From the NCBI GenBank assembly GCA_022827685.1, contig JAJEIH010000103.1, forward strand, positions 1 through 43,021: DNA of 43,021 nucleotides. Reading direction: 5' to 3'. Shown here piece after piece: positions 1 through 43,021 of this stretch. The notes below the pieces were generated by a model. It worked only from the letters and a program-made list of their open reading frames with translations. It made no database searches and was not told the origin of the DNA. Every line of letters begins with the position of its first letter. Positions within the stretch are counted from its first letter, which is position 1. Position numbers and translations under genes: made by a program. Source of the DNA: Alphaproteobacteria bacterium (GTDB taxonomy: Bacteria > Pseudomonadota > Alphaproteobacteria > Bin95).

Positions 1-62
1 TTCAGGCCGCTCATGATGCGCTCGCGGGTGGGCAGCAGATAGCCGAGTTTGGGTGCGGTCAT
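1..62 (-). CDS. LLM-class flavin-dependent oxidoreductase, N-terminal fragment
   Basis: Only the first 20 codons are inside the window; the gene continues past the left edge. The peptide begins MTAPKLGYLLPTRERIMSGL, which resembles the N-terminal beta strand of luciferase-like (F420- or FMN-dependent) monooxygenases. It starts at an ATG at 60-62 and diverges from the CoA-transferase, with about 130 bases between the two starts, so the two genes may share a control region and a catabolic role. With so little sequence, the family assignment rests on the N-terminal pattern alone. Confidence 0.45.
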   Translation of the reverse strand, partial: MTAPKLGYLLPTRERIMSGL

Positions 63-192
63 GTGTTGGAGTCTCCGAAAAAGGGTCAGTGCAGTTTCAC
101 CGATTCTGCCGCCGCTGCAATCCGGCCGCACTGGACCGGGCCGGACGGAGGCGCTACCTCATCGCTGCACCGGCAACCGGGGAGAGAAGACC

Positions 193-1383
193 ATGCTGCC
201 GTTGGAGGGGGTCCGCATCGTTGCGGTGGAGCAATACGGGGCCGGACCGTTCGGCACGATGCAGCTTGCGGACCTGGGCGCGGAGGTCGTCAAGGTCGAG
301 AATATCGCCGAGGGCGGCGATGTCGGGCGTTACGTCCGCCACCCGAAGGACCCGCTGCCCGAGGGGGACAGCCTGTTCTTCCAGGCGTTCAACCGCAACA
401 AGCGGTCGATCGCGCTCGACCTCAAGCAGGAGGCCGGCCGGGAGGTGCTGCACGACCTGGTGCGCTCGGCCGACGGGCTGCTCGACAATCTGCGCGGCGA
501 CCGGCCGGCGCAGCTCGGACTGACCTGGGAGGCGCTGAAGGCCGTCAACCCCGCCATCGTCTGCGTGCATCTCTCCGCCTATGGCAGCGAGGGCCCGCGC
601 GCCGCCTGGCCCGGCTACGACTATCTGATGCAGGCGGAGGCCGGCTATCTCTCCGTCACCGGCGAGCCCGACACGCCGCCGGCGCGCATGGGGCTTTCCA
701 TGGTCGATCTCGCGACCGGCGTGCAGGCGGCGCTCGCCATGACCTCGGGCATTCTGGCGGCGCGCGCCGGCGGCGCCGGCATGGACCTCGACGTTTCGCT
801 CTACGACACGGCCATGTCGAATCTCGGCTATCTCGCCTGCTGGTATCTGACTGCGGGCATCGTGCAGGGCCGCGAGCCGCGCTCCTCGCATCCGAACCTC
901 ACGCCCTCGCAGCTCTACCGGACGCGCGACGGCTGGCTGTTCATCATGTGCAACAAGGAGAAATTCTGGGGCGAGCTGGCGGACGCGCTCGGCAGGCCGG
1001 AATGGAAGGACGACCCGCGCTTCCACAGCTTCGCCGCCCGCCTCGACCATCGCGGCCTGGTGACGGAAATGCTCGACGAGGCGCTCTCCGCGAAAACGAC
1101 GGCGGAATGGCTGGAGGAGCTTCAGGGCCGGGTGCCGGTCGCGCCCGTGAATGACATCGCCAGCGCCATGGATGCGCCCTTCCCGACCGAAACCGGGCGC
1201 CATCTCTGGGTGGACCATCCCGCCGGCCGCCGCGTCGGCTCCGTCGGTCCCCCGATCCGGACCGGCGCCGCGCCGCCCGCCCGGCCCGCGCCGGCCATGG
1301 GCGCGGATACGGATGAGGTGCTGGGCGGCCTTGGCTACAGCGCGGAGAAAATCGCCGCGCTCAGGGCCGCGAAGGTCGTCTGA
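193..1383 (+). CDS. Class III CoA-transferase (CaiB/BaiF family)
   Basis: This 396-residue protein should move CoA between acyl groups, as formyl-CoA transferase and CaiB do. The usual opening LEGVRIVAVEQYGAGPFGTM is followed by LADLGAEVVKVE, and FNRNKRSIALDLK lies near residue 75. Asp172 in the MVDLATG motif matches the catalytic aspartate that forms the acyl anhydride in this family. The length is normal. I chose the ATG at 193 because the GGGGAGAG Shine-Dalgarno-like stretch precedes it and the family begins here; an in-frame start further upstream would add about 48 unrelated residues. Its 3' end overlaps the convergent DUF4387 gene by 23 bases. The acyl substrate cannot be read from the sequence; the neighbours suggest catabolism of a branched or dicarboxylic acid. 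Confidence 0.9.
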   Translation: MLPLEGVRIVAVEQYGAGPFGTMQLADLGAEVVKVENIAEGGDVGRYVRHPKDPLPEGDSLFFQAFNRNKRSIALDLKQEAGREVLHDLVRSADGLLDNLRGDRPAQLGLTWEALKAVNPAIVCVHLSAYGSEGPRAAWPGYDYLMQAEAGYLSVTGEPDTPPARMGLSMVDLATGVQAALAMTSGILAARAGGAGMDLDVSLYDTAMSNLGYLACWYLTAGIVQGREPRSSHPNLTPSQLYRTRDGWLFIMCNKEKFWGELADALGRPEWKDDPRFHSFAARLDHRGLVTEMLDEALSAKTTAEWLEELQGRVPVAPVNDIASAMDAPFPTETGRHLWVDHPAGRRVGSVGPPIRTGAAPPARPAPAMGADTDEVLGGLGYSAEKIAALRAAKVV

Positions 1384-1699
1384 GGCCTTCGCCGGGCTCC
1401 CCGAATTCCGCCTCGGCCAGCAGCGCCGCCCATTGCGCGCCGTGCATGTCGCGGTCGCCGCGGCTGCCCTGCGGCACGGGGCGGGGGAAGCTGAACTTCA
1501 CCACCCGCAACGCCGGAAGCTCGTAGCGCCCGACCCGTTCCGGGTCCACGCGGTAGAGCCGCGCGACCGCCGACGCCGTAACCGCCGCATTGACCTGCTG
1601 GAAGGCGGCGTCCGTGCCGCAGAAGATGTCCACCGTGACCATGAACGGCCCGGCGTTCTTGGACCGGACCGCCCTTACCGCGTCACCCAGCCGGGCCAT
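1361..1699 (-). CDS. DUF4387 domain protein
   Basis: This 112-residue protein begins MARLGDAVRAVRSKNAGPFM, the typical start of DUF4387, and carries PRPVPQGSRGDRDMHGAQWA in its C-terminal half, also typical. No catalytic function is established for the family. It is commonly encoded next to AtuA/DUF1446 proteins, as here, where its first 17 bases overlap the end of the AtuA gene. That overlap implies translational coupling and a two-part complex or enzyme. The last roughly 15 residues, rich in Gly and Arg, run into the 3' end of the opposite-strand CoA-transferase and may be a non-conserved tail. No signal peptide or membrane segment is seen. Confidence 0.8.
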   Translation of the reverse strand: MARLGDAVRAVRSKNAGPFMVTVDIFCGTDAAFQQVNAAVTASAVARLYRVDPERVGRYELPALRVVKFSFPRPVPQGSRGDRDMHGAQWAALLAEAEFGEPGEGLRRPSRP

Positions 1700-3062
1700 G
1701 CCCGACCTCCGTCACCTCCAGCCGGAACGCCTCCATCGGGTCGTCGAGCCGCATGACATGGTTGAGGGCGAACTCGTAGAGCGGTCCGCGCTCGGTCTCC
1801 GCCGGCGAGTAGGGGAAGGCGAAGGTCGGCAGGTCCTCGTCGTCGCTCAGCGGGAAATGCAGCAGGAACGGGTTGGCGAGCCGGGCGATCTCGGTCGCGG
1901 TGGCCTGCGAGGCGGCCGTCACGATGGCGAGCACGCCGACCTCGACCGGATCGGACGCCCGCGCCTCCAGCGGCCCGAGCGCCGCGTCCACGCCGATCAG
2001 GCGGAACTCGATGGCGTAGTCGCGGGGCTCAAGGCCGGTGCGGGCCGGGATTTCGCCGGCGAGGAACGTCTCCAGCCGCCCCAGCCAGCGCCGGGCGTTC
2101 GCGACATAGCGCGCGTCGCGCAGGATCGCGAGCGCGGTCGTCTGGAAGCCGGCGAGCCGCGCCCCTTCGAGCTTCACCGTGTAGGTTTCGGACGCGACCC
2201 AGCGGGAGCCGGAGATGCGCACCCGCCGCCCGTCCAGCGCGTCATATGCCGCGCCGCGCGCATCCAGGTGCCCGCCCGGCTCGTGGAGGATGAACGGGTC
2301 GGCGTTCTCGTAGAGCATGTGCGCGGCCACGGATTCCGGCGTGCAGCGCGCGCCGTCGGCATGCGGCTCCACCGTGCAGCCGGCGCCGTCGAACTCGAGG
2401 CCGATCACGCCGCTCATCGGCCGGGTCGAGCAGAGCGCGCCGCATTCGCCGATCTTGGCGCCGTGCCAGGCCGCGCCCGCATGTTCGCCGTTCATCAGCG
2501 GCAGCGCGGAGATCGCCGCCGTGTCGGTCGCGCGCCCGGCGATCACCACATCCGCGCCCGTCCGGAGCGCCGCCGCGATCTGCTCCGCGCCCGCAAGCGC
2601 CACGATATGCGTGCAGCGCGCGATGTCCTCGGCCGCGATGCCGCCTTCCGGCGCGCCTGCAAGCGGCGCCAGCCTGCCGGCCTGCAGGGCCTCGCGGACG
2701 GATGCGGCCGGCTGCTCCGATTTCAGCGTCGCGACCCTGAGGCGGCGGCCTTCCGCCTCCGCAATGCTCCGGGTCGCCGCCAGCATGTCCTCCACCATGG
2801 CGTCGGTGCCGCAGGTGCCGGCGGAGCCGAGCACCAGCGGGCAGCCGGCGGCCGCGCGCGCGGCCAGCAGCTCCCGCCATTCGGACCGCACGGAGGCGTC
2901 GGAATATTTCGAAACCCCGGCGCCCAGATAGAAGGGCCCGCTGTCGGTCGAGCCGCCGTCTATGCAGATGATGTCCGGCCTGTCCGAGGCGGCGCGCCTC
3001 AGCGCCTCGCGGTCGAAGCCCAGGCCGAGCACGCCCGAGGGAACGAGGACCCGCGTCGCCAT
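1683..3062 (-). CDS. Acyclic terpene utilization AtuA-like protein (DUF1446)
   Basis: This 459-residue protein belongs to the AtuA/DUF1446 family. Visible family features are VLVPSGVLGLGFDREAL near the start, the IDGGSTDSGPFYLG segment near residue 35, a glycine-rich GSAGTCGTD near residue 100 and ADVVIAGRATDTA near residue 230. AtuA was named from the citronellol/geraniol degradation cluster of Pseudomonas; its biochemical role is not settled. Here it forms an overlapping pair with the DUF4387 gene, close to a CoA-transferase and a flavin monooxygenase, which fits breakdown of a terpenoid-like or branched carboxylic acid. It starts at the ATG at 3062, 27 bases downstream of the hisN stop, so it may be read from the same leftward transcript. 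Confidence 0.85.
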   Translation of the reverse strand: MATRVLVPSGVLGLGFDREALRRAASDRPDIICIDGGSTDSGPFYLGAGVSKYSDASVRSEWRELLAARAAAGCPLVLGSAGTCGTDAMVEDMLAATRSIAEAEGRRLRVATLKSEQPAASVREALQAGRLAPLAGAPEGGIAAEDIARCTHIVALAGAEQIAAALRTGADVVIAGRATDTAAISALPLMNGEHAGAAWHGAKIGECGALCSTRPMSGVIGLEFDGAGCTVEPHADGARCTPESVAAHMLYENADPFILHEPGGHLDARGAAYDALDGRRVRISGSRWVASETYTVKLEGARLAGFQTTALAILRDARYVANARRWLGRLETFLAGEIPARTGLEPRDYAIEFRLIGVDAALGPLEARASDPVEVGVLAIVTAASQATATEIARLANPFLLHFPLSDDEDLPTFAFPYSPAETERGPLYEFALNHVMRLDDPMEAFRLEVTEVGHGPAG

Positions 3063-3089
3063 GTCAGCCGGTCCCGGCGCCCTGCCGCA

Positions 3090-3854
3090 CTACGGGCCGC
3101 GCAGGCGTTCCAGCGCCCGGTCGAACAGTTCGGGTGCGCCGACGGCCAGCACGGTGCCGTCGGACTCGAGGTCGAGCGGCCGGCCCCGCCAGTCCGCGAT
3201 GCGCCCGCCGGCGCCTTCGACGATGGCGACATGGGGCAGATAGTCGTAAGGCGCCATGCTGTCCTCGGCGACGAGGTCGATCCAGCCGCAGGCGAGCAGG
3301 CCGTAAAGGTGGCAGTCGCCGCCGAAATGCCGCTGGCCGCAGGCTGCCGACAGGCGGTCGAACGCCGCCCGCGAGGCGCCGTCCGGAAACATGTCCGGCG
3401 AGGTGGCGTTGAGCGAGGCGGCGGCCAGGTCCGGGCAGTCGCGCGTCCGCACCGGCGCGCCGTTGAAGGTCGTCGGCTCGCCGGCAATGCCGATCCAGCG
3501 CTCGGCGAGGATCGGCATGTCGATCAGGCCCGCGACCGGCCTGCCTTCCTCCAGCAGCGCCGCCATGGCGCCGAACGCGGGTTTGCCGTTGACGAAGGAG
3601 CGCGTGCCGTCGAGCGGGTCGAGTACCCAGACGCGCCGCGCGTCGAGGCGTTCGGAACCGAACTCCTCGCCCAGTATGCCGTCGTCCGGAAAGGCGTCCG
3701 CAATCTCCCGGCGCAGCGCCAGTTCGGCCTCCCGGTCGGAACGGGTGACGGGCGATTCGTCGTCCTTGAACTCGACCGTGACGCCGGAGCGGAAATAGCG
3801 CCGGTGGATCGGGCGGACGGTATCGCCCAGATGGTCGAGGAAGGCGCGGATCAT
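3090..3854 (-). CDS. hisN: Histidinol-phosphatase, inositol monophosphatase type
   Basis: This 254-residue protein has all the metal-binding motifs of the IMPase fold: Glu63-Glu64 in LGEEFG, Asp79 and Asp82 in WVLDPLDGTRSF, and Asp204 in APYDYLPHVAIVEGAGG. The last motif, with PYDYL followed by VEGAGG, is the form usual in HisN, the enzyme that dephosphorylates histidinol phosphate in histidine synthesis in many alphaproteobacteria. A general inositol monophosphatase or CysQ-like enzyme is the main alternative. It lies upstream of the AtuA gene and 24 bases downstream of the cytochrome c gene, all leftward. Length is normal and the ATG at 3854 is the natural start. Confidence 0.8.
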   Translation of the reverse strand: MIRAFLDHLGDTVRPIHRRYFRSGVTVEFKDDESPVTRSDREAELALRREIADAFPDDGILGEEFGSERLDARRVWVLDPLDGTRSFVNGKPAFGAMAALLEEGRPVAGLIDMPILAERWIGIAGEPTTFNGAPVRTRDCPDLAAASLNATSPDMFPDGASRAAFDRLSAACGQRHFGGDCHLYGLLACGWIDLVAEDSMAPYDYLPHVAIVEGAGGRIADWRGRPLDLESDGTVLAVGAPELFDRALERLRGP

Positions 3855-3878
3855 CGGGCCGGCGCGCGCCGAAGCGCC

Positions 3879-4940
3879 TCAGGGCAGCGGCAGCGGTTCG
3901 TCCGCCATGCCTCGCATGAAGGCGATGACATTGGCGCGGTCCTTCGGCTTCTTCAGCCCGACAAAGGACATCTTGCCGCCCTTCACCACCTTTCTCGGCT
4001 TGGTGAGATAGGCGTCGAGCCGCTCATAGGTCCACTGGCCGCCGAATGCCAGCATTCCCTTGGAATATTTGAAGCCCTCGCGTGCGCCCACATCCGCACC
4101 GACGATATTCCAGAGATTGGGGCCGATGCGCTTCTTGCCGCCCTTCTTGATCGTGTGGCAGGCCTTGCACTTGCGCCACACCTTCTTGCCGGCCTCCGGA
4201 TCGGCGGCCGCGAGGCGTTCGGCGAGGCTCTTGGCCGGCTCGGCCGCCATGGCCGCCCCGATCAGCGAGAAGCTCCAGCCAAGGCGGTCTTCCGTTTCCG
4301 GCGCGGGGGCGGGTTCCCGGACTGCCTGCCTGCGGTCCGGTTCGGCCGGCAGCGCCGCCTTGGGTTCGGCTTCGCCCTCCTTCTCCGGCTCCGGGGCGCC
4401 GCCTTCCGGCAGCGGCTGCGGCGAGGCGGAGAGCGAGCGCAGATAGGCGATGAGATCGGCGCGGTCGCGGGCCTTCTTCAGCCCGACGAAAGTCATCTTT
4501 GTGCCCTTGATGAACTTCTTCGGCTTGTGGAGGAAGGCGTTGAGGTTGGCGTAGGTCCAATCGCCTTCCTGTTCGGCCATCGCGTCGGAATATCCGAAAT
4601 CCTCCCGCGCCGCGATGTCCGCGCCGACGATGTTGTAGAGGTTCGGCCCCTGCTTGGCCGCGCCGCCTTCATCGAAGGTATGGCAGGCGGTGCATTTCTT
4701 GGTGATGGACTCGCCGCGCGCGATGTCCGCCTCGGCCAGCATGCCGGCGATCGGCTCGGGGCCTGCCGGCTCCGAACGGGCCGCCGGCGCGGCGGCGGCC
4801 ATGTCCGCCTCGCGAGGCTCGACCCCGTGTCCGCCATCATGCTTCGGGACCAGAGTGTTGCCGAAAATACCGATAAAGATGGTCACAACGCCGGCCAGCA
4901 ACAGCCCGCCCGCGATTTTATTGACCTCGAAAAAATCCAT
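3879..4940 (-). CDS. Membrane-anchored cytochrome c with two tandem CycM-like domains
   Basis: The 353-residue protein has one N-terminal membrane anchor (about residues 10-30) followed by two complete class I cytochrome c domains. Haem sites are C83-x-x-C86-H87 and C258-x-x-C261-H262; the sixth ligands should be Met149 and Met324, each in a KM(T/S)FVGLKK motif. From the first Cys onward my manual alignment of the domains gives about 50 identical positions in 88, indicating internal duplication. A proline- and glutamate-rich linker joins them; it contains a hydrophobic stretch ending AMAAEP (about 222-235) that looks like an old signal-peptide cleavage region. The single-domain homologue, CycM/c552, passes electrons to terminal oxidases at the inner membrane, and the cycM-kdsB-pheA order is common in alphaproteobacteria. 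I chose the ATG at 4940; the frame stays open upstream only as antisense of kdsB. Confidence 0.9.
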   Translation of the reverse strand: MDFFEVNKIAGGLLLAGVVTIFIGIFGNTLVPKHDGGHGVEPREADMAAAAPAARSEPAGPEPIAGMLAEADIARGESITKKCTACHTFDEGGAAKQGPNLYNIVGADIAAREDFGYSDAMAEQEGDWTYANLNAFLHKPKKFIKGTKMTFVGLKKARDRADLIAYLRSLSASPQPLPEGGAPEPEKEGEAEPKAALPAEPDRRQAVREPAPAPETEDRLGWSFSLIGAAMAAEPAKSLAERLAAADPEAGKKVWRKCKACHTIKKGGKKRIGPNLWNIVGADVGAREGFKYSKGMLAFGGQWTYERLDAYLTKPRKVVKGGKMSFVGLKKPKDRANVIAFMRGMADEPLPLP

Positions 4941-5087
4941 GCCTCGTCGTCCAGTTGACGGCCGCGCGCACCAGGGCATTCTTGCACAGAGGCATGGCGT
5001 ATGCCGGGAAGTCCTCTGTCCGATTCCGAGTGTAGGGACGGCTGAAATGAGCGGATATGCGGCGTTGCGTCGCGTAAATCCCGGCCG

Positions 5088-5816
5088 GTGAGCGCCCCGG
5101 CGCTCATCGCCATTCCCGCGCGGATGGCCTCGACGCGGCTGCCGGGCAAACCGCTGGCGGACATTGCCGGGCGCCCGCTGATCGTCCATGTGCTCGAACG
5201 CGCGGTCGAAGCGGGAGTCGGGCCGGTGCTCGTCGCCTGCAGCGAGCCGGAGGTGGCCGGGGCGGTGCGCGCGGCGGGCGGCGAGGCGGCGATGACCGAC
5301 CCCGGCCTGCCTTCCGGCTCGGACCGCATCCGCGCCGCGCTCGACGCCTTCGACCCGGACCGCCGGTTCGACCGCATCGTCAATCTCCAGGGCGACCTGC
5401 CGACGGTCCCGCCGGGCGACATCCGCGCCGCGCTCGCCCTGCTCGACGATCCGGAAGTGGATATCGGCACGGTCGCCGCGCGGATCCTGCGCGAGGAAGA
5501 GCGCACGAATCCCAATGTCGTGAAGGCGGTGTTCGGCGCTGACGGACGCGCGCTGTATTTCACCCGCGCGACGGCCCCTTCGGGCCCCGGGCCGCTCTTC
5601 CACCATATCGGCCTCTACGCCTGGCGGCGGGCGGCGCTGGAACGCTTCACGGAGCTTCCCCCGAGCCCCCTGGAACAGCGCGAGAAACTGGAGCAATTGC
5701 GGGCGCTCGAGGCCGGAATGCGGATCGCCGTGGCCGTCGTTGACAGCGTTCCGCTCGGCGTCGATACTCCCGCCGACCTCGCCCGGGCGCGGGAAATCCT
5801 TGCCGCAAAACCATAA
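5088..5816 (+). CDS. kdsB: 3-deoxy-manno-octulosonate cytidylyltransferase
   Basis: KdsB activates Kdo with CTP to CMP-Kdo for lipopolysaccharide inner-core synthesis in the cytoplasm. The 242-residue sequence has the nucleotide-binding opening [18 protein letters not shown], followed by [10 protein letters not shown], then SGSDRI, NLQGDLP near residue 105 and the late [16 protein letters not shown] motif. Length is normal. The start is GTG at 5088, the only suitable start at the conserved N-terminus. It is divergent from the cytochrome c gene across about 147 bases and is followed after 13 bases by pheA, so the two are probably one transcript. Presence of kdsB shows the host makes Kdo-containing LPS. 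Confidence 0.95.
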
Positions 5817-5829
5817 TTCGAAGCATCCG

Positions 5830-6696
5830 ATGGCCGCCAACGCCGACGACCGCCGGATCGCCTTTCAGGGCGAACCGGGAGCCTATTCAGACCTCGCCTG
5901 CCGACAGGCTTACCCGGACCTGGAGCCGCTTCCCTGCCGGGCCTTCGAGGACGCCTTCGCAGCGGTCGAAAACGGCGAGGCGGCGCTCGCCATGATCCCG
6001 ATCGAGAACTCCATCGCCGGGCGCGTTGCGGACATCCACAGGCTGCTGCCGGAAACCGGGCTGCATATCGTCGCCGAGCATTTCGAGATGGTGCGCCACC
6101 AGCTCCTCGCCGCGCCGGGCGCCAGCCTGGACACGATCCGGCGGGTGCGCAGCCACGTCCATGCGCTCGGCCAGTGCGGCAGGCTGATCCGCGAACTCGG
6201 TCTCACCGCGCTGGTCCACGCCGACACTGCAGGCGCGGCCGCCGAGGTGGCCGAGCGGGCCGACCCGGAGGAAGCCGCCATCGCCTCCACCCTCGCCGCG
6301 GAACATTACGGCCTGCGGATCCTGCGCGCCGACATCGAGGACGCCGCGCACAACACGACCCGCTTCATCGTGCTGGCCCGCGAGCCCGCGCATCCGCCGC
6401 CCGGCGCGGGCGTGGCGACCACCCTGCTGTTCAAGGTCCGCAATGTGCCGGCGGCGCTCTACAAGGCGCTCGGCGGCTTCGCCACCAATGGCGTCAACAT
6501 GACCAAGCTCGAAAGCTACATGACCGACGGCAGTTTCACGGCGACCCAGTTCTACGCCGATATCGAGGGCCATCCCGAGGACCATTCCGTCCGGCTGGCG
6601 CTGGAGGAACTCGACTTCTTCTCCCGCGAAACTCGCATTCTCGGTGTCTATCCGGTCTCCCCCGCGCGGGGCCGCCTGAACGGCGACGGGTGCTGA
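5830..6696 (+). CDS. pheA: Prephenate dehydratase (monofunctional, with ACT domain)
   Basis: This 288-residue enzyme converts prephenate to phenylpyruvate in phenylalanine synthesis. The catalytic domain begins IAFQGEPGAYSDLACRQAYP and includes IPIENSIAGRV near residue 57 and the conserved HNTTRFIVLA segment near residue 174. The C-terminal ACT domain, with NGVNMTKLESYMTDGSFTAT in place of the usual KIESRP-type motif, should bind phenylalanine for feedback inhibition. No chorismate mutase domain is present, as is usual in alphaproteobacteria. The ATG at 5830 is preferred because the family starts here; kdsB ends 13 bases upstream. The C-terminal tail after VYPVSP is short and unconserved. Confidence 0.93.
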   Translation: MAANADDRRIAFQGEPGAYSDLACRQAYPDLEPLPCRAFEDAFAAVENGEAALAMIPIENSIAGRVADIHRLLPETGLHIVAEHFEMVRHQLLAAPGASLDTIRRVRSHVHALGQCGRLIRELGLTALVHADTAGAAAEVAERADPEEAAIASTLAAEHYGLRILRADIEDAAHNTTRFIVLAREPAHPPPGAGVATTLLFKVRNVPAALYKALGGFATNGVNMTKLESYMTDGSFTATQFYADIEGHPEDHSVRLALEELDFFSRETRILGVYPVSPARGRLNGDGC

Positions 6697-6724
6697 GGAC
6701 GCGGCTCAAGGAAAGCGAGACGAG

Positions 6725-8005
6725 ATGGACTTCGGATATTCGGACAAGGTCCGCCAGCTTCAGGAACAGCTCACCCGTTTCATGGTCCGGGAGATCGTGC
6801 CGCGCGACAAGGAATGGCATGAACTGACCGAGCAGGGCGTCTTCCCGCCGCCCTTCTGCGCCGGCATCAAGGACCGCGCCAGGGAAGAGGGGCTCTGGAA
6901 CATGTTCCTGCCCTCGCTGCCCGAGGGCGCGCCCGGCACCCGCTGCACCAATCTCGAATATGCGCCGCTCGCCGAGATCATGGGCCGCATCTACTGGGCG
7001 CCCGAGATGTTCAACTGCAACGCGCCGGACACGGGCAATATGGAAGTGTTCCATATGTTCGGCACGCCGGAGCAGAAGCGCCGCTACCTGGAGCCGATGC
7101 TGGAAGGCAGAATCCGCTCGGCCTTCTGCATGACCGAGCCGGAAGTCGCCTCCTCCGACGCGACCAATGTGCAGACCCGCATACGGCGCGAGGGCGGTGA
7201 GTGGGTCATCGACGGGCGCAAGTGGTTCATCACCAACGCCGCCCATCCCGAGCTCGGCGTGATGATCGTCATGGGCGTGACCGACCCCGACGCTGCGGTG
7301 CACCGCCGCCAGAGCCAGGTGCTTGTCGAGCCCGACACGCCGGGCGTGCGCATCGCGCGCAACATCCCGGTCATGCACCACATCGCGCCGGAAGGGCATT
7401 GCGAGGTCGTGTTCGAGAATGTCCGCGTGCCCTGTGACAACCTGGTCGGCGAGGAGGGCGGCGGCTTCGCCATCGCGCAGGCGCGGCTCGGGCCCGGCCG
7501 CATCCACCACAGCATGCGCACCATCGGGCAATGCGAAGTGGCGCTGCAGCTGATGATCGAGCGCGGGCTCAACCGCACGACCTTCGGCAAGCGCACCATC
7601 GACCACGACACGGTGCGCGAGGCGGTCGCGCTTTCGCGGACCGAGATCGACATGGCGCGCCTTCTGTGCCTGCGCACCGCCTGGCTGATCGACCACCACG
7701 GCAACAAGGCGGCCCGCAACGAGGTTTCGCAGATCAAGGTGGTGGCCGCCCGCCTCCAGACCGAAGTCTCCAACCGCGCAATGCAGGTGTTCGGCTCCAT
7801 GGGCCTCACGCCCGACACACCGCTCTCCTGGCTATGGACCTGGGGCCGGGCGCTCCAGTTCATCGACGGGCCGGACGAGGTGCATCTGCGCGGCATCGCG
7901 CGCAATGTCGTCCGCGAACACGAGCGCTCCGGCCTCGACCCGGTAACGCCGCACTTCTACCGCATCAGCAAGGACTTCGACGAAAGCCGCCTGTCGAATA
8001 CCTGA
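6725..8005 (+). CDS. Acyl-CoA dehydrogenase (ACAD10/11-like)
   Basis: The 426-residue protein has the three-part acyl-CoA dehydrogenase fold: a helical N-terminal domain; a middle beta domain with FCMTEPEVASSDATNVQT and EWVIDGRKWFITNA that contacts FAD; and a C-terminal helical domain with RTTFGKRTI and the closing FIDGPDEVHLRGIARN. DGPDEVH at the position of the usual catalytic loop, and the overall length, resemble the ACAD10/11 group, which acts on branched, hydroxylated or long-chain acyl-CoAs. FAD-dependent alpha,beta-desaturation is expected; the substrate is not evident. A GGAAAGCGAGACGAG leader precedes the ATG. It follows pheA by 28 bases and converges on the RsbW-like gene with a 10-base gap. 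Confidence 0.92.
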   Translation: MDFGYSDKVRQLQEQLTRFMVREIVPRDKEWHELTEQGVFPPPFCAGIKDRAREEGLWNMFLPSLPEGAPGTRCTNLEYAPLAEIMGRIYWAPEMFNCNAPDTGNMEVFHMFGTPEQKRRYLEPMLEGRIRSAFCMTEPEVASSDATNVQTRIRREGGEWVIDGRKWFITNAAHPELGVMIVMGVTDPDAAVHRRQSQVLVEPDTPGVRIARNIPVMHHIAPEGHCEVVFENVRVPCDNLVGEEGGGFAIAQARLGPGRIHHSMRTIGQCEVALQLMIERGLNRTTFGKRTIDHDTVREAVALSRTEIDMARLLCLRTAWLIDHHGNKAARNEVSQIKVVAARLQTEVSNRAMQVFGSMGLTPDTPLSWLWTWGRALQFIDGPDEVHLRGIARNVVREHERSGLDPVTPHFYRISKDFDESRLSNT

Positions 8006-8015
8006 GCGCGCGCGC

Positions 8016-8447
8016 TCAGCCAGTCTCAATCAGGCTCTTGGTGAGCGTGACGACATTGCGGCCCTCGTCCCGGCGGTAGTTCACGCTGTCCATCAGTTCA
8101 TGCACCAGGAAGAGCCCGAGGCCCCCGACGGCGCGTTCTTCCAGCGATACGTCTAAATCGACGTCCGGCGGCGGTCCCGAGGGGTCGAACGCCCGGCTGT
8201 CGTCGTCGATCTCGACCACCAGCGCGTCCGCCTGTCTGCTGACCGCAATACCGATCCGGTGCGGGCCTTCATCGTCATATCCGTAGTCGATCGTGTTCGT
8301 CAGGATTTCGTCAATCGAAACATTCACCGCGTTGGCGGTCATCGGCCCGATCCCGCGGGCCTCGCAGAACTCGTCGATCCGGGCGGCGACATCGGCGATC
8401 TCATGCACATCGTTGGCGATCGAGATTTCAACCCGGTCTTCGTCCAC
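8016..8447 (-). CDS. RsbW-like anti-sigma factor / GHKL serine kinase
   Basis: The 143-residue protein is a stand-alone GHKL ATPase domain of the HATPase_c_2 type found in anti-sigma factors such as RsbW and SpoIIAB. The N box is SIDEILTNTIDYGYDD (Asn51), the G1 box is EIDDDSRAFDPS (Asp81-83) and the G2 box is VGGLGLFLVHELMDSV (residues 107-122). Such proteins bind a sigma factor, or phosphorylate a STAS antagonist on serine. I chose the GTG at 8447 because AGGGGAG sits five bases upstream; a longer frame to 8525 adds an unconserved Arg-rich stretch. No STAS protein, PP2C phosphatase or sigma factor is adjacent, so its partners must be elsewhere. It is downstream of mfd with a 139-base gap. 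Confidence 0.82.
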   Translation of the reverse strand: MDEDRVEISIANDVHEIADVAARIDEFCEARGIGPMTANAVNVSIDEILTNTIDYGYDDEGPHRIGIAVSRQADALVVEIDDDSRAFDPSGPPPDVDLDVSLEERAVGGLGLFLVHELMDSVNYRRDEGRNVVTLTKSLIETG

Positions 8448-8586
8448 TGCTCCCCTGTCCCTTCGCGGTTGACGAACGCGGCAACCGGTTGTCCGGCCGG
8501 CTTTACGATACCACAATCCCGGCATCGGCCCCTACGACCGCTATCCCGATACCGAAGTCACGATGCGGGGCGGTCGCGCCTTGCGG

Positions 8587-12014
<3,428 letters not shown>

Positions 12015-12018
<4 letters not shown>

Positions 12019-12272
12019 CCGGTCCCGGGCACCGAAGCGATCAGGCGGGCCACGACCGGGTCGTCGGGCGGCTCGGCCGCGCCGGTCACCCAGTCCATGA
12101 TCTCGGGGTCGGACCGGGCCAGAAGCGCTTCGAAGCTTGCGAGCCCGTCTTCGTCGAGATCGTCCAGCCAGGCGTCCGCCAGGGGGCCGAGAAGCAGGTC
12201 GGCTTCCTTCGTGCCCCGGTGCCAGGCTCGGAACCGCAGCCGCTTGCGCAGGTATTCGAGTTCGTCCCGCAA
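12015..12272 (-). CDS. sdhE: FAD assembly factor SdhE (succinate dehydrogenase assembly)
   Basis: This small protein (85 residues from the start chosen) promotes covalent attachment of FAD to the succinate dehydrogenase flavoprotein. The hallmark RGTKEADLLLG motif (family RGxxE) is followed by a helical segment with DLDEDGLASFEALLARSDPE and IMDWVTG. I prefer the TTG at 12272 because GAGGGGG lies just upstream, the conserved region begins immediately after it, and a promoter-like pair lies at 12299-12327. The alternative ATG at 12317 would be inside that promoter and would add an unconserved MAGNLYHPP stretch. The sdhE-mfd pair divergent from recG is typical of alphaproteobacteria. Confidence 0.88.
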
Positions 12273-12298
12273 CGCTTCGCCCCCTCGATGTGGCGGGT

Positions 12299-12327
12299 GG
12301 TATAAATTGCCGGCCAAGCGATGTCAG
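12299..12327 (-). promoter_or_regulatory. Candidate sigma-70 promoter for sdhE-mfd
   Basis: On the minus strand, CTGACA (12322-12327) is followed after exactly 17 bases by TATACC (12299-12304), a good match to -35/-10 elements. Transcription would begin near 12292, giving a leader of about 20 bases before the TTG at 12272. It lies in the short gap between the divergent sdhE and recG starts. No comparably good promoter was seen for recG. Confidence 0.45.
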
Positions 12328-12343
12328 CCACAGAGACGGGGCG

Positions 12344-14431
12344 TTGCGACCGGAAATCCTGTTCCCCCTGTTCGAGCCGGTCACGACGATCCCCGGCGTC
12401 GGGCCGCGCATCGCCGGGCTGATCGGCAGGGTTGCGGGGCCGCGAAAGATCGACCTCTGCCTGCAGCTCCCGTCAGGGCTCGTCGACCGGCGCTTCGCGC
12501 CGTCCGTCGCCGAAGCGCCGGACGGGCGCATCGCCACCTTCACCCTTCTCGTCGAGGAGCACCGCCCGCCCCCGCGCGGCACCCGCCTGCCCTACAAGGT
12601 CCGCTGCCGGGACGACACGGGCGCAATCGATCTCGTGTTCTTCAATGCCCGGCCCGACTATCTGGCCTCCGCGCTGCCTGTCGGCGAGGCCCGGGTGGTA
12701 AGCGGACTCGTCGAATGGTACCGCTCGGCGCCCCAGATCGCCCATCCCGACGTGATCGAACGGCCCGAGCGCTGGACGCCGGCCATGGCGGTGGAGCCGG
12801 TCTATCCCCTGACGCAGGGGCTCGGCCCAAGGGTTTACCGCCGCGCGGCCGGCTCCGCGCTGGATGCCGCCCCGGAATTGCCGGAATGGCAATCGCCCTC
12901 GGTGCTGGCCCGCGAACACTGGTCCGCCTGGCGGGAGTCGTTGCTTGGCGCGCACCGCCCGCAGGACGCGGCCGGCGTGACCGCCCGCCATCCGGCGCGC
13001 CGCCGCCTCGCCTATGACGAGCTGCTGGCAAGCCAGCTCGCCATGGCGCTGGTCCGCCACCATCAGCGCCGCAGCGCCGCCCGTTCCTTTCCCCTGGACG
13101 GGCCTGCCTGCCAAGCCGTGGAGGCGCATTTGCCCTTCCGGCTCACCGGGGCGCAGCGCCAGGCGCTGGCAGAGATTGGCGGTGACCTCGCTTCCGGCCA
13201 GCGCATGATGCGTCTTCTCCAGGGCGATGTCGGCAGCGGCAAGACGGTCGTCGCCGCGCTGGCTGCGGCGGCGGCGCATGATGCCGGCGGCCAGGCCGCG
13301 ATCATGGCTCCCACGGAAATCCTGGCGCAGCAGCATTTCGAAACGCTGGCCGGCCTGCTGGAGCCCGCCGGAATGGAGGTCGGCCTGTTGACCGGGCGGG
13401 GCCGCACCGCGAGTCAACGCCGCAGCGTGCTGGCGGCCCTGGCTTCGGGCGCATTGCCGGTCGTCGTCGGGACCCATGCCCTCTTCCAGGACAGGGTGGC
13501 CTTCGCGGACCTGCGTCTCGCCGTCATCGACGAGCAGCACCGCTTCGGCGTCGAGCAGCGCCTGGCGCTCACCGACAAGGGCCGGGATGTCCACACGCTG
13601 GCAATGACCGCGACCCCCATCCCGCGAACCCTGTTGATGACGGCCTATGGAGACCTCGACACCTCGCGCCTCGACGAGAAGCCGCCTGGCCGCAAGCCGG
13701 TCGAGACGCGCGTGCTGCGCATGGAGCAGCTGGACCGGGTCGTGGGGCGCATCGGCGCGGCCATCGATGCCGGGCGCCGGGCCTACTGGGTCTGCCCGCT
13801 CGTGGAAGAGAGCGACAGGACCGACGCTGCCGCCGCGGAAGCACGGTTTGCGGAACTGCAGCCCGTGTTCGGCGACCGGGTGGCGCTCATTCACGGTCGC
13901 ATGGCGGCCGACCGCAAGGCAGCGGCCATGACGGCCTTTGCAGAAGGAACGGCGAGTCTGCTCGTGGCCACCACCGTGATCGAGGTCGGCGTCGATGTCC
14001 CGGCGGCCGACATCATGGTCATCGAGCAGGCGGAGCGGTTCGGCCTAGCGCAACTGCACCAGCTTCGCGGCCGCATCGGCCGCGGCGGGCAGACGGGCGC
14101 CTGCGTGCTGCTCTATGCGGAGCCGCTGGGCGACGCGGCGGAAAAGCGCCTGCGGCTCCTCAGGGAATGCGACGACGGCTTCCGGATCGCCGAGGCGGAC
14201 CTCGAACTGCGGGGCGCCGGCGAATTGCTCGGCACCCGGCAGAGCGGGTTGCCGGTATTCCGCATCGCCGACCTCGAGGAGCACGGCGACATGCTGCGCA
14301 TGGCCCGCGACGAGGCGCGCCTGATCGTGGACCGCGACCCCGACCTTTCAGGACCGCGCGGCGAGGCGCTCAGGATATTGCTCTACCTTTTCGAGCGCGA
14401 CGCCGGGGTGAGGCTGCTGCGCTCGGGCTGA
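12344..14431 (+). CDS. recG: ATP-dependent DNA helicase RecG
   Basis: The 695-residue RecG remodels stalled replication forks and branched DNA. The N-terminal wedge domain includes VTTIPGVGPRIAGLIGRVAG near residue 13 and an OB-fold. The helicase core has GDVGSGKTVVAALAAAAAHD near residue 296, IDEQHRFGVEQRLAL near 395, MTATPIPRTLLM, and the C-terminal QLHQLRGRIGRGGQTGACVL and LELRGAGELLGTRQSG motifs. The conserved protein starts at the TTG at 12344, preceded by GAGACGGGG; no in-frame ATG lies closer. Both divergent genes, recG and sdhE, therefore appear to use TTG starts. The 3' end overlaps convergent hflX by 49 bases, so no terminator can separate the two transcripts there. Confidence 0.95.
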   Translation: MRPEILFPLFEPVTTIPGVGPRIAGLIGRVAGPRKIDLCLQLPSGLVDRRFAPSVAEAPDGRIATFTLLVEEHRPPPRGTRLPYKVRCRDDTGAIDLVFFNARPDYLASALPVGEARVVSGLVEWYRSAPQIAHPDVIERPERWTPAMAVEPVYPLTQGLGPRVYRRAAGSALDAAPELPEWQSPSVLAREHWSAWRESLLGAHRPQDAAGVTARHPARRRLAYDELLASQLAMALVRHHQRRSAARSFPLDGPACQAVEAHLPFRLTGAQRQALAEIGGDLASGQRMMRLLQGDVGSGKTVVAALAAAAAHDAGGQAAIMAPTEILAQQHFETLAGLLEPAGMEVGLLTGRGRTASQRRSVLAALASGALPVVVGTHALFQDRVAFADLRLAVIDEQHRFGVEQRLALTDKGRDVHTLAMTATPIPRTLLMTAYGDLDTSRLDEKPPGRKPVETRVLRMEQLDRVVGRIGAAIDAGRRAYWVCPLVEESDRTDAAAAEARFAELQPVFGDRVALIHGRMAADRKAAAMTAFAEGTASLLVATTVIEVGVDVPAADIMVIEQAERFGLAQLHQLRGRIGRGGQTGACVLLYAEPLGDAAEKRLRLLRECDDGFRIAEADLELRGAGELLGTRQSGLPVFRIADLEEHGDMLRMARDEARLIVDRDPDLSGPRGEALRILLYLFERDAGVRLLRSG

Positions 14432-15651
14432 AAGCGCTGCTCGAACCGGGCCCGGTCCGCCGGGTCGAGCGCGACCGTCAACGACACGCCGTCCTCGCTG
14501 TCCGCGCGCCGCTGCACGTCGCCATGCCGGTAAAGCCAGGCAATCGCCGCCCCGTCGCCCGGTGGCAGGACGAATTCAGAGACCGCCCGGGAGCGAGAGA
14601 GTTCTTCGTCAACCGCATTCAGGAGGTCCTGAACGCCCTCCCCCGTCACCGCCGAGACAGGAATGCCGCCGCCATTCGCCGGCGTCGCGTCCAGCAGGTC
14701 CGTCTTGTTCCACAACTCGAGCCGCGGCGTCATATGCGCGTCCAGCTCGTCCAGCACGAGATCAACATCGTGCTTCTGTGCGGCGGCGTCCGGGTCGGCG
14801 ATGTCCCGGACATGCAGGATCAGGTCGGCCTCCACCACCTCTTCCAGGGTCGCCCGGAAGGCGGCGACGAGCTGCGTCGGCAGGTCCGATATGAACCCCA
14901 CCGTGTCGGAGAGGATGGCGCGCCGGCCGGACGGCAGGTCGAGCCCGCGCATTGTCGGGTCCAGGGTCGCGAAAAGCTGGTCCTGCGCGACAACGCCACT
15001 GCCGGTCAGGCGGTTGAACAGGGTGGATTTGCCGGCATTGGTGTATCCGACCAGCGCGACGACGGGAAACGGCACGCGCCTGCGCGCGCGGCGCTGGATG
15101 CCGCGTGTGCGGCGCACGTCCTCCAGCTGGCGCTTCAGCTTGACGATCTTTTCGTCGATCAGCCGGCGGTCGATCTCGATCTGGGCCTCGCCCGGTCCGC
15201 CGAGGAAGCCCGCGCCGCCCCGCTGGCGCTCGAGATGCGTCCAGGAACGGACAAGGCGGGTGCGCTGGTAGCTGAGCGCGGCCAGGTCCACCTGCAACAC
15301 GCCTTCCCGCGTCCGCGCCCTGGCGCCGAATATCTCCAGAATGAGCCCCGTGCGGTCGATGACCTTGGCGTCCCAAGCCCGCTCCAGATTGCGTTGCTGC
15401 ACCGGCGTCAGCGAACCGTCCACAACGACGAGGCCGGCGTCCTTCCCGGCCAGCGCCTCCTTCACATCGTCTATCGCGCCGTTGCCGAGCAGGGTCGCCG
15501 GTCGCGGCCGGGCAAGGCGCACAATGCGCGTCGCCGGAACCTCGACGCCGATGGACTCGGTCAGCCGGACGGCTTCGGCAAGACGCGCTTCGGGTGCTCT
15601 GAGCGCGTCCCTGCGGACAACCGGGTGGAGGACGAGGGCGGCTTCGCTCAA
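14383..15651 (-). CDS. hflX: Ribosome-associated GTPase HflX
   Basis: HflX is a GTPase that splits or rescues stalled ribosomes under stress. The 422-residue protein has the N-terminal HflX domain ([38 protein letters not shown]), the glycine-rich [19 protein letters not shown] hinge and the G domain: G1 [13 protein letters not shown]2 around [11 protein letters not shown]3 [11 protein letters not shown]4 WNKTDLL. The start is TTG at 15651, overlapping the hfq stop (TTGA), so translation is coupled to hfq as in many proteobacteria. The C-terminal tail after the G domain overlaps the end of recG on the other strand. Confidence 0.95.
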
Positions 15652-15902
15652 GCGGGATCGTCTTCGCGGTCGAAGAGCTGGATCGGCGTCGATGGCATGA
15701 TGGTCGAGATCGCGTGTTTGTAAACCAGCTGCGAGTGGCCGTCGCGGCGCAGCAGCACCGAGAAATTATCGAACGAAACCACCAGGCCCTGCAATTTGAC
15801 GCCGTTGACGAGGAACACCGTGACGGGCGCCTTCGCCTTCCTGATGTGATTGAGGAACTGGTCCTGAAGGTTCCTGCTTTTCTGGGCAGACGACATCGAC
15901 AT
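15648..15902 (-). CDS. hfq: RNA chaperone Hfq
   Basis: The 84-residue protein is a typical short alphaproteobacterial Hfq. Sm1 is visible as [20 protein letters not shown] and Sm2 as [13 protein letters not shown], with the NLQDQFLN stretch near the N-terminus that contributes to RNA binding. It forms the hexameric ring that pairs small RNAs with mRNAs. Two adjacent starts (MSMSS, ATG at 15902 or 15896) are possible; I use the first, with ACGGGG upstream. It is followed directly by hflX. A structured segment lies just upstream at 15921-15966. The C-terminal acidic tail is very short. Confidence 0.96.
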
Positions 15903-15920
15903 TGACCCCGTATCCGCGCT

Positions 15921-15966
15921 GGGGAGGCTGCCCGGCCGTCGCCGGGATCGAGGCAGCTTCCTCCCC
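15921..15966 (-). other. Hairpin in the hfq leader
   Basis: GGGGAG and GCTGCC at 15921-15932 pair with GGCAGC and CTCCCC at 15952-15966, leaving a three-base bulge. The enclosed loop holds a smaller CGGC/GCCG pairing. On the hfq mRNA this forms between the end of the phosphatase gene and the hfq ribosome-binding site, with no U-run after it. It is more likely an mRNA-processing or translational-control structure than a terminator. On the plus strand it is followed by TTTT (15967-15970). Confidence 0.45.
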
Positions 15967-15970
15967 TTTT

Positions 15971-16603
15971 CTAATTGATACGATGCGAGAACAGGACAAG
16001 GTCCGGGATCGCGGCCAGACTGTCGCAGCGGGCGTCTGCGCCCGGTCCGGGTTCGGGGCCGCCTGCATAAGGCACGATTGCCGAACGCAGTCCGGCGCCG
16101 CGCGCCGTGCGGATGTCGGTGTCCGAATCCCCCACCAGCCAATGTCCCGGCCGTCCACCCAGAGCCATCCGGACAGGCGCGGCGTCCGGCTTGTCGCGGC
16201 AGGCGTCCCCCGCCCCGACGAGCGCCTCGAAGCGGCCGGTCCAGCCGAGGCGGTCCGCCTCGCGCCGGAGATAGAGGCCGTTCTTGTTGGACACGACGGC
16301 GAGGGGGAATCCGGCGGCTTCGAGGCGGTCGAGACAGGCCTCGGCGCCCGGCAGGAGGGTCAGCGCCTCCAGGTGCCGGGCTTCGAAGGCGGCGTAGAAC
16401 ATGTCGCTCGCCCGCCGCCAGCCGGTGCCGAACATCTTCGGAAAGCTCTCGCGGCCGGAGCGGGACACATGCTGCAAGGTCTCGCCAAGGCTCCAGGAAG
16501 GCAGTCCGAACGATTTCCGCGTGACCGCGAGCGCGTCATGGATAACCGGCCAATTGTCCACCAGCGTCCCGTCCCAGTCGAAGAGGACGACGGGACGGGT
16601 CAT
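15971..16603 (-). CDS. HAD-superfamily phosphatase (phosphoglycolate-phosphatase-like)
   Basis: This 210-residue hydrolase has all four HAD motifs: LFDWDGTL with nucleophile Asp9 and Asp11, VVSNK (motif II), the lysine in DKPDAAP (motif III) and [15 protein letters not shown] (motif IV). The helical cap between motifs I and II (about residues 17-90) resembles the Gph/PGMB subfamily. It should dephosphorylate a small phosphorylated metabolite; the substrate cannot be predicted. The ATG at 16603 overlaps the dat stop by four bases, so the two are co-translated. It is followed after 68 bases by hfq, an unusual neighbour for a gene of this type. Confidence 0.88.
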
Positions 16604-17463
16604 GCAGCGGCGTCTCCCTGCTCCATGTAGCGCGCATAAACCTCGAACAGGGCGTGGGCGGTCGAGCCGGGCTTGCCGTTGCCGATAACCGCCTCGTCGA
16701 TGCGCACCACCGGGGTCACAAAGGAGGTCGCGCTGGTAACGAAGGCTTCGCGGGCGCGTCTGGCCTCATCGATCGTGAAGCGGCGTTCGGCGAACGAAAG
16801 GCCGAGGCGTTCGGCCAGCTTCACGACGGTGCCGCGCGTGACGCCCGCCAGAATCCCGTGGTCGAGCTCCCTGGTCAGCAGTTCGCCGCCGGGGGTCACG
16901 ATCCAGACATTGGTCGAGGCGCCTTCGGTAACGAAGCCCTCCTCGTCCACGAACACCGCCTCATAGGCGCCGGCTTCCCGGGCGGTCTGCTTGGCGAGGA
17001 TGTTGGGCAGCAGCGAGACCGACTTGATGTCGCAGCGTTTCCAGCGGTTGTCCGGCACCGACACGGCGTCGACCCCGGTTTCCAGTATTCCGGGATTGGG
17101 GGGCGGCCTGCGGCTGCCGGTCACCACCAGCGCGGTTTCCGCCTCGGCCGGGAACGGATGGTCGCGGCGCGCCACGCCGCGCGTCGCCTGGAGATAGACA
17201 ATGCCGTCCACTATGCGGTTGCGCCGCCTTACCTCGCACAGCACATGATGCAGGGCCGGGCGGTCCATGGGCGGCGCGATCCGCAACTCGCCGAGCGACC
17301 GGTCCAGCCGGTCGAGATGCGGTCCGGCATCGACGAACCCGCCGGCGCGCACGGTGATGACTTCGTAAACGCCGTCGGCGAACTGGTAGCCCCGGTCCTC
17401 CACATGCACCGCCGCTTCACGATGCGGCACATAGCGGCCGTTGACATAGGCGATTCTGGCCAA
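16600..17463 (-). CDS. dat: D-amino-acid (D-alanine) aminotransferase
   Basis: This 287-residue fold-type IV PLP enzyme begins with YVNGRYVPHREAAVHVEDRG and FADGVYEVITV, the usual pattern of D-alanine transaminases. Lys147 in CDIKSVSLLPN matches the PLP lysine, and the GFVTEGASTNVWIV segment near residue 187 is the cofactor-phosphate region. Ile rather than Leu precedes the lysine, which also occurs in related branched-chain enzymes, so 4-amino-4-deoxychorismate lyase or IlvE activity cannot be fully excluded. It would supply D-alanine or D-glutamate for peptidoglycan, or consume D-amino acids. It sits 20 bases after trkA and overlaps the next gene, so it is part of the ntr-hfq unit. Confidence 0.88.
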   Translation of the reverse strand: MARIAYVNGRYVPHREAAVHVEDRGYQFADGVYEVITVRAGGFVDAGPHLDRLDRSLGELRIAPPMDRPALHHVLCEVRRRNRIVDGIVYLQATRGVARRDHPFPAEAETALVVTGSRRPPPNPGILETGVDAVSVPDNRWKRCDIKSVSLLPNILAKQTAREAGAYEAVFVDEEGFVTEGASTNVWIVTPGGELLTRELDHGILAGVTRGTVVKLAERLGLSFAERRFTIDEARRAREAFVTSATSFVTPVVRIDEAVIGNGKPGSTAHALFEVYARYMEQGDAAA

Positions 17464-17483
17464 GCGGATTCCCTTCCCTGTCT

Positions 17484-18860
17484 CTAGAAGAACTCAAGGC
17501 GCACGGCGAACATCTGCTCGACACGTTTGAGCACGCCGGCCATGGAGAACAGCACAACCCGGTCTCCCGCGCGGATCATGGTGCGCCCGCGCGGGATCAC
17601 GACCTCGTCGCCGCGCAGAATCGCTCCCACGATGGAACCGGCCGGCATCTTGAGCACCCTCAGGTCCTTGTCCGCCACCACGGACGTTTCGAGGATTTCA
17701 ACCTCCAGCGCCTCACCGAAATCGTCCCCGATGGAAAAGGCCGCGAGGACCCGTCCGCGGCGCACATGCTGCAGGATCTGGGACACGGTGATCGCCCGGG
17801 GATTGATGACGACGTCGATATCGAGCGGGCTTATCAGCGCGCCGTAGGCGGACTTGTTTATGAGCGCGACCGTGCGCGACGACCCGGCCCGCTTCGCCAG
17901 GAGCGAGGCCAGGATGTTGGTTTCGTCGTCGTTCGTCAGCGCGATCGTCAGATCGGCATTTTCGAAATTGGCCTCTTCCAGAAGGTCCTCGGAGAGCGCA
18001 TCGCCCTGCAACACGGTGGTGCGCCGCAGGGTATCGGTGAGTTCCGCAGCCTTCTCGCGGTCGCGCTCGATCAGGCGAAGGCGCACATGCGGGAGCTCCT
18101 CCTCAATCAGGCTCGCAAGCCGGTGCCCGATATTGCCGCCGCCGATTATGACCGCGCGCTCGGCCTCCCGCTCCTCATGGCCGAACGCCGCCATTGCGCG
18201 CGTCACATGGGCGTTGTCCACGACGAAATAGACCTCGTCCCCGACCAGCATCTGGTCGCGCGCCCTGGGAACGAATTTCCGCTCTCCGCGGATAATGCCG
18301 ACGACATTGATGCTCAGGTCCGGGAACAGCGCCGTCAGTTGCCGCAGCGGCGTATTGACGATCGGGCAGTTGTCGTCGAGGCGGACGCCGATCAGCCGGA
18401 CCCGCCCGTCGGCAAACGGGATCATCTCCGTTGCGCCCGGCCGGGACAGTCTGCGCATGATCGCGCTGGCCACCTCGCGCTCGGGAGAAATGATCGTGTC
18501 GATCGGCATCCCCTCCCGCGCGAACAGGTCGGCCCAGTGGCCGTCGAGATAGGACGGGCGGCGGATACGGGCGATCTTGGTCGGGATGTTGAACAGCGAA
18601 TGCGCGACCTGGCACGCAATCATGTTGATCTCGTCCACGAGCGTGACCGCGATCAGCATGTCCGCGTCTTCCGCGCCGGCCCGGGCCAGCACGTCGGGAC
18701 TGGAGGCGTGGCCGGCGACCGCCCGGATATCCAGGGTTTCCTCCAACTGCTCGATCAGTTCCGAAGACCGGTCCACGACAGTGACGTCGTTGCGCTCGGC
18801 GGCCAGGTACCGGGCGATGTTTATGCCGACCTGGCCGGCGCCGCAAACGATCACGCGCAT
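17484..18860 (-). CDS. trkA: Trk system potassium uptake regulator TrkA
   Basis: The 458-residue peripheral membrane protein gates Trk potassium channels in response to NAD(H) or nucleotides. Two Rossmann RCK domains are present: VIVCGAGQVGINIARYLA near residue 3 and AVIIGGGNIGHRLASLIEEE near residue 233, each followed by a TrkA-C domain (around 150-215 and 375-455). I chose the ATG at 18860 because the nucleotide-binding motif begins at once; the frame is open further upstream only as antisense within ntrX. It lies 10 bases downstream of ntrX, so it is read with the ntr genes. No TrkH/TrkG channel gene is in the window. Confidence 0.94.
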   Translation of the reverse strand: MRVIVCGAGQVGINIARYLAAERNDVTVVDRSSELIEQLEETLDIRAVAGHASSPDVLARAGAEDADMLIAVTLVDEINMIACQVAHSLFNIPTKIARIRRPSYLDGHWADLFAREGMPIDTIISPEREVASAIMRRLSRPGATEMIPFADGRVRLIGVRLDDNCPIVNTPLRQLTALFPDLSINVVGIIRGERKFVPRARDQMLVGDEVYFVVDNAHVTRAMAAFGHEEREAERAVIIGGGNIGHRLASLIEEELPHVRLRLIERDREKAAELTDTLRRTTVLQGDALSEDLLEEANFENADLTIALTNDDETNILASLLAKRAGSSRTVALINKSAYGALISPLDIDVVINPRAITVSQILQHVRRGRVLAAFSIGDDFGEALEVEILETSVVADKDLRVLKMPAGSIVGAILRGDEVVIPRGRTMIRAGDRVVLFSMAGVLKRVEQMFAVRLEFF

Positions 18861-18870
18861 GGCCGCGCCG

Positions 18871-20253
18871 CTAGGCGGACCGGTCCCGCTCGCCGGCGAG
18901 CGGAGCGCTGAATGTCTTGATCTTCCGGTGCAGGGTCGAGCGGTCCATGCCGATGAATTGCGCCGTTTGGGAAATATTGTTGCCGAAACGGCGCATCTGG
19001 GCGAGCAGATATTCACGTTCGAACATGTCGCGCGCCTCCCGCAGCGGCAGCGACATCATCGCGTCGCCCTTTTCGAAATGCGAGATGACGGGAGCGTCCT
19101 TGCAGAGTTCCGGTGGAAGCGCGCTGGCGCGCAGGGTTGCGGCGCTCTCGCCCGGCGCCATGATCGACAGCCGCTCCACGATATTGCGCAACTCGCGGAC
19201 ATTTCCCGGCCAGTCATAGGCCTGCAGCACCGCCATTGCGTCTTCGGCGACCTCGGGCGGATTGGTGCCGGCCTGCGCGGCGTATCTTTGCAGAAAGTAG
19301 TTGACGAGAAGGGGAATATCCTCCCGGCGCTGGCGCAAGGGCGCCATCTCCAGCGGCACCACATTGAGCCGGTAGAACAGGTCCTGCCGCAACCGCCCCT
19401 GCACCACCTCTGCGGCCAGGTCGCGGTTGGAGGTGGCGATGACGCGCACATCGACACTGACCCTTTGCGCCCCCCCTACTCGCAGGAATGTCTGTTCCTG
19501 GAGAACGCGGACGATCTTTCCCTGGGTCTCGGGCGGCATGTCGGCAATCTCGTCCAGAAGCAGCGTGCCGCCATGGGCGCGCTCCAGCAGGCCGGTCTTG
19601 CCGGCGCCCTCCTCGCTCCCGAACAGCTCCTCTTCGAGCCGCGACGGGGCCATGATGGCGCAGTTGGCCACGACGAAAGGCCCTTCGCTGCGGCGCGAGC
19701 AGCGGTGGATCATCCGCGCGGCCACCTCCTTGCCGCTGCCCGGCGGGCCCTGGATGAGGACCCGGCTGCCTGTCGGCGCAACGCGCTCGATCAGGCCGCG
19801 CGTCTGGGAAATCTCGAGCGACCGCCCGATCAGCTCCGTCGCGGCCCCGGTGTGAAGCCGGAGTTCGGCATTCTCGCGGCGCAGGCGGAACGCCTCCATC
19901 GCGCGCGAGATCGCGAGCAGTATCCTGTCGGTGGTGAACGGCTTCTCGACGAAATCATAGGCGCCGTCCCGGATCGCCGCGACAGCGGTCTCGATACTGC
20001 CGTGACCGCTTATCATCAGCACGGGCAGGTCGGCATGCCGGTTGCGCACATGGCGCAGCAGGTCCATGCCGCTCAAACGACTGCCCTCAAGCCACACATC
20101 GAGCAGCAGCACGCTGGGCTGACGTTTCTGCAGCTCTTCCAGCGCCTTGTCGCTATTGCTTGCACTGCGCGCTTCAAAACCTTCGTCTTCGAGCACGCCG
20201 GTAATCAGCTGCCGGATGTCTTGCTCGTCATCGACAATCAGGATGTCATGCAT
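18871..20253 (-). CDS. ntrX: Response regulator NtrX
   Basis: NtrX is the partner of NtrY, controlling nitrogen metabolism, respiration and envelope or exopolysaccharide genes in alphaproteobacteria. The 460-residue protein has a receiver domain with LIVDDEQD and phospho-acceptor Asp52 (LLLDVWLEG), an AAA+ domain with Walker A GPPGSGKE and LLDEIADMP, and a C-terminal Fis-type helix-turn-helix (FGNNISQTAQFIGMDRSTLH). Where sigma-54 activators carry GAFTGA, this protein has GSEEGAGKTG. The absence of that loop is usual for NtrX and implies it does not activate sigma-54 holoenzyme directly. Its ATG at 20253 overlaps the ntrY stop by eight bases. Confidence 0.95.
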   Translation of the reverse strand: MHDILIVDDEQDIRQLITGVLEDEGFEARSASNSDKALEELQKRQPSVLLLDVWLEGSRLSGMDLLRHVRNRHADLPVLMISGHGSIETAVAAIRDGAYDFVEKPFTTDRILLAISRAMEAFRLRRENAELRLHTGAATELIGRSLEISQTRGLIERVAPTGSRVLIQGPPGSGKEVAARMIHRCSRRSEGPFVVANCAIMAPSRLEEELFGSEEGAGKTGLLERAHGGTLLLDEIADMPPETQGKIVRVLQEQTFLRVGGAQRVSVDVRVIATSNRDLAAEVVQGRLRQDLFYRLNVVPLEMAPLRQRREDIPLLVNYFLQRYAAQAGTNPPEVAEDAMAVLQAYDWPGNVRELRNIVERLSIMAPGESAATLRASALPPELCKDAPVISHFEKGDAMMSLPLREARDMFEREYLLAQMRRFGNNISQTAQFIGMDRSTLHRKIKTFSAPLAGERDRSA

Positions 20254-22435
20254 CGTGGTGTCGGCCCCGTTCCGGCTCCAGGGCGGCCTCTCCGCGCCGG
20301 AAAACGATCCGCGCACGGGCACCGCCGGCCTCGCCATCCTCCAGATGAAGCGCCGCGTCCTGATCCTCGACGATCTTCTGGACGATGGCAAGTCCGAGAC
20401 CCGCGCCGCGCCGTCCCTTGGTCGTGACATAGGGTTCGGTCAACCGGTGCCGCAATTCCGCGGGAAAGCCGGGCCCGTCGTCTTCCACCGATATCTCGGT
20501 CCGCCCGGGCGATTCGCAAAGCGCCACGAGGATGCGGCTGCCGCCGCTGTTTTCGAGCGCCTGAATCGCATTCAGAAGAAGGTTGGTTAAGGCCTGGCCG
20601 AGCAATTGCGCATCGCAGACCTGCAGGACGGGACCGCCGGGCAGGCGCATCTCGATATCCAGGCTAGGGGCGGCTTCCCGTTGCAGAAAAACCGCCCGGC
20701 GAACGATGTCGGCGAGGTCGGCCTCCGCCGGCGCGGGAGCCGGCATGCGGGCGAAGGACGCGAACTCGTCCACCATCCGGCGCATGTCGTCCACCTGGCG
20801 CACGATGATGTCGATGCACAGGGAAAAGGTTTCGGGGTCGTCCTCGATCTCCTTTGCATAGCGCCGGCGGAGGCGCTCTGCGGCGAGCTGGATCGGCGTG
20901 AGCGGATTCTTGATCTCGTGGGCGATGCGGCGCGCAACATCGGACCACGCGGCCATGCGCTGCGCGGACTGCAGGTCGGTTATGTCCGCGAATGTGAGCA
21001 CAAAGCCGCCCCGCTCGTCGGGCGAAGGTTCCGCGGTGACGCGAAGCTGGAAGGCGCGCAGTTCGCGGTTGCGCTCTATTGCAACCTCGGTTTCGACGGA
21101 CCGGTCGGGCCGCCGGGCCGCTTCCTCCAGAGCCGCACCGAACGCAGGCACGACATCGACCAGCGGGCGGTCGAGATGCTCCATCAGATCCACTCCAAGC
21201 AGGTCGGAGGCGACCCTGTTGGGCAGATGCACCCGGCGTTCCGCATCCAACCCGACCACGCCGACCGCGACGCCGGCCAGAACGGCTTCCGTGAACCGCC
21301 GCCGCTCCTCCAGTTCGAGATTTGCGTCGATGAGCGCGGTCTGCTGGCGCCCCATCTGATCGGTCATGCGGTTGAAGGCCCGGCCCAGCGCGTCGATCTC
21401 GCCGCCTTCCCTGGTGCCTACCCGCACCCGCGCGGTCAGGTCTCCGCCGCGCACCCGGTTGGCTGCCGAGATGAGGTTCGTGATCGGCTCCGCGAGCTGC
21501 GCGGCCATATTGAACCCCACCCAGATTGCGGCGAACACGAACAGGGCGGCCACCGTCGCGAACATCATCGCGAATGTGTATTCGATCGTCGTGCGCTGCC
21601 CCTCGAACGATTCATACTCCGCCACGGCCGAGCGCACCCGCGTGACCTGGTTGACCACGATGGGGTCCACATACCGCCCGATATAGAGGAACGTCTCTTC
21701 GAGGCCGGCGATGCGCAGCAGGGCGCCGAGCCGGTCTCCGTCCCTGTCTTCCAGAATGGCGACCTCGCCGCGCCGGGCCGCCTCCAGCGCCCATTCGGGC
21801 ACGGGCGAAAAGACCACGCCGAAGGAGAACATCGAGCGCGCCAGCACCCGTCCTCCCGCCTCCACAACCTGGGCGTCGGAGAGGGACCTCGCGCCGGCCT
21901 GCGATTCGAGGACATTCTCGAGGGCCCGCGTGTTGGCGAACAGCAGCGGACCGCCGCGGCTCAGATCGTTCGCCATGGCCAGCGCGTCGGAGACGAGCAC
22001 GCGCCTGTGCTCTTCCACATAGGCCTCGGCCACCGCGAGCGACCGGTCGAGGGCGGTTTGCACACGCTGGCTGAACCATCCGTGCAGGCCGTAGTCGAAA
22101 AACAGCACGGTAAACAGCGCAACGAGCACCGTCGGCACCAGCGCGACCGCGGTGAACAGCACGGCGAGGCGCACATGGAGCTGGGAGCCGCCGCGGCGGC
22201 GGCGGCGTTCCCGCCACAGCGCCGCCATCCGGTATCCGACCACCGACGCCAGCAGGACCAGCAGGACGAGGTCTATAACCAGCAGGATGACGACATTGTC
22301 GACGGTCGGCGGAATGAAAGGCACCGCGCCGGTCATCGCCAGATAGGTAAGCACTCCGGAAAACGCCGCGAGGCCGGCGAAGGCGAACGCCGCCCATCTC
22401 CGCACCGCCGGCAGGCTCTCGAAGCGCGCCGCCAT
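20246..22435 (-). CDS. ntrY: Sensor histidine kinase NtrY
   Basis: The 729-residue membrane kinase has three N-terminal transmembrane segments (about residues 13-35, 43-65 and 85-108), a periplasmic sensor region of about 170 residues, and another membrane helix near residue 290 (MMFATVAALFVFAAIWVGF). A HAMP linker, a PAS domain (ADITDLQSAQ near its end), and the DHp and catalytic domains follow. The phospho-acceptor is His506 in [18 protein letters not shown]1 and G2 boxes follow (NLLLNAIQALE, DDGPGFP, GLGLAIVQKI). The ATG at 22435 shares its A with the ntrC stop (TGATG). The signal sensed by NtrY is not settled; a redox role has been proposed in some species. Confidence 0.95.
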   Translation of the reverse strand: MAARFESLPAVRRWAAFAFAGLAAFSGVLTYLAMTGAVPFIPPTVDNVVILLVIDLVLLVLLASVVGYRMAALWRERRRRRGGSQLHVRLAVLFTAVALVPTVLVALFTVLFFDYGLHGWFSQRVQTALDRSLAVAEAYVEEHRRVLVSDALAMANDLSRGGPLLFANTRALENVLESQAGARSLSDAQVVEAGGRVLARSMFSFGVVFSPVPEWALEAARRGEVAILEDRDGDRLGALLRIAGLEETFLYIGRYVDPIVVNQVTRVRSAVAEYESFEGQRTTIEYTFAMMFATVAALFVFAAIWVGFNMAAQLAEPITNLISAANRVRGGDLTARVRVGTREGGEIDALGRAFNRMTDQMGRQQTALIDANLELEERRRFTEAVLAGVAVGVVGLDAERRVHLPNRVASDLLGVDLMEHLDRPLVDVVPAFGAALEEAARRPDRSVETEVAIERNRELRAFQLRVTAEPSPDERGGFVLTFADITDLQSAQRMAAWSDVARRIAHEIKNPLTPIQLAAERLRRRYAKEIEDDPETFSLCIDIIVRQVDDMRRMVDEFASFARMPAPAPAEADLADIVRRAVFLQREAAPSLDIEMRLPGGPVLQVCDAQLLGQALTNLLLNAIQALENSGGSRILVALCESPGRTEISVEDDGPGFPAELRHRLTEPYVTTKGRRGAGLGLAIVQKIVEDQDAALHLEDGEAGGARARIVFRRGEAALEPERGRHHDA

Positions 22436-23883
22436 CAGCGCAGGCCGCGAACCACCGGAATTTCGAGATACCGGATCTTCTTGCGCAGCGTGTTCCGGTT
22501 GAGGCCGAGAATTTCCGCGGACCTGATCTGGTTGCCGTTCGTCGCCGCCAGGCAATGCTGGATCAGCGGGCGCTCCACCTCGCGGACGATGCGTTCGTAA
22601 AGGCCCGCCTCCGGAAGGTTGTCGCCGTCGAGCGCGAAGTGCCGGCGCAAGTGAATGTCCACCGCCTCGGCAAGCGACTCGGCCCGTTCCGTGCGCGCGG
22701 GAAGCTCGTCGGACGCCTCCTCGGCGATCTCCGCCAGTTCCGCCTCGACGATGTCGATGCCGACCGTGTCCTGCGGGTAAAGGGCGGCGACCCGCCGGAT
22801 GAGGTTTTCGAGCTCGCGGACATTGCCGGGCCAGGAATAGGCGCGCAGGCGGCGCATCGCTTCGCTGTCGATCGTCTTGGCGCCGAGGCCCTCGCGGCGC
22901 GCGACGGCAAGGAAATGGGCTACGAGCTCCGCAATGTCCTCGCGGCGATGGCGCAGCGGCGGCACGCGCAGCGGCACCACGTTCAGCCGGTAGAAGAGGT
23001 CCTCCCGGAACAGCCCCTGCCGGATGGCGAGGCGCAGGTCGCGGTGGGTGGCGGCCACGATGCGGACATTGGCGCGGAGCGGCTGCCGGCCGCCGACCCG
23101 GGTGTATTCGCCCTCCTGCAGCACGCGCAGAAGCCGGGTCTGCGCTTCCATCGGCATGTCGCCGATCTCGTCGAGGAAGAGCGTGCCGCCTTCCGCCTGC
23201 TCGAAGCGCCCGGCCATGCGCTGCGAGGCGCCGGTGAAGGCCCCGCGCTCATGCCCGAACAATTCGGCTTCGATGAGGTCCTTCGGGATTGCCGCCATGT
23301 TGATGGCGACGAACGGTCCGTTGCGCCGGGCGCCGTAGTCGTGCAGCGCCCGCGCGATGAGTTCCTTTCCGGTGCCGGACTCGCCGGTGATCGTCACCGT
23401 GAGGTCCACGCCGACCAGCCGCGCGACCACCCGGTAGATTTCCTGCATCGCCGGCGAACGGCCGATCAGCGGCAGGCGGCCGGCCTCGTCCTCCTCCCGC
23501 TCGACCGGCGGGTCGGCCAGCGGCGCGCTCAGCGCGCGCTGCACGATGCCGATCAGCTCCGCGATGTCGAACGGCTTGGGCAGATATTCGAACGCGCCTC
23601 GCTCGGCCGCCTTGACGGCGGTCTGCAGGGTGGACCTGGCGCTCATCACGATGACGCGCAGCTCTGGCCTTCGCCGGCGGATCCGGGGCACCAGGTCGAG
23701 GCCGTTCTCGTCCGGCATCACCACATCGGTAATCACCAGGTCGCCCTCGCCGTCCTGCACCCAGTGCCAGAGCGTGGCGGCATTGCTGGTCGCCTTCACC
23801 TCATAGCCGGCCCGTCCGAGCGCGTGGCTCAGCACGGTGCGCACGGCGCGGTCATCGTCGGCGACAAGAACGGTGGCGCTCAC
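22435..23883 (-). CDS. ntrC: Nitrogen regulation response regulator NtrC
   Basis: The 482-residue sigma-54-dependent activator has a receiver with Asp53 ([13 protein letters not shown]), an AAA+ domain with GESGTGKE (167-174), the sigma-54 contact loop GAFTGA (214-219), [20 protein letters not shown], and a Fis-type DNA-binding domain ending [12 protein letters not shown]. It activates glnA, amtB and similar genes when phosphorylated by NtrB under nitrogen limitation. It overlaps the ntrB stop by four bases and the ntrY start by one base, so the four regulators form one tightly coupled unit. Length is normal. Confidence 0.96.
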
Positions 23884-24956
23884 CGCACACCTCCTTCCTC
23901 GGTATCTACAGGCAGCAGGACGCGAAAGACAGTGCGCCGGGGCTCGCTCTCGAAGGCGACGGCGCCGGCATGCTCGTCCACGATCTTGGCGACGAGCGAG
24001 AGGCCGAGCCCCTGCCCGCCCTGCTTGCCGCTCACGAAGGGGTCGAACAGCGTCCTGTGCAGCTCCTCCGGAATGCCGCGGCCATTGTCCTGCACGGTCA
24101 CCTCGAGCGGCAGATGTATGCGCCTGCCGCTCCCGGAAACCGCAAGCCTCTCGCCGTGGCGATAAACGGTGCGCAACAGGATCTCGCCGCCGTCTTCGGG
24201 GCAGGCCTCGGCGGCGTTCTTCACGAGGTTGAGAAACACCTGCACCAGCCGGTCATGGTCGCCCGGGACCGGCGGCAGCGAGGGGTCGTATTCCTCCACG
24301 AACGCGATCTTCGAGGCGAACCCCGTCTCGGAAACCTTCCGCACCCGGTTCAGCACTTCGTGGATATTGACGGGCTTGCGGTCGAGGCCGTCCGGCCCGG
24401 CGAATGCTTCCATGCGGTTGACGAGCGCCGCCACCCGGTCCGCCTCCTCGCGGATGAGCGCCGCCAGCTCCCGGTCGCCCGTATCGACATTCGCCTCGAT
24501 AAGCTGGGCGGCGCCCCGGATTCCGGCAAGCGGGTTCTTGATCTCGTGGGCGAGCATGGCCGCCATGCCGCCGACGGACCGCGCGGCGCCCCGATGCACG
24601 AGGTGCCTGTCGATCTCGCGGGCAAGCGTCATCGGCACGAGCATGACCGCCACGGCCCCTGCCTCCTCGGCGACGGGAGACAGTTGCGCGACCGCCACGG
24701 GCAGCTTCACGCGCGGCGTCTCGACGGAAACCTCGTATTCGGTGAGGTTGACGCCCTGCTCGCGCACGGTCTCGATCATGCCGAACAGGGGGTGGTCCTC
24801 CGGCAGGATTCGGCTGAGAGGCTGCCCCAGGGCCTGCGGCGCGCCTGTGTTCAGCAAGCCCTCCGCGGCCGGGTTGAAGGAGGTGACCGCGCCGGTCCGG
24901 TCCACCGTCAACACCGCCGCGCTCAGGGCGGAAATTATCGCCGCTGCATCTGTCAT
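23880..24956 (-). CDS. ntrB: Nitrogen regulation sensor kinase NtrB
   Basis: This soluble 358-residue kinase/phosphatase of NtrC has an N-terminal PAS domain ([20 protein letters not shown]), phospho-acceptor His137 in [18 protein letters not shown], then an N box (LVKNAAEAC), G1 (DNGRGIPEE) and G2 ([14 protein letters not shown]). Its activity is normally controlled by PII protein (GlnB). I chose the ATG at 24956; an upstream in-frame ATG at 25013 would add a hydrophobic MIMICAIAIP stretch that overlaps the promoter-like sequence. In many relatives a dusB (nifR3) gene precedes ntrB; here the upstream neighbour is ispDF, divergent, and dusB is absent. Confidence 0.95.
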
Positions 24957-24984
24957 GGCCGTCCGAAGTGCCTGTTTTGTGACC

Positions 24985-25013
24985 GGGATAGCGATTGCAC
25001 AAATCATAATCAA
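24985..25013 (-). promoter_or_regulatory. Candidate promoter for the ntrB operon
   Basis: Minus-strand TTGATT (25008-25013) is followed after 17 bases by TATCCC (24985-24990), in a noticeably AT-rich patch of the 120-base ntrB/ispDF gap. Transcription would start about 22 bases before ntrB. GATTGCA occurs twice in the same strand sense nearby (24993-24999 and 25019-25025, 26 bases apart) and might be a binding site. I saw no convincing NtrC site or -24/-12 promoter. Confidence 0.3.
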
Positions 25014-25076
25014 CTATGGATTGCAGCGATCGACCCGTTGCGCCGCCGCCGCGGTTCTGGAATATGCTCTGCCGCC

Positions 25077-26201
25077 ATGCGGGACCGGATCGCCCTTATC
25101 GTCGCGGCAGGCCGCGGAACGCGCTTCGGCGGCCCGGAGCCCAAGCAGTATCTGCCCCTGGGCGACAGGACGGTTCTGGCCGCCGCCGCGATGGCGCTCC
25201 GCCCCTTCATGCCGGTCGCCTGCGTCATCCATCCCGACGACGGCGGGCGCTACCGCGCGGCGACCGCCGGGCTCGACCTCCTGCCGCCGGTCTTCGGGGG
25301 GCCGGACCGGCAGGCGAGCGTCCGCAACGGCCTGGAGGCGCTGGCCGCCGATCCGCCGGGGCATGTGCTGGTCCACGACGCCGCGCGCCCGGACCTCCCT
25401 CCGGCGGTCGTGCGGCGCATACTGGAGGCGCTGGAGACGCATGACGGCGCAGCGCCCGGCCTGCCCGTCGCCGATACGCTGAAGCGGGTGGAGGACGGCC
25501 GGTCCGCCGGCACGGTCTCCCGCGACGGGCTCTGGCGCATCCAGACGCCCCAGGGCTTCCGCTTTTCCGCCCTTCTCGAAGCCCACAGGCAGGCCGCTCC
25601 CGGCGCGTTTTCGGACGACACGGCGCTTGCCGAGGCCGCCGGCCTGAGCGTCGCCGTGGTCGAGGGCGACGCCAGGCTCGAAAAGGTCACGGAACCCGGC
25701 GACGCGGCCCGGCTTTCTGCTCCCGACATCCGCACCGGCAATGGCTTCGATGTCCACCGGCTGGTGCCGGGCGACGGCGTCACCCTCTGCGGCGTCCGCA
25801 TTGCGCATGACAGGGCGCTTGCCGGCCATTCCGACGCCGATGTCGGCATGCACGCGCTCACCGACGCGATCCTCGGCGCACTGGCCGACGGCGATATCGG
25901 CCGGCATTTCCCGCCGAGCGACCCCGAATGGCGCGGCGCGGCCTCCGAGCTGTTCCTCGCCCATGCGCGCGACATCGCGTCCGCCCGGGGCGCCCGCATC
26001 CTGCATTGCGATGTCACGCTGGTCTGCGAGGCGCCGCGCATCGGCCCCCACCGCGACGCCATGCGGGCCGAACTCGCGCGCATACTGGCCATTCCGGCGG
26101 ACCGGGTGTCCGTCAAGGCGACGACCTCGGAGCGGCTGGGCTTCACCGGGCGCGGCGAGGGCATTGCCGCCCAGGCCACGGCGACCCTGTCGCTGCCGTG
26201 A
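25077..26201 (+). CDS. ispDF: Bifunctional IspD/IspF isoprenoid synthesis enzyme
   Basis: The 374-residue fusion catalyses two steps of the MEP pathway. The IspD half (residues 1 to about 215) forms CDP-methylerythritol, with LIVAAGRGTRFGG, VLVHDAARPDLP and WRIQTPQGFRF. The IspF half (about 220-374) forms the cyclic diphosphate, with GNGFDVHRL (metal ligands Asp225 and His227), DADVGMHALTDAILGA, HFPPSDP and TTSERLGFTGRGEGIAAQA. Fused ispDF is common in alphaproteobacteria. The ATG at 25077 opens directly into the nucleotide-binding motif. It diverges from ntrB, and its stop overlaps the pgpA GTG (GTGA). Confidence 0.95.
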   Translation: MRDRIALIVAAGRGTRFGGPEPKQYLPLGDRTVLAAAAMALRPFMPVACVIHPDDGGRYRAATAGLDLLPPVFGGPDRQASVRNGLEALAADPPGHVLVHDAARPDLPPAVVRRILEALETHDGAAPGLPVADTLKRVEDGRSAGTVSRDGLWRIQTPQGFRFSALLEAHRQAAPGAFSDDTALAEAAGLSVAVVEGDARLEKVTEPGDAARLSAPDIRTGNGFDVHRLVPGDGVTLCGVRIAHDRALAGHSDADVGMHALTDAILGALADGDIGRHFPPSDPEWRGAASELFLAHARDIASARGARILHCDVTLVCEAPRIGPHRDAMRAELARILAIPADRVSVKATTSERLGFTGRGEGIAAQATATLSLP

Positions 26202-26668
26202 AGCCGGAACACCCTGTCGCCACCGTCTTCGGTCTGGGCCGCCTCCCCGGAGCGCCGGGAAGCTGGGCCTCTCTTGCCGCCCTGCCCCCGGCCTGGGCGA
26301 TCGTCTGGGCGGGCGGACCCTGGGCGCTGGCCGCCGCCGCCGTGCTGCTGGGCCTCGCCGGCTGCCATGCGGCCTCGCGCCACGAGCGCGAAACGGGCGA
26401 GCGCGACGCCGGCGCGGTCGTGGTCGACGAGGTCGTGGGGCAATGGCTGGTGCTGGCGACGCTGCCGCTCGACCTCCTCGCCTACGCACTCGGCTTCGCC
26501 GCCTTCCGCCTGTTCGACATCGCCAAGCCGCCGCCGATAGGATGGATCGAGCGCAGGATCGCCGGCGGCGCGGGCGTGATGGCGGACGACGTGGCGGCGG
26601 CGGCCTGCGCGGCCGCGCTGCTCCATCTTGCCGATTGGGGGCTGGGACATGGCGTTCTTTTCGGATGA
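26198..26668 (+). CDS. pgpA: Phosphatidylglycerophosphatase A
   Basis: The 156-residue inner-membrane enzyme removes the phosphate from phosphatidylglycerol phosphate to make phosphatidylglycerol. PgpA features are FGLGRLPGAPGSWASLAALP at the N-terminus, the acidic active-site stretch DAGAVVVDEVVGQWL near residue 70, FRLFDIAKPPPIGWIER near 107 and VMADDVAAA near 128. There are about three hydrophobic segments. The start is GTG at 26198, coupled to ispDF by a four-base overlap; its 3' end overlaps pncC by 20 bases. The three genes are one transcript. Confidence 0.93.
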   Translation: MKPEHPVATVFGLGRLPGAPGSWASLAALPPAWAIVWAGGPWALAAAAVLLGLAGCHAASRHERETGERDAGAVVVDEVVGQWLVLATLPLDLLAYALGFAAFRLFDIAKPPPIGWIERRIAGGAGVMADDVAAAACAAALLHLADWGLGHGVLFG

Positions 26669-27158
26669 CCTGCTGGAAGCGGCGGAAGCCCTGCTCGACG
26701 CATGTCGCGCGAAGAGCCTCCGGCTGACGACGGCCGAGTCCTGCACCGGCGGCCTCATCGCCTCGCTGATGACGGAGATACCGGGCTCCTCCGACGTCGT
26801 CGGGCGCGGCTTCGTCACCTATTCCAACGAGGCCAAGCAGGAAATGCTCGGCGTCCGCGCGGAAACCCTCGCCGCCCACGGCGCGGTCAGCGGCGAAACG
26901 GCGCGGGAAATGGCGGCCGGCGCGCTCGCCCGCGCCGGGCAGGACGCCCATCTCGCCGTCGCCGTCACGGGCGTGGCCGGCCCGGGCGGCGGTTCGGCCG
27001 AAAAGCCGGTCGGCACGGTCTGGCTGGCGGTGGCGGCCGCCGGCGGCGAAACGGCGGCGTCCAGACGCCATCTCGACGGCGACCGCGCAGAGATACGCCG
27101 CGCCGCCGTCGAATGCGCCGTCGCCATGCTGCGCGCCGCCGCCGGGCGCGCCGGCTGA
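26649..27158 (+). CDS. pncC: Nicotinamide-nucleotide amidase (CinA C-terminal domain protein)
   Basis: This 169-residue stand-alone CinA C-terminal domain deamidates nicotinamide mononucleotide to nicotinate mononucleotide in NAD salvage. The catalytic motif LTTAESCTGGLIAS gives Ser31, the expected nucleophile, and VAVTGVAGPGGGSAEKPVGT near residue 105 is the second signature. The N-terminal MoCF-like domain of full-length CinA is absent, as in PncC of many proteobacteria. I chose the ATG at 26649 because the conserved domain begins there; an earlier in-frame start would lie deeper inside pgpA. Confidence 0.92.
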   Translation: MAFFSDDLLEAAEALLDACRAKSLRLTTAESCTGGLIASLMTEIPGSSDVVGRGFVTYSNEAKQEMLGVRAETLAAHGAVSGETAREMAAGALARAGQDAHLAVAVTGVAGPGGGSAEKPVGTVWLAVAAAGGETAASRRHLDGDRAEIRRAAVECAVAMLRAAAGRAG

Positions 27159-27386
27159 CGCCCCGGGGGCTTACGGCAGCATCCCGCAGGGGCCGCAGTC
27201 CGGCGAACTACCCGTCCGAGGTCCGACAACGGCGCCATGCTGCGCCGGCCGTGAAGGAGGCGCCGTTCGGGGAATCCCCACCGGCGGGCGGGACCTGTTG
27301 CAGCGGCGCGACACATTCGGGGCGCCCGTGGCCCTGCCGTCCTGAATCGGGAAATCGAGCCTTTTTACCGTCGCAGGACGGCCACA

Positions 27387-27404
27387 GGAATTATGGGAAA
27401 TTCC
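27387..27404. promoter_or_regulatory. Palindrome upstream of the porin gene
   Basis: GGAATT and AATTCC (27387-27392 and 27399-27404) form a perfect dyad with a six-base centre, 25 bases before the porin ATG. It lies in an AT-richer stretch of the otherwise GC-rich 271-base gap, so it may be an operator or a short leader hairpin. The start-codon region itself contains a second near-palindrome, GAGAAATTTCCTC (27432-27444). I saw nothing else supportable in 27159-27386. Confidence 0.3.
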
Positions 27405-27429
27405 AGCAGAACGTCCCGCAACGGGGATT

Positions 27430-28857
27430 ATGAGAAATTTCCTCATGACGACCGCGGCCGCCGGCGCGCTTGCATGCGCCGGGTTTACGGTCGCGGGGCC
27501 GGCCTCGGCGGCTGACATGCTCAGCCTCGGCGTGGGCGGCTACATGGAAAATTGGGTCGGCTACGCCAACCGCGACGACAAGGGCGTGGACGGCGGCTTC
27601 GACGTCCAGCAGGACGCGGAAATCCACTTCTCGGGCTCGCTCGAGTCCGACAGCGGGCTGAAGTTCAGCGTGCATGTCGAGCTTGAGGCGGCCAACGAGC
27701 AGCATATGGATGGCAGCGAACCTGCATCGGGTGCGGCAAAGGGCGACGACACCGAGATCGACGAGTCCTTCGTGCGCATGAGCGGCGAGTTCGGCACGAT
27801 CGAGATCGGCCAGCGCGACCCGATCCATGCGCGCACGCATTATGCGGCGGGCTTCGGCGCGGGCATCGGCATCAATGCCGGCGACACGCAGAACTGGGTC
27901 CCGGGCGTTTACCTGGAGACCGCGGGCTGGACGATCCCCGGCGACAACCGGAACATCATCTACATCACGCCGCGCGTGAACGGCGTGCAGGTGGGCGTGT
28001 CCTACGGCCCGGACTCGAAGAACGAGAACTCGGCCGGTGGCGACCCGAAGAACAATGACGACTCGGTGTGGGCCGCGGGCATCAACTTCAACGAGACGGT
28101 CGGCGACATGTCGATCAAGGTCTCGCTGGGGCATGTCAATGTCTCGAACACCGGCATGACCACCTTCGACCTCGACGGGGACAATATGTTGTCCGACATG
28201 CGTCACACCCAGGCCATGAAGGACATGGACGACATGATGAAGGGTCACGACGACAAGACCTTCACCAATGTCGGTCTCCAGGTCGGCATGGGCGCGTTCA
28301 CCTTCGGCGCTTCCTTCGCTACTCGCGACGATGGCGCCTACGTGTCCAAGTGCTATGCGATGGGCACGGCCGGAGTACCGGCAATTGATGCAGCAGCCGC
28401 CACCGCGACTACCCCCAGAGTGGCGGCCGTCGAGGCGGCCGCCGAAGGCGACATGATTGCCTGCGACCGCAGCAACGCGGTCTTCGCAGGTGAGAGGGCA
28501 GCTTTCGCTGGCACCGCTGACTCTACCGATTCTACCAAGTTCGTTGAAGAGGCCGTCGTCGGCGACGCGACCGTCAACGCGATGCACAAGTTCGTCGAGG
28601 ACGAGTCCAAGCAGTCGGACACCTGGGCGGTCGGCATCAGCTACTCGGACGGCCCGATGTCGGTCAGCATCGACCACATGAGCCACGAGCGCGAGAACGG
28701 CGACGAGCGGACCGCGACCGGGCTCTCGGCCGGCTACAAGCTGGCGCCGGGCGTGGACTGGAAGTCGTCGATCATCGCCATCGAGGACGACACCGCGAAC
28801 AAGGGTGCGGGCTCGGAAGGCACGATCTTCGTGACCGGCCTGGACATCCACTTCTAG
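27430..28857 (+). CDS. Outer-membrane porin (Gram-negative porin family)
   Basis: The 475-residue protein has a Sec signal peptide (residues 1 to about 27, cleaved after ASA), an acidic mature domain of alternating strands, and ends in phenylalanine (GLDIHF), the usual C-terminal signal for beta-barrel assembly. GTIEIGQRDPIHA near residue 122 is reminiscent of the conserved porin strand next to the constriction loop. A Met/Asp-rich loop lies near residues 248-278. A longer Ala/Thr-rich loop near 309-375 has lower GC and different codon use; Cys308 and Cys345 there could form a disulfide. It should allow diffusion of small solutes. It has its own terminator and is probably strongly expressed. 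Confidence 0.9.
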   Translation: MRNFLMTTAAAGALACAGFTVAGPASAADMLSLGVGGYMENWVGYANRDDKGVDGGFDVQQDAEIHFSGSLESDSGLKFSVHVELEAANEQHMDGSEPASGAAKGDDTEIDESFVRMSGEFGTIEIGQRDPIHARTHYAAGFGAGIGINAGDTQNWVPGVYLETAGWTIPGDNRNIIYITPRVNGVQVGVSYGPDSKNENSAGGDPKNNDDSVWAAGINFNETVGDMSIKVSLGHVNVSNTGMTTFDLDGDNMLSDMRHTQAMKDMDDMMKGHDDKTFTNVGLQVGMGAFTFGASFATRDDGAYVSKCYAMGTAGVPAIDAAAATATTPRVAAVEAAAEGDMIACDRSNAVFAGERAAFAGTADSTDSTKFVEEAVVGDATVNAMHKFVEDESKQSDTWAVGISYSDGPMSVSIDHMSHERENGDERTATGLSAGYKLAPGVDWKSSIIAIEDDTANKGAGSEGTIFVTGLDIHF

Positions 28858-28882
28858 GCCGTCCCCTCACAGGGACTGACGG

Positions 28883-28912
28883 GCGGGCCGCCTCCGGGCG
28901 GCCCGCTTTTTT
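28883..28912 (+). terminator. Rho-independent terminator of the porin gene
   Basis: A perfect 10-base-pair stem (28883-28892 with 28897-28906), a four-base TCCG loop and a run of six Ts (28907-28912) start 25 bases after the porin stop. This is the clearest intrinsic terminator in the window. Confidence 0.92.
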
Positions 28913-28925
28913 CGCGCCCGCCGCT

Positions 28926-29037
28926 TCAATCTCTCTCCTCCCCCTCAATCTTTCTCCTCTCCCGCTTGCGGGGGAGGCCGGGAGGGGGCCGGCGGCCGCG
29001 CGGCCCGGCAAAGGCCCGGGAGGCTGGGAGGGGGCTG
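28926..29037. repeat. CTCCC-GCTTGCGGGGGAG intergenic repeat, left island
   Basis: The stretch holds two tries at a TCAATCT(C/T)TCTCCTC lead-in, then CTCCCGCTTGCGGGGGAGG (about 28958-28976) and a GGCCGGGAGGGGGCC tail. It continues with further G/C-rich palindromic pieces such as GGCCGCGCGGCC. The same lead-in, core and tail occur at 42311-42354 in the right island. The palindrome has no T-run after it, so it is more likely a dispersed repeat than a terminator. Confidence 0.6.
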
Positions 29038-29095
29038 TGGCGGCGGGTGCGGCAATGTGTTCATTATATGCAGGTAATATTTCTCCTTTGGAGGC

Positions 29096-29122
29096 TTGCA
29101 TTTCAGAAAACAGTGGTATGAT
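29096..29122 (+). promoter_or_regulatory. Candidate promoter of the left leader cassette
   Basis: TTGCAT (29096-29101) lies 15 bases before TATGAT (29117-29122), and the latter is preceded by TG-G, forming an extended -10 element (TGGTATGAT). The patch 29060-29122 is clearly AT-richer than its surroundings. A promoter-like pair occupies the matching place in the right-hand copy (42197-42225). The spacing of 15 is short, so the extended -10 would matter. Confidence 0.45.
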
Positions 29123-29192
29123 GGGTCCGAGGGAAGAGGCATCCGGAGCCGCTTCCCGCTCGCGCCGGCCCGGTGCGGAACGACCCCGATTC

Positions 29193-29315
29193 AGCCGACA
29201 GGCGAAGTGTGTCCTGCGTCTCGCGCGCGCAATCAGGCGCGCGAGCCGCGCCGCCGCGATACGCGCGCCCAGCCGCGCACAGGCGCGCGCGGGATACGCG
29301 CGAAACAGGGTCGCT
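29193..29315 (+). repeat. Leader repeat, left copy (possible structured RNA)
   Basis: This 123-base segment is the left copy of a repeat found in inverted orientation at 41992-42117. A 41-base stretch (29220-29260) is identical in both, and most of the rest aligns with scattered changes. The identical part contains a hairpin with nine-base arms CTCGCGCGC and GCGCGCGAG (29220-29228, 29237-29245) around the loop GCAATCAG. A second CG-rich region follows and ends in GGATACGCGCGAA-CAGGGT. It lies between the promoter-like element and the small ORF, so it would be the 5' leader of that transcript. I do not recognise it as a named RNA family. Confidence 0.65.
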
Positions 29316-29369
29316 CCGGTGCCGGGGCGGCATGGCCGTCGAACCGAAACGGAATGAAGGAGTTGCCCC

Positions 29370-29549
29370 ATGACCTTTCCCGATCCGACCCTCTCCCTCT
29401 CCACCCGCCGGGAAGCCTGCTGCCGCCACGGCACGGCATCCGGCAAGGCCGGCAGGACGGCCTCGACCGGCTCCGAAGGGCCGGCCCCTTCAACCCGCCC
29501 GGAGACGGCGGTTCCGCCCCCGACCATGACAAAACATGACATTTCATGA
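29370..29549 (+). CDS. Putative small ORF ending in MTKHDIS, left cassette
   Basis: This 59-codon frame starts at an ATG preceded by AAGGAG seven bases upstream, an excellent ribosome-binding site. The peptide begins MTFPDPTLSLSTRREACCRHG, is rich in Ser, Thr, Pro and Ala, and ends PTMTKHDIS. A different 45-codon ORF in the right cassette ends RIMTSHDIP, follows the same leader repeat at nearly the same distance, and also has a strong ribosome-binding site. The bodies of the two peptides do not align; the shared ending comes from the CATGAC repeat. No function is known. It may be a leader peptide, a small protein or a chance frame. Confidence 0.3.
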   Translation: MTFPDPTLSLSTRREACCRHGTASGKAGRTASTGSEGPAPSTRPETAVPPPTMTKHDIS

Positions 29550-29550
29550 C
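29525..29550 (+). repeat. Three CATGAC units at 10-base spacing, left cassette
   Basis: CATGAC occurs at 29525, 29535 and 29545, each separated by four variable bases (AAAA, ATTT). The array covers the last codons and stop of the small ORF. The right cassette has the same three-unit array plus a further pair. Exact 10-base phasing places each unit on the same face of the helix, as expected of a protein-binding array. Confidence 0.7.
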
Positions 29551-29602
29551 ACGGCGCGAGAAGGCCGCCGGCGCCCCTTATTCGCCGCCCTCGCCCCCTG
29601 TT

Positions 29603-29755
29603 TGTCACCCCGGCCCGAGCCTGTCCCCGCCCCCGAGCGGGGAAGCCGGGGTCCAGCACGGCCGTTGCGCCGGACCCGGCCGTCGCGCCCGCCCTCCAAC
29701 GATGGCAGCAGTCGGGAAAGCCGCGGCTGGACCCCGGATCAAGTCCGGGGTGACA
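29603..29755. repeat. TGTCACCCCGG-type palindromic intergenic element, left copy
   Basis: The element begins TGTCACCCCGGCC and ends CCGGGGTGACA, with inner CCGGGGTCCAGC near 29646 and GCTGGACCCCGG near 29725 as further inverted arms. A partial third end (GGGCCGGGGTGACAAAG) follows at about 29768-29784. The right-island copy is 42594-42722. Elements of this look, with CTGGACCCCGGATCAAGTCC ends, are familiar intergenic repeats in alphaproteobacteria. The remaining bases up to the hydrolase start (29790-29951) hold no feature I can support. Confidence 0.75.
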
Positions 29756-29951
29756 AAGGGGGGTGCGGGGCCGGGGTGACAAAGGGGGGGCGCGGAAGGG
29801 CGCAGGCGAGGCCCCGGCTTGCCTGCCCGGGGGGCGCGGGACAGGCGGGATCCGGGGCGGCGCAAGGGCAGGCCTGCCGGCCGTTACCCCGGGCGGGCAT
29901 GTCGGGCTATGCTCCGGTGCAACCGGCCCGCAATGGAGGACTGAAGAGCCC

Positions 29952-30842
29952 ATGCCTTACGCAACGACCGATGACGGGGTGCGCCTGTATTACGAGGAGG
30001 CCGGGTCGGGGACGCCGGTCGTCTTCGTGCATGAATTCGCGGGCGACATGCGCTCCTGGGAGCCGCAGATGCGGCATTTCGCGCACCGCTACCGCGCGCT
30101 CGCATACAATGCGCGCGGCTACCCGCCCTCCGAGGTGCCGGAGGCGCCCTCGAGCTACAGCCAGACGCGCGCCGCGGACGACATCGCCGCCGTCATGGAC
30201 GCGGCCGGCATCGACCGCGCGCATGTCTGCGGGCTCTCCAAGGGCGGGTTCGCCACCCTGCATTTCGGCTTCCGGCACCCGGCCCGCGCGATCTCGCTGG
30301 TCGTGGCCGGCTGCGGCTACGGGGCGGAGCCCGACAAGCGCGCGCAGTTCAAGGCCGAGGCCGAGGCGACGGCGGAGCTGATCGAACGGGACGGGATGGA
30401 CGCCTTCGCCGACATCTACTCGAAAGGCCCGACCCGGGTGCAGTTCGAGAACAAGGACCCGCGCGGCTGGCGCGAGTTCCGCGACCAGCTTGCCGAACAT
30501 TCGCAGGCGGGCGCGGCGGCCACCATGCGCGGCCTCCAGGCGCGGCGGCCGTCGCTCTACGACCTGACCGACGAGATGGCGGCGCTCCGGGTGCCGACCC
30601 TGGTGCTGACCGGCGACGAGGACTGGCCCTGCCTGCTGCCGGGCGTGCTGATGAAGCAGACCATCCCCTCGGCGGCGCTCTCGGTGATGGTCAATTGCGG
30701 CCACACCATCAACATCGAGGACCCGGACGAATTCAACCGCATCTGCGGGGAGTTCTTCGCCCAGGTGGATGCGGGCCGCTGGCCCGAGCGCGACCCGCGC
30801 GCGGTGACCGGTTCGATCCTCGGCGTCGAGGCGAAGAAATAG
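29952..30842 (+). CDS. Alpha/beta-fold hydrolase
   Basis: The 296-residue protein has the alpha/beta hydrolase catalytic set: nucleophile Ser96 in the elbow CGLSKGGFA, an acid at Asp222 or Asp224 in LVLTGDEDWPC, and His251 in VNCGHTINIEDP. The oxyanion-hole strand VVFVHEFAGD lies near residue 24. Such enzymes hydrolyse esters, lactones or C-C bonds (for example meta-cleavage products). Nothing in the sequence fixes the substrate. The ATG at 29952 follows GGAGGACTGAAGAGCCC. It converges on the TauD-like gene with a seven-base gap. It is the first ordinary gene downstream of the left leader cassette, in the same direction. Confidence 0.88.
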   Translation: MPYATTDDGVRLYYEEAGSGTPVVFVHEFAGDMRSWEPQMRHFAHRYRALAYNARGYPPSEVPEAPSSYSQTRAADDIAAVMDAAGIDRAHVCGLSKGGFATLHFGFRHPARAISLVVAGCGYGAEPDKRAQFKAEAEATAELIERDGMDAFADIYSKGPTRVQFENKDPRGWREFRDQLAEHSQAGAAATMRGLQARRPSLYDLTDEMAALRVPTLVLTGDEDWPCLLPGVLMKQTIPSAALSVMVNCGHTINIEDPDEFNRICGEFFAQVDAGRWPERDPRAVTGSILGVEAKK

Positions 30843-30849
30843 GCGATGG

Positions 30850-31911
30850 TCAGGCGGCCGCGGCCTCCATCGCGTCGAGCGGGGCCGTCGGCCGGACATG
30901 CGCCGGAAGCCGGAGCCCGAGCGGGCGGCCCGTGGCCGGGTCGCGGCCGTGGCGGTGGAAGAACGGCTCCGGCACGGCGCGCCCGTCCGGCACGGCGAGC
31001 CAGATCCGGTAGAGGTGGCGCTTGCGGCCCGGCAGTTCCTCATAGGCCGTGCGCGTGTGCAGGACCGCCAGGTTGTCGATCCACTGGATGTCGCCCGGCT
31101 GGAAGTCCATGTCGAGGCGAAGGTCCGCATCGGCGGCGATCAGCTCCAGGAAGTCGAGCGCCTCGACCTGCTCGGGCGCGAGCTCCGGCGCGCCGTCGTG
31201 CCGCGTGCAGGAATCGATGAAGCGCCGCACGAGGTTGACCGTCATGCGCCCGTCGGCGGCCTGCATGAAGACCGGCATCTCGTACCAGGGAAGCTGGCCG
31301 TCCACCTCCTCGCCGCGGCGGTCGATCAGGAAGGGCTCTGCGAGCACCTTCGCAAGGTCCGGGCGGCGTTCGAGGATGCGGTTCCAGACCGCGCCCGCGC
31401 TGACGATGCTGGAGAGGCCGCCCGTCCGCGCCGGGACGAGGCAGAACAGGCCGACGATCTCCGCGCCGATATCGGTGTGGAAGGGCAGTTCGGCCGCGGA
31501 CTGGTAGCCGCGCTTGTCGGGCGCCCAGGCGTTGACGCCGAGGTCCTTCACATGGCCGAGCAGGTGCCCGTCGGGGTTCTGGCAGACGGGCATGCCGATG
31601 CGCGACCCGATGGCCCAGAAGGCGCGCGCGGCGACCTCGCGCGGCCAGTCGTCCACCGGCAGGCCGCGCATGAGCGCGAAGCCGCAGCCCTCGACCACGG
31701 CGTCGCGCATCTCCCTGAGGCGCGCGTCGAGGCGGGGGAGCGGCAGGTCGGCGCGGGCGAGCCCCGTCAGGTCGCGGTCGAGCGCGGCCCTCGCCGCCGC
31801 TTCGAGTTCGGCGATCTCGGCGGCGTCGAGCGTCACGATCCAGTCGTCGCGCCGCATGAGCGCGCCGCCGTGCCAGACCGACGGGCCGGTGATGGGTTCG
31901 AGCGCCGTCAT
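30850..31911 (-). CDS. TauD/TfdA-family Fe(II)/2-oxoglutarate dioxygenase
   Basis: The 353-residue protein has the facial triad of the TauD/TfdA group: His145 and Asp147 in LPFHTDIGAEIVGL and His285 in NLAVLHTRTAYEELPGRKRH, followed by an Arg near 302 that would hold 2-oxoglutarate. It should hydroxylate a small organic molecule. The length, the N-terminal extension before DRDLTGLARADLPLP, and the VKDLGVNAWAPDKRGYQSAA segment match a common family of unassigned bacterial members; it is not a recognisable taurine or 2,4-D enzyme. The stop is 15 bases after the convergent... neighbour is the hydrolase at the 3' side, while purD lies downstream-upstream on the same strand, 15 bases before its start. 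Confidence 0.85.
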   Translation of the reverse strand: MTALEPITGPSVWHGGALMRRDDWIVTLDAAEIAELEAAARAALDRDLTGLARADLPLPRLDARLREMRDAVVEGCGFALMRGLPVDDWPREVAARAFWAIGSRIGMPVCQNPDGHLLGHVKDLGVNAWAPDKRGYQSAAELPFHTDIGAEIVGLFCLVPARTGGLSSIVSAGAVWNRILERRPDLAKVLAEPFLIDRRGEEVDGQLPWYEMPVFMQAADGRMTVNLVRRFIDSCTRHDGAPELAPEQVEALDFLELIAADADLRLDMDFQPGDIQWIDNLAVLHTRTAYEELPGRKRHLYRIWLAVPDGRAVPEPFFHRHGRDPATGRPLGLRLPAHVRPTAPLDAMEAAAA

Positions 31912-31926
31912 GGGCCTTCCTTCCGC

Positions 31927-33189
31927 TTATGCGCCGGTTTGCGCGATGTCCCGGCGGCAGAATGCGCCCGGCCAGTCTATCGCATCGACGCCGCGATAGG
32001 CCAGCGCCCGCGCCTCGCCGCGGGTGGCGCCGGCCGCGCACACGCCCAGAACGCGGCCTCCCGTCGCGAGCACGCGCCCGCCTTCGCCCGCCGCCGTGCC
32101 GGCATGGAAGACGGTGACGCCGTCCGGCAGCCGGTCGAGGCCGGCGATCTCGCCGCCGCGCTCATAGGGCCCCGGATAGCCCCGGTTCGCCATGACCACG
32201 CAGACCGACGCCTCGTCCGACCAGCGGAGATCGACATGCGAGAGGTCGCCCTCGGCCGCCGCGACCAGCGCCGGCAGCAGGTCCGAGCGCAGCCGCAGCA
32301 TCAGCGCCTGCGTCTCCGGGTCGCCGAAGCGGACATTGAACTCCAGCAGCTTCGGGTTCCCGTCCTCGATCATGAGGCCGGCGAACAGCACGCCGCGATA
32401 GGGCGTGCCGTCCGCCGCCATCTGCCGGACGGCCGGCAGGAAGATTTCGTTCTCGATCCTGGCGGCAAGCTCCGGCGTCACCGGCGGCGCGGGCGAATGG
32501 CTGCCCATGCCGCCGGTATTGGGGCCGGTGTCGCCCTCGCCGGCGCGCTTGTAGTCCTGGGCCGTCTCCAGCATCAGCACGCGCTCGCCGTCCGCCAGCG
32601 CGAAGGCGCTCACCTCCTCTCCCGCAAGGCGGTCCTCGATCACGACCGTCGCGCCCGCCTCGCCGAAGGCGCGCTCCACCATCGCCGCGCTCACGGCCGC
32701 CTCGGCTTCCTCCACCGTCGCGGCGACCGTGACGCCCTTGCCGGCGGCGAGGCCGTCCGCCTTCACCACGACCGGCGCGCCGCGCTCCCGGATGTGGGCA
32801 AGGGCGGCACCGGCATCGTCGAACACGGCGAAGCCGGCGGTCGGAATGCCGGCGCGGCGCGCGAGGTCCTTCATGAACGCCTTGGAGCTTTCGAGCCGCG
32901 CTGCCGCCCTGTCCGGCCCGAATACGGCGATGCCGTCCTGCCTGAGCCGGTCCGCCAGCCCGGCCGCCAGCGGCGCTTCCGGCCCGACGACGACGAGGTC
33001 CATGCGCTCCTCCCGCGCGAACGCCGCCAGGCCCTCGACATCCCCGGCGGCGACCGCCACGCAGTCGGCCTCGGCGGCAATGCCGGGATTGCCCGGCGCG
33101 CAGCAGAGCCGCTCCACCAGCGGCGAGGCCGCTATCGTCCAGGCGAGCGCATGTTCGCGCCCGCCGCCGCCCACCACCAGAACCCGCAT
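31927..33189 (-). CDS. purD: Phosphoribosylamine--glycine ligase
   Basis: The 420-residue PurD makes glycinamide ribonucleotide in purine synthesis. It opens VLVVGGGGREHALAW and has the ATP-grasp motifs KADGLAAGKGVTVAAT near residue 140, GDTGPNTGGMGSHSPAP near 225 and LLEFNVRFGDPETQALM near 287. Length is normal. I use the ATG at 33189; a GTG nine bases upstream (33198) has a GGGAGG close to it and is a possible start adding three residues. It diverges from xseA, leaving only about 40 bases for two promoters, and is followed after 15 bases by the dioxygenase gene. Confidence 0.95.
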   Translation of the reverse strand: MRVLVVGGGGREHALAWTIAASPLVERLCCAPGNPGIAAEADCVAVAAGDVEGLAAFAREERMDLVVVGPEAPLAAGLADRLRQDGIAVFGPDRAAARLESSKAFMKDLARRAGIPTAGFAVFDDAGAALAHIRERGAPVVVKADGLAAGKGVTVAATVEEAEAAVSAAMVERAFGEAGATVVIEDRLAGEEVSAFALADGERVLMLETAQDYKRAGEGDTGPNTGGMGSHSPAPPVTPELAARIENEIFLPAVRQMAADGTPYRGVLFAGLMIEDGNPKLLEFNVRFGDPETQALMLRLRSDLLPALVAAAEGDLSHVDLRWSDEASVCVVMANRGYPGPYERGGEIAGLDRLPDGVTVFHAGTAAGEGGRVLATGGRVLGVCAAGATRGEARALAYRGVDAIDWPGAFCRRDIAQTGA

Positions 33190-33230
33190 GGCCTTCACGC
33201 CCTCCCGATTCGCGTGTATCTCCGGCAGCC

Positions 33231-34610
33231 ATGACGCAGGCGCCGCCGCTCTCCAACATACCGGAATACTCGGTCGGCGAGGTCTCGGCGGCCGTTCGCC
33301 GCAATCTGGAGGCCGAGTTTCCGCGCGTCCGCGTGCGCGGCGAGGTTTCGGGCTTCAAGCGCGCCGCGTCCGGGCACCTCTATTTCAACCTGAAGGACGA
33401 CCGCGACGTGCTGAACGCCGTGTGCTGGCGCGGCGCGGCGGGCCGGCTCGGACTCCGCCCGGAAGACGGTATGGAGGTCGTCGCGACCGGGCGGGTGACG
33501 GCCTATGGCGCGCGCTCCGCCTACCAGCTGGTCGTGGACGCACTCGACCTCGCCGGCGAGGGCGCGCTGCTGAAGCTGCTGGAGGAGCGCCGCCGCCGCC
33601 TTGCCGAAGAGGGGCTGTTCGACGCGGACCGCAAGCGGCCGATCCCCTTCCTGCCGGAGCGCATCGGCATCGTCACCTCGCTCGGCGGGGCGGTGCTGCA
33701 CGACATCCTGCACCGGCTGCGCGAGCGCTTCCCCCGCCATGCGCTGGTCTGGCCCGTGCCGGTGCAGGGCGAGGGCGCGGCGGAGCGGATCGCCGAAGCG
33801 GTGGACGGCATGGGGGCATTGCCGCCGGAGATGCGCCCCGATGTGCTGATCGTGGCGCGAGGCGGCGGCTCGCTGGAGGACCTCTGGGCCTTCAACGAGG
33901 AAGCGGCCGTGCGTGCGGCGGCCCGCTGCGCCATCCCGCTGATCTCGGCGGTCGGCCATGAGACCGACACGACGCTGATCGATTTCGCCGCCGACCTTCG
34001 CGCGCCGACGCCCACCGCAGCGGCGGAAATGGCGGTGCCCGTCCGCGCCGAGCTTCTCGCCCGGACCGGCGGGCAGGGAGAGCGGCTGCTGGCCGCCGGC
34101 GCGCGCCTCGTGCAGGAGCGCCGGGCGCAGGTCGCAGGCCTCGCGCGGGGCCTGCCCGCGCCGACGGCGCTTCTGGAGCAGGCGAGCCAGAGGCTGGACG
34201 ACAGGGGCGAGCGCATCGAGGCGGGGCTCCGCGCCCGCGTGGCCCTGGCCGCCGCCGGGCTGGCGCAACTCTCGGAGCGGTTCGGCCGGCCGCGCGCGCT
34301 TCTGGAAGCGCAGCAGGAACGGCTGGCGGCGTTGGGCGCGGCCTTCCTGCGAACCGGGCGCCAGGCGGTGGAGGCGCAGGCGCACCGGCTGGACCGGACC
34401 GGCGCGCTGCTCGAAAGTTCCTCCTACCGCCGCGTGCTGGAGCGCGGCTTTGCGCTGGTGCAGGACGAGAGCGGTCCCGTCGTCTCGGCGGCGGAGGCCC
34501 GGCAGCGGGCGCGGGTCGGGATCGTCTTCGCGGACGGCGAGGCGGCGGCCCGCATCGTGAAGGACGGAGCGGGCCGCGCGCGCAAGGCGGACCAGGGAAC
34601 GCTGTTCTGA
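33231..34610 (+). CDS. xseA: Exodeoxyribonuclease VII large subunit
   Basis: The 459-residue XseA is the catalytic subunit of the single-strand exonuclease ExoVII. An N-terminal OB-fold (YSVGEVSAAVRRNLEAEFPR, FKRAASGHLYFNLKDD) leads into the nuclease domain with RIGIVTSLGGAVLHDIL, LIVARGGGSLEDLWAFNEE and SAVGHETDTTLIDFAADLRA. A long Arg/Ala-rich helical region follows and the protein ends with SYRRVLERGFALVQDESG. No xseB is adjacent. The divergent purD-xseA arrangement is common in alphaproteobacteria. It converges on the GST gene with a gap of nine bases. Confidence 0.95.
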   Translation: MTQAPPLSNIPEYSVGEVSAAVRRNLEAEFPRVRVRGEVSGFKRAASGHLYFNLKDDRDVLNAVCWRGAAGRLGLRPEDGMEVVATGRVTAYGARSAYQLVVDALDLAGEGALLKLLEERRRRLAEEGLFDADRKRPIPFLPERIGIVTSLGGAVLHDILHRLRERFPRHALVWPVPVQGEGAAERIAEAVDGMGALPPEMRPDVLIVARGGGSLEDLWAFNEEAAVRAAARCAIPLISAVGHETDTTLIDFAADLRAPTPTAAAEMAVPVRAELLARTGGQGERLLAAGARLVQERRAQVAGLARGLPAPTALLEQASQRLDDRGERIEAGLRARVALAAAGLAQLSERFGRPRALLEAQQERLAALGAAFLRTGRQAVEAQAHRLDRTGALLESSSYRRVLERGFALVQDESGPVVSAAEARQRARVGIVFADGEAAARIVKDGAGRARKADQGTLF

Positions 34611-34619
34611 AGCGCCGCG

Positions 34620-35246
34620 TCAGGTCAGCGGGATGCCGCCTACATGCTCGGCGAAGGCCGGACGGTCCCGGAGCCGGGCAAGCCAGGCGTCGCAATTGGG
34701 CAGGCTGGCGCGCTCGATGCCGGGCAGGCGCACATAGCGGCAGTAGAAGGCGCCCACGGGAATGTCGCCCATGGTGAAGCGGTCGCCGGCGACGAAATCG
34801 CGCCCGTCCAGATGAGCGTCCAGAATGCCCCAGACCGATTGCAGCGCGGTGGCCGCGCGGCCGATCGCATCCATGTCCCGCTCAGCTTCCGGCGTGCGGA
34901 CCATGCCCCAGAAAACGGGCGTCATGTGCGGCTGCAGGGAGGCGGTCGCCCAGTCCATCCAGCGGTCGGCGAGCGTCCGTTCCGCCGGGTCCTCGGGCCA
35001 GATCCCGCCGGCACCGTGGACCGCGCCCAGATAGCGGACGATGGTGTGGCTCTCCCAGATCACCGTGTCGCCATCGACGAGCACCGGCACCAGGCCGTTC
35101 GGGTTCATGGCGCGGTATTCGGGTGTGTCGTTGCCGCCGAACGGCCCGCCGACATCCAGCCGTTCGCAGGCGGCGCCGACCTCGCCGACCGCCCACATCG
35201 CCTTCTGCACATTGATCGAGTTGTTGCGTCCGTGAACGGTAATCAT
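34620..35246 (-). CDS. Glutathione S-transferase family protein
   Basis: The 208-residue protein has an N-terminal thioredoxin-like domain (ITVHGRNNSINVQKAMWAVG, NPNGLVPVLVDGDTVIWESH, then IVRYL) and an all-helical C-terminal domain (DRWMDWATASLQPHM; DFVAGDRFTMGDIPVGAFY). Asn/Ser in RNNSINV occupies the region of the usual catalytic Ser/Cys. It probably conjugates glutathione to electrophiles, or reduces them. The ATG at 35246 follows the nitroreductase stop by five bases, so the two form one unit. Both could serve detoxification of aromatic or electrophilic compounds. Confidence 0.9.
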   Translation of the reverse strand: MITVHGRNNSINVQKAMWAVGEVGAACERLDVGGPFGGNDTPEYRAMNPNGLVPVLVDGDTVIWESHTIVRYLGAVHGAGGIWPEDPAERTLADRWMDWATASLQPHMTPVFWGMVRTPEAERDMDAIGRAATALQSVWGILDAHLDGRDFVAGDRFTMGDIPVGAFYCRYVRLPGIERASLPNCDAWLARLRDRPAFAEHVGGIPLT

Positions 35247-35251
35247 CGCGG

Positions 35252-35905
35252 CTATTCCCCGTCGTTCGATGCCGGGCTCAGCGCGTCCCAGCGTTCGCCC
35301 CAGCGGTCGAGATAAACGATCTCCTCGAGCGGCCCGCGGCCGACCGGGCCGAAATTCCCCATCGGCCAGCCGATCGGCAGGATGGCGTATGAACACACCC
35401 CGGGCGGCAGGCCGAGCGCGCGTTCGCTGTCCTCCTCGAAGAAGAGGTGGCGCGTGGTGAGCGTGGCGCCGAGGCCGAGCCCGCGCGCCGCCAGCAGCAT
35501 GTTCTGCACGGCCGGGTAGATCGAGGCGCCCGACATGCGGGTCGGCGCCTCGCCTTCCTGGAGGCAGGCAACGATCCACACGGGCGCCTCGTCGAAATGG
35601 TCCGTCAGATATTCGACGGCGTCATGCTGGCGGTGGTATTTCGCCGCCGAGCTGCCGGGCGGCGGCGCGCTTGTCTTGTAGCGCGGCCCGATGATCTCGT
35701 CGAAGGCGCGCTTGTAATGCACCTTGACCGCCTTCTTGATCTCGCGGTCCTTGATGACCAGGAACCGCCAGCGCTGGAAATTGCCGCCATTGGCGGCCGA
35801 CGCGCCGGCCTCCAGGATCTTGCGGATCAGCTCGTCCGGCACCGGGTCCGGCTTCAGCCGGCGCATGGCGCGGGTGCCGTGCAGGATTTCGAAGAGTTCG
35901 GGCAT
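35252..35905 (-). CDS. Nitroreductase family protein
   Basis: The 217-residue FMN-dependent protein begins LFEILHGTRAMRRLKPDPVP, with RRLKPDPVPDELIRKILEAG as the phosphate-binding and dimer region. It also has SAANGGNFQRWRFLVI near residue 36, YPAVQNMLLAARGLGLGATL near 130 and a C-terminal LPIGWPMGNFGPVGR. It should reduce nitro, quinone or enone groups with NAD(P)H. The ATG at 35905 marks the family N-terminus; the frame is open upstream but only as a shadow of the ABC ATPase genes. It is co-directional with the transporter genes, 98 bases downstream, and is followed by the GST gene. Confidence 0.88.
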   Translation of the reverse strand: MPELFEILHGTRAMRRLKPDPVPDELIRKILEAGASAANGGNFQRWRFLVIKDREIKKAVKVHYKRAFDEIIGPRYKTSAPPPGSSAAKYHRQHDAVEYLTDHFDEAPVWIVACLQEGEAPTRMSGASIYPAVQNMLLAARGLGLGATLTTRHLFFEEDSERALGLPPGVCSYAILPIGWPMGNFGPVGRGPLEEIVYLDRWGERWDALSPASNDGE

Positions 35906-36003
35906 GGCGTCGTGGGGCCTCCGTCCGTGTTTCGGGATGCGGCAGATGCGGAAGGGATATGGATAAAAGCTTTCGGGAGCGAACGGAAGCGGATGGCCGC
36001 CCG

Positions 36004-37043
36004 CTAGCAAGCGCCGGCGACGGCCGCGTGGGGAGGCACGCAGTCGTCCCCGACCAGGTGGCAGGAGACCAGGTGTCCCGCGCGCACCTCGCGCAGGGCC
36101 GGCTTTTCGCGGTGGCACCGGTCCACGGCGAAGGGGCAGCGCGGCGCGAAGCGGCAGCCGGGCGGCGGGTCGATGGGATTGGGCGGGTCTCCCTGGAGGC
36201 GGACCCTGCCGTCCTGCCCGCCGGTGCGGCGCCTCGCGGAAGGCACGGCCGAGATCAGCGCCCAAGTGTAGGGATGCAGCGGCAGGGTGAACAGCGAAAC
36301 GCGGTCCGACTGCTCGACGATCTCGCCGAGATACATCACCGCGATGTCGTCGCAGATATATTGCACCACGCCGAGGTCGTGCGAGATGAACAGGTAGGTG
36401 AGGCCGAACCCCTCCTGCAATTCGCGGAGCAGGTTCAGGATCTGCGCCTGGATCGCCACATCGAGGGCGGAGACGGGCTCGTCGCAGACGATCAGCTCCG
36501 GTTGCGTCGCGAGCGCCCTCGCGACGCCGATCCGCTGGCGCTGGCCGCCCGAGAACTGGTGCGGGAAGAGCGCTGCCTGTTCGGGCCGGAGGCCGACGCG
36601 GTCGAAGAGCTCGGCGACCCGGAGGTCCCGTTCGGCGGGGTCGCCCACATCCATGAGGTCCATCGGCTCGCGCACGATGGCGCCGGCGCGCATGCGCGGA
36701 TTGAGCGACGAATAGGGGTCCTGGAACACGATCTGGATCTTGCGGCGCATCTCGCGCAGCGCGTCGCCTCCCAGCACCGTCATCTCGACGCCGTCCAGCC
36801 GGATCGACCCGCCGGTGACGGGCACGAGGCGCATGGCGGCAAGGGCGGCGGTCGTCTTGCCCGAGCCGCTTTCGCCGACGATTCCGAAGGTCGAGCCCCG
36901 GCGCACCCTGTAGCTGATGCCGTCCACGGCATGAACCGTGCCGCCGGGGGTCAGGACATTGCGGCGGGGCAGGCGGAAATGGACCTTGAGATCGCGGACG
37001 TCCAGCAGGTAGTCGGCGCCGCCGCCCTGTGTCTCCGCGCCCG

Positions 37044-37047
<4 letters not shown>
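36004..37047 (-). CDS. Peptide-type ABC transporter ATPase (DppF/OppF-like)
   Basis: The 347-residue ATPase powers the importer encoded upstream. Walker A is GESGSGKTTAALA near residue 58, the signature is FSGGQRQRIGVARALA near 164, Walker B is LIVCDEPVSALD, and the switch is FISHDLGVV. LLDVRDLKVHFRLPRRNVLT before Walker A is the OppF/DppF-type start. The C-terminal oligopeptide-transporter domain has PPPGCRFAPRCPFAVDRCHR, a cysteine pattern that in DppD-type ATPases has been linked to an iron-sulfur cluster. It overlaps the preceding ATPase gene by four bases and is the last gene of the importer. Confidence 0.94.
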
Positions 37048-38045
<998 letters not shown>

Positions 38046-38048
38046 GGC

Positions 38049-38942
38049 TCAGCGCTCCCTGAGCCGGGGGTTGAAGGCGTCGTTCAGCCCGTCCCCGATC
38101 AGGCTCACCGCCAGCACGGTCAGGAAGATCGCCACACCCGGAATGGTGACGGTCCAGGGGGCGTCCAGCAGGTAGTCGCGGTTGTCGCCGATGATCTTGC
38201 CCCAGCTCATCACATTGGGGTCGCTGAGCCCGAGGAAGCTGAGCGCCGCCTCGAACAGGATCGCGATGCCGACGGTCAGCGCGGCATTGACGATCAGCGG
38301 CGGCAGCGCATTGGGCAGGATCACGCGCCAGATGATGCGCCGGTCGCGCGACCCGATGGACCGCGCGGCCTTCACGAACTCCAGTTCGCGAATGCGCATG
38401 AACTCGGCCCGCGCCAGACGGGCGACGCCCGTCCAGGTCACGACGCCGATGGCGATGGCGACCGTCGGCAGGGTCGGCTCGAAGAGCGCCACCAGCACCA
38501 TGGCCAGCAACAGCGGCGGCAGCACCTGGAAAAACTCGGTGATCCGCATCAGCACCTCGTCCACCCAGCCGCGGTAATAGCCGGCGAGCGAGCCGATGGT
38601 GAGGCCGATGACGATGGTGAGCCCCGCCGCCGAGCCGCCCACCACGAGGGTGGCGCGCGCGCCGTAAACGATGGCCGTGAACATGTCGCGGCCGAGATTG
38701 TCGGTGCCGAGGATATAGCCGTCCTGCCCCGGCGGGGTGAAGGGCATCCACACCATATCGAACGGGTCCACGGCCAGGATCACGGGCGCAAAGAGCGCCG
38801 CGAACACGATTGCCGCGAACACGATGAACCCGGCAACGGCCGCCCAGTTGCGCACATACATGCGCAGGAACTCGACGACCGGACGCTCGACGCGGACGGC
38901 TTCGGGGCCGCTTTCCGGCGCCGTTGTCGGACGGTCCGTCAT
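38049..38942 (-). CDS. Peptide-type ABC transporter permease (DppC/OppC-like)
   Basis: The 297-residue permease has an N-terminal cytoplasmic tail, a first membrane helix (AAVAGFIVFAAIVFAALFAPVI), a periplasmic section with LGTDNLGRDMFTAIVYGAR typical of OppC/DppC, and five more helices. The EAA loop EFVKAARSIGSRDRRIIWRV (about residues 189-208) contacts the ATPase. I chose the ATG at 38942, which overlaps the DppB-type stop by four bases. The frame is open further upstream but only opposite the other permease. It imports peptides or related cationic or opine-type solutes with its partner. Confidence 0.94.
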   Translation of the reverse strand: MTDRPTTAPESGPEAVRVERPVVEFLRMYVRNWAAVAGFIVFAAIVFAALFAPVILAVDPFDMVWMPFTPPGQDGYILGTDNLGRDMFTAIVYGARATLVVGGSAAGLTIVIGLTIGSLAGYYRGWVDEVLMRITEFFQVLPPLLLAMVLVALFEPTLPTVAIAIGVVTWTGVARLARAEFMRIRELEFVKAARSIGSRDRRIIWRVILPNALPPLIVNAALTVGIAILFEAALSFLGLSDPNVMSWGKIIGDNRDYLLDAPWTVTIPGVAIFLTVLAVSLIGDGLNDAFNPRLRER

Positions 38943-39877
38943 GCGTTGCGCGCCGAGCGGATTCTCGGATCCACCAGCCGGTATGTAAGGTCGGTCAGCA
39001 GATTGACCACGATGACGATCATGGCCGAGAAGAACAGGATGCCCATGATGGTCGGCGTGTCGCCGCGCAGGATCGATTCGAAGGCGAGCGTGCCCAGCCC
39101 CGGCCAGGTGAACACGGTCTCCACCACCACCGCGCCCGAGAAGATGTGCGAGAACTGGAGCCCGGCGATGGTGATGACCGGGATGACCGCATTGCGGAGC
39201 GCGTGCTTGTAGGTGACGGAGGTCTCGCCCAGGCCCTTGGCGCGGGCGGTGCGGATGTAGTCGGAGCCGAGCACGTCCATCATGCTGGCGCGCGCAAGGC
39301 GGCTGTAAGAGGCCAGGTAGATCGACGACAGCGACAGCACCGGCAGGAACAGGTGGTGCAGCACGTCGAGATACCATGTGAGCGTGCCCCTCGGCGTGGT
39401 CGGGTCCACCAGGCCCGAGAGCGGCATGATCTCCAGCATGGCGACGAACAGCACGATCAGCAGGAAGGCGGTCCAGAACACCGGCGCCGCGAAGCCGACC
39501 AGGGCGAGCACGGTGACGAAATGGCTGAACAGCCCGTTCGGCCGGCGCGAGGCGATGACGCCGAACAGCGTGCCGATCAGGATGGCGAGCACCAGCGCCG
39601 TGACCACGAGCAGCAGGGTCGGCGCGACGCGCCCGAGGATGAGCTCGGTGACCGGCATGTTGAAATAGTAGGACGTGCCGAGGTCGCCCTGGACCACCTT
39701 GCCGACATAGGTCGCCAGCTGGATGTGGAACGGGCGGTCGAGCCCGTAGGTGCGCCGGATATCGTCCATCACCTCCTGGCTGGCGCCGCCGCTTTCCCCG
39801 GCGAGCGTGTCGGCGATGTCGCCCGGCACCAGCGAGAGGAGGATGAAATTGAAGACGACGACGGCCAGCAGCAGCAC
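38939..39877 (-). CDS. Peptide-type ABC transporter permease (DppB/OppB-like)
   Basis: The permease (312 residues from the GTG at 39877) has six hydrophobic segments, the LVPGDIADTLAGESGG loop after helix 1, QGDLGTSYYFNMPVTELI, and the EAA loop DYIRTARAKGLGETSVTYKH. The frame runs open for another 34 codons or so upstream (to a TAG), and the first 16 of these, starting near 39925, read VIAFLTVIAQRLFYAA, matching the usual DppB N-terminus. That stretch has no ATG, GTG or TTG; only GTC/ATC (39920-39925) or CTG (39911-39913) could start there. Either the first helix is shortened, a rare start codon is used, or the sequence has an error. Confidence 0.88.
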   Translation of the reverse strand: MLLLAVVVFNFILLSLVPGDIADTLAGESGGASQEVMDDIRRTYGLDRPFHIQLATYVGKVVQGDLGTSYYFNMPVTELILGRVAPTLLLVVTALVLAILIGTLFGVIASRRPNGLFSHFVTVLALVGFAAPVFWTAFLLIVLFVAMLEIMPLSGLVDPTTPRGTLTWYLDVLHHLFLPVLSLSSIYLASYSRLARASMMDVLGSDYIRTARAKGLGETSVTYKHALRNAVIPVITIAGLQFSHIFSGAVVVETVFTWPGLGTLAFESILRGDTPTIMGILFFSAMIVIVVNLLTDLTYRLVDPRIRSARNA

Positions 39878-39950
39878 AGCAGCGTAGAAGAGTCGCTGGG
39901 CTATGACGGTCAGGAATGCGATGACGCGGCCATCCTCGTCCCGAGGTCCC

Positions 39951-39988
39951 GGCGCCGGGGCGGCTTCAGGCTACGCCGCCCCGGCGCC
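39951..39988 (-). other. GC-only hairpin between binding-protein and permease genes
   Basis: A perfect 14-base-pair stem (39951-39964 with 39975-39988) with a 10-base loop lies directly after the binding-protein stop. There is no U-run on the transcribed strand. Such hairpins between a solute-binding-protein gene and its permease often protect the upstream mRNA from 3' exonucleases, so the binding protein is made in excess; that role is inferred here. Confidence 0.6.
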
Positions 39989-39995
39989 CGGCCGG

Positions 39996-41573
39996 CTACC
40001 TGATATAGACCTCGTCCCACGGCGAGCAGACGCCCCAGATGGAATCCACCGGCGGGTTGCCGACGCGCTCGTGGTTGAAGACCGTGTGGTAGGGCGAGGT
40101 GTGCAGATAGGCGATGGGCGCCTCATCGACGACCAGCTTCTGCATCTCCCCGTAGAGCGCCGCGCGCTTGTCGCGGTCCAGCTCCTTGCCCGCCTTGTCC
40201 ATGACCGCATCGACCTCGGCGTTCTGGAACTGCTGGGTGTTGTGCCACGGCACGCCCGGGCGGATGTTCGTGGACTGGTAGGTGCGGTGGACGCCGATCA
40301 CCGGGTCGCCCCAGTTGAAGACCGAGTCCATCGTCATGTCGAACTCGTGGTTGGAGACGGTCTTGATCCAGGCCCGGAAGTCCGCCGAGGCCTTGATGGT
40401 CACGTCGATGCCGACCTTCTTGAGCTGCGCCTTGACGAACTCGGTCTTGCGCTTCCAGGTGCCGCCGGCGGGGATGTAGTCGAGCGTGGTGCGGATGCGG
40501 ATGCCGTCACCGTCCGGCGTGTAGCCGGCCTCGTCCAGCAGCGCCTTCGCCTTCTCGACGTCGTAGTCGTAGGGGTTCACGTCCTTCGGCGCGAACACGC
40601 TGCCCGGATGGATCGGGCCGAGCGAGCGCTGCGCATAGCCGCCGTAGAGCACCTTGAGGATGAACTCCTTGTCGATGGCGTAGGCGATCGCCTGGCGCAC
40701 GCGCTTGTCGTCGAAGGGCTTGCGCTTGGTGTTGAAGGCCAGCCACTCCAGCGGGCCGATGGCCGAATAGCCGTCCGGCGTCAGGGTCAGGTGCTCATTC
40801 TTCTTCAGGCGGTCGAGGACCGGCGCGTCGGACTCGAAGGCGGTCAGGTCCACATCGCCCTTCTCCAGCGCGATCACGCGGCTCGTGTTCTCGGCGATCT
40901 TCTTGTAGACGATCCGGTCGATATAGGGCTTGCCCTCGAGGAAATAGTCCTCGTTGCGCTCCAGGATGATGTATTCGCCGGGCTTGAACTCCTTCAGCTT
41001 GAAGGGGCCGGAGCCGACGATGTCCTGGCTGTTCTGCGGGTGCTGGCGGATATTGTCGGTATTGCCATAGACATGCTTCGGAATGACCACGCCGAGCTGC
41101 GAGGAGAACGCCAGCAGGATCGCCGGGTGCGGGTTGCTCAGGTTGAACACCGCGGTCAGCGGGTCCGGCGTGTCGATGGACTTCACCGGCGCATACATGG
41201 GCTTGAACGGGTGGTGCTCCTGGTAGGTCTCGATGGAGAACTTCACGTCCTCCGAGGTGATCGGCTTGCCGTCATGGAAGCGGGCGTTGTCGCGCAGCTT
41301 GACGGTCACCGTCAGGCCGTCGTCGGAAATGTCCCAGCTTTCCGCCAGATAGGGCTTCGGGTTCCACTCGTCGTCGAACCGGAGCAGCGCCGCGAAGAGC
41401 TGCGTTCCGGGGATGCCGGTGGGCGTGCCGGAGGCGATCGCCGGGTTGAAGTGCCCCGCGATGATCCGGTACGAGAATGTCAGCGTGCCGCCCCGCTTGG
41501 GCTCCTCCGCCGAGGCCGCCGCCGCGGCCAGCACGGTGGCTGCGGCACTCAGCGCAACCAAGAATTTCTTCAT
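39996..41573 (-). CDS. ABC transporter substrate-binding protein, peptide/opine type (SBP_bac_5)
   Basis: The 525-residue periplasmic protein has a Sec signal peptide (MKKFLVALSAAATVLAAAAASA, cleaved before EEPKRGG). The family 5 binding-protein fold follows: RGGTLTFSYRIIAGHFNPA, YLAESWDISDDGLTVTVKLR, FHDGKPITSEDVKFSIETYQ and, later, DDKRVRQAIAYAIDKEFILK. It delivers peptides, opines, glutathione or related solutes to the two permeases. The ATG at 41573 has GGAGG eight bases upstream. It is the first gene of the importer operon and lies downstream of the right leader cassette, in the same direction. The ligand cannot be predicted from sequence alone. Confidence 0.94.
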   Translation of the reverse strand: MKKFLVALSAAATVLAAAAASAEEPKRGGTLTFSYRIIAGHFNPAIASGTPTGIPGTQLFAALLRFDDEWNPKPYLAESWDISDDGLTVTVKLRDNARFHDGKPITSEDVKFSIETYQEHHPFKPMYAPVKSIDTPDPLTAVFNLSNPHPAILLAFSSQLGVVIPKHVYGNTDNIRQHPQNSQDIVGSGPFKLKEFKPGEYIILERNEDYFLEGKPYIDRIVYKKIAENTSRVIALEKGDVDLTAFESDAPVLDRLKKNEHLTLTPDGYSAIGPLEWLAFNTKRKPFDDKRVRQAIAYAIDKEFILKVLYGGYAQRSLGPIHPGSVFAPKDVNPYDYDVEKAKALLDEAGYTPDGDGIRIRTTLDYIPAGGTWKRKTEFVKAQLKKVGIDVTIKASADFRAWIKTVSNHEFDMTMDSVFNWGDPVIGVHRTYQSTNIRPGVPWHNTQQFQNAEVDAVMDKAGKELDRDKRAALYGEMQKLVVDEAPIAYLHTSPYHTVFNHERVGNPPVDSIWGVCSPWDEVYIR

Positions 41574-41741
41574 GCCTGTTTCCTCCCGATGGGTTCCCGG
41601 TCCCGTCCCGGATTCCGGAGTCGCCATGAGGCGCAAACAGCCCCGGAACCGCCGGCATCCTCGAAGGTCGCGGATATGTTGTCAACGGCGCGGCCCGCCG
41701 GCATCGGGCGTGCTCCGGGAGCGGGAGGACCGTTGCGGGAT

Positions 41742-41820
41742 GTCATGGAATGTCATGGTCCGCCGCGGGCGCTGCCGGGGGTGCTGCGCGACGTGTCATG
41801 GAATGTCATGAGATGTCATG
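41742..41820 (-). repeat. Five CATGAC units in two phased groups, right cassette
   Basis: Read on the plus strand, GTCATG occurs at 41742 and 41752, then at 41795, 41805 and 41815. Within each group spacing is exactly 10 bases; the groups are 43 bases apart, measured between the start of the second unit (41752) and the third (41795). On the minus strand the three-unit group overlaps the end of the small ORF, as in the left cassette, and the two-unit group lies between it and the binding-protein gene. The only other feature in 41574-41741 is the binding-protein ribosome-binding site. Confidence 0.7.
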
Positions 41821-41933
41821 ATCCGCATGCGGGCGGTGCATACCGGGCGGCCCGTTCGGGCATAGCGCCGCCCTTGTCCGGCGGGTTGTTCCGGGTATTC
41901 CGTCCGGTTTTTTCGAAACAGCGTTCCGGGCAT
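41796..41933 (-). CDS. Putative small ORF ending in MTSHDIP, right cassette
   Basis: The 45-codon frame begins at an ATG at 41933 preceded by AAAGGAGG five bases upstream, about as strong a Shine-Dalgarno as occurs in this window. The peptide begins MPGTLFRKNRTEYPEQPAGQ, is basic (many Arg), contains one Cys, and ends RIMTSHDIP. It stands 58 bases downstream of the leader repeat; the left-cassette ORF stands 54 bases downstream of its copy. No known family is recognised. A leader peptide or a small basic protein are possible; only the last residues are shared with the left ORF. Confidence 0.35.
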   Translation of the reverse strand: MPGTLFRKNRTEYPEQPAGQGRRYARTGRPVCTARMRIMTSHDIP

Positions 41934-41991
41934 GGCTCCCTCCTTTCGAACCGTCTTCGTTCCGTTCTCCCCGCCGCCGCCCCGCCGGAGC

Positions 41992-42117
41992 AGCGGACCC
42001 TGATTCGCGCGTATCCTGCGCGGGCGCCCGCGCGCGGTTGGGCGCGCGCATCGCGGCGGCGCGGCTCGCGCGCCTGATTGCGCGCGCGAGGCGGCGGACG
42101 CACTTCTCCCGTCGGCT
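41992..42117 (-). repeat. Leader repeat, right copy (possible structured RNA)
   Basis: This is the inverted second copy of the segment at 29193-29315. It has the same hairpin arms (42065-42073 and 42082-42090, loop CTGATTGC on the plus strand), the same identical 41-base core, and the same GGATACGCGCGAA-CAGGGT end. An Arg-rich frame (ARNQAREPRRRD) is open through both copies. The stretch between this copy and the promoter-like element (42118-42196) is a more diverged version of 29123-29192. Confidence 0.65.
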
Positions 42118-42196
42118 TCTCAGGGGTTTTTTCGCGCCGGCGCGAACCGGGAAAGGGGGCGGCTCCGCGCGGACGCCGCCTCCTTGTCTCCGGCCT

Positions 42197-42225
42197 CATA
42201 TAGGCAGGAGCTTCCCGGAGAGCAA
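42197..42225 (-). promoter_or_regulatory. Candidate promoter of the right leader cassette
   Basis: Minus-strand TTGCTC (42220-42225) is followed after exactly 17 bases by TATATG (42197-42202), with a TG shortly before it. It lies next to an AT-rich patch (42226-42262) and 79 bases upstream of the leader repeat; the left copy has its -10 element 70 bases upstream of the repeat. Confidence 0.45.
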
Positions 42226-42319
42226 GGGCAATTTACGAATTATTTCTGATTTTTCGAACGAACAGCAACTCATGCCGGGGGAGCGCCGATCGGAACCTGT
42301 GCCGGCCGCCTCAATCTCT

Positions 42320-42500
42320 CTCCTCCCCCGCTTGCGGGGGAGGCCGGGTGGGGGACCGCTTTCGCGTCAGCGGAAGCGGCGGCGCACGCGCCGCCATTCG
42401 TAGGGTTCGCCGCGTTCAGCGCGGCGGAGGGCGAAACCCGGCAAAGAACCGTCACGCCGAGAGGCCTGCCCCCGGCCCCTCCCGCCAAGCGGGAGGGGAG
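42320..42500. repeat. MITE-like element with imperfect terminal inverted repeats
   Basis: The left end (42320-42354: CTCCTCCCCCGCTTGCGGGG then AGGCCGGGTGGGGG) is an imperfect inverted copy of the right end (42466-42500: CTGCCCCCGGCCCCTCCCGC then CAAGCGGGAGGGGAG). About 110 bases between them contain smaller palindromes, such as GGCGGCGCACGCGCCGCC near 42377. No ORF of note is present. A solo version of the left end lies at 28926-29037. The surrounding stretches 42263-42319 and 42501-42593 hold nothing I can name. Confidence 0.6.
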
Positions 42501-42593
42501 CACAACGGAGTACCCCGGGACACGGGTTCTGCATTGCGCTCCTCGGTATGATACCAACGGCGTCGGATTGTGACTCATGGGAGATGGCCTCAA

Positions 42594-42722
42594 CTGTCAC
42601 CCCGGCCTCCGAGCCGGGGTCCAGTGGGGCCGTGCGGCGGCCCGGGGCGGTCGCGCCTGTTCTCCCCGGCTGCGCCCGCCGGGAACGCTGTAGCTGGACC
42701 CCGGCTCGGAGGCCGGGGTGAC
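42594..42722. repeat. Palindromic element with perfect 29-base inverted ends, right copy
   Basis: Bases 42594-42622 and 42694-42722 are exact reverse complements (beginning TGTCACCCCGGCCTCC and ending in the complementary GGTGACA). Each end is itself palindromic (CCCCGGC...GCCGGGG). The 71-base middle is GC-rich and non-coding. It is the same family as 29603-29755. The perfect ends suggest recent spread or gene conversion. From 42723 to 42826 I see nothing else. Confidence 0.8.
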
Positions 42723-42826
42723 AAAAAAGAGCGCAAGCACGAGGAAAGGCGGCGGCGCCATAGAGGCGTGTGCGCTGTTTGGAACTCGTTGCTGAGCAAG
42801 GGCTTCCGGACGGGCTGGGATTTTCC

Positions 42827-43003
42827 TTACCCCAGCGTCGTGTCCGATTGCCGCAGCGTGCGACACCGGGACCGGTTTGCCGATTCCGGGTCAGGCTGCT
42901 GCGTCACCTGCCCGGCGAAATACTGCTCCGTATAGGTCACCGCCTCGACCGTGCTGTCCCGGAACGTGTCGGCGCCCGGAGGTTCGATGATGAAGACTGT
43001 CAT
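42827..43003 (-). CDS. Small hypothetical protein
   Basis: A 58-codon frame begins MTVFIIEPPGADTFRDSTVE, continues with VTYTEQYFAGQVTQ and ends in a polar Arg/Ser/Thr stretch. I do not recognise it. Its ATG overlaps the stop of a frame entering from the right edge (ATGA), which favours a real, translationally coupled gene. The hydrophobic start is too short for a signal peptide. The last 20 residues look unlike the first 35 in composition and may be an eroded or shifted end. Confidence 0.4.
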   Translation of the reverse strand: MTVFIIEPPGADTFRDSTVEAVTYTEQYFAGQVTQQPDPESANRSRCRTLRQSDTTLG

Positions 43004-43021
43004 GCGCGCGCCTCGGCCACG
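43000..43021 (-). CDS. Possible 3' end of an upstream gene
   Basis: The last bases read VAEARA then TGA on the minus strand, and this stop overlaps the ATG of the small hypothetical gene by four bases. With six codons visible nothing can be said of its product; it is listed only because the ATGA overlap is the arrangement seen between real genes elsewhere in this window. Confidence 0.2.

What the first reader, a model, noticed from the sequence alone, without database searches (positions are those of the whole stretch)
29096..29550. A leader / small-ORF cassette present twice in inverted orientation
Two islands carry the same order of parts on the same strand as the next gene: promoter-like pair, roughly 125-base GC-rich repeat, strong Shine-Dalgarno, small ORF, phased CATGAC units over the stop codon. 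Left copy 29096-29550, right copy 42225-41742 on the minus strand. Spacings match closely: -10 to repeat 70 and 79 bases; repeat to ATG 54 and 58 bases. The two small peptides differ in body but both end MTxHDIx. Conserved spacing and separate strong ribosome-binding sites are hard to explain by a passive repeat alone. They suggest a transcribed unit: a leader RNA with an encoded peptide, a small-RNA family, or a small-protein family whose 5' region is the conserved part.
Basis: partly seen in the sequence, partly recalled or inferred. Interest (0 to 1): 0.78.

Follow-up and report, generated by a model that had tools for sequence, protein, structure and literature searches.

The report
Gutted copies of terminase-like repeat element
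The two islands are two worn-down copies of a DNA element that has spread to dozens of places per genome in a group of uncultured, probably sponge-living bacteria; intact copies carry a gene resembling a virus DNA-packaging protein instead of a normal jumping-gene enzyme, so how it spreads is an open question.

Summary
Both islands are real, but they are defective copies of a high-copy dispersed element: about 40 leader copies in this genome, and many in six of seven congeners. One congener (G001) and six other genomes of the family lack it. Every copy shares a chassis: AT-rich start, promoter, covarying hairpin, GC-rich leader, Shine-Dalgarno + ATG, and a terminus of CATGAC units at exact 10-bp spacing. 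Of 70 copies with room to judge, 67 keep SD+ATG and 67 keep the terminus. Intact copies encode either a ~325-aa protein with the DNA-binding domain of SPP1/SF6-type small terminase (class A, dN/dS ~0.3) or an unrelated ~200-aa acidic protein (class B). The left window peptide is an internally deleted class A gene; 'MTxHDIx' is simply the CATGAC repeat translated. A second alphaproteobacterial family carries a ~45%-identical gene with the same CATGAC terminus but no leader; leaderless promoters have a LexA-type box (10 of 10 examined). No transposase is encoded, and no Terminase_6N large terminase was found in this genome. Identity is well supported; mobility mechanism and function are inferred.

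The parts
29058..29550 (+). Left copy of the dispersed element (class A type, internally deleted), from the TGTTC/AT-rich 5' region to the last CATGAC unit
   Evidence: About 40 leader copies in own genome; 5' conservation begins near TGTTC; 3' end is the CATGAC array
29058..29095 (+). AT-rich upstream region with TGTTC
   Evidence: Conserved in BLAST-selected copies; TGTTC or GGTTC in 72 of 102 upstream regions
29096..29122 (+). Promoter-like pair TTGCAT-N15-TATGAT
   Evidence: Sequence; promoter-like pair in 58 of 70 copies
29131..29157 (+). Hairpin P1, first leader hairpin
   Evidence: Covariation on 18 distinct copies
29170..29312 (+). GC-rich leader core (genus-specific)
   Evidence: Repeats I1 and I4; leader model R1 scores 64-82 bits only in G000 and G004 of 385 genomes, all others 25 bits or less
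29356..29549 (+). SD (GAAGGAG) and 59-aa ORF 29370-29549, remnant of the class A Terminase_2-like gene
   Evidence: N-terminus MTFPDPTLSLSTRREACCRH aligns with class A MTFLDPTLSLSSRQEAFCRH
29525..29550 (+). Three CATGAC units at exact 10-bp phase (3' terminus; over the stop codon)
   Evidence: Positions; co-occurrence with the element across genomes
41742..42264 (-). Right copy of the element (derivative without a long ORF)
   Evidence: 84% match to the left leader over 122 nt; found by BLAST as G000:C83:41976-42167
42197..42225 (-). Promoter-like pair TTGCTC-N17-TATATG
   Evidence: Sequence
42153..42185 (-). Hairpin P1 of the right copy; different stem bases, still mostly paired
   Evidence: AAGGAGGCGGC/GCCGCCCCCTT
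41996..42140 (-). GC-rich leader core, right copy
   Evidence: Repeats I1 and I4
41796..41947 (-). SD (AAAGGAGG) and 45-aa sORF 41933-41796
   Evidence: Same DNA in other copies but frame and length vary
41742..41820 (-). Five CATGAC units in two phased groups
   Evidence: Positions 41820/41810/41800 and 41757/41747

Best explanation
The islands are two gutted copies of a dispersed, high-copy element. Intact copies are one-gene cassettes: promoter, structured leader with a covarying hairpin, SD, then either a small-terminase-like DNA-binding protein (class A, ~325 aa) or an unrelated acidic protein (class B, ~200 aa), ending in helically phased CATGAC repeats. Proposed working (inferred): the class A protein, whose N-terminal domain is the SPP1/SF6 small-terminase helix-turn-helix, binds the phased CATGAC array at the end of its own gene. 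Expression is set by LexA in the leaderless relatives and by the structured leader in this genus. Copies that lost the gene keep the leader and terminus because those are the cis-acting parts, and they spread in trans, as MITE-like derivatives do. Shown: architecture, copy number, genus restriction of the leader, co-occurrence of gene and repeat in two families, purifying selection on class A, hairpin covariation, LexA-type boxes in leaderless relatives, and differing occupancy of some sites between species. Not shown: transcription, binding, the enzyme that moves it, target duplications.
For: About 40 leader copies in own genome; at least 18 matches (capped) in each of six congeners, none in G001 or six other genomes of the family. 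Intact ORFs of 323-344 aa with Pfam Terminase_2 E 1.9e-12, PDB hits to SF6 small terminase E 3e-6 and Foldseek probability 1.00, rmsd 0.8-2.1 over about 50 residues to 4zc3/2cmp (E only 0.11). dN/dS 0.27-0.36 between species pairs. Class B intact ORFs 187-207 aa on the same chassis. 67 of 70 copies keep SD+ATG and 67 keep forward CATGACA. Phased CATGAC pattern: 38-180 per genome in 7 of 8 genomes of the genus, 0 in G001 and other genera, control 0; 34-51 in 6 of 7 genomes of g68 in another family that carries the ~45%-identical gene, 0 elsewhere there (protein). In all 8 g68-type loci with both, repeats are forward and downstream of the gene. Hairpin covariation. GAAC-N7-GAA[ACT] box 5' of the start in 10 of 10 leaderless homologs against 1.0% of random windows, matching the alphaproteobacterial LexA motif GTTC-N7-GTTC (PMC3323433, PMC8565304). 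Site S182 empty in G000, filled in G003.
Against: No transposase or recombinase is encoded, and no clean short target duplication was found: one site shows a ~75-bp duplicated gene end, and site S182 moved inside a larger composite with other inverted repeats. Part of the spread may therefore be hitch-hiking or recombination. SF6 small-terminase DNA-binding domains bind DNA weakly and with little sequence specificity in vitro (PMC4737164), so binding of CATGAC is a hypothesis. Class B has no helix-turn-helix match and weaker constraint (dN/dS 0.5-0.8), yet shares the chassis. RNA folding energy is not exceptional (z -1.8 left, -0.2 right).
Confidence: 0.6

Rival explanations
1. Ordinary non-autonomous repeats (MITE-like) moved by an unrelated host transposase; the terminase-like and class B genes are cargo with no role in spread.
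For: Gutted copies are common (ORF lengths); S182 shows the element moving inside a composite with ATACC...GGTAT ends; the 5' end has CATGAA in 19 of 102 copies (1.6 expected), weakly resembling the reverse complement of the 3' CATGAC array.
Against: The whole ~280-bp leader plus start codon is kept, not just short ends. Gene and CATGAC array match in presence/absence in two families. No constant inverted repeats or target duplication seen.
Confidence: 0.22
2. The leader is the functional unit: a multicopy small RNA or cis-regulatory RNA, perhaps acting as a guide as in IS110 bridge RNA; the ORFs are secondary.
For: Leader kept in front of two unrelated ORFs and in gutted copies; P1 covaries.
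Against: The leader is absent from leaderless relatives that keep gene and CATGAC array; no Rfam match; no IS110-type recombinase found linked to it; folding energies ordinary; core covariation not testable.
Confidence: 0.1
3. One reading: an encoded leader peptide or small-protein family whose 5' region is the conserved part.
For: SD and start codon in 67 of 70 copies.
Against: The left peptide is a deletion remnant of a ~325-aa gene; the right-type sORFs differ in frame and length (26-58 aa); the shared C-terminus is the CATGAC repeat in translation.
Confidence: 0.03
4. A packaging module: a solo small terminase plus a pac-like repeat that marks chromosomal DNA for packaging by a helper phage or gene transfer agent.
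For: Small-terminase DNA-binding domain; in P22 and SPP1 the pac site lies within or at the small-terminase gene (PMC9611059, PMC4737164); LexA-type, prophage-like control in leaderless relatives.
Against: No Terminase_6N (PF03237) large terminase in own genome while Caulobacter and five other controls are positive (other TerL families not tested). Only helix-turn-helix-level matches in phages. Does not by itself explain new chromosomal insertions.
Confidence: 0.05

Closest known systems
SPP1/SF6-type phage small terminase (Terminase_2, PF03592) with its pac site
   Same: N-terminal helix-turn-helix (Pfam, PDB and fold matches); direct repeats at or next to the gene; LexA-type control in leaderless relatives, as in many prophages
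   Different: Only ~60 residues match; long acidic C-terminus; no phage genes seen nearby; dozens of chromosomal copies
MITEs and other gutted transposon derivatives
   Same: High copy, intergenic, internal deletions that keep both ends, occasional composites
   Different: Intact copies encode no transposase; the kept 5' part is ~280 bp with promoter, leader and start codon; target duplication not established
REPIN/RAYT populations
   Same: Genus-level repeat populations possibly spread in trans by one protein family
   Different: No RAYT/Y1 transposase match in the intact ORFs; units are promoter-leader-ORF cassettes, not short palindromes
Putative mobile promoters (Matus-Garcia et al.; recalled, cited within PMC8049555)
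   Same: Dispersed copies of one promoter region in front of different genes
   Different: The element carries its own ORF and a defined 3' terminus
Phage-inducible chromosomal islands with their own small terminase
   Same: terS without a large terminase; SOS-type operator in leaderless relatives
   Different: No integrase, replication or capsid-hijack genes; about 1.2-1.5 kb; many copies

Membership tests
Terminase_2 small terminase (PF03592) | Pfam profile match above gathering score | tested here: met
   Class A: 48.4 bits against cut-off 26.1, residues 11-72
Terminase_2 small terminase (PF03592) | Partner large terminase / packaging genes in the genome | tested here: inconclusive
   PF03237 absent from own genome, 6 of 14 controls positive; other TerL families not searched
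Terminase_2 small terminase (PF03592) | Sequence-directed binding to a pac-like site, ring oligomer | not testable with these tools
   Phased repeats co-occur with the gene; binding needs experiment. Model confident only over the helix-turn-helix (mean pLDDT 59.8)
MITE | Terminal inverted repeats shared with an autonomous transposase element | tested here: inconclusive
   Weak CATGAA/CATGAC resemblance of the ends; no transposase element with these ends identified
MITE | Short target-site duplication | tested here: inconclusive
   ~75-bp duplicated gene end at one site; S182 boundary belongs to a larger composite
Insertion sequence | Encodes its own transposase | tested here: not met
   Intact ORFs are Terminase_2-like or without Pfam match
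Rfam small RNA or riboswitch families | Match at gathering threshold | tested here: not met
   None in window
Small-protein / leader-peptide family | Peptide conserved in frame across copies | tested here: not met
   Frames and lengths vary; left ORF is a deletion product
Phage-inducible chromosomal island | Integrase and island gene set | tested here: not met
   Intact elements are single-gene, about 1.2-1.5 kb

The most novel reading that the evidence does not exclude
A new class of one-gene element in which a repurposed phage small terminase, binding helically phased repeats at the end of its own gene, drives or licenses its own spread and that of gene-less copies. In one bacterial genus it exchanged its SOS operator for a structured RNA leader and then multiplied.
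Probability: 0.2. Interest if true: 0.88.

Novelty: new variant of a known kind. Interest (0 to 1): 0.62.

Why it matters
Dispersed elements in bacteria are expected to carry or borrow a transposase. Here the only conserved gene with a recognisable domain is a phage packaging-type DNA-binding protein, and its presence matches a 10-bp-phased repeat across two distant alphaproteobacterial families. If the protein binds that repeat, it would be a natural, testable case for how small terminases recognise DNA, a question the literature calls unresolved (PMC9611059), and possibly a transposase-free way of spreading. It also gives a likely reason why such symbiont genomes assemble badly: many copies sit at contig ends, and bin95, which carries the class A gene, had the smallest N50 of 37 bins in its study (PMC5649159).

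Tried and rejected
Rfam: no gathering hit; low-threshold hits judged chance. Consensus folding of the full leader gave no pair with double changes; because copies were collected with a GCAATCAG pattern, invariance of that motif is partly circular and is not used as evidence. Leader outside the genus: best other scores 25 bits or less, judged chance in GC-rich DNA. Target duplications: two rounds of orthologous-site comparison gave occupied and empty sites but no clean short duplication; synteny is often broken at the element. LexA boxes in the leader-type copies: 19 of 75, not convincing, unlike 10 of 10 in leaderless homologs. Phage origin: only helix-turn-helix matches in phage and viral collections. 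Class B: no Pfam or NCBIfam hit, no relative found among the g68 loci held. Literature searches for multicopy solo small terminases found nothing matching.

Full report
WHAT WAS CHECKED. The leaders are 84% alike over 122 nt in inverted orientation. The left ORF (29370-29549) ends MTKHDIS and the right (41933-41796) ends MTSHDIP. CATGAC units lie at exact 10-bp spacing: 29525/29535/29545; 41820/41810/41800 and 41757/41747. Rfam has no match in the window.

A HIGH-COPY FAMILY. A BLAST of the left island against its own genome (G000, 4.3 Mb, 167 contigs) finds about 40 leader copies, with only 40 of 255 candidates scored. Many lie at contig ends, so the repeat probably breaks the assembly. Six of seven congeners have at least 18 matches each (capped); the complete congener G001 and six other genomes of the family have none. 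A sequence model of the leader scores 64-82 bits in G000 and G004 and 25 bits or less elsewhere among 385 genomes of the class, so the leader is genus-specific.

WHAT THE INTACT ELEMENT IS. Other copies carry the same promoter, leader and SD in front of a long gene. Intact class A ORFs are 323-344 aa: Terminase_2 E 1.9e-12, SF6 small terminase in the PDB E 3e-6, fold match to 4zc3/2cmp over about 50 residues. The rest of the AlphaFold model is low confidence (mean pLDDT 59.8). dN/dS is 0.27-0.36 between species pairs (0.55 within one species), so the protein is under purifying selection. A second ORF, class B (187-207 aa), sits on the same chassis in several congeners, with truncated versions in G000; it has no Pfam or NCBIfam match and weaker constraint (dN/dS 0.5-0.8). 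The left window ORF (MTFPDPTLSLSTRREACCRHGTASGKA...) is class A with its interior deleted; L002 is more extreme (29 aa).

HOW CONSERVED THE CHASSIS IS. Of 70 distinct copies with enough flank, 58 have a promoter-like pair, 67 SD+ATG and 67 a forward CATGACA downstream, against 10 with the reverse orientation. Some loci of the same genome come from two collections; identical sequences were removed. The first hairpin is 90% paired across 18 distinct copies, with 10 double-change cells against 3.1 +/- 1.3 in shuffles (0/500) and 1-4 in slid controls. Shuffles do not correct for relatedness; the slid control does. Folding energies of the window leaders are ordinary.

GENE AND REPEAT GO TOGETHER. 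CATGACAHHWCATGACA occurs 38-180 times per genome in the seven genomes of the genus that have the element and 0 times in G001 and the six other genomes of the family; the reversed control is 0 everywhere. A class-wide protein search found a second multicopy group in another family (f66, genus g68; 48-56% identity). There the same pattern occurs 34-51 times in 6 of 7 genomes and 0 times in the seventh and in four genomes of other genera. In the g68-type loci that hold both, repeats are forward and downstream of the gene (8 of 8). These genes have no GC-rich leader; a GAAC-N7-GAA[ACT] box lies 5' of the start in 10 of 10 leaderless homologs (four perfect GAAC-N7-GAAC; nine g68-type, one, L225, from G003) against 1.0% of random 60-nt windows. 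This is the reverse complement of the alphaproteobacterial LexA motif GTTC-N7-GTTC (PMC3323433, PMC8565304). Shared ancestry of gene plus CATGAC array, with the leader gained in one genus, is the simplest reading (inference).

WHO THE HOST IS. Named relatives are uncultured Alphaproteobacteria MAGs, including Aplysina aerophoba bin95 (class A) and Rhodospirillaceae bin65 (g68-like), both from a sponge study (PMC5649159). That the host of this window lives in sponges is inferred from these relatives.

HOW IT SPREADS. Not solved. Orthologous sites differ in occupancy (L023 site empty in G004; S182 empty in G000), and synteny is often broken at the element. One site has a ~75-bp duplicated gene end. 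S182 moved as a ~965-bp composite bounded by ATACC...GGTAT inverted ends. Terminase_6N is absent from this genome while controls ring, which lowers a resident packaging role.

VERDICT. Identity as gutted copies of a dispersed terminase-like element: about 0.95. Proposed working (class A binds the phased terminus; leader regulates; gene-less copies spread in trans): about 0.4. The stated 0.6 is for the combined explanation.

Noticed in passing
window 42545-42600; L256:455-1420 (G003); L181, L182, L195 flanks: A different repeat family with ATACC[AC]GCGG... inverted ends; in G003 it encloses a class B derivative and the whole ~965-bp composite is absent from the G000 site.
   Followed up: partly
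window 28940-29000 and 42306-42366: GC-rich palindromic repeat (CCGCTTGCGGGGGAGGCCGGG), 85% alike, flanks both islands and is also inserted inside other copies of the element.
   Followed up: no
window 42595-42624 / 42694-42723: Perfect 30-nt inverted repeat TGTCACCCCGGCCTCCGAGCCGGGGTCCAG with 69 nt between the arms; related sequence recurs next to other copies.
   Followed up: no
L225 (G003, contig JAJEAZ010000158.1): A third, leaderless terminase-like lineage inside the same genus, with a perfect GAAC-N7-GAAC box before the start.
   Followed up: partly
L102 (G358, single-contig genome), L103 (G107), L105 (G216): Remote (30-38%) Terminase_2 homologs: five matches each in G358 and G107, one in G216, with TCCTA/TAGGA palindromes over the promoters and no CATGAC array seen.
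   Followed up: no
L016 against L117: Neighbouring gene's 3' end (~75 bp) present on both sides of the inserted element in G000, single in G007; the 3' copy begins directly after the last CATGAC.
   Followed up: partly
L068, L054 (G007): Tandem arrays of two or three leaders separated by CATGAC remnants, suggesting recombination or insertion into itself.
   Followed up: no
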